Position numbers and translations under genes: made by a program. This document shows, one piece after another, positions 1-64,000 of a DNA stretch of 64,000 nt (positions are counted from its first letter, which is position 1; each line of letters opens with the position of its first letter). Source of the stretch: Anaerosolibacter sp. (lineage in GTDB: Bacteria > Bacillota > Clostridia > Peptostreptococcales > Thermotaleaceae); assembly GCF_029240175.1 (NCBI RefSeq), contig NZ_JARBTM010000020.1:1-64000 (forward strand), given 5' to 3'. The notes under the pieces were generated by a model. It was not told where the DNA came from, searched no databases, and saw nothing but the letters and a program-made list of their open reading frames with translations.

Positions 1-2
1 AT

Positions 3-581
3 TCATTTCTATGGTTAGCGTTTATAACCCATAATTTTATTGCAAATGCAAAACAACTAATATTTGCTGAAACAACGCTAGTCGATACTGGAATGAAGGA
101 ATTGGTAAAACATGTTGGTAATATTAGAGCATTGGTAGGAATAATCAGTATACCAATTATGAGATATTCTAACCTTAACAAATTTGAGATAACAGGTAAA
201 TTACTTTCAGATTTAAAAAAATCGGAATCTTTTAATGCAAAAGACGAACCCTATAAAAACTTAGTTATTATCTTTATACACCCGTATGTTATGGATGCAG
301 TTCATAGCTATTACAATAAATATTTAAAGGAATCTCCAGTTGTCAATCCAAATGATATTAAAATTATAAATATCGAAAAAGATAAGGCAGCCTATTACAC
401 CTATTTGTTGACAGTTGAAGCAACTCCATATATTGGTCCTCACAATACAATAGGAGTTGATCATATCACTTTGAAAGTGAAACCATATAACGAGGTCAGT
501 ATTGAAAAATTTCAGCATATAGAGAGCTTTCCAATAGCACCAGGTTGGCAAGAAATTATTAAGAAATGGCCTCCAAAATAA
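3..581 (+). CDS. DUF3888-like secreted protein, 5' end missing
   Basis: The reading frame is open from the left edge of the window, so the start codon lies outside it. The first visible residues (SFLWLAFITHNFIANAKQ) look like the end of a signal peptide. An internal ATG at 93 exists but is unlikely to be the start. The C-terminal half has the pattern of small Firmicute DUF3888 proteins: a hydrophobic stretch ending in HPYV, a YYNKY motif, then VEATPYIGPHNTIGVDHITLKV. Function unknown; probably exported. The gene is clearly richer in A+T than what follows and has no visible partner, which fits an accessory gene. The family call rests on remembered motifs. Confidence 0.55.
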   Translation, partial: SFLWLAFITHNFIANAKQLIFAETTLVDTGMKELVKHVGNIRALVGIISIPIMRYSNLNKFEITGKLLSDLKKSESFNAKDEPYKNLVIIFIHPYVMDAVHSYYNKYLKESPVVNPNDIKIINIEKDKAAYYTYLLTVEATPYIGPHNTIGVDHITLKVKPYNEVSIEKFQHIESFPIAPGWQEIIKKWPPK

Positions 582-895
582 TTCGATAGAAATTTGCATA
601 ATGGCTGTTTTTTACATGAATCGTTGCCATTATTGATTACCCCTTAGAGTGGGTAAAAATTGAGTTTTTTACCCATTTATTGTCTTAGGGTGGGATTTGT
701 GGGAAATGTTGGCGAGACCCCTGTATTAAAAAATCACCTGTTTTTCTATAAAAAGAGCGTCTCCGACGCTTTCGCTAGGGGAACCTAGTTCCCCTTCGAC
801 GGCTGCTAGGCAGCCTGAGCACCCCTCTGACTACGGCATGGGAATACTTCCCCTGCACCCCTGATTCTTTGCTTTTTAAGGTTCTTCCCATCTTA
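582..895. repeat. Intergenic region with tandem short hairpins
   Basis: Non-coding gap between two convergent genes. From about 752 to 885 it holds several short perfect palindromes in a row: AGCGTC/GACGCT (756-770), AGGGGAAC/GTTCCCCT (777-795) and GGCTGC/GCAGCC (801-815), then a looser one around ccatgccgtagtc to about 852. The AGGGGAAC..GTTCCCCT hairpin resembles the AGGGAACTATTAGTTCCCT hairpin in the repeats at 59.1 and 62.1 kb, so it may be a distant relative. It may also end transcription of the chemoreceptor gene. No ORF or transposase remnant is seen. Confidence 0.4.
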
Positions 896-2638
896 TTAAA
901 CATTAAATCGCTTAATACATCCATTTAACTCTTGGGATAGCTGCTTCAGCTGCTCCATGGAAGAGGCAATGGTCTCAATCGATGCCAATCCTTCCTGGGC
1001 TGTGGCAGCTGCCGTCTGACAAGCAGCTGTAGTTTCCTCAGAGATTGCTGATACTTCATTGGATTGTTCTACAATCTGCTGATGACTACGCGCTTGGGTA
1101 TCAATGGTTTGAGCTACTTCTTGAATGACTTCCTGGGTACTCTTAATTTTTTCCAAAAGATGCTCAAAGGTTTTTCCTGTGGTACCAGCCATTTGCAGGC
1201 CATCTTCCACAATTTCCTTCACATTCGTCATATGAACTACAGAATCTTGGGCACCTTGGGTCACAGAATCAATCATGCCCGTAATTTCCCCGGCGTTGTG
1301 CTTCGTTTGCTCTGCCAATTTCCTTACCTCTTCTGCCACCACTGCAAATCCCCTACCGGCTTCCCCTGCCCTAGCCGCTTCAATATTGGCATTTAAAGCC
1401 AGCAGATTTGTTTGTTCTGATATTTGGTTGATGACTTGAACAATCATACCAATACTTCTTGTTTGCTCATTTAAATTTTGTATGGTATGGGCAGTATCTT
1501 CCACCGAATTGGCTATGGCTTGAATTTTGTCAATAATTTCATCGACTGATCTGCCTCCATGTTTGGCAGCATCGTTCATCTCATGGGCAACTTTTTCCCC
1601 ATAGCCAATACGCTCGACTGCATATTGCATGGACTTGGCTAAATTTGAAAGAATTTGATTTAAAGCTACAACACTGCTGGAAGTACTTTCAGAGCCCGCA
1701 GCAATTTCGCTTACGTTTTCCGCAATCAACTTCACTGCCCCTGTGGTCTGATGGGTAACCTCATTCATTTCATAGCTATTATGGGCCAACGTATTGGATA
1801 CATGGGTAACATGGCTGACAATATCTTGGAGATTATCCGCCATCACCTCGAAGGCATGAGCCAATAACCCAATTTCATCCTTATTTGTAATCTGAAGCTT
1901 TTCTACTTTCAAGTCATAGCTTGCAATTTTCCTAGCCTGAATAGCCATACCCTCAATGGGCTTTGAAATCTTTCTGGATATTCCATAACCCAATAGCATT
2001 GTTAAAATCCCTAGTCCTACCGCTGTTGTGAAAACAAAAATTTTAGATTTGTTAAACGCTCTATATTCCGCTTCCACATCATAATCTACACCAACAAATC
2101 CAACAATCGATCCAGTTTTATCTTTTATTGGATAGTAGGCAGATATCAATGTACCCCAATCAGAAATCTCAATTTCATTGGAAATATAGGTATTTCCATG
2201 AATTGCCTCATCAAAACCATCTAACATTTCCTCTTCCACGTCTCCAATATGAGAGATATTCTCAAGATCCAAGCCATCAACTACATAAATGAATTGTCCT
2301 TGGTCATTCTGACGCATCGTATATAAGTATTTGGCGCCAGAGATTTGTCTGATATAATTCAGTTCATTATTCATATGTATATATGCTGTAGTCTTTTCAT
2401 CTCCAACAGTTTTCATTGCTTTAAAATCTTCAACATCGATTTTATTAGCAGCTGTTTCTGCGATCTTCAAAGCTCTAGTACCCAAATTGTCCAATAGCAT
2501 CTGATAGCTCTGAACATACATCACGCTGGATAGAATGATGACCACCGCCAATACAATCACGAGAAACATTAATGTTAGTTTGGTGCCTACTCTGTTAAAA
2601 ATATTTAACTCCACTTTCCCTACTTGCTGTCTTTCCAA
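896..2638 (-). CDS. Methyl-accepting chemotaxis protein
   Basis: Membrane chemoreceptor that passes ligand signals to CheW/CheA. Order: cytoplasmic N-terminus, TM1 (about 22-44), an extracellular Cache-like sensor of about 150 residues, TM2 (about 199-220), HAMP (about 220-275) and a long cytoplasmic coiled-coil signalling domain. The highly conserved hairpin tip is visible ([20 protein letters not shown], then [12 protein letters not shown]). There is no C-terminal CheR-tethering pentapeptide. The start is a TTG preceded by GGGGGA at 6 nt. Monocistronic; no che gene is in the window, so ligand and cluster membership are unknown. Length 580 aa is normal for the family. Confidence 0.93.
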
Positions 2639-2755
2639 CGAAAATCCCCCTCAAGTTGTACCACTTTTCTAGTTTATTCTTCAAATTTCAATAAATTCCA
2701 ACAATATTCATTGTTAACATTATAACGGATTTTCATAGGAATAGAAAGGACTTAT

Positions 2756-3448
2756 TTATTGCTGCTTTTTTTCGATCAATCCCAAGGTATAATTGAACAT
2801 AAAATCATATTCCTTACCCAAGGTACTTTCAAAATGATATAACCCTACACCCTTTTTATAGGTTCTGATTTCTTTATACGTATCGTTTGGCATACCTGCC
2901 ATAGGTACAGTATAGACAACGGTATAGGTGTCTCGCTTATCTTGGGGATCTATATCTACAGATTCAATCTCTGCTTTCAATGTTTCCTCGGTTCCATTGA
3001 TCAGCATTTTCTGTTCCCACTGGTTGCCTTCTTCCAAAGGCAGTCTAAGTACTTCCAGCTCTGGGATCTTATGGGGCAATTTTTGCCCTTGAAGAATTTT
3101 TTCTGTGATTTTTTCACCATCTACAACATATTGCATTTCCAAGGTAAAATCTCCAGTAGCTTCTCCACCCGAGGGATCGTCTACCATCCCTACCACATGA
3201 TATATTCTTTTGCCTTCTTCCTCGTCTATACGATCAATTTGTTGTATATGCCCATATTCTGCAAAACCATTATAGAAATATTGATCCCCTGTTTCTGTAG
3301 GCAACATCTCCAGCAGCGCTTCAGCCGGCACCTTTATCTCCCCATCGGGTTTTTCTGGCACTGTGGGCGGTTCAACCCTTCGCACACATCCAATCAATAG
3401 CAGCAACAGCATTATAACCGTAAACCCTATGTAAATTCGACGTTTCAT
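2756..3448 (-). CDS. Putative lipoprotein of unknown function
   Basis: 230 aa with a short positively charged N-terminus, a hydrophobic core and a lipobox LLIGC with the lipidated Cys at position 21, so it should be anchored to the outer face of the membrane. The mature part is mixed alpha/beta, with no cysteine beyond the lipobox and no motif I recognise. GGAAGGGAGGAAG lies just ahead of the ATG. It is 118 nt upstream of the chemoreceptor gene on the same strand; I see no strong terminator between them, so joint transcription is possible but not shown. Confidence 0.7.
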   Translation of the reverse strand: MKRRIYIGFTVIMLLLLLIGCVRRVEPPTVPEKPDGEIKVPAEALLEMLPTETGDQYFYNGFAEYGHIQQIDRIDEEEGKRIYHVVGMVDDPSGGEATGDFTLEMQYVVDGEKITEKILQGQKLPHKIPELEVLRLPLEEGNQWEQKMLINGTEETLKAEIESVDIDPQDKRDTYTVVYTVPMAGMPNDTYKEIRTYKKGVGLYHFESTLGKEYDFMFNYTLGLIEKKQQ

Positions 3449-3534
3449 TATTCTTCCTCCCTTCCATTTATAGATTTATTATACCCCAAACGAGTTTTAC
3501 CGACTCAGCTTGTTTTCCATTATTGGATATGAAC

Positions 3535-3565
3535 AATAAAAGTGAGGGAAGATCTCCCTCACTAA
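3535..3565 (-). terminator. Rho-independent terminator
   Basis: Stem AGTGAGGGA/TCCCTCACT (3541-3563) followed on the minus strand by TTTTATT. It lies directly after the stop of the 59-aa membrane protein gene. Confidence 0.85.
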
Positions 3566-3567
3566 AA

Positions 3568-3747
3568 TTACCTTCTTTCATCCATATGCTCTACGAGATC
3601 GATAGCGCCTAGCACTACATGGGCTAGCCCAAAGCCTACAATACCTGCTGCAATCATTGGTGCCATATCTCTTCTTTTCATCATCGCGCCTGTTGCAGCC
3701 ACAGCAGTACCTAAAACAGTAGGAATCAATCCTTCACGTACGTCCAT
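3568..3747 (-). CDS. Small membrane protein, 59 aa
   Basis: Start chosen at the ATG at 3747 because AAGGAGGGA sits just upstream of it; a longer frame to 3819 has no such site. The protein begins MDVREGLIPTVLG and has two hydrophobic Gly/Ala-rich segments (about 7-24 and 29-50) joined by a basic turn (KRRD), ending in a charged tail. It is probably a two-TM hairpin. I do not recognise the family. It ends in its own terminator and is flanked upstream by a region with CRP/FNR-like sites. Confidence 0.7.
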   Translation of the reverse strand: MDVREGLIPTVLGTAVAATGAMMKRRDMAPMIAAGIVGFGLAHVVLGAIDLVEHMDERR

Positions 3748-3843
3748 GAAAAAATCCCTCCTTATTTTTTTTACTACATTATTAGGATGCAAACATTCAT
3801 CTCTTTCTATCCCTGTCAAAAGCTTTCATAAATACCAAGAAAA

Positions 3844-3880
3844 TTTGACATTCATCACATGCTGTTTGATTGGAAACAAA
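3844..3880. promoter_or_regulatory. Two tandem CRP/FNR-family-like sites
   Basis: TTTGACATTCATCACA (3844-3859) fits TTTGA-N6-TCACA, the same asymmetric pattern as the sites before fprA and the hesB-like gene. TTTGATTGGAAACAAA (3865-3880) matches the fprA site, read on the minus strand, at 14 of 16 positions. The centres are 21 bp apart, two helical turns. A -10-like TATCTT starts at 3903, one base off the spacing seen at the three better sites. Control of the hemerythrin gene is inferred. Confidence 0.35.
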
Positions 3881-3959
3881 AAGCGCATAATATATATATA
3901 GCTATCTTGAATTTGTTGATTTTATCAAATAAATATCAAACTTAAGGTGTCATTTCTAT

Positions 3960-4022
3960 CTGGTTAGCAGTTAGCTGTTAGCAGGTAAAAAACAAAAACC
4001 GCTAACTGCTATCGGCTAACAG
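3960..4022. repeat. Self-complementary intergenic repeat
   Basis: The left arm TGGTTAGCAGTTAGC and right arm GCTAACTGCTATCGGCTAACA can fold back across a spacer of A-rich sequence. A similar design with different words (CGCTACTCGCC / GCGAGTAGCC) occurs at 21.9 kb. Confidence 0.5.
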
Positions 4023-4103
4023 AAGTACGCAGTATTAAGACACTAGTATATTTCTATATTTACATTACTTATCATGAGTATAATTTGACAAGGAGGTACA
4101 ACA

Positions 4104-4661
4104 ATGAACGCTATTGAAATGATGATTGAAGAGCATAAGCATATCAAGCGAGTTTTAAAGATCACCAGGGATTTTTGTATTCAGATTGTGAATGGCGCCC
4201 CTGTGGATGATGAAGCCTTTCGCAAGATTATTGATTTTGTTCGAAACTATGCGGATAAGCACCATCACAGCAAAGAAGAGGATATCCTATTTAAAACCAT
4301 GTCTATGGAATTGGGCGAAGCTGTAGAAAAAGGGCCTATCATGGGCATGTTTGCTGAACATGATTTAGGCAGACTGTTTATTAGTAACCTTGAACAGGCC
4401 TTAAATGCGGTAAGCCAAGGAAATAAAGATGCCCGGGTTGATGTGATTGCCAATGCCATTGCTTATACAGATCTCCTACACCGCCATATAGATAAGGAAG
4501 ATCATGCCATTTATACCTTTGCCCAAAAGAGGTTGAGCAAAAAGGCCATGGATGCAATTGAACGCCAATGCAAGGAAGTAGAAACCTCAGCCCAAGAAAA
4601 AAAGACACAAGATTACTACTTAGCATTAATCCATGAGTTGGAAAATAGGAACCTTTCATAA
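4104..4661 (+). CDS. Hemerythrin-like domain protein
   Basis: 185-aa cytoplasmic protein of the hemerythrin HHE family, predicted to fold as a four-helix bundle around a di-iron centre. Candidate ligands are visible: EEHKHIKR (H11/H13), KHHHSKEEDILF (H53-H55, E58/E59), FAEHDLGR, and LLHRHIDKEDHAIY. Such proteins bind O2 or NO or take part in iron/redox stress responses; the exact role here is unknown. The ribosome-binding site is CAAGGAGG. Monocistronic, followed by the thiT riboswitch with its own promoter. The upstream gap contains two CRP/FNR-like sites, which would suit an O2/NO-linked role. Confidence 0.85.
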   Translation: MNAIEMMIEEHKHIKRVLKITRDFCIQIVNGAPVDDEAFRKIIDFVRNYADKHHHSKEEDILFKTMSMELGEAVEKGPIMGMFAEHDLGRLFISNLEQALNAVSQGNKDARVDVIANAIAYTDLLHRHIDKEDHAIYTFAQKRLSKKAMDAIERQCKEVETSAQEKKTQDYYLALIHELENRNLS

Positions 4662-4723
4662 AATCTTTCATTGATTTTTTTTGTGAAAACTGTTACGCTA
4701 AATATGGAAATTGAATAATGAAA

Positions 4724-4816
4724 AGGGGGAGCTGGATGAGTCTGGCTGAGAGGGAGGTCCTATTGATACTTCGACCCATGTACCTGATCTGGATAATGCC
4801 AGCGTAGGAAGTTTTA
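4724..4816 (+). promoter_or_regulatory. TPP riboswitch (THI element)
   Basis: All conserved blocks are present in order: GGGGGAGC, GGCTGAGAGG, GACCCATG, ACCTGATCTGGATAATGCC and AGCGTAGGAAG. It is followed by an intrinsic terminator and thiT, giving the usual thiamine-repressed arrangement. A plausible promoter precedes it (TTGATT at 4671-4676, 17 nt, TACGCT at 4694-4699). Confidence 0.97.
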
Positions 4817-4830
4817 ATTTAATTAGAATG

Positions 4831-4863
4831 AAATGCTGCATCCATCAGGTGCAGCATTTTTAT
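4831..4863 (+). terminator. Riboswitch terminator before thiT
   Basis: Stem AATGCTGCA/TGCAGCATT followed by TTTATT, between the TPP aptamer and the thiT ribosome-binding site. Expected to form when TPP is bound. Confidence 0.9.
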
Positions 4864-4885
4864 TGTATAAAATTGAGGAGGATGG

Positions 4886-5410
4886 ATGATGAAAAATTTT
4901 ACAACAAAAATGCTTGTGGAAGCAGGCATCATGATTGCTTTAGCACAAATTTTAAGCTATGTAAAAATCTTTGAAGCCCCCTACGGCGGCTCTGTTACTG
5001 CGGGCAGTATGGTACCCATTTTGTTTTATGCAATTCGATGGGGTGTGGGTCCAGGCATTTTAGCCGGATCTGTTTACGGCATACTTCAATTCGTATTAGG
5101 CCCTAAGTATTCCTTCCACATTTTATCAATTCTCTTAGATTATGTGGTAGCCTTTGGTCTTTTAGGCCTTGCAGGCTTATTTAGACAAGATTTCAAAAAC
5201 ATCTTTGTGGGCGTCTTTTTTGGAATTTTAGGCAGATTTGTATCTACAGTTCTCTCAGGGGTAATTATCTGGGCTTCCTATGCGCCTGAAAATATGAACC
5301 CTTGGATTTATTCCATCGTTTACAATGGTGCTTATCTGGTTCCTGAACTTATCATCTCATTTATTTTGGTGGGTATTTTATATCGAGCTTTCAAAAGTAT
5401 TCCAGCGTAA
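4886..5410 (+). CDS. thiT: Thiamine ECF transporter S component ThiT
   Basis: 174-aa integral membrane protein with six hydrophobic segments; it binds thiamine and works with the shared EcfA/A'/T energy module (not in this window). The family motif PYGGSVTAGSMVPI is at about 32-45, and the length is normal. Two adjacent ATGs (4886 and 4889) follow GAGGAGG; either could be used. The upstream TPP riboswitch strongly supports the assignment. Single-gene unit, followed by a palindromic repeat. Confidence 0.95.
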   Translation: MMKNFTTKMLVEAGIMIALAQILSYVKIFEAPYGGSVTAGSMVPILFYAIRWGVGPGILAGSVYGILQFVLGPKYSFHILSILLDYVVAFGLLGLAGLFRQDFKNIFVGVFFGILGRFVSTVLSGVIIWASYAPENMNPWIYSIVYNGAYLVPELIISFILVGILYRAFKSIPA

Positions 5411-5430
5411 TGTAATATACCTCTACAATG

Positions 5431-5501
5431 ACAAACGGGCAGGATGACCCTGCCCCTACGGATTACACATCGGTAGGGGCGGGGTTATCCCGCCCGTTTG
5501 T
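5431..5501. repeat. Palindromic GTAGGGGCGGG-type repeat
   Basis: Long inverted repeat: ACAAACGGGCAGGATGACCC at the left and GGGGTTATCCCGCCCGTTTGT at the right, with TGCCCCTAC/GTAGGGGC inside. It sits between convergent thiT and fprA and may act as a two-way transcription stop. It belongs to the same loose family as the repeats at 35.9, 60.7 and 62.5 kb. Confidence 0.75.
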
Positions 5502-5512
5502 GTTTCATATCT

Positions 5513-6736
5513 CTATGCAATTAGCAAATCGCCGATTACCTTGCCCACTTCTACACATTGTTCTGCGCCTTCACCTGCTGGTGTAAACTTCACCCGCAGT
5601 GGCAGCTGTACATGGGTCATCCCTGTGGATTTAATCAATAGGGATGAATCCACCACCTTCATGCCTGATGCGCTTAGATAATCTTGGATTACCTGAATGG
5701 CTTCACCGCTCCAACCATAAGAGCCAAAGGCAATGGCTAGCTTTTCACTTAAATCCATATCTTTTAATTCCTTTAATACATCCTCTAGTCTACCCACCAT
5801 GTCTGCATACCTAGTTGAACTACCGAAAAATAGGGCGTCTGCTTCTAAAATTGCTTCTTTTATCGTTTCATTATCTGCATTATCTACGTTAATGCTTCTA
5901 AATTCAATGCCTTTCTCTTCCAACCCTTCAGCGATGAACTTTGCCACCTTTGTGGTGTTGCCCGTCATGGTGCTGAATAAAATAGCTGCCTTTTTGTTGC
6001 CCTTTGGCTTGCTCATTTCATCATAGGCTTCGATATATTGCTTCGCATCACTCCTTAAAATATATCCATGGGATGGAGCGATTATTTGAATGTCCAGGTT
6101 GTTGATCTTCTGGAGCATATCTTGTACATAAGGTCTATGGGGATGCATAATCAATTGATAGTATACATTGAAATCAGGCATAATATCTTCCTTTGCAAGA
6201 TCGTTAAACAGATCATACGTGGCCACATGGGAGCTGAACTGGTCACAAGGATATAAAATCTTGTCCTCGATACAATATGTTATCATGGTTTCTTCTGTAT
6301 GAAGATATGGTGTTTCAAAGAATTGCAGGTTTTTTCCGCCAATGTCTAATGTGTCTCCGTCTTTAATAATGATAAACTCCCTGTTATGCAGTCTGAACAT
6401 ATGCTTAAGCTCTTCTGCCCCCAATGCAGTTGTCACGATTTTTGCATTTTTCGCTTTTCCTACCAATGCAGGCAAGGCCCCAGCATGATCTGGCTCCACA
6501 TGATTGATAACAATGTATGCTAATTTCATAGGATCAATGATCTGGCTTAAATTCTCCACAAATATCTTGCCGAATTCAATATCTACTGTATCAATTAATG
6601 TGGGCTTTTCTGTATCTAAAAAGTAGCTGTTATAGGTTGTTCCTTTTTCTAAAATCAAACGGTGGAATGGTACCTTTCTGTCGTCCACATAACCAACCCA
6701 GTATGCATTTTTCGCAATCTCTAATTTCTTTAACAT
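5513..6736 (-). CDS. fprA: Flavodiiron protein (A-type flavoprotein), O2/NO reductase
   Basis: 407-aa cytoplasmic enzyme with an N-terminal metallo-beta-lactamase-like di-iron domain and a C-terminal flavodoxin domain. The HxExDH iron motif is at H79-E81-D83-H84 (NHVEPDHAG), later ligands lie in YLHTEETM and PSHGY, and the FMN loop FSTMTGNTTK is near 255-265. The family reduces O2 to water and/or NO to N2O with electrons from rubredoxin or F420H2; which substrate dominates cannot be read here. Start follows AGAGGAGG. The promoter has a CRP/FNR-family palindrome centred at -41.5, matching two other redox operons in the window, so induction under oxidative or nitrosative stress is likely. Confidence 0.93.
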   Translation of the reverse strand: MLKKLEIAKNAYWVGYVDDRKVPFHRLILEKGTTYNSYFLDTEKPTLIDTVDIEFGKIFVENLSQIIDPMKLAYIVINHVEPDHAGALPALVGKAKNAKIVTTALGAEELKHMFRLHNREFIIIKDGDTLDIGGKNLQFFETPYLHTEETMITYCIEDKILYPCDQFSSHVATYDLFNDLAKEDIMPDFNVYYQLIMHPHRPYVQDMLQKINNLDIQIIAPSHGYILRSDAKQYIEAYDEMSKPKGNKKAAILFSTMTGNTTKVAKFIAEGLEEKGIEFRSINVDNADNETIKEAILEADALFFGSSTRYADMVGRLEDVLKELKDMDLSEKLAIAFGSYGWSGEAIQVIQDYLSASGMKVVDSSLLIKSTGMTHVQLPLRVKFTPAGEGAEQCVEVGKVIGDLLIA

Positions 6737-6788
6737 AGCAAATCCTCCTCTTTCTTAGATCTCTTGGAGATCTCTTTCTTATACTCTC

Positions 6789-6831
6789 ATTATAGGGAAG
6801 ATTCTTCATAAAGAATGTGATTCCAATCAAA
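6789..6831 (-). promoter_or_regulatory. fprA promoter with CRP/FNR-family site
   Basis: On the minus strand: TTTGATTGGAATCACA (6816-6831), 21 nt, then a perfect -10 TATAAT (6789-6794). The site centre would be at -41.5 from a start near 6782, typical of class II activation. The same site-to-minus-10 spacing occurs at 8832-8874 and 21316-21358. Confidence 0.65.
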
Positions 6832-6932
6832 TGGAAAAAGATAATGTTTTTTAATTTGAATAAACTTTATACCTAGGGAAAACGCTAATAAAAGAATGTG
6901 AAGGATTTCTATCAAAATTAGGAGTGATATCC

Positions 6933-8063
6933 ATGAAAGCTTGTGTTTATGAAGGTATTAAAAATGTACAAGTTGCCAATGTAAAAGACCCCACCATTAT
7001 GCAGCCTGATGACATCATTGTCAAGGTTACTTCCACAGCCATTTGCGGCTCTGATCTGCATTTAGTCCATGGCAGGGTTCCAAACATGCCGAAAGGATTC
7101 ATTATGGGTCATGAAACCATGGGCATTGTTGTAGAAGCAGGCCCAGAGGTAACCAAAGTCAAGAAAGGGGATCGTGTGATTGTTCCTTTCCCCATCTCCT
7201 GTGGTCACTGCTGGTACTGTGAGCATGATCTGTCGAGCCAGTGTGATAATTCCAATCCCCATGGAGAAATTGGCGCTATTTTTGGCTACAGCGACACCTA
7301 TGGCGGCTATGATGGAGGTCAGGCAGAATATTTAAGGGTTCCCTATGCCAATGTGGGCCCTACAGTAGTACCTGAAGAACTCACCGATGAACAAGTTCTC
7401 TTTTTGACTGATATTCTTCCCACATCCTACTGGGGTACGGATATTGGCAATGTAAAGCCTGGGGATACCGTAGCTGTCTTAGGGTGCGGCCCTGTAGGAT
7501 TATTAACGCAAAAATGGGCAGCCTATCGAGGTGCCAATCGTATCATTGCCGTGGACTATGTGGATTATCGTCTTGAACATGCCAAAAAATATAATGGTGT
7601 TGAAGCAGTAAACTTTAGGGATCATCATGATACAGGAGAATACATCAAAGACACCACCAACGGCGGAGCAGATGTGGTCATTGACTGTGTAGGCCTGGAT
7701 GGGGTCATGACAGCCTTTGAAAAGCTGGAAACCATGCTCAAACTCCAAGGCGGCTCCAAGTCAGCCATTGAAATTGCTTCCCGCTCCGTCAGAAAGGGCG
7801 GCACCGTGGCTTTGGTGGGCGTATACGGCATGCGCTACAATTTATTTCCTTTGGGTGATTTCTTTTCAAGAAATATTACATTAAAAATGGGTCAATGCCC
7901 TGCCCATTCCTATGTAGAGCCTATTCTAAAACTAATCAAAGAGGGTAAATTTGATGCCACAGATATTATTACCCATCGACTTCCTTTGGATGAAGGCTCT
8001 TATGCCTATGGCATATTCGATGAGAAAAAAGATGGCTGTATCAAAGTGGTATTAAAACCATAA
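6933..8063 (+). CDS. Zinc-dependent alcohol dehydrogenase (FDH-like subgroup)
   Basis: 376-aa medium-chain dehydrogenase. The catalytic zinc ligands C38, H60 and E61 and the structural zinc cysteines C90, C93, C96 and C104 are all present; the nucleotide-binding loop AVLGCGPVGLL follows. The long insert after the structural zinc and the motif GGYDGGQAEYLRVP match the glutathione-independent formaldehyde dehydrogenase-like branch, but the substrate cannot be told. Start chosen at ATG 6933 because TTAGGAG lies 8 nt upstream; a GTG at 6924 lies inside that site. Monocistronic, with a terminator after the stop. Confidence 0.9.
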   Translation: MKACVYEGIKNVQVANVKDPTIMQPDDIIVKVTSTAICGSDLHLVHGRVPNMPKGFIMGHETMGIVVEAGPEVTKVKKGDRVIVPFPISCGHCWYCEHDLSSQCDNSNPHGEIGAIFGYSDTYGGYDGGQAEYLRVPYANVGPTVVPEELTDEQVLFLTDILPTSYWGTDIGNVKPGDTVAVLGCGPVGLLTQKWAAYRGANRIIAVDYVDYRLEHAKKYNGVEAVNFRDHHDTGEYIKDTTNGGADVVIDCVGLDGVMTAFEKLETMLKLQGGSKSAIEIASRSVRKGGTVALVGVYGMRYNLFPLGDFFSRNITLKMGQCPAHSYVEPILKLIKEGKFDATDIITHRLPLDEGSYAYGIFDEKKDGCIKVVLKP

Positions 8064-8092
8064 AAAATGCACACTTTGTGTGCATTTTTTAT
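8063..8092. terminator. Bidirectional terminator between adh and cupin
   Basis: Stem AAAAAATGCACAC/GTGTGCATTTTTT with a TTT loop gives a T-tract on both strands; it serves the convergent dehydrogenase and cupin genes. Confidence 0.9.
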
Positions 8093-8107
8093 GGCTTTAA
8101 CATATTC

Positions 8108-8461
8108 TTATTGATTTCCAATTTCGTCCGCATAGATTTTTAATGATGGCCTTGGTGTGATTACTACGAAACAAGACATATTTTCGCTGGTATCATTTTT
8201 CAAACTAAAGGTTTCTTGCCCTACGCAGTATACCACGTCTCCCGTAGTGATGTGCTCAACCTTTCCATCCACCGTTAGTTCTCCGCCTCCTGTAAGCACA
8301 TGGAGTACCAAATCACAGTCTTCATGCTGGTGGGGTGGAATCACTTGGCCTGGCTTCATGTTTAGTACAAAGTTTAGTATCTTGTCTTCACTGAACAATA
8401 CCCTCTTCGTGAAGGTTGCATCTGAATAAACAATCTTTTCTGCAATTTTCTCAATTTTCAT
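8108..8461 (-). CDS. Cupin-domain protein
   Basis: 117-aa single-domain cupin. The first cupin motif has likely metal ligands H44, H46 and H54 (PPHQHEDCDLVLHVL), and the second is GDVVYCVGQETFSLKN, lacking a clear third-motif histidine. Its start is 13 nt after the stop of the HesB-like selenoprotein gene, and its GGAGG overlaps the end region of that gene, so the two are very probably translated from one mRNA. Function unknown; a small-molecule or metal-binding role is only a guess. Confidence 0.85.
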   Translation of the reverse strand: MKIEKIAEKIVYSDATFTKRVLFSEDKILNFVLNMKPGQVIPPHQHEDCDLVLHVLTGGGELTVDGKVEHITTGDVVYCVGQETFSLKNDTSENMSCFVVITPRPSLKIYADEIGNQ

Positions 8462-8474
8462 GTTTATATCCTCC

Positions 8475-8744
8475 TTAAAATCCTGCTGTTATAATAAAAT
8501 CTGCGCCCCACCAATCCTCTTCATAATCAATTTCCAAGTGGGAAACAAATTTTGCTTCTTCTTTGTCCATCATAAAGTGCAAATTGTCTACTTGATATAA
8601 AAAGTCACTGTCCTTAGGTTCATCCTGAACCATTTGGTAGGTAATACCTGCTCAGGTCTTTATCTTTGGAAAGATTCGCAGCCTTTGCCCTTCAAATTTC
8701 TCCATGAGCTGTTTCTTTGCAATATCTGTAATCATAAACTCCAT
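8475..8744 (-). CDS. HesB/IscA-like selenoprotein (in-frame UGA = Sec31)
   Basis: 89 codons with one in-frame TGA at codon 31 (8652-8654). Reading through gives ...RIFPKIKT-U-AGITYQMVQDEPKDSDFLY..., then ...HLEIDYEEDWWGADFIITAGF, the pattern of short HesB/IscA-like proteins, where the Sec position is normally the conserved Cys before xGI. HesB-like selenoproteins are known in anaerobic Firmicutes. A hairpin with loop AGGAT lies 20 nt after the TGA (bSECIS). The ATG at 8744 follows GAAGGTG. The protein would be redox-active or Fe-S related in the cytoplasm. It is the first gene of an operon with the cupin and has a CRP/FNR-type promoter. Ordinary gene callers would miss or truncate it. Confidence 0.9.
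8617..8654 (-). promoter_or_regulatory. UGA codon and bacterial SECIS hairpin
   Basis: The UGA at 8654-8652 is followed after 20 nt by GGTTC-AGGAT-GAACC (8631-8617): a perfect 5-bp stem with a five-base loop containing GG. Distance and exposed loop G fit the loose rules for bacterial SECIS elements, and the loop is identical to that of the second selenoprotein gene at 55042-55058. Confidence 0.8.
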
Positions 8745-8831
8745 GGAATCACCTTCTTTCACCATCCTAAAAATAATATTTCCTTTTCTCTGCTGTTTTA
8801 TTGAAAAATCTACTTTATTTCTACTGATATT

Positions 8832-8874
8832 ATTCTATCGAAGTTTAATGCTGCACGATGTGATTCAAATCAAA
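8832..8874 (-). promoter_or_regulatory. hesB-Sec/cupin promoter with CRP/FNR-family site
   Basis: On the minus strand: TTTGATTTGAATCACA (8859-8874), then -10 TAGAAT (8832-8837). The spacing is identical to that at the fprA and FNT-asr promoters. Predicted start of transcription near 8825, 80 nt before the start codon. Confidence 0.6.
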
Positions 8875-8902
8875 GAAATGGAAAAAAATATATAAGATTT
8901 TT

Positions 8903-8937
8903 TAAATAAACAAGCCAGTCCTTACGGACTGACTTGC
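8903..8937 (-). terminator. Terminator of the HtrA gene
   Basis: Stem CAAGTCAGTCC/GGACTGGCTTG (8911-8935; one G-T wobble) with a GTAA loop, followed on the minus strand by TTTATTT. Confidence 0.85.
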
Positions 8938-8942
8938 AGCAT

Positions 8943-10214
8943 TTAATAATTATTCGGCACTTTCTCTAATATCACGTTTATGGACTTATTCTCTCCATTT
9001 CGCATAACCTTTAAGTCTACCTTATCTCCAGCACGATACTGGTACAATTGTCTAACGAGCTGCCCCATGGTCCCAATCTCCTGATCATCTATTCCGACAA
9101 TAACGTCACCAACGCTGAGTCCTGCCTTAGACGCTGGAGAGTCCTTAGTGATCTCCACTACATATACCCCTTTGTCTGCCGCTAGCTCTGTACCCGTAGC
9201 ATTTTCAAAGGTATCCACATTGACTCCCTTGATACCCACATATACCTTGCTGAATTCACCCTTTTCAATAAACTGGTCTACGATAGGTTTGGCTAAATTG
9301 ATGGGAATAGCAAACCCCAAACCTTCTCCCGACTGAATTTTAGCGGTGTTTATACCGATGACTTCGCCTTTCCCATTGAGCAGAGGACCGCCGCTATTAC
9401 CTGGGTTAATGGATGCATCGGTTTGAATCAGGTTCTCTATGGTTTCATTGGCACTGATATCAATATTCCGTTCCAACCCACTAATAATTCCTGATGTAAC
9501 TGTCCTTTCAAATTGCATGCCTAATGGATTCCCAATAGCAATAGCCGTCTCTCCCACCTCAATGTTATCAGAATTTCCTAGTTCTGCCGGTGTTACATTT
9601 ACGCCATCTACTTTGATGACAGCTAAATCCAATGAAGGATCATTCCATAGAATCTTGGCTTCCTTGTTGGTACCATCATTAAATACCACATTGACCCGTT
9701 CTACACTGCCATTGTTCACCACATGGGCATTGGTCAATATATAGCCTCTATGGTCCACTACTACCCCTGTGCCTACGCCCTGGGATTTTCTAGCACCAAA
9801 GAAAAGATCTCGCTGCGTAGTTTCCGTCGTAATCCCCACCACCGAAGGCATGGCTTTCTTCGCCACAGCAGAAATTAAAGATGTTGTACTTTGAGGTTCT
9901 ACATTAATCACCTGCTGTACGTCCCTGCCAAAATAATTATCAGGATAGGGCAGCAGCTTTCCAAAAATATATACTGGGAAAATGTAGCTGGATAACATAC
10001 CTCCAATCAATGCCGAAATCAAAGCCGTGGTGCCCAGCTTCCAATTGAATCCTCTTTTCTTTCTATGATTTTTCTCTGGCTCCAACAGCGTACATGCTTT
10101 TTCATCGATTTTATCAGTTTCTATGGGTTCAATCATCTCTAGCTCTTCCACCATCTCAACTGTCTCTTCTATATTTTCTGCATGCAATGGATTGTGTTCT
10201 TCCTCAAATCTCAT
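8943..10214 (-). CDS. HtrA/DegP-like membrane-anchored serine protease
   Basis: 423 aa: acidic cytoplasmic N-terminus (1-50), one TM segment (about 62-85), trypsin-like domain with catalytic triad H164 (TNAHVV), D196 (SLDLAVI) and S274 (NPGNSGGPL), and one C-terminal PDZ domain (about 325-420, containing KAGLSVGDVIVGIDD). It degrades or refolds misfolded proteins outside the membrane. Start chosen at ATG 10214, because GGAGGAGG lies just upstream; a TTG at 10232 overlaps that site. Single gene with its own terminator; no adjacent two-component pair on its strand. Confidence 0.95.
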   Translation of the reverse strand: MRFEEEHNPLHAENIEETVEMVEELEMIEPIETDKIDEKACTLLEPEKNHRKKRGFNWKLGTTALISALIGGMLSSYIFPVYIFGKLLPYPDNYFGRDVQQVINVEPQSTTSLISAVAKKAMPSVVGITTETTQRDLFFGARKSQGVGTGVVVDHRGYILTNAHVVNNGSVERVNVVFNDGTNKEAKILWNDPSLDLAVIKVDGVNVTPAELGNSDNIEVGETAIAIGNPLGMQFERTVTSGIISGLERNIDISANETIENLIQTDASINPGNSGGPLLNGKGEVIGINTAKIQSGEGLGFAIPINLAKPIVDQFIEKGEFSKVYVGIKGVNVDTFENATGTELAADKGVYVVEITKDSPASKAGLSVGDVIVGIDDQEIGTMGQLVRQLYQYRAGDKVDLKVMRNGENKSINVILEKVPNNY

Positions 10215-10446
10215 TTTCGTTACCTCCTCCAATAATATAGTTTTATTATAGAAGCAGGTTATGACGGGAATATGAATAAACTATGAACAAAATCATTTTG
10301 TCTTTAAAATAAAAAAATTATTATGGGAAAATCTTCCCATCTGGTCTTGTCAAAAAAAGAAGGAATTAAGGGAATTTTGTCAAATTTCTATAGTCACTAT
10401 ACTTTTTGCTTTCATTAAATTTAAATATATTTTTAGGAGAACGATT

Positions 10447-12249
10447 ATGCATCGATTAAATTCAAAGAACATTACCATGAAAATATTTATTTTTTCCTTG
10501 TCTATCAGTATTTTACTCACTACAGCCCTCGTGACCATTTCCTATTATTTGACCGAAGACCTTACCTTTGATCTGGTTCATGATAACAGTTCAAAAAACA
10601 TTCAAGCCCATGGAGAGTCTGTCAGTCATTGGATCGATAAACAAATCACCATTATGAAAACCTATGCCAGCGGCCCTACCCTTCGCAGTATGGACTGGAA
10701 TAAGATTGAGCCCTATCTAAGGAATGAGGCTTTGGAAAGCCAAGGATTATATAACCAGTTTTTTTTGGCTGATCCTTCCGGAAATTATCATACCACAGGA
10801 AAACGAGATGCGGGCTCTCTTAATGACCGTGACTATTTCCATCAGGTGATGGATGGAAAATCCGTGTTTACCTCTCCATTGGTTTCAAAAACCTTGGGTC
10901 ATTTTACATACATTGTGGCAGTCCCCATATGGAATGAAGGACAAGAAATCATTGGTCTTTTGGGCGCCAGCATTGATTTCTCTACCTTGAATTCTTATAT
11001 AAATACATTCCGGGTAAACCATAAATCTTCTTATTCTTATATTATTGATAAAGAAGGTACCGTGATTGCCCATCCTGACACAGAGTATATTACAAAATTA
11101 AACATTACAATTCCCTCTGAAGTCATACCTCTGGAGTTTTCTAAAAATGCGTGGCAAATTATACAAAATTCTGAAGGCTACATCGATTATACATTTAAAG
11201 ATGTAAAAACCTATGCCTATTATAAGAAAATCCCCTATACCGATGGTTGGACCTTGGTGACAAGGATACCCTTTGACTACTTATATGGGCCTATTAAAGA
11301 AAAAAATATGCGCCTCTTTATTTGGGGTACTCTGGCAACAATGATCATAGGATTTCTCTCCCTCTTTATAGGAATGCTGGTTTCCAAGCCCTTGGTTCAC
11401 TTGAAAAGAACTGCTGAGGAAAATGAAGCACTATTAGAAAAAACCCTTCGCCACGATCAGTATAAAACAGAGTTTTTTTCTAACATATCCCATGAACTGA
11501 AAACACCTTTGAATATCATCTTTGGAAATATTCAGCTGATGGAGTTGATGAACACCCAGAAAAATCATGATCAAGAGAACTTTAAGTGTACCAAGTACTT
11601 GGGTGTGATGAAGCAGAATTGTTACCGTCTCATGCGATTAATCGACAACCTGATTGATATCACACGGATTGATGCTGGGTACATCAAGGTAAATCTTGAG
11701 AATAATAATATTGTAGAGATCGTGGAAGAGATTACACTCTCCACCGTTGGATATATTGAGAACAAAGGAAAAGTGTTGGAATTTGATACAGATACGGAAG
11801 AAAAAATCATGGCCTGTGATCCAGATAAAATTGAACGAATCATGCTGAATCTTATTTCCAATGCTGTGAAGTTTACAAACCCCGGTGATCTCATCCAGGT
11901 TAGGGTTGCTGATGAAAATGATCATGTGTTCATTCGTGTCAGGGATACAGGGGTCGGTATTCCAATGGAAAAACAACAGCAGATTTTTGAAAGATTTGCC
12001 CAGGTGGAGAGTTCCTTGAATAAAGGTCATGAGGGCAGCGGTATCGGTCTTTCCTTGGTAAAATCTCTTGTGGAAATGCACGGTGGTACGATTCATGTGG
12101 AAAGCCAGGTTGGGCAAGGAACTGAATTTATTGTCAAGCTGCCTGTTGAACAGGTTCCTTCTGATGGTAATACCTCAGGTAATGTTGTCATTGCTACCCA
12201 AAGCAAGGTAGAACGTATCCATATCGAATTTTCCGATATCTATTCGTAA
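10447..12249 (+). CDS. Orphan sensor histidine kinase with extracellular Cache domain
   Basis: 600 aa: TM1 (about 12-34), a dCache-like extracellular sensor (about 38-285), TM2 (about 290-312), HisKA with phospho-accepting H349 (FFSNISHELKTPLN), N box (MLNLISNAVKF), G1 (DTGVGIP) and G2 (GSGIGLSLVKS). There is no HAMP domain and no adjacent response regulator. The last residues, KVERIHIEFSDIYS, are almost identical to the end of the kinase at 44875-46788, and the kinase cores are also closely alike. Orphan kinases of this sort in clostridia often act on Spo0A; that target is an inference. Start ATG follows TAGGAG. Ends at a bidirectional terminator. Confidence 0.9.
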   Translation: MHRLNSKNITMKIFIFSLSISILLTTALVTISYYLTEDLTFDLVHDNSSKNIQAHGESVSHWIDKQITIMKTYASGPTLRSMDWNKIEPYLRNEALESQGLYNQFFLADPSGNYHTTGKRDAGSLNDRDYFHQVMDGKSVFTSPLVSKTLGHFTYIVAVPIWNEGQEIIGLLGASIDFSTLNSYINTFRVNHKSSYSYIIDKEGTVIAHPDTEYITKLNITIPSEVIPLEFSKNAWQIIQNSEGYIDYTFKDVKTYAYYKKIPYTDGWTLVTRIPFDYLYGPIKEKNMRLFIWGTLATMIIGFLSLFIGMLVSKPLVHLKRTAEENEALLEKTLRHDQYKTEFFSNISHELKTPLNIIFGNIQLMELMNTQKNHDQENFKCTKYLGVMKQNCYRLMRLIDNLIDITRIDAGYIKVNLENNNIVEIVEEITLSTVGYIENKGKVLEFDTDTEEKIMACDPDKIERIMLNLISNAVKFTNPGDLIQVRVADENDHVFIRVRDTGVGIPMEKQQQIFERFAQVESSLNKGHEGSGIGLSLVKSLVEMHGGTIHVESQVGQGTEFIVKLPVEQVPSDGNTSGNVVIATQSKVERIHIEFSDIYS

Positions 12250-12263
12250 TAATCAGTGTCAAC

Positions 12264-12302
12264 ATAAAACCTCTAGGGTGATCATACCCTAGAGGTTTTA
12301 TT
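12264..12302. terminator. Bidirectional terminator
   Basis: Stem AAAACCTCTAGGGT/ACCCTAGAGGTTTT followed by ATT, shared by the two convergent histidine kinase genes; it overlaps the stop of the minus-strand gene. Confidence 0.92.
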
Positions 12303-13713
12303 GCTTCTCACTCAAGGTTAAGCTAAATCGAAAAATTGTACCTTTTCCTAACTCGCTTTCCACTTGAATCTGCTCCCCATGCCTTTCTATGATTTGCTTA
12401 GCGATATGTAAGCCTAATCCTGTACCTTCCTTGTTTCTGTTTCTTGCTTTGTCTACCTTGTAAAATTTATTCCAAATCACTTGTTGTTCTTCTTTAGATA
12501 TCCCTATGCCATTATCCTTTATATCAATCCAGGCTTTGTCACTCTTTTCTTGCACTCTTATACCAATGCTGCCGCCTTCATCCACAAACTTCATAGCATT
12601 TTCAATGAGATTAGATAGCACCTGCTCTATTCCATCCCGGTCAGCCAAAACAATGAGGGTATCCTGCCTAAAGTCCAGATTCATTTCAATTTTTCTCCGC
12701 TCAATTTCCTCTTCATACTTTAACAGTGTTCTTCGTATGAGTTCATTGATATCAAAATGCTCAGGATGAATAGGATAGGCATTTGATTCCATTCTCTGGA
12801 CATCCAATAGATTCGATATTAATTTCCCCAATCGTGTGGTTTCTTTCAAGATAATCTGAAGATATTTTGGCTGATCATCCGCCTCCACCGTTCCATCCAC
12901 AATCCCTTGGACAAATCCTTTCATCAGGGTAAGGGGGGATCTCAGCTCATGGGCAACGGCTGAGATAAAGTTCCTCCGATTCTCTTCCATTTTTTCCAGC
13001 TGTTCAGCCATATTATTGAAGGTGTGGGTTACTCTTCCAATTTCATCCTCTGTATAGACATCTACTCTTTGAGAAAAGTCTCCCAAGGCCAGCTTTTTGG
13101 CAGCTTGATCCATGGATTGCAACGGCTGGGAGAGCTTCTTTGAAAGAAAATATATCACAATAGCAGAAATTATAAAGGATATGCCCATGGTAGCCCATAT
13201 AATCTTATGCACCTCTTGAATGGTGTTGGTGATTTCATAGAGGGGTGAATGCATAATAATTGCATTTTCTACCTGACCATTCACCAAGATGGGCATCCCT
13301 ACGGTTAACATAGGGGTTTGCCAAGTTCCTTGAAATGTACCCTTTTTTACAATAATCCTTCCCTTTAAAACATCCACCATTTCTTTTGCCGTGATCTGCT
13401 TCCCAATCCATTCCTTTTCATTACTGGATACTCCATAGATATAACCTCTCTTATCAAGGATCCAGATTCTCGTATTTAGAAATCGCTCCACGGACTGGAG
13501 CTCCAAGTCCAAACGTTCCTTTGTAATATAATGATTCATGTAGTCAATCACCAAATCATTGATCTTTGCGCCTTCTTCCAAAAGAAGTTTCTCATGTCGG
13601 TCAAAAAAATAATTTCCCAAGAGCTGGGAAAATAGCAATCCTAATAATAGGAAGCTTCCGATGATGATTCCAAAGTATGTGGCCATTAGTTTCTTAAAAA
13701 CTGTGTTAAGCAC
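12298..13713 (-). CDS. Two-component sensor histidine kinase with HAMP
   Basis: 471 aa: TM1 (about 11-33), extracytoplasmic domain (about 35-170), TM2 (about 171-191), HAMP (192-244), HisKA with H255 (SAVAHELRSPLTL), N box (LSNLIENAMKF), G1 (DNGIGIS) and G2 (GTGLGLHIAKQ). Architecture is that of the ResE/WalK-like class. The start overlaps the end of the response regulator gene by 8 nt, so the pair is translationally coupled. The signal sensed is unknown; its neighbours (HtrA on one side, a lytic transglycosylase on the other) hint at envelope stress, but this is weak context. Confidence 0.92.
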   Translation of the reverse strand: MLNTVFKKLMATYFGIIIGSFLLLGLLFSQLLGNYFFDRHEKLLLEEGAKINDLVIDYMNHYITKERLDLELQSVERFLNTRIWILDKRGYIYGVSSNEKEWIGKQITAKEMVDVLKGRIIVKKGTFQGTWQTPMLTVGMPILVNGQVENAIIMHSPLYEITNTIQEVHKIIWATMGISFIISAIVIYFLSKKLSQPLQSMDQAAKKLALGDFSQRVDVYTEDEIGRVTHTFNNMAEQLEKMEENRRNFISAVAHELRSPLTLMKGFVQGIVDGTVEADDQPKYLQIILKETTRLGKLISNLLDVQRMESNAYPIHPEHFDINELIRRTLLKYEEEIERRKIEMNLDFRQDTLIVLADRDGIEQVLSNLIENAMKFVDEGGSIGIRVQEKSDKAWIDIKDNGIGISKEEQQVIWNKFYKVDKARNRNKEGTGLGLHIAKQIIERHGEQIQVESELGKGTIFRFSLTLSEKQ

Positions 13714-14398
13714 CCTCTATCACCTCGAACTTGTAACCTACACCCCAAACCGTCTTGATCTGATACTGTTCTTCCACAGGCACCAGTTTTTCTCTGAGTC
13801 GTTTAATATGTACGTCTATGGTACGGTTATCCCCTTCATAATCAAAACCCCATATTTCCTCAATCAGTTGTTCCCGGGTAAATACTCTGTTTTGATTTTT
13901 CACTAAAAAATATAGTAGTTCCATCTCTTTCGGCGGAAGTTCATGGACCTGGTTTTGTATCCGAATCTTATATCCTTCTCGATCTACCATGAAGCTGGGA
14001 AATATGATTTGCTGCGCCCCCTGACTTTTTCGGTAATATCGTCTTAGAACAGCATCTACCCTTGCCATCAGTTCCCTTGGCTCAAAGGGTTTTACGATAT
14101 AATCGTCAGCCCCAATTTTTAATCCCAATACCTTATCGAAGGTATCATCCTTCGCTGTCAGCATGATAATGGGAATATCACTCATCTTTTTCAATTCCCG
14201 ACAAACATCCCATCCATCCATTTTGGGGAGCATAATATCCAAAATCACCATATGGGGGGCCTCTTCCTTCACAGTCTCTACAGCCCTCAGTCCATCATGG
14301 ACCATCACAACATCATAGCCTTCTTTTTTTAAATAAAGGGCAATCAAATCACAGATATGCACATCATCATCGACCACCAAAATTTTCTTTTCCAGCAT
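13706..14398 (-). CDS. OmpR/PhoB-family response regulator
   Basis: 230 aa: receiver domain (about 4-116) with the acidic pocket VVDDD, phosphorylated D54 (VILDIMLP) and the conserved Lys in MLTAKDD, followed by a winged-helix DNA-binding domain (about 130-228, ending DVHIKRLREKL..TVWGVGYKF). Start chosen at ATG 14398 with AAGGGG 10 nt upstream; a GTG at 14431 has no ribosome-binding site. Partner of the overlapping histidine kinase. Targets unknown. Confidence 0.93.
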   Translation of the reverse strand: MLEKKILVVDDDVHICDLIALYLKKEGYDVVMVHDGLRAVETVKEEAPHMVILDIMLPKMDGWDVCRELKKMSDIPIIMLTAKDDTFDKVLGLKIGADDYIVKPFEPRELMARVDAVLRRYYRKSQGAQQIIFPSFMVDREGYKIRIQNQVHELPPKEMELLYFLVKNQNRVFTREQLIEEIWGFDYEGDNRTIDVHIKRLREKLVPVEEQYQIKTVWGVGYKFEVIEGA

Positions 14399-14575
14399 AT
14401 GAATTCTACCCCTTTGCACTCGGGACGACACATAGGTCTTCCCCCACCGATTAAATGAAATATGTAATTCTATATCCTACCTATTTCCCCTAATAGACAC
14501 TCCCTAACCCCGTGTACCGCCCACCGCGCACCGATGATAGGGATATCGCCAAAAATTAATCGCCTATCCTTGCAA

Positions 14576-15430
14576 TTATAAATTTAAATCACGCTCTAGC
14601 GATTCCAGTTCCTCATATTTTTTCATCTTTTCCATCACTTTCTTAGAATATGTAGTCATATAATGCCCTTTTTCTTTATAATAATTTGCAGCTTTATAAT
14701 ATCCTCTGTTATACTCTGTAAAAATCCGATGGTAATCCTCAGGATATGCTTTATACAAGTGCCACAGGTATATGGTTCCTAATGCAATATTATAATCCTC
14801 GTCGAAAATCCGTTTGGGATCATAGCTGATGCCAAATTGTTCTCCGTACTTCTTACAAAGCCAAGCTTCTGTCTCTGGAATAATCTGCATGAGACCCCGA
14901 TCCTCACTGGTTCCCACTGCATCCTTATTAAAACTGCTCTCCTGATCCATAACTGCCAAAACGATTTTTATGGGCATCCCTGTCCGCTGTTCATATTGGA
15001 GTATTTGAGCAATGGCATTATCGGATAATTTTGTCCTATTTTTGATTTCATCCGCTAAGTACTCTCTCTGTTTCTGGGCATCTGCTAAGACCCGATGCTC
15101 TCTCGATGGAAAGATACTTTTCAGTTTTTCACGGATACCCTTGAATACTTCTCTAAATGAAATGACTGTTTCCTCTCTTTTTTCATTTATTGCAGGTTGT
15201 GTGTCTATGGTTTTTCTCTCATTCCTTTTTTTCTCCTCTCGATTCATTACCTTTAGAGGCTCCCTTTTTTCTTGGCTAGTTTCCTTTACCTCGGTTACAA
15301 CCGTACGCTGTTGTTTCTTTAAATATAGACGAATATCCTCTCCAAAATTCCCCATCATCCAAAAAGCAAAAACGATATCCATTACCGCCAGTAGTACGGC
15401 AAAAACGATGTAAGGTTTCCATTTTGTCAT
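14576..15430 (-). CDS. Membrane-anchored lytic transglycosylase (SLT family)
   Basis: 284 aa: short cytoplasmic tail, TM anchor (about 8-27), charged linker (about 35-130) and an SLT domain (about 145-275). The catalytic glutamate is in MDQESSF, followed by SEDRGLMQIIPET and later IFTEYNRGYYKA, all diagnostic. It cleaves peptidoglycan to anhydromuropeptides on the outer side of the membrane. Start ATG follows AAAGAGGAG. It has an unusually long structured upstream region (about 245 nt, with its own strong promoter) that could be its leader or a separate RNA gene. Confidence 0.92.
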   Translation of the reverse strand: MTKWKPYIVFAVLLAVMDIVFAFWMMGNFGEDIRLYLKKQQRTVVTEVKETSQEKREPLKVMNREEKKRNERKTIDTQPAINEKREETVISFREVFKGIREKLKSIFPSREHRVLADAQKQREYLADEIKNRTKLSDNAIAQILQYEQRTGMPIKIVLAVMDQESSFNKDAVGTSEDRGLMQIIPETEAWLCKKYGEQFGISYDPKRIFDEDYNIALGTIYLWHLYKAYPEDYHRIFTEYNRGYYKAANYYKEKGHYMTTYSKKVMEKMKKYEELESLERDLNL

Positions 15431-15461
15431 ATCTTCTCCTCTTTATATCAACTAAGACTCA

Positions 15462-15677
15462 GTTCAGATGGAGTTTGCACCCGCCGCGGGCACAGGTAAC
15501 TCCACCTGAACGCCAAATCGTGTTATCCAGGGGCTGTACAACTCTTGTCTCCCGCTTGTATAAGCAGGGATCATAAATCTTTGATTTATTGATCATCGCT
15601 TACACAGCGTGCAAGCCTTAGAGTTGTTAGCCATCGGATAAAGGAATCTATGTCTTTCACGGGCTTAAACCTTTAAT
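15462..15677 (-). ncRNA. Candidate structured RNA or long structured leader
   Basis: About 216 nt on the minus strand, starting just after a consensus promoter. Helices from outside in: GCCCGTG with CACG..GGC, TTATCC/GGATAA, GGCT..ACAACTCT with AGAGTTGT..AGCC, then three inner hairpins: GCTTGCAC/GTGTAAGC, GATCAATAAATC/GATTTATGATC and GCTT/AAGC inside CCC/GGG. A separate long hairpin follows, GTTCAGGTGGAGTT with AACTCCATCTGAAC (15462-15511). The first inner hairpin contains a G-U pair on this strand but an A-C clash on the other, which supports minus-strand transcription. No U-tract follows, so it may read into the transglycosylase gene 31 nt on. No coding frame fits. Family not identified; an Rfam search would decide. 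Confidence 0.6.
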
Positions 15678-15683
15678 ATCTGT

Positions 15684-15712
15684 ATTATAATCACTGCTCC
15701 CTTAAAAATCAA
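15684..15712 (-). promoter_or_regulatory. Strong sigma-A promoter for the structured RNA
   Basis: On the minus strand: TTGATT (15707-15712), 17-nt spacer, perfect TATAAT (15684-15689). Predicted start near 15677, just before the first helix of the structured RNA. Confidence 0.8.
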
Positions 15713-15866
15713 TGTGATTATTCCGTGAAAAAAAAATCTCGGTAATTATTCCCTTATTTACTTTCATAAAAATTTCTATGTTATAATATATATCGAAACA
15801 ATTTCTTACTTTATACAATAAAAGCGATATCCACTAGATCAATAAATATACGAGGAGTAATGCTAA

Positions 15867-17015
15867 ATGCGTCTTATACCAATTAATTGCATAAAAGAAG
15901 GCAGTACTTTAGCTCAGGCTCTTTATGATAAAGATGGTCGCATCCTTCTTCATAAGGGTGTGGAATTGAACGAGGGCCTATTAAAAAAAGTAGAAGAAAA
16001 TGGAATAAACATGATTTATATAAATGATGGATACAGCGATAATGAGATCGAGGATATTATTGAACCAAAAATCCGAATCGCTGCCGTCAATGCCTTGCGT
16101 GAAACCTTTACATCCTTTGAAAAGAGCAACCAGGAGTCAAAAGGAAAAGTAAACTCCTTGAAAGAAAGACAAATGCTGAAACAACGGGATGATTACTTCC
16201 AAAACCTGAACAAGCTTGCCAAAAACATTGTGGATGAAATATCTTCGGCAAAAAATGTGTTGGTAAGCTTGGTAGATATCAAGAGCATGGATAACTACAC
16301 CTATGAGCATTCTGTCAATGTGACGGTACTATCCTTGGTTTTGGGTGCTGAACTGAGATTGAGCAAGAATGATTTGTATGACCTAGGTATTGGTGCCATG
16401 CTCCACGATATTGGCAAAGCTTTTCTACCCAAAGAAATCCTGCTCAAAAAAGGAAAGCTTACTGACGAAGAATATGCGGTTGCTAAGGAACATACGACGA
16501 GAGGCTATAACTATTTAAAAGAGTTATACAGCATTCCAGGGCCCGCTCGAATTATTGCCCTTCAACATCATGAAAAAGTGGATGGCACAGGATATCCCAG
16601 CGGCCTGACGGGGAATAAACTAAGCAAATTGGCCAAGATTATTGCCATTACGGATACCTATGATGCCATGACCTCAGACAAGCCCTATAAGAAGGCTGTA
16701 TCCCCTCAGGAAGCCATCGAATACATCATGGGCAGCGCTGGAACCCATTTTGATTTTGAAATTGCCCAGACCTTTGTCCGCAAGGTTGTGCCCTATCCTG
16801 TAGGAACATTGGTCCGTTTAAGCAATGGGGATTACGGCGTTGTTGAGGAAGTTGTTCCAAACTTTCCCCTACGGCCCAAAGTAAAGGTGATTCGCCAAAC
16901 GGCTGTTAGTGTTGAAATGCTGCAAATAGATCTGTTAAAGGAAACCAATCTCGTCATCGAAGGCATTCAGTATGAAACACCTGATTTGTCCGTACAAACA
17001 TATCTTAAGAAATAG
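15867..17015 (+). CDS. HD-GYP domain protein (cyclic-di-GMP phosphodiesterase)
   Basis: 382 aa: N-terminal DUF3391-like region (about 1-110), HD-GYP domain (about 135-310) with HDIGK (HD pair near 180) and HHEKVDGTGYPSGL, then a C-terminal beta-rich extension of about 70 residues. HD-GYP enzymes hydrolyse cyclic-di-GMP. Cytoplasmic, no TM. Ribosome-binding site GAGGAG. It is relevant here because the Tad pilus operon at 28 kb is controlled by a cyclic-di-GMP riboswitch. Monocistronic, ending in a shared terminator. Confidence 0.93.
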   Translation: MRLIPINCIKEGSTLAQALYDKDGRILLHKGVELNEGLLKKVEENGINMIYINDGYSDNEIEDIIEPKIRIAAVNALRETFTSFEKSNQESKGKVNSLKERQMLKQRDDYFQNLNKLAKNIVDEISSAKNVLVSLVDIKSMDNYTYEHSVNVTVLSLVLGAELRLSKNDLYDLGIGAMLHDIGKAFLPKEILLKKGKLTDEEYAVAKEHTTRGYNYLKELYSIPGPARIIALQHHEKVDGTGYPSGLTGNKLSKLAKIIAITDTYDAMTSDKPYKKAVSPQEAIEYIMGSAGTHFDFEIAQTFVRKVVPYPVGTLVRLSNGDYGVVEEVVPNFPLRPKVKVIRQTAVSVEMLQIDLLKETNLVIEGIQYETPDLSVQTYLKK

Positions 17016-17029
17016 ACCCATATGTCTAT

Positions 17030-17077
17030 AATATAAATAAAACTTCCATGGTTTCCCATGGAAGTTTTATTTATATT
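17030..17077. terminator. Bidirectional terminator
   Basis: Very long stem, ATATAAATAAAACTTCCATGG and its complement around a TTTC loop; it overlaps the stop codon of the minus-strand Spo0E-like gene. Confidence 0.93.
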
Positions 17078-17279
17078 ATAACAACACACTTAGGGTTTTG
17101 CTAATGTTGCTGAGCTTCTCTTTCGTTGTTTCCTTGTTATATTCATTCAATAGCTTATCCAGCTTTTGACTGATATCAATTACCTGCGGAGAAAGGAGGT
17201 CGCCCTGTCTTTGGATTCGCCTATGCATTACTTTCCTTAGCCGTTCTATAGACACTGCCAATTCCTCGAGCTTTGTCAT
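17076..17279 (-). CDS. Spo0E-like aspartyl-phosphate phosphatase
   Basis: 67-aa helical hairpin protein with the family signature SQKLDKLLNEY at about 46-56. Spo0E-like proteins dephosphorylate the response regulator Spo0A and so restrain sporulation. Start chosen at ATG 17279, which follows GGGAGG at 7 nt; the frame extends upstream without a better start. It marks the organism as a spore former. Confidence 0.85.
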   Translation of the reverse strand: MTKLEELAVSIERLRKVMHRRIQRQGDLLSPQVIDISQKLDKLLNEYNKETTKEKLSNISKTLSVLL

Positions 17280-17560
17280 TTGAATACCTCCCTTTTTTGC
17301 CATAAAGCCTTCGCCCTATGGATTTGTATAAAATATCTCCCTTTCCTTATAAAAATTCCTTTGAACCTATTTTACCTATTTTCCTACTATTTTCCTATAG
17401 GCCTCTATGATTATCCTCTCTAGGTAAAACGTATGAAAAGCCATTGCCCAAAACCCATGGACAATAGCTTTTCATAGGACTTTTTTCCTATTTGCTATTG
17501 AGGTACAGTTTATTAGTTCATGGACGCCATTCTCTACCAATTGCGGGGTCATAGCGGGCT
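17280..17560. other. Intergenic region upstream of the Spo0E-like gene
   Basis: 281 nt, AT-rich. Apart from the asr terminator at 17434-17474, I see no ORF with a ribosome-binding site, no repeat and no clear riboswitch. Confidence 0.5.
17434..17474 (-). terminator. Terminator of the FNT-asrABC operon
   Basis: Stem TGAAAAGCTATTG/CAATGGCTTTTCA with a 15-nt loop, about 90 nt after the asrC stop. Only a short T-run follows, so it is a weak candidate. Confidence 0.6.
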
Positions 17561-18559
17561 TTATTTTGTAAAATAAATATTTCTTTCGTATTTATATCCA
17601 CCAAAGTCAATATGATTCGCCACTTGTGCTTTTGGTCCAAGAACAACATCTTTTAGGGCGTATTCCTTAAACACATGATAGCCTGCCCGGTCTACGATAT
17701 ATCCGATATGTTCTTTTCCTAAAGGTGCCTCCTTATCGATATATTCCTCGATGAAGGTATAGGTATTGGTGATGATCTTTATGATCGTTTCCTCATCTAC
17801 CCATTCTAAAAATGTTTCTGCTAATCTTGGATTTTTCTTTCCTGTCCTTCCCATAATCACAACGCGATAATATTTTTCTGGGTTTCTTCTCCATGCTCCC
17901 GTGGGGCACTTTAAAATACACTCGCCACATCCTAAACAGCGGTCTTCCTCTCTCTTCACCTTATAGTTTTCCATTCTTAAAGCCCCTGTTACCCGCTTCT
18001 TGCAGTTCTTTACACAGGCCTCACAGCCTACACAGCGAGAAGCTTCATATATCGGCTCCACTTGACCAATGATGCCAAAATCCTGCATATGGGCCTTAAT
18101 ACAATCATTGGGACATCCCGTACAAGCAATTTTCACATGACGATCATTGGGAAAAATTGCTTTTTCAATTTTAATGGCCAAATCTGTGGTATTGTAATTG
18201 GCAAAAGGGCACACATTATTTCCGATACAAGCAGATACATTTCTGGTTCCTGCTGCAGGATAACCGCCTTCTATATCATCGATGCTGACACCATAGTCTA
18301 ACTCCAAGCCTTGGATAATCGGTGCAATCATTCTATTAATCTCTGGAATTTTATCAAAATCAATGCCCGGCAGCTCAAAGCCTTGACGAATCGTCATATG
18401 AACACTGCCATCTCCGTACTTCTCAGCAACTTCCTTGATGATGTCAAAATATTTTACGTCCAGGTGCCCACCAGGTACACGAATCCGCAACGCCGTCTTT
18501 CCCCTGACCTTGGTGACACGATAAGCATTTTTCTTTATTTTCTTCGTATTGATATCCAT
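17561..18559 (-). CDS. asrC: Anaerobic sulfite reductase subunit C (siroheme)
   Basis: 332 aa. Catalytic subunit that reduces sulfite to sulfide. The siroheme/4Fe-4S motif is C111-x5-C117 and C149-x3-C153; two inserted ferredoxin clusters follow at C176, C179, C182, C186 and C208, C211, C214, C218. Length is normal for AsrC. Third gene of asrABC, 12 nt after asrB. Electrons arrive from AsrA and AsrB. Confidence 0.97.
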   Translation of the reverse strand: MDINTKKIKKNAYRVTKVRGKTALRIRVPGGHLDVKYFDIIKEVAEKYGDGSVHMTIRQGFELPGIDFDKIPEINRMIAPIIQGLELDYGVSIDDIEGGYPAAGTRNVSACIGNNVCPFANYNTTDLAIKIEKAIFPNDRHVKIACTGCPNDCIKAHMQDFGIIGQVEPIYEASRCVGCEACVKNCKKRVTGALRMENYKVKREEDRCLGCGECILKCPTGAWRRNPEKYYRVVIMGRTGKKNPRLAETFLEWVDEETIIKIITNTYTFIEEYIDKEAPLGKEHIGYIVDRAGYHVFKEYALKDVVLGPKAQVANHIDFGGYKYERNIYFTK

Positions 18560-18571
18560 GGTGATCCCCCC

Positions 18572-19369
18572 TTAATCTATCAGCTTTTTTGCTTTTGTGT
18601 AATTGAACACGGGACCTTCTAAACAAACATAGGTTTCATCAATCTTACAATGGCCGCATTTTCCGATGCCGCAGCTCATTTTTCGCTCAAAGGACACCCA
18701 AATCTGATTTTCTAAGATTTCTTTTTTCAGAAACTCCAATGCAGTAAACTTCATCATCATCGGCGGTCCCACAATGATAACTTCTAGATTTTCATCTTTA
18801 CCTATTGATTCTTGAGAAATATATTGGGTAATCAATCCAACGTTTCCTGTCCAGCATTCATCACCCTTATCCACAGTCAAAACAACGTTGAACCGCTCAT
18901 TTTTCATCCAGTTCTCGATTTCATCCATAAACAAAATATCCTTTGGTGATTTGAAACCAATAAACAAATCTAACCCTTGAATCTCTTGGGAATGTTGGTG
19001 AAAGTAATTGATGATACTTTTCACTGGGGCCAACCCTGTTCCCCCAGCAGCAATTACCAATCGCTTGCCTTTATAATGATCTAGTGGAAATCCATTGCCA
19101 TAGGGCCCTCTTAGATACATATGGTCCCCTGGTCGTAAATTATGAAGATAGTCCGTCACCTTTCCCACCCTTCGTATGGTCATGTCGATATAGCCATCAC
19201 CAAAATCACTAATAGAAATGGGCGCTTCACCAATCTTAGGGATGGAAAGCTCAACAAACTGTCCGTTCTTTGGTGCTATGTCGCAGGCCACACGGAAGGT
19301 ATAATCGATATCTGTTTGATGCTGCACGTCAAGAATCATATACTTATTCGGCAAATACGGGTTTTTCAT
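18572..19369 (-). CDS. asrB: Anaerobic sulfite reductase subunit B (FAD/NADH)
   Basis: 265 aa. Ferredoxin-NADP reductase fold: FAD-binding RGPYGNGFPL, NAD-binding AAGGTGLAPVKS, and a C-terminal [2Fe-2S] site with CGIGKCGHC plus a later Cys (YVCLEGPVF), as in PyrK. It takes electrons from NAD(P)H and passes them to AsrA/AsrC. Its ATG overlaps the asrA stop by one base (TAATG), showing tight coupling. Confidence 0.96.
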   Translation of the reverse strand: MKNPYLPNKYMILDVQHQTDIDYTFRVACDIAPKNGQFVELSIPKIGEAPISISDFGDGYIDMTIRRVGKVTDYLHNLRPGDHMYLRGPYGNGFPLDHYKGKRLVIAAGGTGLAPVKSIINYFHQHSQEIQGLDLFIGFKSPKDILFMDEIENWMKNERFNVVLTVDKGDECWTGNVGLITQYISQESIGKDENLEVIIVGPPMMMKFTALEFLKKEILENQIWVSFERKMSCGIGKCGHCKIDETYVCLEGPVFNYTKAKKLID

Positions 19370-20382
19370 TATTTTCTCTCCTCCCCCACAAGTTTTGTAA
19401 CCTTGTTGATACAGCTGGAAAAAGATATATATTCAGGACAGACATCATCACAGCGGCCGCAGCCCACACACATGTGATATCCATTTCTTTTCTTAAAATC
19501 ATTGATTTTATGCATGGTCTTAAAGCGCATGCGATCTCCATAATTTTTTCTAAATCCGTGACCACCTGCCATATCTGTAAATCCATCCACATGGCAGCCC
19601 GCCCAGGCTCTTCTTCGCTCTCCACTGCTGTTGTTTTCATCATAGGCAATATCCTGCATGGTCCAACAGCTGCAGGTCATACAGACAAAGTTGCATCTGC
19701 CGCATGCAATACATCTTTGAGCATATTCCTTCCACATATCATCCTCAAAAGTCTCTGTTGTAATTTGCTCAATATCAGGAAGCTTAACATTCACTAGATT
19801 TTCCTGGATAAACGTAGGCTCAAAATTTACAAACTCTCCCTTTTCTTGAAAGGCATTTATCAAGGCTTCATCCTTGATCTCTACAAGCATATCATCACCA
19901 AAGCGAATGGCCGCTGCATACTTTTCTGTTTTATTGGCATCCATGGAAACACAGAAACAGTTATCAAATCCTTCGATGCACTCTATCATGAAAAATTTAA
20001 CCTTTTCTCTAAGACGCTCATAATAGATGTCCTTATCCTCTCCATTTTCCAGAAAAACCTGGTCTAACCTTGTCACGCCATTGATATCACAAGGCCGCAA
20101 GAAGACAATGATCTTTTTCTCGTCATACTTCGGTTCTTGATACTCCCCCTCTGTAAAATAGAATAGGGTCTGGGTAATTGGAAATAGTATCTCCTTTGGT
20201 GAAAAATGAGCTTTTTCATGGATTTCAATCTCATCTAGCCCAGAAACTTCTCCATAACGTACCACATCCGTATCCGAAAATCGTCCCTCTCCCTTGATGC
20301 GGATCGGTGCGTAGATCTTATATTCTTTTCCTAAATCCTTTAACACATCATCAAAGGCCTCTCTGCTTAGTTTCAATGACAT
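19369..20382 (-). CDS. asrA: Anaerobic sulfite reductase subunit A (4Fe-4S)
   Basis: 337 aa. Electron-transfer subunit with two ferredoxin-type clusters at C224, C227, C230, C234 and C305, C308, C311, C315, plus additional cysteines between. Ribosome-binding site AAAGGGGGAG. First of the three asr genes; the FNT channel gene lies 107 nt upstream on the same strand with a repeat in between but no clear terminator, so all four are probably one operon. Confidence 0.96.
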   Translation of the reverse strand: MSLKLSREAFDDVLKDLGKEYKIYAPIRIKGEGRFSDTDVVRYGEVSGLDEIEIHEKAHFSPKEILFPITQTLFYFTEGEYQEPKYDEKKIIVFLRPCDINGVTRLDQVFLENGEDKDIYYERLREKVKFFMIECIEGFDNCFCVSMDANKTEKYAAAIRFGDDMLVEIKDEALINAFQEKGEFVNFEPTFIQENLVNVKLPDIEQITTETFEDDMWKEYAQRCIACGRCNFVCMTCSCWTMQDIAYDENNSSGERRRAWAGCHVDGFTDMAGGHGFRKNYGDRMRFKTMHKINDFKKRNGYHMCVGCGRCDDVCPEYISFSSCINKVTKLVGEERK

Positions 20383-20402
20383 TTGCTTCTCCCCCTTTAA
20401 AA

Positions 20403-20483
20403 AATTCGGTTCGCGGTGACCGGTGTACGGTGTCCGATTTTCCCTTCGATAGGCTCGCTTTCCGTGAAACCGTGTACCGTGTT
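20403..20483. repeat. ACGGTGTACGG-type intergenic repeat
   Basis: GGTTCGCGGTGACCGGTGTACGGTG and GAAACCGTGTACCG can fold together. Related words occur at 14510-14540 (CCGTGTACCGCCCACCGCGCACCG) and 46793-46820. It sits between the FNT channel gene and asrA and might tune relative expression. Confidence 0.5.
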
Positions 20484-20489
20484 TTTTAG

Positions 20490-21260
20490 CTACTCCTTAG
20501 ACACATACCAATACATTGCTCCGATAAATAGGGCGCCGCCCACTATGTTTCCAGCAGTAGATGCCAATAGGTTTTTTGCATAGCCTGCTATAGATATCAT
20601 CGATGGGTCATGGGGTATAAATAAAGCCATTCCCAACAAGGACATATTGGCGATGCTGTGTTCAAACCCAGCACCGATGAAGGCAAACAGACACCACCAA
20701 ATGAGGATCAACTTTGCCATATCTTCCTTGGCTCGGGTAGCTGTCCAAATGGCGAGACATACCAACATATTACACAAAATACCTCGAATGAAAAGCTGTA
20801 GGAAAGGGGCATTCATTTTGCCGTCTGCCACTTTTAGAATGAATTCCGATTGCGGCCCGTTGCTGATCAACCCTGACTTTGCTACTAAGTAGGCCAAAAA
20901 CAGTGCACCCAATAGGTTCCCTATATAACTGAAAGCCCATACCTTTGCCGTATCCCCTAAGGTCACACGCTTGGTTAAGTTTCCTATGGTCATCACCATA
21001 TTATTGCCAGTAAAGAGCTCTGCCCCTGCGAAGATCACTAGGGTCAACGCTACGCCAAAGGATGCGCCCATGATGGCTTTTGTGGCTGGAGAGCCTGCCG
21101 CTGCAAAAGGTGCACCAATTGAAAAAATAAGCATAATACCAAAGCCTACGTAGATTCCTGCCATGATAGAAAGGATCACATATTTTATAATGCTTTTCTT
21201 TAAATACTTTGCCTTGTTTACTGCACTGTCTCCCATTTTGTTTACGGTTTCTAAAAACAT
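20490..21260 (-). CDS. FNT-family channel, probably hydrosulfide (HS-) channel
   Basis: 256-aa formate/nitrite transporter family protein with six TM segments; conserved motifs LFTGNNMVMT, NLLGALFLAYLVA and GFEHSIANM are present. FNT members conduct formate, nitrite or HS-. The FNT next to asrABC in Clostridioides difficile is the characterised HS- channel, and the same linkage here suggests it exports the sulfide made by AsrABC. Start chosen at ATG 21260, preceded by GGGTGGAGG; an upstream frame to 21332 would begin before the predicted transcription start. The promoter bears a perfect CRP/FNR-family palindrome. Confidence 0.88.
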   Translation of the reverse strand: MFLETVNKMGDSAVNKAKYLKKSIIKYVILSIMAGIYVGFGIMLIFSIGAPFAAAGSPATKAIMGASFGVALTLVIFAGAELFTGNNMVMTIGNLTKRVTLGDTAKVWAFSYIGNLLGALFLAYLVAKSGLISNGPQSEFILKVADGKMNAPFLQLFIRGILCNMLVCLAIWTATRAKEDMAKLILIWWCLFAFIGAGFEHSIANMSLLGMALFIPHDPSMISIAGYAKNLLASTAGNIVGGALFIGAMYWYVSKE

Positions 21261-21315
21261 TTCCTCCACCCTTTCTTCTTTTACTGCGATCGCTGCAAAC
21301 CTTTTCTTTGTTATA

Positions 21316-21358
21316 AATATATCAACTATCATGAGGGGATACTGTGAGGAATATCACA
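21316..21358 (-). promoter_or_regulatory. FNT-asrABC promoter with perfect CRP/FNR-family palindrome
   Basis: TGTGATATTCCTCACA (21343-21358, minus strand; TGTGA-N6-TCACA) then -10 TATATT (21316-21321). The centre falls at -41.5 from a start near 21309. The same palindrome type is used by HcpR-like regulators; the regulator itself is not in this window. Confidence 0.7.
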
Positions 21359-21403
21359 AATCTCTTGAAATATTATCCATAATCAACACAATGCTTTAAA
21401 CAG

Positions 21404-21434
21404 TCAATAAAAAAACGAACATATCCATGTTCGC
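21404..21434 (-). terminator. Rho-independent terminator
   Basis: GCGAACAT-GGAT-ATGTTCGT followed by TTTTTTATT on the minus strand, directly after the 113-aa protein gene. Confidence 0.9.
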
Positions 21435-21437
21435 TTC

Positions 21438-21779
21438 TTACGCTTCGCTTATATCAATAATATATTCTTCCAGTACCTCCATGATTTTATCCATCCACTC
21501 GTTCTCTTCTTCACAATCGAAGGGATGTGTCCAGTCTTCTGCTTCTGGGCTTGCGAGGATTGTTGCCCGGGTAGTGCCGTGGACATTTTCCACATGGATC
21601 ATGAGCATCATCGGTCGGTTCTCCCGCTTATGAATATGCTCATAGACCATATAGCCAAAGCCCCTTCCTTGGTCTATGTCGCAATAGTCGCTGTGAATCA
21701 AATCCCCGTCAATCTCCCCCATGGACAACTCCAATACTTCCCTTGGGTCGATGGATAATGATACGATTCTGGCACTCAT
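21438..21779 (-). CDS. Unknown acidic protein, 113 aa
   Basis: Soluble, acidic, no TM, three His-rich spots (YEHIHKRENR, IHVENVHG, THPFDCEEE). I do not recognise the family. The ATG has a GAGGGGGG site just upstream, and a clear terminator follows, so it is a real single-gene unit. Upstream neighbour on the opposite strand is rnhA. Confidence 0.65.
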   Translation of the reverse strand: MSARIVSLSIDPREVLELSMGEIDGDLIHSDYCDIDQGRGFGYMVYEHIHKRENRPMMLMIHVENVHGTTRATILASPEAEDWTHPFDCEEENEWMDKIMEVLEEYIIDISEA

Positions 21780-21889
21780 GATAGGCCCCCCTCACCGGAT
21801 TAGCCGGTACAATCTTTTATTTTTATCTATATTCACAACCTATAAAATTGTTGCAATGAAATTTCACATTTTTGTTATAATAGGAGTTG

Positions 21890-21984
21890 AAGGGCATGGC
21901 TATTCGCTACTCGCCGTTCGCTTCTCGCAAGAGATCTTTGTTTTAAGGTTTGGCCATTAGCGAGTAGCCAGAAGCGAGCAGCCA
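21890..21984. repeat. Self-complementary intergenic repeat
   Basis: GGCTATTCGCTACTCGCC..CGCTTCTCGC at the left and GCGAGTAGCCAGAAGCGAGCAGCC at the right are near-complementary across a short spacer. It lies just before rnhA. Similar in layout to the one at 3960-4022. Confidence 0.55.
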
Positions 21985-22013
21985 AATAAATAATTCAAAG
22001 TGAGGTAACGCCA

Positions 22014-22565
22014 ATGAAAACAATCAATATATATACCGATGGAGCTTGCTCGGGGAATCAGCATGATGAAAATATAGGGGGATGGGGTGCCATTCTTGCT
22101 TATGGCGAACATACCAAGGAACTCTACGGCGGAGAGATAAATACCACCAACAATCGGATGGAAATGACAGCCCTGTTGGAGGCTTTGAAGGCGTTATCTA
22201 AAGAACGGCTTTCTATCAATGTTTTTTCTGATAGTTCCTATCTTATCGAGTGCTTTACAAAGAAATGGTATATCAAATGGCAGGTGAATGGTTGGATGAC
22301 TGCCAGCAAAACACCTGTAGAAAACCGGGAATTATGGGAAGCTCTTCTTGCCCAGATTGATCGTCAAAAAGAAATCAACTTTTATCGCGTCAAAGGTCAC
22401 TTAAATCTAAACAAAGAGGCAGAGCTAAAAAAGTGGTACGCCAAATTTAAGGTGTGGAATGGTTCTCACTTTTCCATGGATGATTTCCTATTGGCCACGA
22501 AAATGAACATCCTAGCCGATGCCCTAGCAAATAAGGGTATGGATACCATAAGGAAAACCCCTTAA
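22014..22565 (+). CDS. rnhA: Ribonuclease HI with extended C-terminal loop
   Basis: 183 aa. Degrades RNA in RNA-DNA hybrids. The acidic active site is complete: D9 (YTDGACSG), E50 (NNRMEM), D73 (FSDSSYL), D169 (NILADALANKG). Compared with classic 150-residue RNase HI, about 30 extra residues lie between the RVKGHLNLNK helix region and the last Asp, replacing the usual H-loop. Ribosome-binding site GTGAGG. Single gene. Confidence 0.92.
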   Translation: MKTINIYTDGACSGNQHDENIGGWGAILAYGEHTKELYGGEINTTNNRMEMTALLEALKALSKERLSINVFSDSSYLIECFTKKWYIKWQVNGWMTASKTPVENRELWEALLAQIDRQKEINFYRVKGHLNLNKEAELKKWYAKFKVWNGSHFSMDDFLLATKMNILADALANKGMDTIRKTP

Positions 22566-22615
22566 ACAGACAGCGCTGTAAAAGGGGCCCTTCATAATTT
22601 TCTAGGTTCTATAGG

Positions 22616-23104
22616 TTACTGTAATCCCCCCGGATTACGGGTGTAATTCTTATCAATAATGGCATTGGTCAGTTGATAAAGCTGCCCATGATGGGTAGCG
22701 CCAAAGGATAATGTCAACACAAATTGAACATTGTCCATACCCCGACTGCCTTGGTAAACATCATAGGCACTACCTATATTTTCAAGATGGTATCTTTCCT
22801 CAATGCGATCCTTTACTTCATCTACAGCAGCATCAATGAAGTACTCTGCCTGTTCTAAGAGGGCGGAAGTATATTCTTCCTCATCGTCGCTCATGTACCC
22901 TTCTTCTTCTAAGTCATGTTCAATCTCTGTCTCCAGAATAGATTGATCTAATCTTACCTCATAGGCAAACACATCATCATCATATACAGAATCGCTGATG
23001 TCTCGTACTTCTTCAAAATAATTACTATTGCTAACCATCTCTTCAATTTCTCTGCTGCTTATATTGACAGTACCGTTCACAATATTTGCTTTAACCTGCT
23101 TCAT
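22616..23104 (-). CDS. Unknown acidic protein, 162 aa
   Basis: No recognised family. Start chosen at ATG 23104 (MKQVKANIVN) because GAGGAGG lies 8 nt upstream; another ATG at 23110 is closer to the site. Strongly acidic central region (DDEEEYTSALLEQAEYF) and a possible helical core; no TM or signal. It is downstream of the efflux operon on the same strand with a gap of 86 nt. Confidence 0.6.
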   Translation of the reverse strand: MKQVKANIVNGTVNISSREIEEMVSNSNYFEEVRDISDSVYDDDVFAYEVRLDQSILETEIEHDLEEEGYMSDDEEEYTSALLEQAEYFIDAAVDEVKDRIEERYHLENIGSAYDVYQGSRGMDNVQFVLTLSFGATHHGQLYQLTNAIIDKNYTRNPGGLQ

Positions 23105-23190
23105 GTGCATTCCCTCCTCTTCCATATATATTTCTATAATTGGCAGGAGGTCCATGATTTATACCTTGGGTTTTCTAAAATAGTGGGTTA

Positions 23191-24222
23191 CTACTTCATT
23201 TGAATCATAACATCTACATTGAAATTGGGCATCAGAAATCCATCGTTGTTATCTATGGAAATCTCCACTGGAATGATTGTCTCTCCATTCTTCTGTATAG
23301 CCCGTTGCGCAATGCGGCTAACCTTCCCCTTATAGCTCCTATCCCTGTTTGCAATTGGGATAATCTCTACAGCTACGCCCATGTTCACATCTTTGATAAA
23401 TTCCTCGGATACCTCAGCTTCTACCACCATGGTGTTCAAATCCAAAATACTTAGTACCTTTTTCTCTGGACTCACCAAATCGCCGCCTTGGTATCCAATA
23501 TCATATACCACACCACTTTCCACATTGGCAATGATCGTATTTCCTTCCAGGTAGCTCCGTTTGACCTTTTCTTCCATCATTTGCAACTCATAGGAGGCTG
23601 AGGCTAACTCTTCATTTTTTATTTTCAAATCATCCCGTTCATTTTTCTTATTCTTTTGAACGTTTTCTAAATCATATCGTGCATCTTCCATTTCCTTATA
23701 TAGGGTATCTACAGTGGCTTTGAATTTATCATACTCACCCTGGGCAATGGCTCCGGCTTTTAACAATGCCTCTTGGGAAGCCAAATCCTTTTTCCCCTGG
23801 TTATACAGCTCCTCTGCCAGTTTCAGTCCGTTGGTTGCCTTCATGATCGCTGGGTCACTTTTCCCATCATCTATCAAGGTATTTTCAATTTTGTTCTTTT
23901 CCAGCTGTAAGATATTTACTTTATGGGCCTTGCTTTTTACTTCTCCTAAATGATCCTTTATGTCCAGGCTCACAAGGATATCTCCCTGTTGTATGTGTTG
24001 CCCCTCCTGAACATGGACCTTCTCCACACTGGAAGGAAAATCTATGACAATGTTTTGGATATCCTTTGCTTTAATGATGCCAAAGGCCTCTATGACCTCT
24101 CTTTCCTTCGGTGCCTCTACCTGATCTATAGTGGCAGCCTCCTCTTTCTTTGCACAACCTACCCCTAGAAATAGGATTCCTATCAGCACCAGCAGCAATA
24201 CTTCTTTTATCCTCTGCTTCAT
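23191..24222 (-). CDS. Efflux membrane-fusion (HlyD/MacA-like) lipoprotein
   Basis: 343 aa. Lipobox FLGVGC with Cys23, a split lipoyl/barrel-sandwich domain (VEKVHVQEGQHIQQGDILVSLD and NVESGVVYDIGYQGGDLVSPEK), a coiled-coil hairpin (about 90-205) and C-terminal beta-barrel. In Firmicutes such proteins work with MacB-type ABC exporters. Start ATG 24222 overlaps the stop of the ATPase gene (ATGA). Third gene of the permease-ATPase-adaptor operon. Substrate unknown. Confidence 0.9.
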   Translation of the reverse strand: MKQRIKEVLLLVLIGILFLGVGCAKKEEAATIDQVEAPKEREVIEAFGIIKAKDIQNIVIDFPSSVEKVHVQEGQHIQQGDILVSLDIKDHLGEVKSKAHKVNILQLEKNKIENTLIDDGKSDPAIMKATNGLKLAEELYNQGKKDLASQEALLKAGAIAQGEYDKFKATVDTLYKEMEDARYDLENVQKNKKNERDDLKIKNEELASASYELQMMEEKVKRSYLEGNTIIANVESGVVYDIGYQGGDLVSPEKKVLSILDLNTMVVEAEVSEEFIKDVNMGVAVEIIPIANRDRSYKGKVSRIAQRAIQKNGETIIPVEISIDNNDGFLMPNFNVDVMIQMK

Positions 24223-24896
24223 TTCTCCCACACCTTTCCATCCTTAACATAAACAATGCGCTGTCCATAATCCGCGGCTTCCCTGGAATGGGTTACCTGT
24301 ACGATATTTTTCCCTTTTTCCCGATTAATCCTCTGCAGCAGCTCCATCACTTCTGTTCCCGTCTTGCTATCCAGGTTTCCAATGGGTTCATCAGCCAATA
24401 TGATATCTGGATCATTGATCAGTGCCCGGGCAATAGCTACCCTCTGCTGTTGTCCTCCTGACAACTCCCTAGGCGTATGATGTCGTCGATCCGATAGTCC
24501 TACAATTTCCAATATCTCATCCAATCGCTCCCCATAATCCTTCATCTTCTTCCCATCCAATAGAATGGGCAGCATGGTATTTTCCTCTACAGACAGATTG
24601 GGAATTAGGTTATAAAACTGGAACACAAACCCCACATCTCGTCTACGCATGATGCTTTGCTCTTGATCCTCCATCTCTGCCAGCTCTTTTCCATTAATCC
24701 TAATACTCCCCGAGGTTGGCTTATCCAGCCCTCCTAAGAGATATAGCAAAGTACTTTTCCCCGAGCCTGAAGGTCCCATGATGGAAACAAATTCTCCTTT
24801 ATAGATGGCCAGATCAATATTTTTAAGGACTTCCACATCTAGTAATCCTAGTCTAAAAGTCTTACATAGATTTACTGCTTGGATAATGGCTTCCAT
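24219..24896 (-). CDS. ABC transporter ATPase (MacB/LolD-like)
   Basis: 225 aa. Walker A GPSGSGKST (K47), Q-loop, signature LSGGQQQRVAIARAL, Walker B DIILADEP and H-loop VTHS are all present. Start chosen at ATG 24896, preceded by AGAGGTGAG; the site overlaps the end of the permease gene 10 nt upstream. Powers the FtsX-type permease next to it. Confidence 0.95.
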   Translation of the reverse strand: MEAIIQAVNLCKTFRLGLLDVEVLKNIDLAIYKGEFVSIMGPSGSGKSTLLYLLGGLDKPTSGSIRINGKELAEMEDQEQSIMRRRDVGFVFQFYNLIPNLSVEENTMLPILLDGKKMKDYGERLDEILEIVGLSDRRHHTPRELSGGQQQRVAIARALINDPDIILADEPIGNLDSKTGTEVMELLQRINREKGKNIVQVTHSREAADYGQRIVYVKDGKVWEK

Positions 24897-24906
24897 TCTC
24901 TCACCT

Positions 24907-27396
24907 CTATTCATATTTGATGGCTTCAATAATGTTTAATCGTGAAGATTTTAATGCAGGACTGATGGATGCCACCACGGTAATGATAATTCCTGAAATC
25001 ATAGAATATGAAAATAGTTTCAATGAATAATGAATCGGAATAGGCGAATCCATAGCCTTTAATACGTGGGGCACGATGGAAATCATCAGCAGACCTGTGA
25101 GAGCACCTGCAATCCCTCCTATAAGCCCCCCTGTAAATGCCTCTATAAAAATCATTTTGATAATTTGTTTTTTGCTCATTCCTACCGAACGGAAAACTGC
25201 CAGGGATCTCTTTCTCTCAATAAAGCTAATGATCAGATTATTGAGTACACCAAAGATACCAATCACTAGGGTCATGATAGAGAAGCCTTTTAAAATCACA
25301 AATAGTTGGGCATTTGAAAGCTTATCATTCAGTTCCATCTGCGTTAGCGTCTCAACCCAGGGACTTCTTCTGGCAAACTTTTTCTGCAGTGCTATTTTTA
25401 TTTCATCATTATTTTTTGATGTTTTAACAAAAATGTCATCATAATAGACTTTATTCATATCTTGTTTAAGATATTTTGCAGAAATCAAGGCATAATTGCC
25501 ATTCCACATAAGGGAATTAAAAAAGCCAATGACCTTATAGTCTTTTTTCCCTTTCTCCATTTCCAAGGATAGAATATCTCCTGCTTCTACCCCGAACTTA
25601 TCCTTTAAGGAATAGGTCAATATAATATTTCTACCCTCCTCAAGATTTTCCATATCTTCCGGCCCAATATCGTTTCTCCAATAATTCAAATGCTTGGTCG
25701 TATCTACGCCATGGACTAGATTGATTTCACTGTTTGAACCTGCAACATCAACACCATTTGCCGCGTAAACACCATAGGTATCCTCTACCCCTTCTACTGT
25801 TCGTATCAATCCGTCTACCCTGCGATCTCCCTCAGCTACCCACATCCAAACCCCAAAATCAGCATCCTTATAAAAACTCATCAACTCCGTCATAACGCTG
25901 TCACTGATGGTATTGATTAATAAAAGACTTGATATGCCAATAGATAGTAGAGAAATATTGTTCAGAATACTCTTATTTTCTCTTAGATTTTTGGCAGCAA
26001 GAATTCCTTCATTTCCAAATAGATAGACATAAAGCTTTTCAAATCCCTTTACAAACCCATTGGTCATATAGGGGACCAGCATGGTAACAGCCACCCCTGA
26101 TGACACCATACACAAGGTGCCTACTGCCATCATCATCGTTTTGGGCACTATCCAAGGGGCAACCAATGCAAAGACCAATAAAGCGATCCCTAGGGGCAAT
26201 CGGAAAGACTTGCCCTTTTTATATGTGTCAACTTTATTTAAAACGATATCCTTCACAGATATCTTGGATACCTTAATAATAGGTATCAAAGCACTTACAC
26301 AAGATAACACGACTGCCAGCAAAAACGCGGTGATTAATTGCCCTGTTGTAAATTGAATACTGGTCTTCATTCGTCCCCCTGACCATGGATTATCTGCCAT
26401 GGTATAGGTCATCGCATACAAAACCCCTACGCCCAATCCACAGCCAAGGAATCCCCCGATAATCCCATAGGCCATACTCTCTATGAACAATACGAAATCT
26501 GTTACCTTCTTTGTGGCACCAATACTCCGAAAAGTTCCTATGACAGGCAATCGTTCCATGGTGATTACCTTAAAAGAGGTGTAAATGATAAATATACTCA
26601 TAAACAACACGATGGTGGTCATGAGCATAAAGGGTGTTGTCATCCGGCTGGCATACCGTTGGATTTCTTCCATGGACAAGGGCTCCCGAACCGTATAACG
26701 ATTGTACGCCTTTTCAAGGGCTGGGATCAAGTTCTCCCGCTCTACTGGGTTTTTTAGCTTCAGATAGATAACAGAAGCCTTTCCTCGCTCTCCATATATC
26801 CTGCTCAGGGTTTCCCTAGGCATGACGATGGTCACAGTTCTTCCATCTTCTTGGAATGGACCTGAGGGTTCAGAGACGGCAGCGATTTGAAACCTGTGTT
26901 TATATCCATTGATTTCAATATCTATGCTATCCCCTTGGTCTAGGTGATACTTATCCGAAGTAATCCGACTCAAGATCATCTTTCTTCCAGCGAAGTCAGC
27001 TCCAGTTATAGGTATCTCCATGGAAAAAGGATTCATTTTTTGCAATTCCTCCAAATGAAATCCTTGAAGATCCAATTGCACCGTTTCATCTTTGGTTGGC
27101 TTATAAAAGCCGCTGCCTTGAACTGCTCCCACAATGTATTCCATGTGCTTCTTATATTGTTCTGCTTTATTTGTATAAAAAAATCTCGATGGGGAGTTTT
27201 CTTCCGCATGGATCATCCATTCAGCACTGCCAAAATACTTTTTCATACGATCTACATACATCTTTTCCATCGTATCTCCTATGGCGCTGGAAGCAAAAAA
27301 CAACGCTGCTGAAAGCATTACCGAGCATAGAATTAAAGATGTTCTAAATTTTTTCTCCTGTATATTTTTCCATATAAACTTAAAGATAATTTTCAT
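24907..27396 (-). CDS. ABC transporter permease with two FtsX domains
   Basis: 829 aa. N-terminal TM, large extracellular (MacB-PCD-like) domain, FtsX domain 1 (about 255-380), further TMs, a second extracellular domain and FtsX domain 2 (about 705-825, ending in SSRLNIIEAIKYE). This is the ten-TM layout of Firmicute exporter permeases. Start chosen at ATG 27396 after GGTGGTGAAG; the frame extends 29 codons upstream without a good site. First gene of the operon. Confidence 0.92.
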   Translation of the reverse strand: MKIIFKFIWKNIQEKKFRTSLILCSVMLSAALFFASSAIGDTMEKMYVDRMKKYFGSAEWMIHAEENSPSRFFYTNKAEQYKKHMEYIVGAVQGSGFYKPTKDETVQLDLQGFHLEELQKMNPFSMEIPITGADFAGRKMILSRITSDKYHLDQGDSIDIEINGYKHRFQIAAVSEPSGPFQEDGRTVTIVMPRETLSRIYGERGKASVIYLKLKNPVERENLIPALEKAYNRYTVREPLSMEEIQRYASRMTTPFMLMTTIVLFMSIFIIYTSFKVITMERLPVIGTFRSIGATKKVTDFVLFIESMAYGIIGGFLGCGLGVGVLYAMTYTMADNPWSGGRMKTSIQFTTGQLITAFLLAVVLSCVSALIPIIKVSKISVKDIVLNKVDTYKKGKSFRLPLGIALLVFALVAPWIVPKTMMMAVGTLCMVSSGVAVTMLVPYMTNGFVKGFEKLYVYLFGNEGILAAKNLRENKSILNNISLLSIGISSLLLINTISDSVMTELMSFYKDADFGVWMWVAEGDRRVDGLIRTVEGVEDTYGVYAANGVDVAGSNSEINLVHGVDTTKHLNYWRNDIGPEDMENLEEGRNIILTYSLKDKFGVEAGDILSLEMEKGKKDYKVIGFFNSLMWNGNYALISAKYLKQDMNKVYYDDIFVKTSKNNDEIKIALQKKFARRSPWVETLTQMELNDKLSNAQLFVILKGFSIMTLVIGIFGVLNNLIISFIERKRSLAVFRSVGMSKKQIIKMIFIEAFTGGLIGGIAGALTGLLMISIVPHVLKAMDSPIPIHYSLKLFSYSMISGIIITVVASISPALKSSRLNIIEAIKYE

Positions 27397-27489
27397 CACT
27401 TCACCACCATTATTTTGCAATGTACATTCATATTTACGTGATATTTTTGTCAATGTCTGGCATTTCACAGATTTATTTCCCAAACTTTA

Positions 27490-27528
27490 TAAAACAAAAG
27501 GAAGAAGATATCTAGGACCTTCTTCCTT
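27490..27528 (-). terminator. Terminator of the TPR-like protein gene
   Basis: AAGGAAGAAG and CTTCTTCCTT around an 11-nt loop, followed by TTGTTTTA on the minus strand. Confidence 0.85.
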
Positions 27529-27534
27529 AATCTA

Positions 27535-27969
27535 TTACATTCTTCCTTTGTAAATGACTTCTGCTTCTCTCTCGATATAATCGTTCCTTCTCCCAATGAG
27601 CTTCTCAAAGTAATTTTCCATTTCCTCATCCTCTAAGCCGACGATCTCTCGCATGTTGTCAAAGTTCTCCATCATTTCCAAGCCCATTTCTAAATACGCT
27701 CTAGAGATATCCAGCTGGCACCAGCTATAAAGAGAATCATCTTCCGCCTCATATTCATTGATGATTTTTTGGTAAATGTCAATGGCTTGGAAGTAATCCC
27801 TTAATCCCATATAACCTACCACATCTGCCAAATGCTTCAGGGCCCAATAATATATTTTCTGCTCTTCACCGGCCTGCTCCATAATTCCTTTATAATGCTC
27901 AATGGCTTCTGCCAGCTTACGCTCACTTACTAGCTGCTCACCTTCACGGAATAATTTATTCCAATCCAT
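27535..27969 (-). CDS. TPR-like protein, 144 aa
   Basis: Helix-rich cytoplasmic protein with two or three TPR-like repeats (AEAIEHYKGIMEQAG; YFQAIDIYQKIINEYE; LDISRAYLEMGLEMM). Probably a protein-protein interaction module; partner unknown. Start ATG follows GGGAGGAATTGGG. Stands alone with its own terminator. Confidence 0.7.
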   Translation of the reverse strand: MDWNKLFREGEQLVSERKLAEAIEHYKGIMEQAGEEQKIYYWALKHLADVVGYMGLRDYFQAIDIYQKIINEYEAEDDSLYSWCQLDISRAYLEMGLEMMENFDNMREIVGLEDEEMENYFEKLIGRRNDYIEREAEVIYKGRM

Positions 27970-28321
27970 CCCAATTCCTCCCTAACATCTATTTTACTAT
28001 TTAATTCTCCCTCGCTACCTAAAATCCTTCCATGTGTCTTTAATCCTATCTAAAGATTCTATCGACTATACATTACGTAAACTCCTCTGACTCGTTTTCT
28101 GAAAAGGAGAACTGATTTAATAAATTATATATTTTATTCTATGCCATATCCTTTATCCAATCCTAAAGCTTACGGGTGTTAGGAAATTGGAATTTCAACG
28201 GGGTTACAGCCTCTTTTAGGACGAAGCCTCTGCATCCCCTACTCCAGTAGTAGGTACATCTATTCAAGGCTCTACATTTATTTTAATCAGAATTGCCTAT
28301 GGAATTAGTCCTGCTGTTGGA
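27970..28321. other. Intergenic region upstream of the Tad promoter
   Basis: 352 nt with no ORF that has a ribosome-binding site. A stretch at 28228-28320 reads as a smooth peptide-like frame (ASASPTPVVGTSIQGSTF...) but has a stop just upstream and no start, so it may be a decayed gene remnant or chance. The Tad promoter follows immediately. Confidence 0.35.
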
Positions 28322-28350
28322 TTGTTATGTAAACAGAACCCCATTATAAT
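28322..28350 (+). promoter_or_regulatory. Promoter of the Tad pilus operon
   Basis: TTGTTA (28322-28327), 17-nt spacer, perfect TATAAT (28345-28350), upstream of the cyclic-di-GMP riboswitch. Predicted start near 28357. Confidence 0.8.
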
Positions 28351-28383
28351 AATCTTAGAATCGGATGAACATATCTTTGAAAC

Positions 28384-28480
28384 AGTCTCGACAATGGCAA
28401 ACCTGATGAAAATCAGCGACGCAAAGCTACAGGGGCTAAGGTGTATCATGGATGCACTAAGCCAGCCAGTTACCGAAGGA
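28384..28480 (+). promoter_or_regulatory. Cyclic-di-GMP-I riboswitch (GEMM)
   Basis: Conserved GEMM blocks in order: ATGGCAAACC, a short hairpin, GCGACGCAAAGCTACAGGGGCTAAG, a second hairpin (GTGTATC..GGATGCAC), then GCCAGCCAGTTACCGAAG. It is followed by a strong terminator and then the Tad/Flp genes, so cyclic-di-GMP level probably sets transcription of the pilus operon. Sign (on or off) cannot be read with certainty; many GEMM switches before pilus genes turn on. Confidence 0.95.
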
Positions 28481-28499
28481 TTTGGGTATTTGTTGCTAA

Positions 28500-28538
28500 G
28501 TAACCCTGCCCCTCGGTAAAGGCAGGGTTACTTTATTT
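28500..28538 (+). terminator. Riboswitch terminator before the Tad operon
   Basis: GTAACCCTGCC/GGCAGGGTTAC around a 10-nt loop, followed by TTTATTT. It lies 20 nt after the GEMM aptamer and before the first ribosome-binding site. Confidence 0.92.
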
Positions 28539-28554
28539 ATAGGAGGTGATGGTA

Positions 28555-28908
28555 TTGAAGCTCATCAATCTAGATACGGGTCAGGTCATTGCATGGCAAA
28601 TCCATGAAGCCAATTCCTTTTTCACTCGGCTGAAGGGATTGATGTTCACCAAAGACCTCCCGTTAGATTGTGGACTACGTATTCGACCCTGTCAACAAAT
28701 TCACACCTATTTTATGCAGTACGATATTGACGTGTTGCATCTAGATTCCGACCAGCAGGTAGTAGCCATAGAAGAAAACCTTACCCCAGGTAGGCTGGGC
28801 ATGAAGCATCATGCTGCCGTAGAAGTCGTTGAACTACCAGCTGGACTCATTGATAAAACCAACACCAGAGTAGGTCATAAGTTGAAATTCACTGAAAATA
28901 TTCTATAA
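28555..28908 (+). CDS. DUF192 family protein in the Tad operon
   Basis: 117 aa. Beta-rich DUF192 domain: FTRLKGLMFTKDLPLDCGLRI, PCQQIHTYFMQYDIDVLHLD, AVEVVELPAGLID. Function unknown, but the family is often next to pilus genes. Start chosen at TTG 28555, 8 nt after AGGAGG; an ATG at 28549 is too close to that site. First gene of the operon, 21 nt before the pilin. Confidence 0.8.
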   Translation: MKLINLDTGQVIAWQIHEANSFFTRLKGLMFTKDLPLDCGLRIRPCQQIHTYFMQYDIDVLHLDSDQQVVAIEENLTPGRLGMKHHAAVEVVELPAGLIDKTNTRVGHKLKFTENIL

Positions 28909-28929
28909 CTTACAAAAGGAGAGGATTAT

Positions 28930-29121
28930 ATGTTAAATAAAATGAAGGCATTATTTGTAGAGGAGCAAGGACAAGGGATGACAGAGTACGGTTTGGTATT
29001 GGGAATCATCGCAATCGCTGTTGTGACAATTCTAGTAACGATGCGGGGCCAAATCACTTCATTGTTCCAACAAGCCAGTGAAAAACTTACTGAAGGCGGC
29101 GCTGTTACACCAGCTGAATAA
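28930..29121 (+). CDS. flp: Flp-type pilin (type IVb prepilin)
   Basis: 63 aa. Class IVb prepilin: leader MLNKMKALFVEEQGQG, predicted cleavage after Gly16, mature MTEYGLVLGIIAIAVVTILV with the conserved Glu at +3 and Tyr at +4, then a short hydrophilic tail. It forms the pilus shaft after processing by the adjacent TadV peptidase. Strong AAAGGAGAGG site. Followed by a hairpin that may reduce transcription of later genes relative to pilin. Confidence 0.96.
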   Translation: MLNKMKALFVEEQGQGMTEYGLVLGIIAIAVVTILVTMRGQITSLFQQASEKLTEGGAVTPAE

Positions 29122-29149
29122 TCCCAGAGTTCAAATTCTGATGAAGGGC

Positions 29150-29181
29150 AAGGGCTCTACATGTATGTGTAGAGTCCTTTT
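29150..29181 (+). terminator. Hairpin after the pilin gene, possible attenuator
   Basis: AGGGCTCTACA/TGTAGAGTCCT with a TGTATG loop and TTTTC after it. A weak terminator here would keep pilin expression above that of the assembly genes. Confidence 0.65.
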
Positions 29182-29210
29182 CATACACTTTCCTTAAAGG
29201 AGGGATTTTT

Positions 29211-29735
29211 ATGTGGTTTAACCTACTCCTGATCATGATCTTGACAGTCTGTGTGATTACCGATATTCGATCGAGAAAAATCTATAATAAAATAATCTAC
29301 CCTAGCCTCTTGATTGCGTTTCTATCCCACCTATTCCAAGGGGGATGGTCTCAGTTCCAATGGGCTATCCTTGGCTTTTTCCTTGGCTTTTCCTTGCTGT
29401 TGATTCCTTATCTGATGGGGGGCATGGGTGCTGGAGATGTAAAGCTATTGGCCCTCATAGGTGCATTAAAGGGTAGTTCCTTTGTTCTCTATACAGGGAT
29501 TTATATGGCTTTGATTGGCGGTGTTATTGCTTTAATTTTGCTGATTCATCACAAAAAACTGTTACAATTTTTAAAGCAGCTGCCCTATTTGCTTACCAGC
29601 ATCCGCCTTTTAGGCACTGATGCTACCATGACTGAAGAATCCAGTATTTGTACCACTACTTACCCCTATGGAATCGCCATCGCCGGGGGTGCAGTATTTA
29701 CTTTACTCCTACAAGGGAGGCTGCTCCTATGGTAA
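29211..29735 (+). CDS. tadV: Prepilin peptidase TadV/CpaA
   Basis: 174 aa, about six TM segments. A24-type aspartic peptidase with the two catalytic Asp motifs TDIRSRKI (about 18-25) and GAGDVK (GxGD, about 73-78). Removes the leader from Flp and the pseudopilins on the cytoplasmic face. Last codons overlap the start of tadE by 7 nt. Confidence 0.93.
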   Translation: MWFNLLLIMILTVCVITDIRSRKIYNKIIYPSLLIAFLSHLFQGGWSQFQWAILGFFLGFSLLLIPYLMGGMGAGDVKLLALIGALKGSSFVLYTGIYMALIGGVIALILLIHHKKLLQFLKQLPYLLTSIRLLGTDATMTEESSICTTTYPYGIAIAGGAVFTLLLQGRLLLW

Positions 29736-30112
29736 AAAATGAACACGGTCAATCTCTTATTGAATTTGCGTTGATTGTTCCTATTTTGATCCTAATGGTT
29801 TCAGGGATTTTTGATTTTGGTAGAGTGCTCTACACCTACATGAACCTAAATCATCTGACCCAGGAAACAGTTCGACTGGGTGGACTGGGTAAAACCGACA
29901 CAGAAATCACCCAATTTGCTAAAGAGCGTTTCCACATAGGTGATCCAGCATCCCTTAACATTGTCATATCTCCCAATCAAGCTTCACGTAAATCAGGAGA
30001 TTATGTCACTGTAACCCTAAGCTATCCAGTGGAATATGTAACGCCTATGGCTTCCTTGGTCCTTCCTTCTCCTTATCAGGTAGTCACTGACTCTACCATC
30101 CGAATGGAATAG
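29729..30112 (+). CDS. tadE: TadE-like pseudopilin
   Basis: 127 aa. Short N-terminus then the TadE signature HGQSLIEFALIVPILILMVSG (one TM, with the Glu5-like residue) and a beta-rich extracellular part. Start ATG at 29729 follows AGGGAGG and overlaps tadV. Minor pilin-like component of the Tad apparatus. Confidence 0.88.
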   Translation: MVKNEHGQSLIEFALIVPILILMVSGIFDFGRVLYTYMNLNHLTQETVRLGGLGKTDTEITQFAKERFHIGDPASLNIVISPNQASRKSGDYVTVTLSYPVEYVTPMASLVLPSPYQVVTDSTIRME

Positions 30113-30124
30113 GAGGTTGAATTT

Positions 30125-31039
30125 ATGGGAAACTTTATGAAAAAATTTCTGCCTGCACAAACCGGAAGTGCCTTAGTCCTTGTATCTCTGTCTATCGCCT
30201 TATTGATGGGAGTCACAGGCTTGGTCATTGATGGTGGTGTTCTTTATACAACCAAAAGTCACCTGCAAAAAACAGCTCGAGCTGCTGTATTGTCAGGGGC
30301 CCAGGAATTATCCAATGACGTTCCTTCTGTGGAAAATGTTGTTCAAGATATACTCCTTGCCCATCAAGCCAAGGATCATCTTTCCAATTTGACCATCGAC
30401 CCTGGTCAGCAGGTCAGTGTAACCCTGAGAAAAGAAGTATCCATGTCCTTTATGAAAATATTAGGCTTCCATCATGTACCTGTGGAAGCATCGGCCACAG
30501 CCAAGATTCAGCAAATGGGCCGAGCCCAAGGGGCAGCCCCTTTAGGTATAGATGAAGCTATCCCTCTGGAGTTTAACAAGGAGTATAAGTTGAAAGTAGA
30601 TCAAACGGAGGTCAGCTATGGAAATTTTGGCGTCCTTGCCCTCAGTGGTCCTGGCGCCCAAACCTATGAAGAAAATTTGCGATTCGGTTATCGCGGTGAA
30701 ATTAAGATTGGTGATATTATCGATACCCAGACAGGAAATATTGCTGGAAAGACCCGTACTGCCATCGACGAACGCATCACCAATTGTTCCCTTCCTGACG
30801 ACTTGGATCATCGAGATTGCTCCCGTATTCTTCTGGTCCCTGTTTATCGTACCCATAACCATGAGAATAACCAACTGAAACAGATCAAGGTAACAGGCTT
30901 TGCGTACTTCTATATCAAAGAACCTATGTCTCCCCAAGACACATCTATCACAGGTATGTTCATCAAGCGGGTGGGTACTGGTTATACCGATTTCAATGCC
31001 CTTGATAAGGGCGCATACAGCATAAAACTAACGGAGTAG
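30125..31039 (+). CDS. TadG-like pilus assembly protein
   Basis: 304 aa. N-terminal TM segment (about 16-38) in a TadG-type context (GSALVLVSLSIALLMGVTGLVIDGG), then an exported domain of about 260 residues. No von Willebrand MIDAS motif is seen, so it is a short TadG-like protein. 12 nt after tadE. Confidence 0.8.
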   Translation: MGNFMKKFLPAQTGSALVLVSLSIALLMGVTGLVIDGGVLYTTKSHLQKTARAAVLSGAQELSNDVPSVENVVQDILLAHQAKDHLSNLTIDPGQQVSVTLRKEVSMSFMKILGFHHVPVEASATAKIQQMGRAQGAAPLGIDEAIPLEFNKEYKLKVDQTEVSYGNFGVLALSGPGAQTYEENLRFGYRGEIKIGDIIDTQTGNIAGKTRTAIDERITNCSLPDDLDHRDCSRILLVPVYRTHNHENNQLKQIKVTGFAYFYIKEPMSPQDTSITGMFIKRVGTGYTDFNALDKGAYSIKLTE

Positions 31040-31047
31040 GTGAAAAA

Positions 31048-31722
31048 ATGAAATCAAAATTTATTCTTGTATTGGCAATTATCATGGGCTTGATCACAAC
31101 TTTTCTCTTTTACAACTATATGAAATCTGTTGATGCTACCAAGGATATGAACAATCACCTGGTGGATGTTATCCTAGCAAAGCAAGTCATCAAGAAAGAT
31201 CAAAAGATCACCAGTGAAATGATTGTTGTTTCCCAAGTTCCTGAGCTAGGTTTGGCCCCTGGAACAATAAAAACTACATCTGAAGCCGTTGGGAAGTTTG
31301 CCACGGCAGACATTACATCCGGTGAACCTCTCTTATCCCATCGCCTGGGAAGTGAAAGAGATGAAAAGATTTTTGTCTCCAGGAAGGTAAAGGATGGATA
31401 TCGTGCTGTATCTGTTGGGACAGATTTCGTACAATCTGTTTCCAATCTGGTTGAGCCCGAAGATTGGGTCGATGTGCTGTTCAGTGAAACCCAGCCTAGA
31501 ACTGGGGACTATACTCCGATTAAAACAGAATTACTATTAGAGAAGGTCCGGGTCCTTGCTGTAGGCCGGCGTATGGTGGAAACCACACCAGAGGATGCCT
31601 ATGTGGAATATACCTCTGTTACTTTAGAATTAAATCAGGTAGATGCCTTGAAGCTGGTCAACGCTAAGGAACGAGGCCGTATCCAGCTCATTCTCCACAG
31701 CAAAATCATCCCACCGAAGTAA
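31048..31722 (+). CDS. cpaB: Flp pilus assembly protein CpaB (SAF domain)
   Basis: 224 aa. N-terminal TM (about 4-22), then an SAF-like domain (VDVILAKQVIKKDQKITSEM; ADITSGEPLLSHRL) and the RcpC/CpaB domain with KDGYRAVSVGTD and VEPEDWVDVLF. Firmicute systems lack an outer membrane secretin, so its role here is probably periplasm-side assembly. 8 nt after the TadG-like gene. Confidence 0.9.
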   Translation: MKSKFILVLAIIMGLITTFLFYNYMKSVDATKDMNNHLVDVILAKQVIKKDQKITSEMIVVSQVPELGLAPGTIKTTSEAVGKFATADITSGEPLLSHRLGSERDEKIFVSRKVKDGYRAVSVGTDFVQSVSNLVEPEDWVDVLFSETQPRTGDYTPIKTELLLEKVRVLAVGRRMVETTPEDAYVEYTSVTLELNQVDALKLVNAKERGRIQLILHSKIIPPK

Positions 31723-31736
31723 GGAGGCGATAACCA

Positions 31737-32591
31737 ATGCCAGATCACGAGATTCAAGAAACAAAAGGAACTACCAAGAAAAAAGGAAAAATCATAGGGA
31801 TTTGTAGTGCAAAAGGCGGCATTGGAAGAACAGTCATTACAGCAAATTTGGGGATCGCTCTTTCTTCAAAACGACTAAATACTTGCATCTTAGATGGATG
31901 CTTTCAATTCGGTGATATTAATATTGCCATGGACCTTCAACCGATGTTTACGATCAAGGATGTTATAGAACAACTGGATACCATTGATGAGCATAATATT
32001 CTAAACTATCTTTTTCGCCATGAGAGCGGTGTAAAGGTACTATCCGCTCCCCATCGGCCTGAATATGCAGATTTGGTAACAACGGAATCTCTAGAAAAAA
32101 TATGCAATCTTTTACAATCTCATTTCGATTACATCTTGGTAGATGTTATGGCAGGACTCCCTGACAAAAGCTTATATTTTGTTGAAAAGGCTGATCAAAT
32201 CCTTCTGCTGACCGATTTAGAGATGACCACCTTGAAAAATACAAAGCTAATGCTTGAGATATTGGATACCTTAGAGCTAAGACATAAAGTGCAGGTAGTC
32301 GTCAATCGTTCTACTATGCAAAGTGTCATTCAGTCCTCTGATGTGCACCAAATCCTTGGAGAACCTTCTTTGCTCTATGTTCCCAATGATTTTGATATCG
32401 TCTCGAAATCATTGAATATTGGTATTCCTTTTGTCATAAACCATCGTCGCATCGATATGGCAAAGGCGATCTTTGGTATCACTGATTTCCTGACAGCGGG
32501 GCAAGAGATCGCCCTTTACAAGCCCAAGCCTGCGTCCTTTACTCAAATGCTCTTCGATAAATTTAGACGTCCAAAGGAGAGATCCCAATGA
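31737..32591 (+). CDS. TadZ/CpaE-like MinD-family ATPase
   Basis: 284 aa. MinD/ParA-type ATPase with deviant Walker A CSAKGGIGRTVIT (Arg in place of the second Lys region), Switch motif DGCFQFGDINIAMDL and VDVMAGLPD. It places the pilus machine in the cell. No N-terminal receiver-like domain, unlike longer CpaE. Overlaps cpaF by 4 nt (ATGA). Confidence 0.9.
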   Translation: MPDHEIQETKGTTKKKGKIIGICSAKGGIGRTVITANLGIALSSKRLNTCILDGCFQFGDINIAMDLQPMFTIKDVIEQLDTIDEHNILNYLFRHESGVKVLSAPHRPEYADLVTTESLEKICNLLQSHFDYILVDVMAGLPDKSLYFVEKADQILLLTDLEMTTLKNTKLMLEILDTLELRHKVQVVVNRSTMQSVIQSSDVHQILGEPSLLYVPNDFDIVSKSLNIGIPFVINHRRIDMAKAIFGITDFLTAGQEIALYKPKPASFTQMLFDKFRRPKERSQ

Positions 32592-34021
32592 GTCTTCTTG
32601 AAAAGATACAAAGTAAAACTGAACAGCAGGTGGATTCCCTATCCTTAGAAAATCAATCTGAAAAAAATCATGGGAAAATGATCACCAAAAAGGACTTGTT
32701 AGCCAATGTACGTCCATCTAGCCTCACTCCTCAATCTCAAAAGGAAAAGGCTGTACCCGTAAACAAAAATCAAGAACTAAAAGAAAAGCTCCACAAACAG
32801 ATTCTTAGAGATATGACCGACGAAAATGTAGATGCCATTATCCCTAAAATTGAAGATATGGCTGTGGAAATCATCAAAGAGGATAGCAGTTTTGTAGGGA
32901 AGGTAGATCGCAAAAAAGTTGTAGATGAGCTGGTGAACAACCTAACGGGTTATGGTCCCATCAACCCACTGCTGCTAGATCCAGAGATTTCTGAGGTGAT
33001 GGTGAATGGCCCCCATCATATCTATGTAGAACGTAATGGAAAAATTGAACTATCTAATATTTCTTTTCGCGATAATGATCATGTGATGCATGTGATAGAG
33101 AAAATTGTAGCGCCTTTGGGAAGACGGATTGATGAAAGCAGCCCCATGGTTGATGCCCGACTTCCTGACGGTTCCCGTGTGAATGCCATCATCCCTCCTC
33201 TAGCTTTAAACGGCCCTACAATTACCATACGAAAATTTTCCAAAGATCCTTTTCAAATTGAGGATCTCGTTCAGTTTGGTACCCTGACCAAGGAAATGGC
33301 TGCATTTTTGGATGCCTGTGTCAAAGCCCGGCTCAATGTCTTTATCAGTGGTGGTACTGGCTCTGGTAAAACAACAACCCTGAATGTTTTATCTTCCTTC
33401 ATCCCCAATGATGAACGGATTATTACCATCGAGGATGCTGCTGAACTTCAGCTTTGGCAGGATCATGTAGTTTCTCTGGAGTCCAGGCCTGCCAATATCG
33501 AAGGCAAAGGTGCCATAACGATTCGAGACTTGGTTCGTAACTCCCTGCGTATGCGGCCTGAACGGATTGTCATCGGAGAAGTACGAGGCGGTGAAGCCCT
33601 AGATATGCTTCAAGCCATGAATACAGGTCATGACGGATCCCTTGCTACAGGTCATGCTAACAGTCCTCGAGATATGATTGCCCGTTTAGAAACCATGGTC
33701 CTTATGGCTGGTATGGATCTTCCCGTGAAGGCCATCCGAGAGCAGATTGCCGGTGCCATTGATGTGATTATACAACAAACCAGACTCAAGGACGGCAGCA
33801 GAAAAATTGTGAATATCACTGAGGTTCAAGGATTGGAAGGAGATGTAATTGTCCTTCAGGACATCTTTGTTTTCAAACAGCAGGGAGTAGATGATCGTGG
33901 AAAAATTATCGGAAAGTTGGTACCTACAGGCATACGACCTAGATTCTATGACCAACTGGTGACTTCAGGTATTCATGTTCCTGCTACGGTATTTATGGAA
34001 GAGGAGGATTGGAACCTATGA
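32588..34021 (+). CDS. cpaF: Pilus assembly ATPase TadA/CpaF
   Basis: 477 aa secretion ATPase (VirB11/GspE class) that powers pilus assembly and probably retraction. Walker [10 protein letters not shown] (K261), Asp box, Walker [17 protein letters not shown], His box [15 protein letters not shown]-terminal 70 residues are variable and lysine-rich. Overlaps tadZ and tadB at both ends by 4 nt. Confidence 0.96.
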
Positions 34022-34983
34022 TGTTGTGGATTATTGTCATTCTTTTTCAGCTTACTTCTCTTTTGTTTTTTATCGGCCTGTTTAATACATTTTTTGTTTC
34101 CAGCAACCGCCTTGATAAGCGCATGCAGCTGTATCTCTCGAGCCAAGATGAGAATCCCTTGGACCGTAAGCGTTTTAACCTTCTTGTACAAATACAAATT
34201 TATAATCAACGTCTCAGAAAAGGTCTTTCCCTAGGCAAAAATAACACTCGGCTGTCCCAGCGCCTCCATCAAGCTGGTGTACCATTAAAATCTGAAGAAT
34301 TCACATTGTTTCAACTGATGTCTACATTTTTGTTAGGAGGCTTACTTTTTATCTTCTCAGGCAAAGTATTTTTCTTTATTGTGGGCGGTATTCTAGGCTA
34401 TCTCTACCCTCACTTGTGGCTCAACCAAAAACAGCGTAAACGCATTATGAAATTCAATGACGGTCTTCCTGATATGATCACCATCATTGTAGGCTCCCTT
34501 CGGGCAGGCTTTAGCTTTCCTCAGTCCCTTAAATCCGTGGTTGAAGAGTCCGACGCCCCTGTTCGAGAGGAAATTGATATGGTTTTAAGGGAAATGCAGT
34601 ATGGTGCCAGTATTGAAGATGCTCTCCATCATCTTCATGAACGAATGCCCAGCGGCGATTTGGACTTAATGATCCAGGCGATTCTCATCCAGCGACAGGT
34701 TGGAGGCAATCTAGCAACCGTATTGGATACCATTGTTCAAACCATACGGGATCGCAATGCAATTCAGCGTCAGGTAATGACCCTTACAGCCCAGGGCCGC
34801 CTATCTGGCACGGTTATCGGTCTTCTTCCAATTGTACTGGGGCTTGTGCTCTATTTTATCAATCCTGAGTATATTGGAACCCTGTTTAAGCATCCTGTAG
34901 GCATGGGCATGATGGGGGCTGGTATTGTTTCAGGAACCATAGGGTTTATTCTCATTCGAAAACTAACGTCAATCGAGGTGTAA
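34018..34983 (+). CDS. tadB: Tad inner membrane protein TadB
   Basis: 321 aa, T2SS-F domain (about 160-290, LPDMITIIVGSLRAGFSFPQSL) and TM segments at the N-terminus, about 100-140 and the C-terminus. Platform protein of the pilus motor. Start ATG at 34018 overlaps the cpaF stop (ATGA) with GAGGAGG 10 nt upstream; a TTG at 34009 is possible but too near the site. Confidence 0.93.
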   Translation: MMLWIIVILFQLTSLLFFIGLFNTFFVSSNRLDKRMQLYLSSQDENPLDRKRFNLLVQIQIYNQRLRKGLSLGKNNTRLSQRLHQAGVPLKSEEFTLFQLMSTFLLGGLLFIFSGKVFFFIVGGILGYLYPHLWLNQKQRKRIMKFNDGLPDMITIIVGSLRAGFSFPQSLKSVVEESDAPVREEIDMVLREMQYGASIEDALHHLHERMPSGDLDLMIQAILIQRQVGGNLATVLDTIVQTIRDRNAIQRQVMTLTAQGRLSGTVIGLLPIVLGLVLYFINPEYIGTLFKHPVGMGMMGAGIVSGTIGFILIRKLTSIEV

Positions 34984-34987
34984 CGAT

Positions 34988-35911
34988 ATGATTTATTATA
35001 CTTTTTTCTGTACCACAACCCTCCTGATCATGTTTTTCTTTTCCCTAACAGGCGAAAAAAAAGACAGAGTTCAGCGTAGATTATCTCGTTTTCTGAATGC
35101 TGAAGGCCTTCACCATATTAAATCAAAATCTGAAATGGAATCCACACCACTGCTTCGGAGGACTCTGTATCCCCTTATTCACGAGCTTCGCCGCAGCTTC
35201 AGCAGAAAGATATCTGAAGAAAAAGAAGCCCAGATTGAAACAAAGCTCTTACAAGCCGGCAGTCCTTTGGGAATGACCCCTGTAGATTATCGCCTTTTAC
35301 AGATTTCCTGCATCACTGTGCTGCCTCTCATTTTTGGCACGATTGCATTTTTTTCTATCGGTGAGCTTATCCTAATCCTACTCATGATTTTTTTGGGATT
35401 CATTATGGGCCTTCTTCTTCCCGCTTACTATCTACAAATAAAAACCAAGGAGAGGAGTAGGCAAGCCCTACGGGAGCTACCAGATGTGGTAGACCTGCTT
35501 ACAGTAAGCTTGGAGGCGGGGTTAGGCTTTGATTCAGCTTTAAGTAAGCTCATCTCTAATAAAGATGGCATACTCTCTCGAGAATTCCACCGATGCCTAG
35601 AAGAAATTCGCTTGGGTAAAACAAGACGAGAAGCCTTGAAAGGGATTCGCCACCGCCTGCTGGTGGATGAAATTAGTATTTTGATCAGCAGCATTCTTCA
35701 AGCAGAAAAGCTGGGAATTAGTATGGTACAGATCCTAAGGATTCAATCCCACGAAGTACGCCAGCAGCGAAAGCAGCGGGCAGAAGAAGCTGCCATGAAA
35801 GCACCAATCAAGATGCTCTTCCCATTGGTACTCTTTATCTTCCCCAGCTTATTCATCGTATTGCTGGGCCCAGCAGTCATTCAGTTTATCACCACCTTTG
35901 CAAAGCAATAA
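34988..35911 (+). CDS. tadC: Tad inner membrane protein TadC
   Basis: 307 aa, second T2SS-F platform protein: TM at the N-terminus and about 110-145, LPDVVDLLTVSLEAGLGFDSAL, and a C-terminal TM (FPLVLFIFPSLFIVLLGP). 4 nt after tadB and last gene of the operon, which ends in a large palindromic repeat. Confidence 0.93.
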   Translation: MIYYTFFCTTTLLIMFFFSLTGEKKDRVQRRLSRFLNAEGLHHIKSKSEMESTPLLRRTLYPLIHELRRSFSRKISEEKEAQIETKLLQAGSPLGMTPVDYRLLQISCITVLPLIFGTIAFFSIGELILILLMIFLGFIMGLLLPAYYLQIKTKERSRQALRELPDVVDLLTVSLEAGLGFDSALSKLISNKDGILSREFHRCLEEIRLGKTRREALKGIRHRLLVDEISILISSILQAEKLGISMVQILRIQSHEVRQQRKQRAEEAAMKAPIKMLFPLVLFIFPSLFIVLLGPAVIQFITTFAKQ

Positions 35912-35934
35912 TAGGAATATTGAGATCAAGATCG

Positions 35935-36071
35935 CCGTTGTAGGGGTGATTCACGAATCACCCATAGACCTGAGATTTTTATGTAGGGGTCGCATAGTAT
36001 GCGACCCGAGACCCAGAGAAATAGCTAAATCTCAGGCGGGTTGCATACTATGCAACCCCTACAGTGAACGG
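35935..36071. repeat. Composite GTAGGGG palindromic repeat after tadC
   Basis: Three nested units: GTAGGGGTGATTCACGAATCACCC, GTAGGGGTCGCATAGTATGCGACCC, and GGGTTGCATACTATGCAACCCCTAC. Each is itself a palindrome, and the outer GTAGGGG/CCCCTAC pair together, with CTGAGATTT/AAATCTCAG inside. It separates the Tad operon from the convergent DUF4230 gene. Confidence 0.85.
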
Positions 36072-36115
36072 TCGTAATCTATGATACTTGCATCGCTTCC
36101 CTTATCCACCGCAAA

Positions 36116-36160
36116 CACAAAAAAAGAAATGATCTTTTACTCAAAGATCACTTCTTCATA
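36116..36160 (-). terminator. Terminator overlapping the DUF4230 stop
   Basis: GAAGTGATCTTTGAG/AAAGATCATTTC (minus strand) followed by TTTTTTTG. The stop codon lies inside the stem. Confidence 0.85.
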
Positions 36161-36718
36161 ACCAACACCTTTTAACAGCTGTCCGATGGACAGCTTTGCA
36201 TTTTCAGCTGCTTTTTCTAAAATTCCCATCTCTATAGCCTGCTGCTCTAAATCCTTTTGCAACGTCTCTAGGGCAGCAAAGGTATCTTCATTTTTGATTC
36301 CATTAAATACACTATCTTTCTCATCATAGGACGTATATTCTAATATCTCCTTGGAGGTAATCACAGCTGTGGGCAACTTAATTTTTACCGTGGTTTTATC
36401 CACAATCTCTATATCTTCTGTGGTTAACTGATGAAGATTAATACCCGCCTTTACTCTGGCCTTCACTGTAAAGATAAACTTCTTTCTCGTAAATGGGAGC
36501 TCCACCTCACGGAAATACTTTGCATCCTCATAATCCACAATATCATGGAAATACATTTCCACCGTATTCAACTCAGAAATAGGCTTAATTTGCTCCAGCA
36601 CACTGGATACATTCATGGATGCTTGATTCTTAAAACCCAGACTTGTATATACCCAGCTAATCTGCAGCAATATAATCACCAGAAGGGCCGCTATGATACC
36701 CGTTCTTCGCGTTTTCAT
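36137..36718 (-). CDS. DUF4230 family protein
   Basis: 193 aa, one N-terminal TM (about 5-22) and an extracellular or membrane-proximal DUF4230 domain (LPFTRKKFIFTVKARVKAGINLHQLT and KTTVKIKLPTAVITSKEI). Function unknown. Start chosen at ATG 36718 with AAGGGGG upstream. Single gene with terminator. Confidence 0.8.
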   Translation of the reverse strand: MKTRRTGIIAALLVIILLQISWVYTSLGFKNQASMNVSSVLEQIKPISELNTVEMYFHDIVDYEDAKYFREVELPFTRKKFIFTVKARVKAGINLHQLTTEDIEIVDKTTVKIKLPTAVITSKEILEYTSYDEKDSVFNGIKNEDTFAALETLQKDLEQQAIEMGILEKAAENAKLSIGQLLKGVGYEEVIFE

Positions 36719-36779
36719 GTTGCTTTTCCCCCTTGTCACCATGGCTTTCCTCTATTATACCAATAAATGCCCTATTATG

Positions 36780-37050
36780 CTATATTATGTCTACCACCCG
36801 CGGGTGGTGAAAAAAAAAGAGAAAAAGATAGTATCCATGAGTGTATAGAGTCGAAGACCCCTGAAAAGCCTAGTTTTATGTCATTCTGAATGTAACGAAG
36901 TGAAATGAAGAATCTCTAATTCCTTTAACGTAGTGAGATTCTTCGCTGCACTCAGAATGACAATCTCAGATACTAACCGCTGTTTCAGAGTTTTTCAGTA
37001 ACCTATAAAACTGTCCACTTCTACGAGTTATCTATCCATAATAGACTCCA
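36780..37050. repeat. Intergenic region with TGTCATTCTGA palindromic repeat
   Basis: 36795-36810 is a CCACCCGCGGGTGG palindrome followed by an A-rich tract. 36879-36962 is the widespread TGTCATTCTGA...GAAGAATCTC / GAGATTCTTC...TCAGAATGACA hairpin found in many bacterial genomes. No gene is seen. Confidence 0.75.
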
Positions 37051-37052
37051 AA

Positions 37053-37087
37053 AAATACAAAAACTGCTGAGTTTTTCAGCAGTTTTG
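37053..37087 (-). terminator. Terminator overlapping the zinc-ribbon gene stop
   Basis: AAAACTGCTGA/TCAGCAGTTTT, followed by TTGTATTTTTT on the minus strand. Confidence 0.88.
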
Positions 37088-37267
37088 TTCCAAAACATTG
37101 ATTTCCCTTGTTCCCTCTACCATTGCATTGGTACAGAATGGACAGGTGGGATTTGCTGATACAGTGAACTCCTTTTGCATCCAACCAATGCAGTCGGGAC
37201 ACTGCCATACATCTACTGTTTGTTGTACATATACTGGTTTAACTACCTCTTGCTGATGAAAAAACAT
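37076..37267 (-). CDS. Small zinc-ribbon protein (YdjO-like)
   Basis: 63 aa with two CxxC knuckles (WQCPDCIGWMQKEF and PTCPFCTNAMV), as in the Bacillus YdjO cold-inducible family. Cytoplasmic, role unknown. Ribosome-binding site GAGGAGGAGAG. The stop is inside the terminator stem. It is 86 nt downstream-facing from the activase gene end, a separate unit. Confidence 0.75.
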   Translation of the reverse strand: MFFHQQEVVKPVYVQQTVDVWQCPDCIGWMQKEFTVSANPTCPFCTNAMVEGTREINVLEQNC

Positions 37268-37353
37268 ATTCTCTCCTCCTCGATGTCTGACTCAAAAAGA
37301 TGTTTATAGTATATCCTGGGAGAAGAGAATGTTATACTAGGAAAAATTGGTAT

Positions 37354-38325
37354 TTATATGCTCTTTACACTATTGGTCCACTTGGCACATTTATCGCCCC
37401 ACATGGCTGCTGTTTCCCCATTGATCTCTACCTTGATTACTTCGCATAGATTGCTGCAGCCGCTGCACTCAAAGCTGGATGGTGTGAACTCAATATCGGC
37501 GGCTTCAAAGCCCCTAAATTTTGTGGTGTGTCCCGTGTGCTCCACATATTCCTTGGAAAGAATCGCTGATCCTAGGGCACCCATCACATCAAAATACTCT
37601 GGGACTGTAACCTGCTCTCCTAGTTCCTTTTCAAAGGCTGCTCGAATGCCTGCATTGGCAGCCACTCCGCCTTGGAATACATAGGGTGGTCTGATTTTTT
37701 TCCCCCGACCCAAATTGTTGATATAGTTCCTTACCAAGGCTTCGCATAGACCGTTAATAATTTCCTCTTTTGAGAAACCGAATTGCTGCTTAGAAATCAT
37801 ATCAGACTCAGCAAACACAGTACATCGTCCTGCAATTCGCACCTTCCGCTGGGCGCGAAGGGCATAGTCCCCAAACTGCTGAATAGGAATACCCAACCGC
37901 TCTGCTTGATGATCTAAGAAGGACCCCGTTCCCGCAGCACAGACTGTATTCATGGCAAAGTCTGTAATCAAACCCTTATCCAAAAATATAATTTTAGAAT
38001 CCTGTCCGCCAATTTCAAAAATGGTATTGGCACTTGGTACATAATTGATGGTTGCAGTAGCATGGGCTGTGATTTCATTTTTGATCACATCAGCACCTAT
38101 CATAATACCTACCAGCTGTCTGCCGCTGCCTGTGGTTCCTACACCAGCAACTTTATACTTTCCATCAATGTCATTTTTCAGTTTTTTAATACCTGTTTTT
38201 ACAGATTCCAAGGGCTGTCCATTGGTTCGAATATATTGCTTTGATAATACCCTGTTGTTTTCGTCGATGGCAACCACATTGGTACTTACTGACCCAACAT
38301 CTATACCTAAATAAACTTTGTCCAT
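37354..38325 (-). CDS. 2-hydroxyacyl-CoA dehydratase-type activase (BadF/HgdC family)
   Basis: 323 aa, ASKHA ATPase fold: GIDVGSVSTNVV, IFEIGGQDSK and VFQGGVAANAG. The two cysteines that hold the bridging [4Fe-4S] cluster are C129 (NTVCAAGTGS) and C168 (AGRCTVFAES). Unlike HgdC it carries a C-terminal extension with four cysteines (FECSGCSNLC, DKCAKW). The family drives one-electron reduction with ATP. Last gene of a three-gene operon with two dehydratase-like proteins; substrate unknown. Confidence 0.9.
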   Translation of the reverse strand: MDKVYLGIDVGSVSTNVVAIDENNRVLSKQYIRTNGQPLESVKTGIKKLKNDIDGKYKVAGVGTTGSGRQLVGIMIGADVIKNEITAHATATINYVPSANTIFEIGGQDSKIIFLDKGLITDFAMNTVCAAGTGSFLDHQAERLGIPIQQFGDYALRAQRKVRIAGRCTVFAESDMISKQQFGFSKEEIINGLCEALVRNYINNLGRGKKIRPPYVFQGGVAANAGIRAAFEKELGEQVTVPEYFDVMGALGSAILSKEYVEHTGHTTKFRGFEAADIEFTPSSFECSGCSNLCEVIKVEINGETAAMWGDKCAKWTNSVKSI

Positions 38326-38343
38326 GATCTGTCCCCCACATCT

Positions 38344-39444
38344 CTAGGATACTTTGCTCAGTCTGTTTCTTTTCTTATTGCGAATGAGATCCAAAAATGC
38401 TTCAATCCGTGTTAAGTTATTAGAAGTTCCTGTCTGTTCATCCAAGGCAATGGTTAACACTGGAATATCTAGGTCATCCATCAGCTTGGGCATGATGCTT
38501 TGGGATACCAATTCTGGTAAGCAGCCAAAGGGCATCAAATGGATGATTCCATCAAACCCTTGTTCATGGAAATCTACGATATTCCCCATGGTTTCCTTGG
38601 CATGGCCTCCTATTTTAATTTCAATATATTTTTCACCTTTTTTAAGGATTTCTTCTTCATGGGACTTGGAGAATGCCTTTGGAATCATATTGTGTTCAAT
38701 CCACTCTGATATATAATGACTTCTTCGCACTTCACAACCAAGACTTCCCAGGGTCTCTTCCATCTTCATATTGGCAGCAGACTCCATCACCACATAGATC
38801 TCTCCCACAATGCCAATTCGAATCTTCTGATCCTCTGGGATTATCATAACGGGAATCTCGTCGATGAGATTCTGACATTGCTGTCTTGCTTCTTTTAAAC
38901 CTTTTTCATCTTGAACACTATTATAAATATGCTGAATCTTATCCCAGGCCCGTGTACAGTCGCCTTTTTTTGTTTCATAGGCCCTCTTGGTCTGCAGCTG
39001 CATCTCAAAGCCATCCACATCCTTTGTCACCTGATACAAAAGCTTTAAAATGGTCCATAGCCTCAACCAAGAGTTATCACCCTTTAACTTTTTTACGATA
39101 TTCATAAAGTTCTTGTAATCTCTTTTAATCGAGTCAAACACCCACACATCCACTTCATACCCAAGATTATTCAATATCCGTTTGTGCATTTCTCCGTAAA
39201 AGCCTGCTCTACAGGGGCCGTGACCTCCAGAAGTTAAAATGACCTCTGCTCCCTTCTCCAGTGCCTCCACATAACTGCCCATAATGACCTTCATGGGAAA
39301 ACATGCAAATTCTGGGCTATACTTTACGCCTAAATCTATGGTTCTCTGACTGGGCTTTGGCGGCGTTATGGCTTCGTGTCCCAGCATTTCCACTAGTTTC
39401 CTATATACTAGTGTTGAGCCCATATGGGGAAAGGTTACTTTCAC
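38344..39444 (-). CDS. Dehydratase-like CoA activase partner protein (COG3580-like)
   Basis: 366 aa, opening VKVTFPHMGSTLVYRKL and containing SPEFACFPMKVIMGSY, GHGPCRAGFYG and FGCLPELVSQSI, features of HgdB/DUF2229-like proteins that hold an Fe-S cluster. Start is GTG at 39444, 8 nt after AGGAGG; this overlaps the previous gene by 44 nt. Middle gene of the activase operon. Often these parts are fused in one large protein; here they are split. Confidence 0.8.
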   Translation of the reverse strand: MKVTFPHMGSTLVYRKLVEMLGHEAITPPKPSQRTIDLGVKYSPEFACFPMKVIMGSYVEALEKGAEVILTSGGHGPCRAGFYGEMHKRILNNLGYEVDVWVFDSIKRDYKNFMNIVKKLKGDNSWLRLWTILKLLYQVTKDVDGFEMQLQTKRAYETKKGDCTRAWDKIQHIYNSVQDEKGLKEARQQCQNLIDEIPVMIIPEDQKIRIGIVGEIYVVMESAANMKMEETLGSLGCEVRRSHYISEWIEHNMIPKAFSKSHEEEILKKGEKYIEIKIGGHAKETMGNIVDFHEQGFDGIIHLMPFGCLPELVSQSIMPKLMDDLDIPVLTIALDEQTGTSNNLTRIEAFLDLIRNKKRNRLSKVS

Positions 39445-40432
39445 GGGACACACCTCCTGCCATCTTCTTTCTGCGAATCATATCTATGAAGGCTTCTACC
39501 CTAGTTTGTAGATGGCTCTCCCCTGTATGCTCATCAATACGAACTGTCATAAAGGGCTTTTCAAAATGATTAGACTCTAGCTCCAGCATCTTTCCAATCA
39601 TGGAATCCGGACCACAGTTAAAGGCTGTCACTTGAATGATGCCATCTACCTTAGGATTCTGGTAAAAATGATACCCTGCACCTAAAAGCTTGTTGCTGAA
39701 GGTCCAAAACAGCTTTTTATGCATAAACTTGATACTGTCCTTAATTGCTTGATCCTCCAGCATCTCAAAGGTAAGAACATTCACATTTAGTTCTTTCAGC
39801 TTATCTGTAATATCCATACTAATAAATGGATCATATATATCATACACATATCCTAATATTCCGATGGTAACTTCCCCATCCTTGAAAGTCGGTTCTTTAG
39901 ATGGTACTTTTTTTCCTTCAAATATATCTAAAGCATCGGTTAAGATATATCCTTTTTTGCTTAAAGCTCTAAAGTTATTCCAAGCCTTGTCTGCTTTCTT
40001 CAGTGCCCTGTGTAAATCCCAGGTACTAATGCCTAACCGGCTTTTTAACTCCCCATAAAACTTAGGGTTTGCAATACTATCGCTATCCGATTTGATCTTG
40101 GGACTTAATATTTTATTTAGTGCGCCTGGTACTGTATACTTAATCATATCTGGTAATCCCATAAATTTCGGACAAAAATATTCTTTGTCTGAAATAGATA
40201 CCATCCTTGGTATAAACACATAGTCTACTTTATCAATAATCTGCTCCACATGACCTGTATAAACCTTCATAGGCACACAAATTTCAGGCACAGAGAATTC
40301 GATTCCTTTGTTCACGATCTCCTTTGTAGTAGGACTAGACACAATGATTTCTACTTTCAATTCTTCAAAAAAAGTTTTCCAAAAAGGATAATAGTATTGA
40401 TACAAAAGTCCTCTAGGAATGCCCACCCTCAT
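39401..40432 (-). CDS. Dehydratase-like CoA activase partner protein (DUF2229-like)
   Basis: 343 aa, opening MRVGIPRGLLYQYYYPFWKTFF, with VPEICVPMKVYTGHV, YFCPKFMGLPD and AFNCGPDSMIGKMLE. The conserved Cys residues resemble the Fe-S ligands of 2-hydroxyglutaryl-CoA dehydratase subunits. Start chosen at ATG 40432 with GAGGAG 8-9 nt upstream. First gene of the operon. Substrate unknown; context gives no amino-acid fermentation genes next door. Confidence 0.8.
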   Translation of the reverse strand: MRVGIPRGLLYQYYYPFWKTFFEELKVEIIVSSPTTKEIVNKGIEFSVPEICVPMKVYTGHVEQIIDKVDYVFIPRMVSISDKEYFCPKFMGLPDMIKYTVPGALNKILSPKIKSDSDSIANPKFYGELKSRLGISTWDLHRALKKADKAWNNFRALSKKGYILTDALDIFEGKKVPSKEPTFKDGEVTIGILGYVYDIYDPFISMDITDKLKELNVNVLTFEMLEDQAIKDSIKFMHKKLFWTFSNKLLGAGYHFYQNPKVDGIIQVTAFNCGPDSMIGKMLELESNHFEKPFMTVRIDEHTGESHLQTRVEAFIDMIRRKKMAGGVSRESNLSPYGLNTSI

Positions 40433-40773
40433 TTTTTCCATCTCCTCATCCGATAGGGTTACTGGTTCATTGCTCTAACAAATACTTATGACTTTTAAAA
40501 TTCTTTTATTCACTGGGGTACGTACAAATTATATTATTTTTCATGTGGATAATCCAAGCTCATTTTTACCGTTTTTTGCCTTGTTCTGTGTTATTTGTTT
40601 CACCTATAGAAATCATGCCCTTCCTGTATTCATTCTCTTGCCCTAGACCCTTTAATCGTACGTTTACACCATTTATTCAACTTCACATACCTATTATTTT
40701 ATAATTTTTTCTTTTAAATTTCCTATATATAAAATCAATATATCTCTATAAGTTTTATTGATAAATCAGACAA
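40433..40773. other. Intergenic region with nothing recognised
   Basis: 341 nt, AT-rich; no ORF with a ribosome-binding site, repeat or RNA motif was seen. It must hold the promoter of the activase operon. Confidence 0.4.
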
Positions 40774-40800
40774 GCACAAAAAGACCTTTAAAAGGTCTGA
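40774..40800 (-). terminator. Terminator of the 32-aa protein gene
   Basis: AGACCTTT/AAAGGTCT with TTTTGTGC after it on the minus strand. Confidence 0.8.
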
Positions 40801-40809
40801 TAGATTTCC

Positions 40810-40908
40810 TTATGTTGTTGAATTCCCTGTCTGCTTTTTTATCAAGATAGGCCCGCCAATTGCCAATACAAGAAAAATAATCATTACGACAATTACACTT
40901 ATGGGCAT
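40810..40908 (-). CDS. 32-aa single-TM protein, MetS-like
   Basis: Start ATG 40908 is 9 nt after AAGGAGG. Sequence MPISVIVVMIIFLVLAIGGP is one TM helix with a short basic/polar tail (ILIKKQTGNSTT). It resembles the small MetS subunit of NSS-family (MetP) amino-acid transporters, but no such transporter is adjacent. It lies 34 nt after another small membrane protein gene. Could be a translocated or orphan subunit. Confidence 0.55.
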   Translation of the reverse strand: MPISVIVVMIIFLVLAIGGPILIKKQTGNSTT

Positions 40909-40942
40909 ATACGTAAACCTCCTTACTGTGGAATGATGGGTT

Positions 40943-41347
40943 TTAAATCCACAGTAAAGAAGCTTTATATTTACTTCCATTGTCTTTAGCATTAAGCAAC
41001 ATTCTTAATTTTTTAAATAAAACAAAATAAATATCCTGTTTAGGTGTATTACGCTTATTCATTTTGTGTAAATGGAAGATATAAGCAAAAAAAGCCCAGA
41101 ACAAGAAAGCGTTGTAGAGAAGATGTAAGCTTCTTATATTTCTATTTCTCTCTATAGGTCTTAACACCTGTAAAAAGATATAGGAATCATATGATGTTAG
41201 ATAGGTCTCAGAGAAGTTGTTTTCATCACTAATAGATTGTACAGGAACAATAAGAGACTGGCCTAGACAAAAAAAAGCAAGCAAAATAACCATTTGAAAG
41301 ACCAGCAATCCATTTGTAATTTTTCTATTCAAGAAAATCATGGCCAT
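40943..41347 (-). CDS. Putative membrane protein, 134 aa
   Basis: Two likely TM segments (about 11-33 and 80-97) with a polar middle and basic C-terminus. AAAGGAATAT precedes the ATG. Unrecognised; AT-rich. Probably real, from its length and ribosome-binding site, but homologues are needed to be sure. Confidence 0.5.
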   Translation of the reverse strand: MAMIFLNRKITNGLLVFQMVILLAFFCLGQSLIVPVQSISDENNFSETYLTSYDSYIFLQVLRPIERNRNIRSLHLLYNAFLFWAFFAYIFHLHKMNKRNTPKQDIYFVLFKKLRMLLNAKDNGSKYKASLLWI

Positions 41348-41574
41348 ATATTCCTTTCTACTAGAATGAAAAAGTGCTTTTCTATTAAACAGGCAGTAAC
41401 ATCTATTCGTTTTTTCCTTATAACCACTTCATACTGCCATGGGATAAACTACTGGTTAATGTCAATTATACCACACTGCAACACCCTAAAGAAAACAAAA
41501 AAAGCCGTCCATAAAAGGAATCTGACAAAGCACGCCGCCATTAAAAATTTAAATACTGCCTGCGTGATGAATTA

Positions 41575-42510
41575 TCAATTCTCCATTTCCTTCAGTTCCT
41601 CGACGCTCTTCCTTCTTCTGCTGATGGCTAGACCAGTAAAAATAAATACGCCACCTAGCCCTTGGATGATTTTTAATTGTTCTCCTAATAATAGTCCTCC
41701 GCATATTACCGATACAACAGGGGTCACATTGTTATACAAAGAGGTCCGTGTGCTCCCCACTTTGCCCACACCCATATTCCAAAAAACTGTACCCATGGCG
41801 ATGGAAAGACCTCCCGAATATAGTATAGCCCATACACTTGTCTGATTAAGATGCTGCCAATCCTGGGCAAAAATATCAGGCATCCATAGGAAAAACATAA
41901 ATAAAAAGCCAATGGTAATGCCATAGGTTGTAAGCTTTAAGGCAGAATACTTGAATAAATACTTCCTATTTAAAATCGTATAGACAGCCCAAGAGGTCGT
42001 TCCAAAGAATGCCATGATGTTGCCATAAAAATACTGGTCGGTCAGACTTATCTTCTGTCCTGTACCCATGACAATCAATAGAATGCCAGCAAAGGACGTG
42101 ACAATGCCAACGATTGTTCTTTTATCAATTTTCTCTAATCTAAAAAAAATGCTTATACAAGCTACTATCATTGGCAGGCCCGCCATGATCAACGAACTAT
42201 TCCCTGCAGTCGTATTATTGACACCCATGATAAAAAATGCCTGATTTACAAAGTTTCCAATAAAGCCTACCCAAAGAATTCCTAGCAGATCCTGTCCTTC
42301 AACCCTCCAGTCTCTTTCCTTGACCAGCAAAATGACCCAGCAGACAATGGTTGCTACAAAACAACGGGCAGCGTTAAAGGCAAAGGGAGACACGGTTCTG
42401 AGTCCTAGTTTCACCACTGTGGGGTTACTTCCCCAAATCATCACTGTTATGAGGAGCAATACATCTATCATAGTAACCGCTCTTTTTTTAGGCAGCACTT
42501 CTTCTATCAT
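41575..42510 (-). CDS. DMT-family (EamA) transporter
   Basis: 311 aa, ten TM segments in two EamA repeats (GSNPTVVKLGLRTVSPFAFNAARC in repeat 1; STRTSLYNNVTPVVSVICGGLLLGE in repeat 2). Drug/metabolite exporter, substrate unknown. Ribosome-binding site GAGAGGG. Probably single gene. Confidence 0.92.
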   Translation of the reverse strand: MIEEVLPKKRAVTMIDVLLLITVMIWGSNPTVVKLGLRTVSPFAFNAARCFVATIVCWVILLVKERDWRVEGQDLLGILWVGFIGNFVNQAFFIMGVNNTTAGNSSLIMAGLPMIVACISIFFRLEKIDKRTIVGIVTSFAGILLIVMGTGQKISLTDQYFYGNIMAFFGTTSWAVYTILNRKYLFKYSALKLTTYGITIGFLFMFFLWMPDIFAQDWQHLNQTSVWAILYSGGLSIAMGTVFWNMGVGKVGSTRTSLYNNVTPVVSVICGGLLLGEQLKIIQGLGGVFIFTGLAISRRRKSVEELKEMEN

Positions 42511-42608
42511 TTTCTTTCCCTCTCCCCCAATGCAAAATTTTCACACTCGAAATAATTATATACCTTAGATTAAAAAAAGAACACCCTTAGGCATCCTCTT
42601 ATTGTCTT

Positions 42609-42752
42609 TTAGTATTCTTCTTGGACTTCTTCTAGCTTCCATCCCCTCAAATTAAGCTTCCACTTATACACCTGCTCCTGCCAACGGGAACGGAAGTGCA
42701 TCTCCTTGATGTAGTAGAGACATCCTCGTCTTAACTTATACCGCTTGATCAT
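42609..42752 (-). CDS. Small basic protein, 47 aa
   Basis: Start ATG 42752 with GGAGG 6 nt upstream; stop TAA at 42609-42611. MIKRYKLRRGCLYYIKEMHF followed by RSRWQEQVYKWKLNLRGWKL. Highly basic and aromatic, no Cys pair, no TM. It lies just upstream of the DMT gene on the same strand. No family known to me. The good ribosome-binding site and lack of internal stops are the only evidence. Confidence 0.45.
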   Translation of the reverse strand: MIKRYKLRRGCLYYIKEMHFRSRWQEQVYKWKLNLRGWKLEEVQEEY

Positions 42753-43052
42753 CTATGTCCTCCAAATCTAATATAGCAGTCTATGAACCTTTGGATAACA
42801 GAGGAAGAATCATATTGTCTATGAGTCAGCTGTGATCCTAGTTTCATCCTTGCTACATACAGAATAAACAACCATTATTTTTTCACCAATGTATATAAGT
42901 ATACAATGTCCATCTTCATTATTCAAATCCCGGAAAATCACCATTTTCTATCAAATTACCTTATTACGTTGTCCTACAACCCTATAGATTCTTCCTGCGT
43001 TTCCGCAAACGATTTGTCGTCAATTTTCAAATACTGTTTTTCCACTTCAAGC
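42753..43052. other. Intergenic region downstream of the decarboxylase
   Basis: 300 nt without a convincing gene. A possible upstream frame on the plus strand (42906-43124) runs into the decarboxylase terminator and is rejected. Nothing else recognised. Confidence 0.4.
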
Positions 43053-43086
43053 AACAGCCTCCATATCGTACGATATGGAGGCTGTT
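43053..43086 (-). terminator. Terminator of the decarboxylase gene
   Basis: AACAGCCTCCATATCG/CGATATGGAGGCTGTT, a 15-bp stem, directly after the stop; only TGCTT follows, so it is a hairpin with a weak T-run. Confidence 0.8.
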
Positions 43087-43087
43087 A

Positions 43088-44557
43088 TTATCTTCTACCA
43101 TTTATTCCTAACACCCTAATGTAGTCTACATATGGATCTTCTGTTCCCTGAAGCAAGCTTTCTTCTTCTTTCAGAACCTTAATATACTCAATGATCTCCT
43201 TGCTGATTCTCTCTCCCGGTGTCACCACTGGAATGCCCGGAGGATATGCCATGATAGACTCCCCACTGATTTCTCCCACAGCGTCCTCTAACTTGACACT
43301 GCGTTTCTCACTATAGTAAGCATCTCTCGGAGAAACAATGATATCAGGATTTTCCAAAGCACCCTTCGTCAGCTTCACTTCTTCGTCCCTACGATACTTA
43401 ACTGCAATATCCTTTAATGCATCTACAAGGGCACTTAAAGCTTTCTGGGTATCGCCAAGACTGATAATCGCTAGAATATTATACATGTCCCCAAGCTCAG
43501 TCTGAATGTTGTACTCATCCCTTAAGATATCATAGACTTCAAAGCCTGTGAGGCCTATATTTCTAACGTTTACGCCTAGCTTTGTTTCATCAAAATGATG
43601 AACCCCTGGTGTACCAATCAATTCTTTTCCGAATGCATAGAGTCCGTCAATCTTATTAATCTCATCCCTTGCCCAGCGGCTTAATCTTAAAACCTCTGTA
43701 AGCATCTCTTCACCCTTGGTAGCCAACTGCTTTCTAGCCAGGTCTACACTGGCCATCAGCAGATAGGAAGCACTGGTTGTCTGGGTCAGGTTCAATGTAG
43801 TCTTGACTGTCTTCGCATCTACGATACCCTCTCGAAGCAGCAGCAAAGAACTTTGAGTTAAAGATCCCCCCGTCTTATGGGTACTCACCGCACACATGTC
43901 TGCTCCCAACTCGATAGCATCTGGAGGTAATTCCGGATGAAAATTCATATGGGCACCGTGGGCCTCATCTACCAAAACAGCCATACCATTTCGATGGGCT
44001 ATTTTTACGATGGATTTAATATCAGAGATTGCCCCGTAATAGGTTGGATTCACAATAAATATTGCCTTAGCATCGGGATGTCTTCCCATGGCCTGTTCTA
44101 CACTCTCCACACTTATACCCATGGCGATCCCTAGGTCCTCATTCACTTCTGGCTGAATATATATGGGAATTGCACCACTTAAAATCAATGATGTTACCGC
44201 TGATTTATGAGCATTTCGAGGAAGGATTATCTTGTCTCCCGGTTCACAAACACTCATAATCATGGCCTGTACCCCTGCTGTCGTACCATTTACAAGAAAA
44301 AAGGAGTGATCTGCATAATAGGCATCTGCTGCCAATTCCTCTGCATCTTTAATCACACCAATAGGATTACAGATATTGTCCAAACACTTCATGGCATTTA
44401 CATCCAACTCCAGCATCGTAGAGCCAAAATATTTTGCCATCTCTGGTATTCCAACACCATGCTTGTGCCCAGGCACATCAAAGGGGACTACATCTTTTTT
44501 GTGATAATCCACCATTGCCTCAAAAAGAGGAGCCCTGTTTTGATCAAGCTTTTTCAA
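43088..44557 (-). CDS. Orn/Lys/Arg decarboxylase (PLP)
   Basis: 489 aa aminotransferase-I-like decarboxylase without the N-terminal wing domain. PLP lysine is K228 in STHKTGGSLTQSS; PLP contacts NGTTAGVQAM, VDEAHGAHM and the PGHKHG motif are present. Removes CO2 from lysine, ornithine or arginine; the specificity cannot be read. Firmicute SpeA/YaaO-like form of about 490 residues. Start uncertain: TTG 44557 lies 11 nt after GGAAGG; TTG 44581 and GTG 44566 are alternatives. Confidence 0.92.
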   Translation of the reverse strand: MKKLDQNRAPLFEAMVDYHKKDVVPFDVPGHKHGVGIPEMAKYFGSTMLELDVNAMKCLDNICNPIGVIKDAEELAADAYYADHSFFLVNGTTAGVQAMIMSVCEPGDKIILPRNAHKSAVTSLILSGAIPIYIQPEVNEDLGIAMGISVESVEQAMGRHPDAKAIFIVNPTYYGAISDIKSIVKIAHRNGMAVLVDEAHGAHMNFHPELPPDAIELGADMCAVSTHKTGGSLTQSSLLLLREGIVDAKTVKTTLNLTQTTSASYLLMASVDLARKQLATKGEEMLTEVLRLSRWARDEINKIDGLYAFGKELIGTPGVHHFDETKLGVNVRNIGLTGFEVYDILRDEYNIQTELGDMYNILAIISLGDTQKALSALVDALKDIAVKYRRDEEVKLTKGALENPDIIVSPRDAYYSEKRSVKLEDAVGEISGESIMAYPPGIPVVTPGERISKEIIEYIKVLKEEESLLQGTEDPYVDYIRVLGINGRR

Positions 44558-44874
44558 ATCTATCACGCCCTTCCTACACAAATACTGCTTGTATAATTAT
44601 CCAATATGTCTGTATGCTCAGATGCCAATAGATATATTAAAATATATTTTCGTAAAAAATGCAATAGTTTTTTTAAATATAATGCCTCTATATACAAGGC
44701 ATTTACATGTATTCTACCCATTTCCCACCAAAAAGAAACACCCCGATTTTTCTACATATTTTTCGCCTAACGAAAGAAATCTTTTCTCCATGGAAGGAAT
44801 ATGGAATGTTATGTAGAAATTGGTAAAATTGGTGTGTAAATCTACGATATAAATATATCTGGGGGAATTTCACT

Positions 44875-46788
44875 GTGTCAAAAAATGTTGCCAAAGAAAA
44901 TAATGAAAGAAAAATTAGATTTTTAAACTTTAATGATCTTGTCTTTCCAGCTGAGAAGATCATCGCCCTTAAAATTACCTTTGCCTATATATTCTTCGGA
45001 CTACTTTGGGTTTTTCTAAAAGGTATGTTCTTCTGGGGAACTGACCTTGAAATCCAACAAATACAATATCTTCATACCTTAGCCAGTGTATTGTCCGTTT
45101 TAGGTACAGGAATGATTCTCTTTTTTCTGCTGCGTAGAGAGCTTCATCTCCTCAGTAAGCTAAAGAATATGGTCACCCTCCGTACCCAGCAAGGTGAGAT
45201 CATCATTGAGAATTTGACCGATGGATTATGGCAGTATGATCTAAATACCCATGAGGCCTATATCTCTTCCAAATGTAAGGAATCCATTGGATATAATAAT
45301 CAAGAATTCCTTTGTACATCGGAAATAGCAAGAAGCTTATTTCATCCCGATGATTATAGGTGGTTTCAAAAAGAATTGTCTGATTGCCTTCAAAAAAACC
45401 TTCCTTCTTATGAAACGGAGCTCCGTATAAAAACAGGAGCAGATAATTATCAGTGGTTTATGGTACGCGTCCAAGCATTGTATGACCAACAAGGTCTGCC
45501 TGCCAAATTAATTGGCACAATTATCAATATTAATATTCGAAAATTAGCAGAGGAAGCTATCACAAAAAATGAAAAAAAATTTCGTAAGTTGTTTCATAAT
45601 GCCAACGATCTAATATTCCTGTATCAATTTCCTGAGGATGGAACCCCTGGCAAATATATTGAAGTCAATGACATTGCCTGCCAGCGATTAGGCTATCATC
45701 GAAATGAGCTCTTAGCCATGACGCCCTGTGATATAACCTCCCCAAACCAAGTACCAGAGGGTCAGGAAACCCTAAAGAAATTACTGCATCATGATCATAT
45801 CACCTTTGAAACTGTTCTGGTCACAAAACATGGTCAGCAGATTCCCTATGAGAGCAGCGCCCACTTTTTTACCCTGAATGGTGAACGGGTAGTGCTTTCC
45901 ATCTCCAGGGATATTACGGAACGAAAAAGGGCGGAGGCTCAACTGAAAAATATCATGAATCAAAATCAAAAGCTGCTAAAAGAAACCTTAGAATATGATG
46001 CCCTAAAAACTGAATTTTTTTCTAATATTTCCCATGAATTCAAGACCCCGTTAAATGTAATCCTTGGCGCCCTTCAGCTTATCTATACCAAGCAAGGAAA
46101 CGGTCCTGACCAAAACTGTATGGGTATAAGCAGAGACCTTAATATAATAAAACAAAATTGTTTTCGTCTTCTTCGGCTTATCAACAATCTAATCGATATC
46201 ACCCGGGTAGATACGGGCTTTATGAAAGTTCAATTCGAAAACCAAAATATTGTTGCAATCGTCGAGGATATCACCCTTTCCGTTGCCGGATTCATAGAAA
46301 GCAAAGGAATTACTTTAGAGTTTGATACCGATATGGAAGAAAAAATTATCGCCTGTGATGCAGATAAGATTGAACGAATTATGCTAAACCTTTTATCCAA
46401 TGCTGTGAAGCATACACAGCCTGGGGGCAGAATCATGGTAAACATCTTAGCCCAAGAAAGGGATGTGCAAATAACCGTCGCAGATACTGGCAGGGGAATT
46501 CCTATAGATAAACAAAAGATTATTTTTGAAAGGTTCCGTCAAGCCAACCCTCTCTTAAATAGGACCCATGAAGGCAGCGGCATCGGTTTATCTTTGGTGA
46601 AATCCTTTGTAGAGATGCATAAGGGAAAAATTCTTGTGGACAGTAAAGAGGGCATAGGCAGCCAATTTATAGTGACTCTCCCTGGAGATCGTATCCAAGG
46701 TGAAACAGCCAGTACGACTATGCATACAGACTTTGATTCTTCTAAAGTAGAAAAAATTCGTATAGAGTTTTCTGATATTTATTCGTAA
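44875..46788 (+). CDS. Orphan PAS-domain sensor histidine kinase
   Basis: 637 aa: two TM (about 31-50, 68-88), two PAS domains (about 105-225 and 235-355), HisKA with H387 (FFSNISHEFKTPLN), N box (MLNLLSNAVKH), G1 DTGRGIP, G2 GSGIGLSLVKS. GTG start after GGGGGAA. No response regulator nearby. Kinase core and C-terminal tail KVEKIRIEFSDIYS nearly match the kinase at 10447-12249. Candidate Spo0A kinase by analogy. Confidence 0.9.
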   Translation: MSKNVAKENNERKIRFLNFNDLVFPAEKIIALKITFAYIFFGLLWVFLKGMFFWGTDLEIQQIQYLHTLASVLSVLGTGMILFFLLRRELHLLSKLKNMVTLRTQQGEIIIENLTDGLWQYDLNTHEAYISSKCKESIGYNNQEFLCTSEIARSLFHPDDYRWFQKELSDCLQKNLPSYETELRIKTGADNYQWFMVRVQALYDQQGLPAKLIGTIININIRKLAEEAITKNEKKFRKLFHNANDLIFLYQFPEDGTPGKYIEVNDIACQRLGYHRNELLAMTPCDITSPNQVPEGQETLKKLLHHDHITFETVLVTKHGQQIPYESSAHFFTLNGERVVLSISRDITERKRAEAQLKNIMNQNQKLLKETLEYDALKTEFFSNISHEFKTPLNVILGALQLIYTKQGNGPDQNCMGISRDLNIIKQNCFRLLRLINNLIDITRVDTGFMKVQFENQNIVAIVEDITLSVAGFIESKGITLEFDTDMEEKIIACDADKIERIMLNLLSNAVKHTQPGGRIMVNILAQERDVQITVADTGRGIPIDKQKIIFERFRQANPLLNRTHEGSGIGLSLVKSFVEMHKGKILVDSKEGIGSQFIVTLPGDRIQGETASTTMHTDFDSSKVEKIRIEFSDIYS

Positions 46789-46792
46789 TGCC

Positions 46793-46907
46793 GGTACACG
46801 GTTCGCGGTGTCCCGGGTTAGAGCAGATTCAGATGGATACTCTAATTCCCTAGAGATAGCATCTTGTAGGGAACGACGCCCCTGTCGTTCCGTTGCTCTA
46901 AGGATTA
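46793..46907. repeat. Intergenic repeat debris
   Basis: CCGGTACACGGTTCGCGGTGTCCCGG (related to 20.4 kb), TTAGAGCA..TGCTCTAA arms and GTAGGGAACGACGCCCCTGTCGTTCC (related to 62.5 kb). A mosaic of two repeat families. Confidence 0.55.
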
Positions 46908-46927
46908 ATTTATTCTATTGCTAATGT

Positions 46928-46970
46928 AGAAATCCCTCCAGGGCTAAATGATCCTGGAGGGATTTTATTA
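46928..46970. terminator. Bidirectional terminator
   Basis: AAATCCCTCCAGG/CCTGGAGGGATTTT with TATT; shared by the kinase and the peptidase gene. Confidence 0.92.
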
Positions 46971-48080
46971 TGCGACGGTTTTGATGATTTCTAATACCAA
47001 TCTTGCTGTGTTTACTAAGTCTTCGATTTTTAAATGTTCTTCTAATGTATGAGGTTTCTTCTCTCCGATTCCTAGGTTTACTGAAGTGATCCCATTACCG
47101 TTAAGGATGTTTGTATCACTGCCGCCTCCTGTTGAATCGGTAAATGCTTTTAATCCTAAGCTGTCGCATGCTTTTCGCACCACATGGACAATTTCAGCAT
47201 CCTCTTCGATAACAAAAGCACCATACATTCTTTCCGTTTCGATTTCTACCTTTGCTCCGAACTCCTCAGCTGCTTGTTTTAGGCATTCCACCATATGGGC
47301 CGTCTGCTTGTCAAGCTTCTCATTGCTTAAGCTTCTTGCTTCTGCCTTTATTTCCACTTCAGGACAAACGATATTAGTTACCTGTCCCCCTTGAATCACA
47401 CCTATATTGGCTGTGGTTTCTTCATCGATTCTTAATAGGCTCATCTTTGTAATAGCAGCTGCAGCTACTTGAATGGCACTGATACCTTCCTCTGGTGCTA
47501 CCCCGGCATGGGCAGATCTACCGATAATCTTTGCATTAATCTTGTCTTGGGCAGGACCCTTTACGACGATTTGTCCTGGATCTCCACCGCTGTCTAGCAC
47601 AAAGCCCATCTTTGATGCGAGTTTGCTATAATCAAAGTTTTTAGCCCCAAACAAACCACCTTCTTCAAAGATGCTAAAAGCCACTTCAATAGGACCATGG
47701 TCTATATTGTTTTCTTTGATTACTTTCAATGCTTCCACCACTGCCGCAATCCCAGCCTTGTTGTCTCCACCAAGAATTGTGGTTCCATCACTGTAGATTA
47801 CATCATCCTTGATGATAGGTTTAATCCCTACTCCAGGAGATACGGTATCCATATGACAGCTAAAAAGAATAGGCTCTGCTTCCTTGGTGCCTTTTAATTT
47901 ACCAATAACATTTCCTGTATTGGAACCTACTTTCTCACCAGCGTCATCTATGTATACCTCTAGGCCTAGAGCTTTCAGTTCCTCGCTGATGAACTTTGCA
48001 AAATTGCCTTCCTGCTTTGTGGGGCTGTCAATCTGAACATACTTTAGAAACTCATTAACGATTCTCTCTCTGTTGATCAT
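46968..48080 (-). CDS. M20 family metallopeptidase (PepT-like)
   Basis: 370 aa. Zinc ligands and catalytic residues: H76 and D78 (SCHMDTVSP), D106 (LGGDNKAG), E139/E140 (FEEGGLFGA), D162 (VLDSGG), and a C-terminal His (KKPHTLEEHL). Dimerisation domain in the middle. PepT-like peptidase with unknown peptide substrate. Start follows GGAGGGAAAAAG. It lies 113 nt downstream of an AbgT-type transporter on the same strand, with a terminator between them: uptake and cleavage of the same compounds is plausible. Confidence 0.9.
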   Translation of the reverse strand: MINRERIVNEFLKYVQIDSPTKQEGNFAKFISEELKALGLEVYIDDAGEKVGSNTGNVIGKLKGTKEAEPILFSCHMDTVSPGVGIKPIIKDDVIYSDGTTILGGDNKAGIAAVVEALKVIKENNIDHGPIEVAFSIFEEGGLFGAKNFDYSKLASKMGFVLDSGGDPGQIVVKGPAQDKINAKIIGRSAHAGVAPEEGISAIQVAAAAITKMSLLRIDEETTANIGVIQGGQVTNIVCPEVEIKAEARSLSNEKLDKQTAHMVECLKQAAEEFGAKVEIETERMYGAFVIEEDAEIVHVVRKACDSLGLKAFTDSTGGGSDTNILNGNGITSVNLGIGEKKPHTLEEHLKIEDLVNTARLVLEIIKTVA

Positions 48081-48157
48081 CTTTTTCCCTCCGTTTTTCT
48101 AGATATTTTTTCTATTCTCTAATCTTTCATATTTCCCTGCATTTCATACACAAATAA

Positions 48158-48186
48158 TAGAAGAAAAGGCACCAAAAGGTGCCTTT
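48158..48186 (-). terminator. Terminator of the AbgT gene
   Basis: AAAGGCACC/GGTGCCTTT followed by TCTTCTATT on the minus strand. Confidence 0.88.
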
Positions 48187-48193
48187 CATGTTA

Positions 48194-49759
48194 CTACATT
48201 GGTAAATACATTCCTGCGCCAGGTCCTAATGGTAAACCTAATACTGTCCAAATCACAAGTAGTATTGTCCATCCTAGTAAGAATACCATGGAGTAAGGTA
48301 CCATTGTAGAAATCAATGTACCGATACCTGTCTCTTTATCATATTTCTGAGCGAAGGCAATGATTACTGCAAAGTAGGACATCAACGGTGAGATAATGTT
48401 TGTTGTAGAGTCACCAATTCTGTATGCTACCTGGGTAAACTCTGGTGAATATCCTAGACGCATTAACATTGGCACGAAGATTGGTGCCATGATCGCCCAC
48501 TTCGCTGAAGCAGAACCGATAAATAGGTTAATGAACGCTGACACTAAGATAAATCCAATGATTAGTGGGAAGCCTGTCATACCCGTTGATCGTAAGAAGT
48601 CAGCTCCCTTAACTGCTAAAATCGTACCAAGGTTTGTGTATGAGAAGTATGCTACGAACTGTGCTGCTACGAATGCCAATACTAGGTATCCGCCCATGGA
48701 AGCCATAGCTTTACCCATGGAGCTTGCAACATCTTTATCATTTTTAATTGTTCCTGCAAAGATACCGTAAGCAATACCAGGAACTAGGAAGAATAACATA
48801 ATGATTGGTACAAGACCATCCATAAATGGTGAATGTCCCATGATTGTACCATCTGCTGGATTTCTTAAGATTCCGTTAGCAGGTACTACCATCAATGCAA
48901 TTGCTGCGATGAATAGCACGAAAGAAATCAATGCAGCACTTAACCCTTTCTTCTCTGCTGCCGTTAAATCATGAAGATCTACTTTTTCATCACCTTTGTA
49001 TTCACCAAGTCTTGGCTCAACAATTTTTTCAGTGATCCAAGTACCTACGATCGTAATTAAGAAGGTAGATACCATCATGAAATACCAGTTTGCTGCAGGA
49101 GATACTAGATATCCAGGATCAAGCATTTTTGCTGCTTCAGTACTGATACCTCCCAATAATGGGTCTACTGTACCAATCAACAAGTTGGCACTGAATCCAC
49201 CAGATACCCCTGCAAACGCCGCTGCAAGACCTGCCAATGGATGACGTCCAAAGCTTAAGAATACGATGGCACCAAGCGGAACCAATACAACATATCCTGC
49301 ATCAGAAGCTACGTTAGACATAACTCCTGCAAATACAACCACCGCTGTGATTAATCTCTTCGGTGTACTTAATACTAACTTTCTTAATAATGCTTGGATT
49401 AGGCCTGTACCTTCAGCTACCCCAACCCCTAGCATTGCCACAAGCACTGTACCTAACGGTGCAAAACCTGTGAAGTTAGCAACTGCTTTTGAGAACATGT
49501 AACGAATACCATCGGCATTTAACAAGCTTACGGCTGTAACAGTTTTCTCAATAATACCTTCAGCTTTGTCATAGGTTGTAAACGTAACGCTTAGCCCCGC
49601 TTTTGCCGTAATTGCTGAAACGATGGCTACGATCACACTGAATAATACGAAGATTGTTACTGGGTGTGGTAGCTTGTTTCCTACTACTTCAACCATGTCA
49701 AGAAACTTCGCAAACAAGCCTTTTTTTCTTGATGGTGTTACTTGTTTTACATCTGCCAT
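48194..49759 (-). CDS. AbgT family transporter
   Basis: 521 aa with about twelve TM segments. Family motifs [50 protein letters not shown] and [15 protein letters not shown]. AbgT proteins import p-aminobenzoyl-glutamate or export sulfonamides; here the M20 peptidase downstream favours uptake of a dipeptide-like substrate. Ribosome-binding site GGAGGAAGAAG. Confidence 0.95.
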
Positions 49760-50091
49760 TTCTTCTTCCTCCTCTGTTTATTATTTGTTCATGATTACAT
49801 CGCCGGACAAATTACGTCCATGTATGGCTATGGTAGACAAATATAGATAAGTGCTCTTGGGAAAACGTTTCCCATTAGTAATAATTATAACTCTCCATAA
49901 GCCTATGTTATAGATGATACCACACTCCCCCCTAGCTTGTGTTTTACATTTCCGTAATAGGCTCAAGCTAAATGTTAAAAAAATATAAATACTATTCCAG
50001 TATTTTTCCTATTATGTTATACACTGGATCTTCTCTGGTACCTTTAGGTTCCCAAAGGAATACTATGGGATAGAGGGAGGTGCATACAGTT
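49760..50091. other. Intergenic region upstream of AbgT with a palindrome
   Basis: 332 nt. At 49859-49873 lies a palindrome, GGGAAAACGTTTCCC, 100 nt before the AbgT start codon; it may be an operator. No ORF with a good ribosome-binding site was seen on either strand up to the small plus-strand gene. Confidence 0.4.
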
Positions 50092-50262
50092 ATGGCTAGT
50101 TTAGGTTCAGCCAAAGTCTCTCGAGACAGCCTTTTGTTTTTCTTTCTACTGTTGATTCTATTACTTAAAGATACACCCTATTGCAGCCAGCATCCTACAA
50201 GCTTCTTGTTCTTCTTTCTTCTGATAGTGATTTTGTTTGGAAAGTATTATATTATCCTTTAA
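50092..50262 (+). CDS. Small hydrophobic protein, 56 aa
   Basis: ATG at 50092 about 10 nt after AGGGAGG. Two strongly hydrophobic stretches (SLLFFFLLLILLLKD; FLFFFLLIVILFGKYYIIL) joined by TPYCSQHP. Possibly a small spore or membrane protein of the type common in spore formers, but no family is recognised. Followed directly by a terminator. Confidence 0.5.
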   Translation: MASLGSAKVSRDSLLFFFLLLILLLKDTPYCSQHPTSFLFFFLLIVILFGKYYIIL

Positions 50263-50312
50263 ATAGAATAAAAGAATGGATGCTGCTGGCAGCATCCATT
50301 CTTTTATTCTAT
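50262..50312. terminator. Bidirectional terminator
   Basis: AATAGAATAAAAGAATGGATGC and its complement form one of the longest stems in the window, shared by the small ORF and SpoVR gene. Confidence 0.92.
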
Positions 50313-51493
50313 TTCCCTTCTGTCTTTATAGCCAGAGTCTGGTGTTCATCGCAAAGAACCAATTTATTAACTCCATTAAAGTTGGTTTTCAAAATCACCT
50401 TGTTCCCCCAGAGATTTACCAGGGCTTTTAACAGTTCAAATACATATTCCTGTTGCAGTTCCCTGCCATCAAAGACATGTTCTATGAAGAGGGTGCCATC
50501 CTGTGGTCGTACCTCTTTTATTTGTATTACAGGTATTCTCTCTTTTCCCATTAGGTTTAATAGGTGCTTTTTATGTTTCTCTAAATCATCCTTTGCAAAA
50601 CCGCAGATCTTGCTCAATTCTTCATATACTGGTTGATCCAAGTATTTTTCAATAAAGGTTCTATCTGTCTCTCTTTGTCGCACATCAAAAATCTTGGTGT
50701 CTCCATATTCTTTTTGAATTCTCTTGAAAATCATGGTTCCCAATCGTTCTATACTGATGTAGCCTGCTCCATCATAAAAAACGAGTCCCTGAAGCCTTAA
50801 ACATGCTTCTCGAATTTCTTTCGGCAGCTCTAAACGATCTAAGATTTTTTCATACCAAAAGCCTGCCCAGCCTTCATACATGACCATGGTTTCCAGATGA
50901 GGTATAAAATATGCTGTTTCAACTGTTACAATATTCATTAGCTCTCGCTGCCATTCTTCCATCTTTTCTCGGTTCATCATAAAGTCAAGAAGATGATCTT
51001 CCTGAAATCTAACCATATGAGCGCTTTCAAGAAATTTTTTTACTTCTTTGTTTTCTAATCTCTCCTTCCCCATGGCCTCTGCAATATATTCTTGATTTCT
51101 TTGAAAATGTTCAAGACCTTCTTGCTCTTGATAAATTTTGTGCAATATCCGATTGTGCTTTACAAAATCACTATAGATATGGAGATGGATCAAAGCAAAT
51201 ATCTTCTCCTCAAGACTGCTTTTATCCAATAGATATGCAATGTTTGGGTGCACGTTGATGGCCATCCTATAAAACAATCCTCTATGATCCAAAAGATTAA
51301 ATGGCTGCTGCTTTTTACTGAACCTCCACCGCGGCAGCTGCAAAGGTAATCCATAATGCAGTCGATGTACGGCAAAATCCTCTTCATTTAGTACATATAC
51401 TTCCTGAGAATCAGGTTCTAGCCCAAAACTTAAAGCAGCCGATGCAATGGGTTCCTTCCACTTCATAAAATAATCCATTTTGTCCTTTTCCAT
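50309..51493 (-). CDS. SpoVR-like protein
   Basis: 394 aa, shorter than classic SpoVR (about 470). Conserved regions VHPNIAYLLDKSSLEEKIFALIH, HLETMVMYEGWAGFWYEKIL, and a C-terminal IQIKEVRPQDGTLFIEHVFDGREL. SpoVR takes part in spore cortex formation. Ribosome-binding site TAGGAGGG. Single gene with terminator. Confidence 0.85.
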   Translation of the reverse strand: MEKDKMDYFMKWKEPIASAALSFGLEPDSQEVYVLNEEDFAVHRLHYGLPLQLPRWRFSKKQQPFNLLDHRGLFYRMAINVHPNIAYLLDKSSLEEKIFALIHLHIYSDFVKHNRILHKIYQEQEGLEHFQRNQEYIAEAMGKERLENKEVKKFLESAHMVRFQEDHLLDFMMNREKMEEWQRELMNIVTVETAYFIPHLETMVMYEGWAGFWYEKILDRLELPKEIREACLRLQGLVFYDGAGYISIERLGTMIFKRIQKEYGDTKIFDVRQRETDRTFIEKYLDQPVYEELSKICGFAKDDLEKHKKHLLNLMGKERIPVIQIKEVRPQDGTLFIEHVFDGRELQQEYVFELLKALVNLWGNKVILKTNFNGVNKLVLCDEHQTLAIKTEGK

Positions 51494-51748
51494 ATTTCCC
51501 TCCTAAGCCCATTCAAGTGTTCCGCCTATTTGTATGTGCAATATTTGTACGATCATCCTTTCTATTGGATATTGCACCATGTTCTACCAATTTATTATTA
51601 ATATAATATACATCTATATGCCCAATGGCTCATAATGATGTGCATTTTATTTCGAATAGGTATGTGGATGGCTTAAAAAGGTATACTTTTAGAAAGATAG
51701 TAAAAACTAATATCATTCATTTTTCAATAAACTCTATTGAGGTGGGTG

Positions 51749-52213
51749 ATGTTTTTGTATGTGGTGTATCATGATCCCAGAGGAACCCATTCTTCTGTCA
51801 TTGCGGCTGCAGTTCACTTAAACTTGCTGCCCCTAGATAAAATACCTTCCAAACAGGATATTTTAAATGTTCCTCTTTTTGATCATTTGGGGAAAAAAGA
51901 TTTAGGCAGGCTGATCTTTCACGGAAAGGACGAATATGAAAACCAAATCTATACCATCGGTTGTCACCATGCTTCCCAGTTGATAACCCATGCCTTACCA
52001 TCGGTTTTTCAAATGATTGATAAGGATGCAAACGAAATATTGTGCATTGATACCACTAGGACGATGAATCTATGGATACAGGCTGGCAGTTTGAGTTCAA
52101 GACAACTGGGTATCGTTGACATAGGGCGATTCCTGCTATCCCACGGTATTCTAAATGCTTATCCAAAAATTGTATCTATCGTAAAAAATACAAAATTAAA
52201 AGTAGCACCATAA
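51749..52213 (+). CDS. DUF3189 family protein
   Basis: 154 aa. Motif YHDPRGTHSSVIAAAVHLNLLP and GCHHASQLITHALPS fit DUF3189, a family of spore-forming Firmicutes with unknown function. Start chosen at ATG 51749, 6 nt after GAGG; a TTG at 51737 lies upstream. Convergent with the csoR-like gene. Confidence 0.78.
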   Translation: MFLYVVYHDPRGTHSSVIAAAVHLNLLPLDKIPSKQDILNVPLFDHLGKKDLGRLIFHGKDEYENQIYTIGCHHASQLITHALPSVFQMIDKDANEILCIDTTRTMNLWIQAGSLSSRQLGIVDIGRFLLSHGILNAYPKIVSIVKNTKLKVAP

Positions 52214-52228
52214 GGCGCTACTTTATAA
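52197..52228. terminator. Bidirectional terminator
   Basis: AAAGTAGC/GCTACTTT with inner ACC/GGC, shared by DUF3189 and the CsoR-like gene. Confidence 0.8.
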
Positions 52229-52490
52229 ATTTTACAAGGGTATTTAATACCTTCTCAACTTTATCCTTTTGAATCATTTCTCCTTCGTCTACATTGATGA
52301 GACACTCTTTGGCATGCTCCTCCATAATCACAAGGCCCACCTTGTGGATGGATGCCTTTATTGCTGCAATCTGGAGCAATATATCATCACAAGACTTATC
52401 CTCTTCCACCATTTTCTCTATACCAGCTATGTGTCCCTTTATGGTTCTCAATCGATTGATTACATCACTCTTTGCCTTTTCCCTAGACAT
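52218..52490 (-). CDS. CsoR/RcnR-family transcriptional repressor
   Basis: 90 aa all-helical repressor (DUF156). Metal-site positions are C34 (KSCDDIL), H59 and C63 (EEHAKECL): the full Cys-His-Cys triad typical of copper-sensing CsoR, rather than the Cys-only site of persulfide-sensing CstR. Yet it is the last gene of a sulfur-handling operon whose promoter has a CsoR-type GC palindrome, so it probably represses its own operon. What it senses (Cu or reactive sulfur) is open. 83 nt after DsrE2. Confidence 0.9.
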   Translation of the reverse strand: MSREKAKSDVINRLRTIKGHIAGIEKMVEEDKSCDDILLQIAAIKASIHKVGLVIMEEHAKECLINVDEGEMIQKDKVEKVLNTLVKFIK

Positions 52491-52573
52491 ATGGCACTTC
52501 CTTCCTCATTGATCTATTATCTATATTGTGCCATAAAAATAATTATATAGAAAGGATTATCCAATATTTTCTC

Positions 52574-53047
52574 TTAGATAAATAGATTCACATTTGCCTC
52601 ATCGGCTTCACCAAGATAACTGGCTACACCAGCTAGCTCTACACCATCAATGAGTTCCTCTTCTTTGATGCCCATTACATCCATGGTCATGGTACAGGCA
52701 ATCATCTTAACCCCCATCATCTGAGCACTTTCAATAAGCTCTGGCAGGCTGTTTACATTCTTCTTTTTCATAATACTTTTCATCATTTGGGTACCCATGC
52801 CGCCAAAGTTCATTTTGGATAGACTTAATTTTTCTGCACCTCTAGGCATCATCCATCCAAACATGCTTTCCATGAAATCCTTTTTCACCTTGACTTTTTT
52901 AGCCTTTCTAAGGGTATTTAATCCCCAGAAAGTGAAGAACATGGTTACTTCACTACCCATGGCTGCAGCACCGTTGGCAATGATTAAACTGGCCATTACC
53001 TTATCTAGGTCACCACTGAATACAATAATTGTCTTCTTATCTCCCAT
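52574..53047 (-). CDS. DsrE2-like sulfur carrier protein
   Basis: 157 aa, DsrE/F-like fold of the DsrE2 branch: VFSGDLDKVMASLIIANGAAAMGSEVTMFFTFWG and the conserved Cys in KMIACTMTMDVMG. Two hydrophobic stretches suggest membrane contact. These proteins carry sulfane sulfur with TusA and rhodanese. 11 nt after tusA. Confidence 0.9.
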   Translation of the reverse strand: MGDKKTIIVFSGDLDKVMASLIIANGAAAMGSEVTMFFTFWGLNTLRKAKKVKVKKDFMESMFGWMMPRGAEKLSLSKMNFGGMGTQMMKSIMKKKNVNSLPELIESAQMMGVKMIACTMTMDVMGIKEEELIDGVELAGVASYLGEADEANVNLFI

Positions 53048-53058
53048 AATTTCTCCCC

Positions 53059-53283
53059 TTACTTTCTAAGGATTTTCGCTTGTATTTCTGTATCTCCATC
53101 CACAAGCTCCAACAATTCATGACCTGTTTTCTTGCACCAAGCTTGAATATCTTTCGTGAATCCTCTATCTGTCACTTTTACATGAATTACATCTCCAACA
53201 ACAGCTTCCTTCGCAGCCTTGAATACCTGCATAATAGGCCCGGGACACTGCAAGCCCTTACAATTTAAATGAATATCTGCCAT
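53059..53283 (-). CDS. TusA/SirA-like sulfurtransferase
   Basis: 74 aa. Catalytic Cys13 in GLQCPGPIMQ; fold and length match TusA/SirA. Carries persulfide between donor and acceptor, here probably the CoADR-rhodanese and DsrE2 made by the same operon. 26 nt after the CoADR-rhodanese gene. Confidence 0.95.
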   Translation of the reverse strand: MADIHLNCKGLQCPGPIMQVFKAAKEAVVGDVIHVKVTDRGFTKDIQAWCKKTGHELLELVDGDTEIQAKILRK

Positions 53284-53309
53284 TTATTTTTCCTCCTCAT
53301 TCTTCATTT

Positions 53310-54962
53310 CTATTCTCGTTCGAAAGGATAGGCATTCATGCCGCCTTCAAGAATTCTAAGCTGCTCAAAGCCTAATTCCTTAAGTTTCAAGTATGCCAAA
53401 TAGGCATTTTTACCGATTTTACATACCAAAACTGTCTCTTTGTTCTTATCTAGCTCTTCCGCCCTCATATATAATTCTCCAGAAGGGATATTTACTGCAC
53501 CTGGAATTGTACCAATCATAAAGGAGCCTTCATCCCGTACATCGATTATTTGCAGCTCTTTCGCTCTGTTTCTCATCTCAATAGGACCAATTCCTTTTAC
53601 TCTTCCTGTCAGCTTATTGCTTAGTACGTTGGCTGCCAAGATCGTAGATGACATGGCCATGGAAAACGGCGGCGCATAAGCTAGATCCAACTTTTCTAAG
53701 TCTTCTACCTTTGCCCCAAAGGTGATGGCCGTTGCAATGATATCAATAGGTTTATCCACAACCCCTTCTCCTACCACCTGAGCCCCTAGAATTTTATGAC
53801 TTGCTTTATCCACAATGAGCTTTGTAATGATCTCTCTATAGCCAGGGTAATAATGGGCTCTGTCATTGGCAGGTACCAATGCTGTCTCCACCTCAAAACC
53901 AGCCTTAACCGCGTCTCTTTCTGACAATCCTGTTTTCCCAGCATTCAATTTAAAGAGCTTCACGATGGTTGTACCCAGCACACCTTTTAAACTGTCTTTT
54001 TCCCCTTTGGCCAAATTGATGCCTGCAATTCTACCCATCTTATTTGCTGTCGATCCCATAGGGTACCATGCGGGCTGTCCTGTGATGAGATTTACATTTT
54101 CTGCACAATCTCCCACGGCGTAAATGTTTTTTTCGCTTGTTTCCATGTACTCATTTACCCGTATGGCTCCCGTGGGCCCTAACGCCAAACCAATTTCCTT
54201 GGCCAACTGGTTGTTTGGTCTCACACCCACCGACATAATTACCAAGTCTGCTTCAATTTCTCGTTGATCTGTGATTACCTTTCTCACGTTATCTGCCTCA
54301 CCTGTCAAGGAAAGTACTTTTTCACTGGTATAGATACGGACACCCTGATCTACCATATAGTTTTGGGCATAAAGGGCCATCTCTTCATCAAATGGGGGTA
54401 AGATATGGGGTACCAATTCTACGATAGCTACTTCAATCCCCTTTTCATGAAGGTTTTCAGCAACCTCTAATCCAATAAAACCACCGCCAATGACTACAGC
54501 TTTTTTTACAGCACCTTGATCCACGAGTTCACGGATGGCCTGGGCATCATTTACCGTTCTTACAGGAAAAACTCCCTTTAGATCCCTGCCCTCAATAGGG
54601 GGTACAAAGGGGGATGCGCCTGTGGCAATCACAAGGTCATCATAGGTATAGTGCTTCATCTCCCCCGTGGATAAGTCCTTCACATCTACACGCTTTAAGG
54701 CTTTATCGACACCAACCGCTTCATGCTTTGTAAAAACATCGATACCCGTCAACAGCTTGAAATCTTCAGGTGTCTTTACCACCAATTCCTTCTTTTCTTC
54801 AATAACACCACCAATATAATAAGGCAGCCCGCATCCTGCATAAGAGATGTACTCATCCTTGGTTACAACCACAACCTCTGCCTTAGGATTTTCCCTTTTC
54901 ATTTTGGCTGCAGTCTTGGTACCCGCAGCTACAGCGCCAATTACCAGTACTTTTCGACCCAT
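53310..54962 (-). CDS. CoA-disulfide reductase with C-terminal rhodanese domain
   Basis: 550 aa: FAD-binding GAVAAGTKTAAK, catalytic Cys44 (YAGCGLPYYIGG), NADH-binding VIGGGFIGLEVAENL, FAD motif YAVGDCAE, dimerisation domain, then a rhodanese domain (about 455-550) with Cys514 (LVCKIGKNAYL). The fused enzyme reduces CoA persulfides/polysulfides and CoA disulfide. Start chosen at ATG 54962, 7 nt after AGGAGG. 17 nt after the selenoprotein gene, so very probably the same mRNA. Confidence 0.95.
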   Translation of the reverse strand: MGRKVLVIGAVAAGTKTAAKMKRENPKAEVVVVTKDEYISYAGCGLPYYIGGVIEEKKELVVKTPEDFKLLTGIDVFTKHEAVGVDKALKRVDVKDLSTGEMKHYTYDDLVIATGASPFVPPIEGRDLKGVFPVRTVNDAQAIRELVDQGAVKKAVVIGGGFIGLEVAENLHEKGIEVAIVELVPHILPPFDEEMALYAQNYMVDQGVRIYTSEKVLSLTGEADNVRKVITDQREIEADLVIMSVGVRPNNQLAKEIGLALGPTGAIRVNEYMETSEKNIYAVGDCAENVNLITGQPAWYPMGSTANKMGRIAGINLAKGEKDSLKGVLGTTIVKLFKLNAGKTGLSERDAVKAGFEVETALVPANDRAHYYPGYREIITKLIVDKASHKILGAQVVGEGVVDKPIDIIATAITFGAKVEDLEKLDLAYAPPFSMAMSSTILAANVLSNKLTGRVKGIGPIEMRNRAKELQIIDVRDEGSFMIGTIPGAVNIPSGELYMRAEELDKNKETVLVCKIGKNAYLAYLKLKELGFEQLRILEGGMNAYPFERE

Positions 54963-54979
54963 TTCCATTCCTCCTATTA

Positions 54980-55171
54980 CTATTTTTCCAATTGATTCAA
55001 TCGGTCTAATAATGCATCTACATCAACACGATAATTTTTGCAAGCATATCCTATGCTTTTATAAAGGGCTCCGCCTCAACCAAAACATCGAATGCCGAAT
55101 TCCTTAAAGATTTTCTCTGCCTCGGAATGCTTTGCCAACACATCATAAATAATGGAATCTTGATCAAACAA
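54980..55171 (-). CDS. DUF1858 selenoprotein with Cys-x-x-Sec motif (Sec32)
   Basis: 64 codons from TTG 55171 (AGGTGAG just upstream; an in-frame TGA before it rules out a longer start) to TAG 54980. TGA at 55076-55078 is codon 32. The product reads MFDQDSIIYDVLAKHSEAEK, IFKEFGIRCFG-U-GGALYKSIGY, ACKNYRVDVDALLDRLNQLEK: the DUF1858 fold with the usual CxxC changed to C29-F-G-U32. A 6-bp hairpin with loop AGGAT follows the UGA (bSECIS). Both sides of the UGA are conserved-looking, and the promoter and neighbours fit. Likely a cytoplasmic thiol/selenol redox protein for reactive sulfur. First gene of the five-gene operon. Confidence 0.9.
55042..55078 (-). promoter_or_regulatory. UGA codon and bacterial SECIS hairpin
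   Basis: UGA (55078-55076), 17 nt, then AAGCAT-AGGAT-ATGCTT (55058-55042). The loop is identical to that at 8617-8631 and begins 23 nt after the UGA (25 in the other gene). Confidence 0.8.
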
Positions 55172-55196
55172 ACCCTCTCACCTCTTATTCATTCCC

Positions 55197-55215
55197 TACC
55201 CCCTGGGCGGGGGTA
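55197..55215. promoter_or_regulatory. CsoR-family operator
   Basis: TACCCCC-N5-GGGGGTA, a G/C-tract palindrome flanked by T/A as in CsoR/CstR/FrmR operators. It lies right after the -10 box of the sulfur operon promoter, where a repressor would block transcription. The only family member in the window is the last gene of the same operon. Confidence 0.75.
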
Positions 55216-55226
55216 TTTCTAGTTAT

Positions 55227-55255
55227 ATATTATTCCTTCCTTCGCAAAAAGTCAA
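55227..55255 (-). promoter_or_regulatory. Sigma-A promoter of the sulfur/selenoprotein operon
   Basis: TTGACT (55250-55255), 17-nt spacer, TAATAT (55227-55232). Predicted start about 7 nt downstream overlaps the CsoR-type operator. Confidence 0.85.
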
Positions 55256-55279
55256 CAAAAAAACACACTCCGTGTGCTT
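55256..55279 (-). terminator. Terminator of the 123-aa protein gene
   Basis: GCACAC-GGA-GTGTGT followed by TTTTTTG on the minus strand; it abuts the -35 box of the next operon. A second palindrome, TTGTAGCGGGAAC/GTTCCCGCTACAA (55308-55337), lies between it and the stop codon. Confidence 0.82.
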
Positions 55280-55341
55280 CACTTTTCTATACAGCCAAAA
55301 AACTAGTTGTAGCGGGAACGAAAGTTCCCGCTACAAACTCT

Positions 55342-55713
55342 TTAATAATAGTATCCTGGATACCCTGGGTAATGGCCTGGATAGCCAGGTCTTCTTCTCC
55401 GGGGGTAACGTCTTCTATCAAGAAGTTCTCGGATCAATAAGGCTCCAACCAAGCCTCTCAAAAGATTTTGAGGGCCATATGGATAACCATCTGGCGATCT
55501 ATACATTTCATCGCCTTTGATTTGCTCGTAGACTTCATCTACCATCTTATCTACCATTTCTTTTTTAGGAAATGGCTGCATCATATGATTATAGGGATGA
55601 TCTTCTCTCTCACAGATGCGATTGATGTGAGGATATACCCTATGATAGATTTCTGGATACATTTTTTCTGCTTCTAACTCACAATAGGTTAGATAATCAT
55701 AATATGGATACAT
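55342..55713 (-). CDS. Tyr/Pro/Arg-rich protein, possibly spore coat-associated
   Basis: 123 aa. N-terminus MYPYYDYLTYCELEAEKMYP, a helical middle (EMVDKMVDEVYEQIKGD), and a C-terminal tail of Arg-Pro and Pro-Gly-Tyr repeats (GYPGHYPGYPGYYY). The composition resembles spore surface proteins of clostridia. Role not known. Ribosome-binding site AAGGGGG. Confidence 0.65.
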   Translation of the reverse strand: MYPYYDYLTYCELEAEKMYPEIYHRVYPHINRICEREDHPYNHMMQPFPKKEMVDKMVDEVYEQIKGDEMYRSPDGYPYGPQNLLRGLVGALLIRELLDRRRYPRRRRPGYPGHYPGYPGYYY

Positions 55714-55893
55714 GCTTATTCCCCCTTATTTTAGCTAGGTTTCTCACCTATTTTCATCATATGAAGGAAATTTCTATTGGTTCCAATGAAGAACAAAAGC
55801 ATCTCATCAATTTGTTCATGAAATTTCAGTAATAAAACCGCCAAACCTCAAATATATTATTATTACGAGACAAGGTAGTGAGGTGATATCTAC

Positions 55894-56331
55894 ATGTTAA
55901 AAGTATTGATCTTTAAGAAACGAACTCTGTATGTGGCTCTAGGTATACTCCTGGCAGTAATCATTGGTATTGCAATTATGGTAACAATGTCAGGTTCAGA
56001 CGAAACGTTTTCAGAAACCATAAAGTACGCCTACAAAAAGATTTCTCCCGAGCAGGCGAAAATACTCATAGAAAAAAATCAAGATGTGGTCATATTAGAC
56101 GTTCGCAATGAAAAAGAGTATGACCAAGGCCATCTTCCTCAAGCCACCCTCATGACTTTTCGGGAACTAAAGAAGAGCCTGTCTGATTTTGATCGTGAGC
56201 AGATCTATATGCTCTACGGTGAAGATGACCGAGACAGTGCAAAGGTCGCTCAATACCTAGGAAACAATGGATTTGCGAGAATCTATATGCTAACGGGCGG
56301 CATAGAACAATGGCCCTATGAAATTGAGTAA
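55894..56331 (+). CDS. Membrane-anchored rhodanese-like protein without catalytic Cys
   Basis: 145 aa: TM anchor (about 12-31) and a rhodanese domain (about 48-143) with VVILDVRNEKEYDQGHLPQA and YMLTGGIEQW. The active-site loop reads YMLYGEDDRDSAKVA: Tyr stands where Cys is expected, and the whole protein has no cysteine. It cannot transfer sulfur the usual way, so it may be a binding or regulatory module. Start ATG follows GTGAGGTG. Ends at a shared terminator. Confidence 0.85.
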   Translation: MLKVLIFKKRTLYVALGILLAVIIGIAIMVTMSGSDETFSETIKYAYKKISPEQAKILIEKNQDVVILDVRNEKEYDQGHLPQATLMTFRELKKSLSDFDREQIYMLYGEDDRDSAKVAQYLGNNGFARIYMLTGGIEQWPYEIE

Positions 56332-56332
56332 T

Positions 56333-56364
56333 AAAATGAGACTGGATTCCAGTCTCATTTTTTT
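56333..56364. terminator. Bidirectional terminator
   Basis: AAAATGAGACTGG/CCAGTCTCATTTTTTT with an ATT loop between convergent genes. Confidence 0.93.
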
Positions 56365-57359
56365 CTTATCTCTCTCATCAAATAAGGCACTACTTCTTGA
56401 TTTTCCTCAATAAAACGATAACCCTCATCTGCACCAATCTGATCATAGCGCTGATCTCCAATTTCTATGGTGTACCCTGGCTTCTCGAACACCTTTACAA
56501 ACCAGTCCTTATATCCTGCTGCAATACCCTCGCTGTCTTCCTTCTCAACCAGCTTATACCTTGTAATCCTTCCAATCTTTTTACCAATCTTTAGATCTCT
56601 TTTATAAGCCTGATCCTTTTGGTTATAGTACCAAAAAATTACAGAACCGCTTAAATGATAGGCTACGGCCATCTCAGGTTTCTCCTTTAGGGTATAATTG
56701 GCCACTGCCTGGCTTTCAGGTTGATCCAAAGGGAAAGTCCCTTTATAATTTTCAAAGGAGGGCCCTTCCTTGCTCTCTGTTTCCTCCCAATCTGCTGGAA
56801 ACTGTCGATTCAAATCTACACCTGCGATATTGGCCTTCCATCGAGAAAAATCCTCTTCTCCTTCGTTCATCGCTCCCAATAATTCGAGGTTTCTGTTCCC
56901 AATACCATTTAGCACCAGATCAATTCCATCGGGATTCATCATAGGTATAAAACTAACTGAGGCTTCTTCTAATAGCTGATAAATAGGATAGCCTTTTAGC
57001 TTTTTTCCTTCTTTGTCATGATTTAAATATACCTCTATCAGGCTCATCAGCAAATAGCTGGTCATCCATTCTCTGGCATGGACACCGCCTATAACCACCA
57101 GCTTCTTCTCCCCATTTCCTATGCGGGCTGCATAAATTTCTCTTCCTTCTACAGAGACACCTATCGTATCTACCTGAAGTTTCTCAGGATGGGCCTCTTT
57201 CAGTTTGAACAGATCCTCTTTCAGCTGCTCATAGTCATAATCTACTTCTGTGTGAACAATTTCATTTCTATATGCTTTCTTTTGGGAGATTTTATATGGT
57301 GTACACCCTTCTAAACACAGCAATGCAATAATAATAGCAGCTGCAACCCATCTTTTCAA
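56355..57359 (-). CDS. M14 zinc carboxypeptidase lipoprotein
   Basis: 334 aa. Lipobox LCLEGC (Cys19), then an M14 domain: HxxE in GGVHAREWM, third zinc His in VAYHLSGSVIFWY, catalytic Glu in GYTIEIGD. Likely cleaves peptides or peptidoglycan stem peptides at the outer membrane face; specificity unknown. Start chosen at TTG 57359, 6 nt after AGAGGTG; a GTG at 57368 overlaps that site. Confidence 0.88.
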   Translation of the reverse strand: MKRWVAAAIIIALLCLEGCTPYKISQKKAYRNEIVHTEVDYDYEQLKEDLFKLKEAHPEKLQVDTIGVSVEGREIYAARIGNGEKKLVVIGGVHAREWMTSYLLMSLIEVYLNHDKEGKKLKGYPIYQLLEEASVSFIPMMNPDGIDLVLNGIGNRNLELLGAMNEGEEDFSRWKANIAGVDLNRQFPADWEETESKEGPSFENYKGTFPLDQPESQAVANYTLKEKPEMAVAYHLSGSVIFWYYNQKDQAYKRDLKIGKKIGRITRYKLVEKEDSEGIAAGYKDWFVKVFEKPGYTIEIGDQRYDQIGADEGYRFIEENQEVVPYLMREIRKK

Positions 57360-57401
57360 ACAAATCACCTCTACTGCCTATTATATGTAGCCATAACCTG
57401 T

Positions 57402-57438
57402 TTTTATTAAAAATAAATAGCACACCCAAGGGTGTGCC
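57402..57438 (-). terminator. Terminator of the acidic repeat protein gene
   Basis: GGCACACCC/GGGTGTGC followed by TATTTATTTTTAAT on the minus strand. Confidence 0.88.
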
Positions 57439-57445
57439 ATCATCT

Positions 57446-58915
57446 TTAATAGTTTGGTGGTGGTGTTGGTTTTAAAGGCATGACGATACTTCCAGTCTTG
57501 GCATCAACGTGGAGAATCCAATAGCCGTAGTCACCTTTTTGAGGTTCTCTGTCTTCGATAGGATGCCAATAGACGAACCCAGTCATTCCCTCATAGGGTT
57601 GCTCTGAAGCCAAATATCTGCCGGGCATTCCATATAAATAAAATATCGGCTCCCCTTTTTCATCGCATTGCTTACCAAAAATATAGTGCTGATATTTATA
57701 CATCAGATCAGGATATCCTGCCATGTAGTTCATGTGTGGATAGTAGCCATACATATTATTCACATAACCATAGAATGGCAGGAAGGATCTATATAATGTT
57801 TGCTGATCATAATCCACCTTCCACCATTGACATCTATCCATATTTTTCTCAAATGGTTCAACTTTCTTATGATATTTTAAAATATTATCTACGTAGTCAC
57901 AAACCATTTTGAAATAATTGTTATAGTAGCTATGGGTTGTATTTTGAGGATAATGCTTCATAGGATCATAAACTACATCTTGATAATAAATCTCCTCTGG
58001 TTTTTTCGGTGCAGCTTCTTTCTTCATTGCTTCAGGCTGGGATGCTGCAGCTTCCTCAGGGACCTGGGCAGGAGCCTTCTCTTGCATCTCTTCCTCTACT
58101 TCTTCTTTTACTTCTTCTTTTATTTCTTCTTTTATTTCCTCTTTTATTTCCTCAACAGCTTCTTTTTTCACCTCTTCAACAATTTCTTCTTTTGCCTCTT
58201 TTACTTCTTCAACAGCTTCTTCTATTTCCTCAATAACTTTTCCTTCCACAGCCGGTGCAGGAACCTCTTCTTCTTCCAATTCAATATTGATTTCAATCTC
58301 CAGTTCTTCATGTTTATCTTCAGTCGTCTTATCACTTTCTACAATCTCTATGGTCTCTTCAGGTACTTCTTTTTGAACATCTTTTAAAATTTCTTTTATC
58401 TTCTCATACTTTTTCTCATATTTTACATCTAGTTCCTTTTCTTCCTCAGATTTTTCCTTTCTACTCCAACTGCTTGATAAGATATGCTTCCATGATGCCC
58501 GCTCTTTGTTGATAAATCCTACCAAAGGTGCTGCCACTTCTCCACGGTGATGTTTTTCTGCAGCCTCTGCCACAACCGCAATCACATTAAATACATCGAT
58601 GTTATGGCCCTTTCCATCCACATTGGCAGGATCAAAGCGCCAGGTGACCTCACCCTTGCCACTTTCATCAATAACAAATGCGCCATTGTCCACGAACGCT
58701 TCTTGGCCTTCCTTGGTGCCAATCAAATATCCTCGGTAGATGTATTCTGCGTTTTTAAAGTATTTTAGATTTTGTATATAATGACTAAGTACCCCTTTGC
58801 CGTTTTTTATCTCTATTTTTGTATATCCTTTAGGATTTTTCCCTTGTTTATTATCAAAACCATTTTCTTCATTGTCTAAAATAATAAAATATCTTCGATA
58901 ACGGTTATAATCCAT
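57446..58915 (-). CDS. Acidic repeat protein with DUF7922-like N-terminus
   Basis: 489 aa. N-terminal domain (about 1-135; YFIILDNEENGF, TKIEIKNGKGVLSHYIQNLK) of the clostridial DUF7922 type; a long Glu/Lys-rich middle (about 150-300) with repeats EEVKEE/EEIKEE; and an aromatic C-terminal domain (about 320-489; QWWKVDYDQQTLYRSFLPFYGY, ending PLKPTPPPNY). No TM. Possibly a spore structural protein. The repeat DNA is slippage-prone. Start ATG follows GGGGGGAG. Confidence 0.7.
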   Translation of the reverse strand: MDYNRYRRYFIILDNEENGFDNKQGKNPKGYTKIEIKNGKGVLSHYIQNLKYFKNAEYIYRGYLIGTKEGQEAFVDNGAFVIDESGKGEVTWRFDPANVDGKGHNIDVFNVIAVVAEAAEKHHRGEVAAPLVGFINKERASWKHILSSSWSRKEKSEEEKELDVKYEKKYEKIKEILKDVQKEVPEETIEIVESDKTTEDKHEELEIEINIELEEEEVPAPAVEGKVIEEIEEAVEEVKEAKEEIVEEVKKEAVEEIKEEIKEEIKEEVKEEVEEEMQEKAPAQVPEEAAASQPEAMKKEAAPKKPEEIYYQDVVYDPMKHYPQNTTHSYYNNYFKMVCDYVDNILKYHKKVEPFEKNMDRCQWWKVDYDQQTLYRSFLPFYGYVNNMYGYYPHMNYMAGYPDLMYKYQHYIFGKQCDEKGEPIFYLYGMPGRYLASEQPYEGMTGFVYWHPIEDREPQKGDYGYWILHVDAKTGSIVMPLKPTPPPNY

Positions 58916-59010
58916 AGCTCACTCCCCCCTTTTACTCATTTATACTAATATATGTGCAAACTGAGAAATAGTTCACTATTTCAAAAAAATAAGTCCCGCT
59001 TTCGCAGAAC

Positions 59011-59191
59011 TTTATATATCTAGAAAATTATGATCTTCAATTTTTTAGATATGGGGAGTTGTTAAGAGGGTTTCCCTCTTAAGTTCAATAATTGGAGGGT
59101 CACAGCGAAGCATCATAGGGAACTATTAGTTCCCTGTGAAAAACAAAAGCAATTTCTTTCTCTTTAGAGCTTTAAATGCTTTTGTTTTTGT
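59011..59191. repeat. 180-bp multi-hairpin repeat, copy 1
   Basis: Contains TTAAGAGGG/CCCTCTTAA, CAATAATTGGAGGGTCACAGCG, CATAGGGAACTATTAGTTCC and a long A/T hairpin (ACAAAAGC..GCTTTTGT). Inverted partner at 62045-62222. Its right end runs into ksgA: the last residues of KsgA (YKHKNKSI) are encoded by the repeat. Confidence 0.85.
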
Positions 59192-60053
59192 GTTTATATG
59201 GATACGCACAGTCGGCCAACTGGGCAAACTCCTCAATAGAAAGTGTTTCCCCACGCCGATTCTCATCGATATTACTCTTGCTTAGTATCTCCTTCACATC
59301 ATCCTTTTCAAAGCCTAAGCCGCTGGAAGTCAATGCATTGAGCAAAGTTTTTCTCCGCTTACCAAAAGCAGCCCTCACCATATCAAACATCAAATCTTCG
59401 TCCTTCACCTTCACCCTAGGCTGCTTTAGTACACTCAACCGAATCACGGTAGATTCCACATTGGGCTGAGGAATAAATACAGACCTTGGCACTTTGGTGA
59501 TAATCTTTGGATCACAATAATATTGGACTGCTACAGATAGTGAACCATAGTCTTTCGTCCCAGGTCTAGCCTGCATACGATCTGCTACCTCTTTTTGTAT
59601 CATTACCACGATCGTGCTGACAGGTATTTTTTCCTCCAAAAATTTCATGATAATAGGTGTGGTTACATAATACGGCAGATTGGCTATCACTTTTACTTCC
59701 TGACCCGAAAATTTATCCTCTACAAGTTTATGTAAATCCATTTTGAGAACATCCTGGTGAATCACTTCTACATTGGATTCATCCTTTAGGGTCTCTCCCA
59801 ATATGGGAATCAGATTTCTATCAATCTCTACGGCCACTACTTTTTCTGCTCGTTCAGCCAAGAACTGGGTTAAGGTGCCTATACCAGGACCAATTTCGAT
59901 AACGCCATCTTCCTTGGATACCTCTGCCCCATCCACGATCTTACATAAAATATTTTCATCAATCAAGAAATTTTGTCCTAGGCTTTTTGAAAACTTAAAT
60001 CCAAATTTTCCCACAATCTCTTTCGTCACCTTTGGTGAAACTAGTTTTTCCAT
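59172..60053 (-). CDS. ksgA: 16S rRNA dimethyladenosine transferase KsgA (RsmA)
   Basis: 293 aa. Methylates two adjacent adenines near the 3' end of 16S rRNA. SAM site VIEIGPGIGTLTQFL, catalytic NLPYYVTTPI, and a C-terminal helical domain. The last eight codons come from a repeat element. Neighbours rnmV, yabE, tatD and metG form the conserved Firmicute cluster. 16 nt after rnmV. Confidence 0.97.
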   Translation of the reverse strand: MEKLVSPKVTKEIVGKFGFKFSKSLGQNFLIDENILCKIVDGAEVSKEDGVIEIGPGIGTLTQFLAERAEKVVAVEIDRNLIPILGETLKDESNVEVIHQDVLKMDLHKLVEDKFSGQEVKVIANLPYYVTTPIIMKFLEEKIPVSTIVVMIQKEVADRMQARPGTKDYGSLSVAVQYYCDPKIITKVPRSVFIPQPNVESTVIRLSVLKQPRVKVKDEDLMFDMVRAAFGKRRKTLLNALTSSGLGFEKDDVKEILSKSNIDENRRGETLSIEEFAQLADCAYPYKHKNKSI

Positions 60054-60069
60054 GACATCCCCTACTTCA

Positions 60070-60600
60070 CTATATTTTTTTCAAGGCTTCCTCAAACTCT
60101 ACTCTAGAAATCCCATAATGATTTAATCTATTTAGAAATTGCTTGGCATTGGCATAGCCAATGCCCAGTTCTTTACCCAATCGATCTCTTCGCCCACTGG
60201 CATCTTCAGAGCCTACCAAATCATTCTGGATCAAATCTAAATTCGTAAAGAGCTTACCAGAAATATCACACTCTGTCCGTACCTTTTCTAAGGCAGCCAA
60301 AATGCTCTCTGGAGAAGCATTTTCGATTCCTATATCACCTTTTTTGGTTGCTTCCTCCCGAGGTAAAAATGCATGCTTGCACCCCTTTATACGACTAGAT
60401 ATCCTCTTACGAATCTTTTCTCCTGCATGATCTGGATCTGTAAAGATAATAACACCCTTTCGCTGTTGGGCTACTTCAATTCGTTTCAGTGTTTCCTCCG
60501 TAAGACCAAATCCATGGGTCGTAATAATTTCCGCATTTAATGCCCGCTTCACAGCGATGGCATCATCTCTTCCCTCTACTACGATTACTTCCTTAATCAT
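60070..60600 (-). CDS. rnmV: Ribonuclease M5
   Basis: 176 aa. Matures 5S rRNA. Toprim domain: catalytic Glu in VVEGRDDA, DxD in FTDPDHAGE; C-terminal DUF4093-like helical part. Start chosen at ATG 60600 after CTGGAGG; the frame extends 20 codons further without a site. Confidence 0.95.
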   Translation of the reverse strand: MIKEVIVVEGRDDAIAVKRALNAEIITTHGFGLTEETLKRIEVAQQRKGVIIFTDPDHAGEKIRKRISSRIKGCKHAFLPREEATKKGDIGIENASPESILAALEKVRTECDISGKLFTNLDLIQNDLVGSEDASGRRDRLGKELGIGYANAKQFLNRLNHYGISRVEFEEALKKI

Positions 60601-60717
60601 ATTTTTCCTCCAGGTAAATATTATATGCCTCTTCCTATTGTATAGTATTGTGACCCTCAAGTAAATTCTATGTATGTTTTCTTGCAGATAAATTAAGATT
60701 GATATTTAAAGAAAATG

Positions 60718-60780
60718 TAGGGGCGATTCACGAATCGCCCATGGACCCAAAAGATCGGGCGATTCGTGAATCGCCCCTAC
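60718..60780. repeat. GTAGGGGCGATTC palindromic repeat
   Basis: GTAGGGGCGATTCACGAATC and its complement flank ATGGACCCAAAAGAT; each arm is itself a palindrome (GGGCGATTCRYGAATCGCCC). Between rnmV and yabE. Confidence 0.9.
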
Positions 60781-60840
60781 GATAGACTGTTCAATCCTAG
60801 TATTCTTCCTCAATCTTAATCTTAATCTCAATCTTCCCTA

Positions 60841-60872
60841 ACAAAAAGAACAGGGAAATCCTCCCCTGCCCT
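60841..60872 (-). terminator. Terminator of the yabE-like gene
   Basis: GGGCAGGG..CCCTGTTC followed by TTTTTGT on the minus strand; stem is short. Confidence 0.65.
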
Positions 60873-60874
60873 TA

Positions 60875-61909
60875 TTAGTTTAGAACATATACTTTTACTT
60901 TTCTTCGGCCGTATTTCTTTACAGTGCTGGCGCTCTCATAGAATAAATCGATTTTGTTGCCCTTGATTGCACCGCCTGTGTCCTCAGCTATAGCAAATCC
61001 ATAATCTGGCCATCCATCAAGAGACTCTATGTATAGTTTTGTCCCTAGAGGGATTACCCTCGGATCCACTGCTACAACACCAGGTCTTACTTTTGTACCA
61101 CTTCTCGTGATCCCATAGTATTTATCACCTGGATTTTTTCCTGTGCTTTCAAAGCCTGCATCATAGGCTGTTGAAGACATTGTAATCATGTTTTTAAATC
61201 GTACATTGCCCCTGGATGTTGCAACATACTGGGCTGTGCCCTTTTCAACAATCTCTTCTACTGCCGCTGTAATTACCTCTTCTTGCGCGACTTCCTTGGA
61301 TATTTCTTTGCCGTCTTCCATCACGATGCGATATTTTACTTGTTTTTCCCCGTTTTGACCTTTTTGAATAAGGTTTACCTTGCTCTTATCCAAATCATCA
61401 TTGTACTTGATCACACTCTCATAGGGAATGGCTACGGTTTCCGTAACAATTTTTTCATTTACCCTAACGACAGTGACCGACTCATTTTTGTCAACCTTGT
61501 CCTCTAGGCCAGGCTCTATCCTGTCCTGTTCGCCTAGTACGATGTCATATTCGGCAAGAATATCTTTTACTTTCTCATTGGCTGTTTTAACTTCAGTAAC
61601 CTTACCATCAGCTATAATGGTTACTGGATGGGCTCTTTTGATGGAAATAATCATTCCATCCTCTACTTTGGCGTTTAAAGGTACCGATACTTTATCATGG
61701 TCTGCTAAAGTAATCTTTCCTTTTTTTAGTACGCCGCTTACATCTGCGAATGCTGTCTCTACTACGATTTTATTATCTTCATCTTTTATTACGATCTCTT
61801 TTGTCAACGCGCTGCTGATAGAAAAAAGCCCTATTATCAACACAATTCCAAGAATAATGAGGTTTCTCTGGGTAGCGAAAACCTTCATTTTCTTCCAATT
61901 TGTCTCCAT
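60875..61909 (-). CDS. yabE: YabE-like cell-wall protein (DUF348, G5, 3D domains)
   Basis: 344 aa. N-terminal TM/signal (about 14-28), two DUF348 repeats (about 33-90 and 91-147), G5 domain (about 148-222) and a C-terminal 3D domain (about 252-344) with the three Asp positions in AVDPRVIPLG, IAEDTGGAI and KIDLFY. Resembles Rpf/Sps-type muralytic proteins; acts outside on peptidoglycan. Start ATG follows GGGAGG at 12 nt; an internal ATG 7 codons on is an alternative. Confidence 0.93.
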   Translation of the reverse strand: METNWKKMKVFATQRNLIILGIVLIIGLFSISSALTKEIVIKDEDNKIVVETAFADVSGVLKKGKITLADHDKVSVPLNAKVEDGMIISIKRAHPVTIIADGKVTEVKTANEKVKDILAEYDIVLGEQDRIEPGLEDKVDKNESVTVVRVNEKIVTETVAIPYESVIKYNDDLDKSKVNLIQKGQNGEKQVKYRIVMEDGKEISKEVAQEEVITAAVEEIVEKGTAQYVATSRGNVRFKNMITMSSTAYDAGFESTGKNPGDKYYGITRSGTKVRPGVVAVDPRVIPLGTKLYIESLDGWPDYGFAIAEDTGGAIKGNKIDLFYESASTVKKYGRRKVKVYVLN

Positions 61910-62044
61910 AGGTTTTTATACCTCCCTTTCTTTTTCGGGGCAACTATAGTATTCTACACAAAAACTTTCTATAAGTCAAATTTTTGGTGTAATTAAATGG
62001 ACCATTTTCTATTATTTACAAAATTTATACATATTATTCACATT

Positions 62045-62222
62045 TCAAAACAAAAGCATTTCATGCTCTAAAATCTAAGGAAATGCTTTTGTTCTTCACA
62101 GGGAACTAATAGTTCCCTATGACGCTTCGCTGTAACCCTCCAATTATTGGACATAGGGTGAACCCCTTTAAAAATCCCCTATATCTAGGAAATTTAAAAC
62201 CATAATTTCCTAGATATAAACA
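62045..62222. repeat. 180-bp multi-hairpin repeat, copy 2 (inverted)
   Basis: Reverse complement aligns with copy 1 at 59011-59191 over its length: shared CAATAATTGGAGGGT, ACAGCGAAGC and ATAGGGAACTATTAGTTCCC. The outer A/T hairpin GAAATGCTTTTGTT also pairs within this copy. Confidence 0.85.
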
Positions 62223-62538
62223 AATAGGAAATGATAATTTTTCATTTCCCAACAACATAAATTTACCAAAATATAGATGTATTATATCACAGTTGTTTTT
62301 TTAGAAACAGTCCTATTTTATGTATACAATATCCTGTGTTTCTTCCTTGTCTTCGTTGCATTTTCGCCATATTTCCCGGGAAATTCTTAAAATATCTCAA
62401 GGTTTTTCTTTTTCTTCTATATTTCTACAGCGGGGATATTCTGTCTAATTTTTATTCCTATCTTGTTATATGCTTTTCCAGTCCATAAATATGCATCTAA
62501 GACTTATATGCTACTCCATATATAGACTTATATTAAAA

Positions 62539-62622
62539 GTAGGGAACGCCCCCCGTGGCGTTCCATTTGGAGGGCATCAAGATGGTTTCCAATATCGGAA
62601 CGGCACAGGGGCCGCTCCCTAC
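62539..62622. repeat. GTAGGGAACG-type repeat
   Basis: GTAGGGAACGCCCCCCGTGG at the left and GGAACGGCACAGGGGCCGCT, then CCCTAC, at the right pair imperfectly. Related to the unit at about 46876-46906. Confidence 0.7.
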
Positions 62623-62671
62623 GGTAAAATGGTTCAATCGCATTCATGGTTTCAGCATATTCGCCATCAAA

Positions 62672-62714
62672 GATGATATAAAATGAGGATTGCCCAAGGA
62701 CAATCCTCATTCTA
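62672..62714 (-). terminator. Terminator of tatD
   Basis: AATGAGGATTG/CAATCCTCATT followed by TTATATC on the minus strand. Confidence 0.88.
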
Positions 62715-62722
62715 TATGCTTT

Positions 62723-63487
62723 TTAGATATTAAAAAATTTCTTTGCATTTGCGGTTGTCTGTTCAGCCACTTCTTCGAAGGAAATCTTCTTGATCTCTGC
62801 AATCTTTTCTGCAACAAATCGAACCAAGGCTGGTTCATTTCGTTTGCCTCGGTAAGGAACAGGGGTTAGGTACGGACTATCGGTTTCAATGAATAAATGC
62901 TCCAATGGAATTCGCTCTACTACCTCCACGGTTTTCCTCGCATTGTTATAGGTTACCGGTCCAGCGATGGAGATGTAGGCACCAAGCTTTACATATTGTC
63001 TGGCTAACTCCGCACTACCGGAATAGCAGTGCATCACAACACCCACATCAAAGGCCTTTTCCTCCTTTAATATCTGCATAACCTCGTCATTGGCATCACG
63101 ATCATGGATGATGATCGGTAAGCTTACTTCTTTGGCAAGCTGAATTTGTCTTCGAAACCACTGGCGTTGAATATCCCTGGGAGAATTATCATAATAGAAG
63201 TCTAACCCAATCTCCCCGATAGCTTTTACCTTTGGCTTTCCTGCCAAGCCTCGATATAGCTCCAAGGTAATCTCATCCATATCCTTGGCATCATGGGGAT
63301 GAGTCCCCACCGCTGCATAAATCATATCATATTTTTCAGCCAATGCGATGGCATCCATTGATGTCTGCAAATCAGCACCCGGATTCATGATCAGGCTTAC
63401 ACCATTTTCCTTGGCCTTGGCAATCACCTGATCCCGGTCCGCATCAAACCGCCCGCCATCCAAATGGGCATGGGAATCAAATAACAT
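62723..63487 (-). CDS. tatD: TatD-family DNase
   Basis: 254 aa. Metal-binding HAHLDG at the N-terminus, EIGLDFYYD, PIIIHDRDA, MHCYSGSAELA and ETDSPYLTP: all typical of TatD/YabD metal-dependent DNases. Upstream neighbour metG and downstream yabE give the classic metG-yabD-yabE-rnmV-ksgA order. Confidence 0.96.
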   Translation of the reverse strand: MLFDSHAHLDGGRFDADRDQVIAKAKENGVSLIMNPGADLQTSMDAIALAEKYDMIYAAVGTHPHDAKDMDEITLELYRGLAGKPKVKAIGEIGLDFYYDNSPRDIQRQWFRRQIQLAKEVSLPIIIHDRDANDEVMQILKEEKAFDVGVVMHCYSGSAELARQYVKLGAYISIAGPVTYNNARKTVEVVERIPLEHLFIETDSPYLTPVPYRGKRNEPALVRFVAEKIAEIKKISFEEVAEQTTANAKKFFNI

Positions 63488-63504
63488 CTAATCACTCCTC
63501 AAAA

Positions 63505-63571
63505 GAGGCTAAGGTTAAGTTTAAGGTTAAGCATCTTTTCTCTCAACCTTAGCCTTAACCTCAACCTTAGT
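63505..63571 (-). repeat. CTAAGGTTAAGG inverted repeat after metG
   Basis: CTAAGGTTGAGGTTAAGGCT / CTTAACCTTAAACTTAACCT arms pair and are followed by TCTTTTG; it may act as the metG terminator. Confidence 0.6.
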
Positions 63572-63576
63572 TTTTA

Positions 63577-63999
63577 CTATCTTACTTCTGCACCGCTTTC
63601 TGCATCTGCTGTTACAAGGCTAAGCTTTTCACCACTCTCAGCAGATAAGATCATTCCTCTTGATTCCTCTCCCCGCAGTACCACAGGCTTTAGATTTACT
63701 ACTACAATAACTTTCTTGCCTACCAGCTCTTCGGGTTTAAAATGCTTGGCAATGCCTGATACAATCTGTCTTGTCTCGCTGCCAATTTTCACCTGCAAAA
63801 CTAAGAGTTTGTCGGCTTTCCCATGCTTCTTACATTCTAAGACTTCTCCCACTCTTAAATCCAACTTGGCAAAGTCATCATACAAAATTTCAGGCTTAAT
63901 TTCTATTGGTTTTTCTTCTTTCGGTTGTTCCTCTTCCTTTACACCACTGGCTGCAGCCAAGGCTTCTAGCTCCTTCGCAATATCGATTCTAGGGAATAG
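63577..63999 (-). CDS. metG: Methionyl-tRNA synthetase, C-terminal part only
   Basis: The frame is open through the window edge and reads [19 protein letters not shown] upstream of the linker, then a tRNA-binding (EMAP/OB) domain: [44 protein letters not shown]. This is the end of MetG with its C-terminal dimerisation/tRNA-binding domain; about 500 residues lie beyond the window. Confidence 0.93.
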
Positions 64000-64000
64000 G

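Follow-up and report, generated by a model that had tools for sequence, protein, structure and literature searches.

A predicted DUF1858 selenoprotein leading a probable reactive-sulfur operon in Anaerosolibacter-type Clostridia

A short DUF1858 gene carrying an in-frame UGA codon lies directly ahead of a gene for a CoA-disulfide reductase (CoADR)-rhodanese fusion in the 64,000-nucleotide stretch of Anaerosolibacter sp. DNA analysed here (the window). The locus raises the question of whether this codon is read as selenocysteine (Sec) and, if so, what the product, referred to here as Sec-DUF1858, could do among its sulfur-transfer partners. A DUF1858 protein with a CxxU motif (PF08984, WP_012065717.1) has already been catalogued as a predicted selenoprotein (PMC9312934, PMC13188914). 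These entries share both domain and motif with Sec-DUF1858, and the table passages in which they appear give neither context nor function; the term "DUF" is absent from the main text of PMC2398784 and PMC5029168, the earlier sources cited by PMC9312934 for the DUF1858 selenoprotein. The original prediction had taken the combination of Sec form and gene context to be perhaps undescribed. The Sec form itself was already on record, while the operon link looks new, with no connection of Sec-DUF1858 to CoADR, TusA or DsrE2 found in the literature searched, which left aside preprints and most subscription journals. Beside the catalogue passages, the CxGUGG subfamily, its SECIS element, its clade and the conserved operon are additions, and the conserved tie to the CoADR-TusA-DsrE2 operon seems to be new. 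For a protein that stands on those selenoproteome lists without a function, the operon supplies a testable hypothesis and named partners.

The UGA codon and the Sec machinery

The gene and the features associated with it are summarised in Table 1. Its coordinates were correctly predicted and apply to the minus strand, where the frame runs from a TTG at 55171 to a TAG at 54980 and encodes LFDQDSIIYDVLAKHSEAEKIFKEFGIRCFGUGGALYKSIGYACKNYRVDVDALLDRLNQLEK; translation of the same interval on the plus strand gives a nonsense frame. The TTG start, also as predicted, aligns with the ATG starts of relatives and is preceded by a purine-rich site, and the UGA is the sole TGA of the frame, with reading continuing to the TAG. 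When the UGA is read as Cys, the product passes both the TIGR03980 profile (52.6 bits, cut-off 44.95) and the PF08984 profile (35.4 bits, cut-off 32.2); in a six-frame profile search that translated across the stop codon the score was 29.5, under the cut-off. The host genome, of 3.87 Mb in 50 contigs, carries five DUF1858 copies, two of them with an in-frame UGA.

Table 1. Features of the Sec-DUF1858 operon; positions are those of the window
Feature	Position	Strand	Remarks
Sigma-70-type promoter, TTGACT-17-TAATAT	55227..55255	minus	consensus scan
CsoR-family operator-like inverted repeat, TACCCCC-TGGGC-GGGGGTA	55197..55215		strandless; sole exact match in the 64-kb window
Sec-DUF1858 gene	54980..55171	minus	63 codons + TAG; CFGU motif
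In-frame UGA, codon 32, very probably read as selenocysteine	55076..55078	minus	aligned with second Cys of CxxC; same column in UGA-bearing relatives
Bacterial SECIS-like hairpin, 7-bp stem, GGA loop	55042..55058	minus	covariation in 16 genes; loop 24 nt after UGA
CoA-disulfide (persulfide) reductase-rhodanese fusion	53310..54968	minus	start 54968 or 54962
TusA sulfurtransferase, CPGP motif	53059..53283	minus	PF01206; Cys13 kept in 13/13
DsrE2-family sulfur carrier	52574..53047	minus	PF13686; Cys118 kept in 13/13
CsoR-family repressor	52218..52490	minus	PF02583; Cys34, His59, Cys63 in 10/10 orthologues
Terminator-like hairpin closing the operon	52199..52224	minus	

The proposed conversion of CxxC to C-F-G-U is borne out by aligning 33 relatives, 10 of them Cys and 23 Sec forms, picked by us from the retrieved loci. 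C29-x-x-U32 aligns with CxxC, Gly26, Cys29, Gly31 and Cys/Sec32 are invariant, and some homologues have a Cys where the UGA stands. Coding-type conservation, on which the original prediction had been made to depend, does continue downstream of the UGA. Among all pairs of the 14 Sec genes of groups A and B, differences at the three codon positions amount to 1008/606/1600 over the 30 codons before the UGA and 1029/647/1573 over the 30 codons after it, with the same excess at third positions. The genome likewise contains selA, selB, selC and selD, the genes that had been named as indispensable, and contig C24 carries the Sec machinery in a cluster (selB 387.2, tRNA-Sec 74.1, selD 402.4 and selA 631.7 bits). 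SelB was detected at E < 1e-108 in all 12 genomes of the order that bear a GG-type Sec gene; as a statistical link this is weak because 244 of 393 order genomes exceed the selB cut-off anyway. The selD gene of the host (L043:1012-2166) has itself one in-frame UGA in the matched stretch.

The hairpin predicted to follow the UGA is present, with a 7-bp stem and a 3-nt loop. Its stability was considered, and rejected, as proof of a SECIS element: z is -0.15 against dinucleotide shuffles and 31% of synonymous shuffles fold at as low an energy, while over 42 genes the synonymous-shuffle energies give a mean z of -1.22, with 39 of the 42 negative. Since folding energy alone is unremarkable for this hairpin, covariation was used as the evidence, in a set of 16 Sec genes comprising group A, group B and two hybrid-cluster-type genes, compared with 500 shuffles. 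The stem is paired in 92.9% of cells and shows 11 double-change cells, and the numbers of paired and double-change cells and the covariation score were each matched by none of the 500 shuffles; the number of pairs with a double change (two) and that of further pair types (four) were as high in 435 and 478 shuffles, respectively. Sliding the partners by one to three columns leaves at most two double-change cells. A-U is replaced by G-C in five and by C-G or U-A in six of the 16 sequences, the innermost pair being A-U, C-G or U-A according to whether Tyr, Asp or Asn is encoded, with two U-U mismatches, and an Ile-to-Val change is matched by a silent change of a Tyr codon. As the changes follow clades, with all five G-C cells in group B, the double changes represent a handful of events rather than eleven. 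The gene provides an example of a bacterial SECIS element with covarying base pairs, in part through amino-acid changes.

Groups C and D carry a covarying stem of their own, displaced by a further 5 nt; its 13 double-change cells are a number reached in none of 500 shuffles (24 of 25 sequences were used, locus L157 being left out, and locus L118 is in neither stem set). Of 42 Sec genes, 32 have a GGN loop closed by 6 bp or more at one or other of the two sites, as does one of 34 Cys rows. This comparison is no independent test because the choice of sites was guided by the Sec genes themselves and the rows share ancestry. One DUF1858 Cys gene, at locus L024, already has a 6-bp hairpin with a GGT loop in its SIGDA codons, and palindromic coding of S-I-G-D-A may predispose DUF1858 to gain a SECIS element.

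Distribution and origins of the Sec forms

A profile built from seven Sec proteins was employed to search the class and the order. Among 391 genomes of the class, the top 24 matches, in 23 genomes including the host, each contain one TGA and the next matches contain none; one further TGA-bearing row ranks far lower (G640:C79) and has an odd CGU motif. In the order (393 genomes), the 14 best matches, in 12 genomes, carry the TGA, and one more such row, of the hybrid-cluster type, lies lower (G031:C6). A pattern scan for GGNATNNNNTGYTTYGGNTGAGGNGG over 84,980 species genomes yielded 44 stretches, of which 31 were confirmed by the profile (E < 1e-9), 3 were weak and 10 unmatched; the confirmed stretches include those of Thermotalea metallivorans, Geosporobacter, Maledivibacter and Lutispora.

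A chance in-frame UGA can be excluded because dozens of genomes have the same frame with the UGA at the equivalent position. Under the standard code reading would end at this codon, so that the gene would be decayed or encode a peptide of 31 residues; conservation and covariation downstream of the UGA, its recurrence in dozens of genomes and the presence of the Sec machinery all argue against a true stop, which we consider extremely improbable. On this sequence evidence, the UGA of Sec-DUF1858 very probably specifies Sec, with the SECIS-like hairpin assisting its decoding.

In a tree of 75 rows, which rests on 64 columns and leaves many forks open, the GG-type Sec proteins split from the Cys forms with branch support of 100/99, and group A is supported at 96/90. 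No Cys version of the CxGUGG subfamily (CFGCGG) was present among the retrieved loci, the pattern scan having sought UGA only and the list of class matches being limited by score. Two hybrid-cluster-type Sec forms nest inside the Cys side of the tree and, judged by this placement, are of separate origin from the GG clade, so that the DUF1858 domain appears to have undergone a second, separate switch to Sec. They occur at loci L050 (genome G001, around 9000) and L152 (genome G031, around 8000), with the motifs CLGUPG and CLGUGG, respectively; both genes have an AGCATC-GGT-GATGCT hairpin, and at L050 purA is the next gene after DUF1858. A further DUF1858-like frame, at L157 (genome G640, minus strand, around 8000), reads SGCGUGG, with Sec two residues past Cys, and is followed by a gene for an Rrf2-type regulator which is CymR-like and scores under the CymR cut-off.

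The operon, its conservation and its repressor

The neighbours of the Sec-DUF1858 gene were named correctly in the original prediction, as judged by profile matches, and the gene order is Sec-DUF1858, CoADR-rhodanese, TusA, DsrE2 and CsoR-family repressor; order and spacing suggest that the five genes are co-transcribed. The predicted gap of 17 nt to the CoADR gene holds for a start at ATG 54962 and shrinks to 11 nt for ATG 54968, with the sequence AGGAGG-AATGGAAATGG favouring 54962. CoADR scores 456.2 and falls below the TIGR03385 equivalog cut-off of 578.8. Its Cys46 (CGLPY) and the rhodanese Cys516 (both numbered from 54968) are kept in 13 of 13 true CoADR rows, a 14th row of the alignment (L154) being a stray rhodanese match. 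A gene for a rhodanese-like protein whose N-terminus is hydrophobic (55894-56331, plus strand) and a DUF3189 gene (51737-52213, plus strand) flank the operon, and both keep their places in several relatives.

A CoADR protein search of 297 genomes of the order yielded 13 close orthologues of at least 66% identity, the host's own included, and TusA and DsrE2 genes adjoin CoADR in all 13. Sec-DUF1858 lies directly ahead of CoADR in eight of them (G000, G004, G015, G031, G020, G042, G026 and G037) and is missing from the other five (G006, G009, G013, G011 and G010), where no Cys DUF1858 occurs within the stretches examined. Since these five operons possess neither the gene nor a Cys replacement, Sec-DUF1858 is an accessory component. 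On the CoADR tree, presence or absence of the Sec gene must have changed at least twice. A CsoR gene adjoins DsrE2 in eight of the 13 loci and lies beyond an opposite ORF in G004; none was seen near DsrE2 in the stretches examined of G010, G011, G026 and G037. At locus L154 (G067), also of group A, the Sec gene adjoins CsoR and retains both the promoter and the operator-like repeat, and CoADR, TusA and DsrE2 were not found at this locus. All nine group A Sec genes are located at the CoADR/CsoR type of locus, eight with CoADR-TusA-DsrE2 and that of L154 with CsoR only.

Promoter-like sites are not in excess in the region (9, against a shuffle mean of 9.9), and a TTGAC...TA...T site stands ahead of the first gene at 14 of 14 group A/CoADR loci, the loose pattern occurring also at 12 of 33 Sec loci outside group A. 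The operator-like repeat has three matches in the window when up to three mismatches are allowed, against a chance mean of 1.37. An inverted repeat of the C4/G4 type follows the -10 box at 14 of 14 group A/CoADR loci (13 within a limit of 75 nt and the 14th, L162, 93 nt upstream), while beyond group A three of 33 Sec loci match the loose repeat pattern, none of them among the five that are hisI-linked.

CstR proteins, the dithiol, non-metal type of the family, are not known to have a His at the metal position. The repressor encoded here has both Cys residues and, in 10 of 10 orthologues, a His at that position, and given this conserved His we do not claim membership of CstR. Cys34-His59-Cys63 corresponds to the residue set and spacing of the copper CsoRs. 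The pair of Cys residues would suit sulfur sensing by a dithiol and the His would suit copper sensing, and the repressor may respond to a signal other than persulfide.

If the signal for the operon were copper, or some other soft metal, the role of the CxxU protein would be to bind Cu(I) or shield thiols, and CoADR, TusA and DsrE2 would repair thiol pools damaged by copper. The invariant Cys-His-Cys set is in keeping with this, as is the repeat, given that the pseudo-palindromes recognised by most CsoR/RcnR proteins contain runs of four or more G or C (PMC10318464). That rule covers most of the repressor family and does not single out copper (PMC10318464); moreover, the five-gene unit contains no copper transporter or chaperone gene, and the partners are all of the sulfur-transfer or CoA-disulfide-reductase type. 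We regard the copper explanation as quite improbable.

Fold, sister contexts and possible function

An AlphaFold2 model, computed from the 33-row alignment with Cys in place of Sec, consists of four helices with a mean pLDDT of 94.3. The best matches among solved structures (Foldseek) are 2k53 and 2k5e, with TM scores by query of 0.86 and 0.88 and E values of 2.2e-3 and 8.5e-3, respectively; no solved structure matched at E ≤ 0.001. A thioredoxin fold was rejected: the model has no strand of three or more residues, and there is no thioredoxin among the 44 solved-structure matches. Membership of the TIGR03980 profile (hybrid cluster protein-associated redox disulfide domain) and the helical fold are shared with 2k53 and 2k5e. 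In 2k53 and the aligned Cys relatives, however, Cys at the Sec position is followed by Pro or Met, whereas Sec-DUF1858 has Gly-Gly, and in contrast to the TIGR03980 type no hybrid cluster protein is encoded among the operon genes. The next structural match is the N-terminal domain of YtfE, and by sequence also that of ScdA.

The sister Sec genes occupy other surroundings. In group B, present in five genomes including the host, Sec-DUF1858 follows hisF-hisI; the host's copy is its second Sec-DUF1858 gene (CFGUGG; G000:C24:37208-37396, L004:1498-1689). In group D, an ORF related to CoADR by BLAST lies upstream of the Sec gene in 15 of 17 loci, at L140 with a small overlapping ORF in between; of the other two, L143 has a different ORF upstream and L087 has no sequence there. 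At L137, the one group D locus tested, the upstream ORF is thioredoxin-reductase-like (205.5 bits, below the cut-off of 343.45), and the downstream genes are those for the SCIFF maturase (scfB) and pduL. The location of two groups beside a pyridine-nucleotide flavin reductase suits a redox protein that would need a reductase, and because sister Sec genes sit in unrelated contexts (hisFI; pduL, scfB) the DUF1858 domain is unspecific to sulfur.

These diverse places, and the group D genes behind ORFs related to CoADR or thioredoxin reductase, would fit a general selenol/thiol carrier which transfers electrons from a flavin reductase to many targets, such as disulfides, or Fe-S or nitrosative repair as for ScdA and the hybrid cluster protein, and whose place in the sulfur operon would serve only for access to a common reductase. 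YtfE and ScdA have this fold in their N-terminal domain, which in ScdA supports nitrite reduction (PMC12412097). Group A, however, is a separate clade, with all of its genes at one type of locus and with a common operator-like repeat, which argues for a dedicated job, and we hold the general carrier to be rather unlikely.

The best explanation, to which as a whole we would give an even chance of being right, is that Sec-DUF1858 is a 63-residue, all-helical CxxU selenoprotein of the DUF1858 family which heads a reactive-sulfur operon in Anaerosolibacter-type Clostridia and acts as a thioredoxin-like selenol/thiol reductant of persulfides. In favour of a sulfur role, the gene leads eight of 13 operons, and its partner proteins keep their active-site Cys residues. 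The persulfide-reductant role itself is proposed from this context and by analogy with the two systems that follow.

In Enterococcus faecalis, CoAPR, a CoADR-rhodanese under the control of CstR, converts CoA persulfide to CoA and H2S (PMC9405070). The cst-like operon of that organism (CstR, CoAPR, RhdA, RhdB) shares with the present one the CoADR-rhodanese, a CsoR-family repressor and sulfurtransferases; it differs in that no selenoprotein is named in the passages on it, whereas here the genes of sulfurtransferase type are those for TusA and DsrE2 and the repressor is of the Cys-His-Cys kind (PMC9405070). Neither SQR nor persulfide dioxygenase, as in the Staphylococcus aureus unit, is among the five genes here. 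The same passages on the E. faecalis operon name neither enzyme (PMC9405070). In the yrk cluster of Bacillus licheniformis a CstR-like repressor controls DsrE, TusA, a rhodanese and the thioredoxin YdfQ, and the authors of that study note that persulfide is reduced to H2S by thioredoxin (PMC9918477). This yrkD-ydfQ cluster shares with our operon the CsoR-family repressor, DsrE, TusA, rhodanese and a small redox protein, but its route is oxidising, through SQR and persulfide dioxygenase, where the present operon has CoADR and a selenoprotein of another fold (PMC9918477).

Under the persulfide-reductant explanation, a thiol-reactive sulfur signal, or a metal, would lift the repressor, and sulfane sulfur would pass as persulfides on rhodanese Cys516, TusA Cys13 and DsrE2 Cys118. 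The Sec32 selenolate would attack the persulfide, with release of HS-, and Cys29 would resolve the intermediate to yield a Cys29-Sec32 selenenylsulfide, which could be re-reduced by NADH via the CoADR flavin or by the general thioredoxin system. Sec-DUF1858 would in this manner fill the part that thioredoxin possibly plays in the Bacillus yrk cluster, with another fold and with selenium. A bolder variant, which we judge unlikely, is a selenium-based anaerobic relay in which sulfane sulfur from TusA, DsrE2 or CoA persulfide would be accepted by Sec-DUF1858 in the form of a protein perselenide (Se-SH), to be turned over by CoADR-rhodanese with NADH; if true, a selenol carrier would replace thioredoxin in sulfur detoxification or polysulfide use.

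Elsewhere in the window, three Rfam matches exceed the gathering score: a Clostridiales-2 RNA (789-870, minus strand), a TPP riboswitch (4715-4827, plus strand) and a c-di-GMP-I riboswitch (28386-28477, plus strand).
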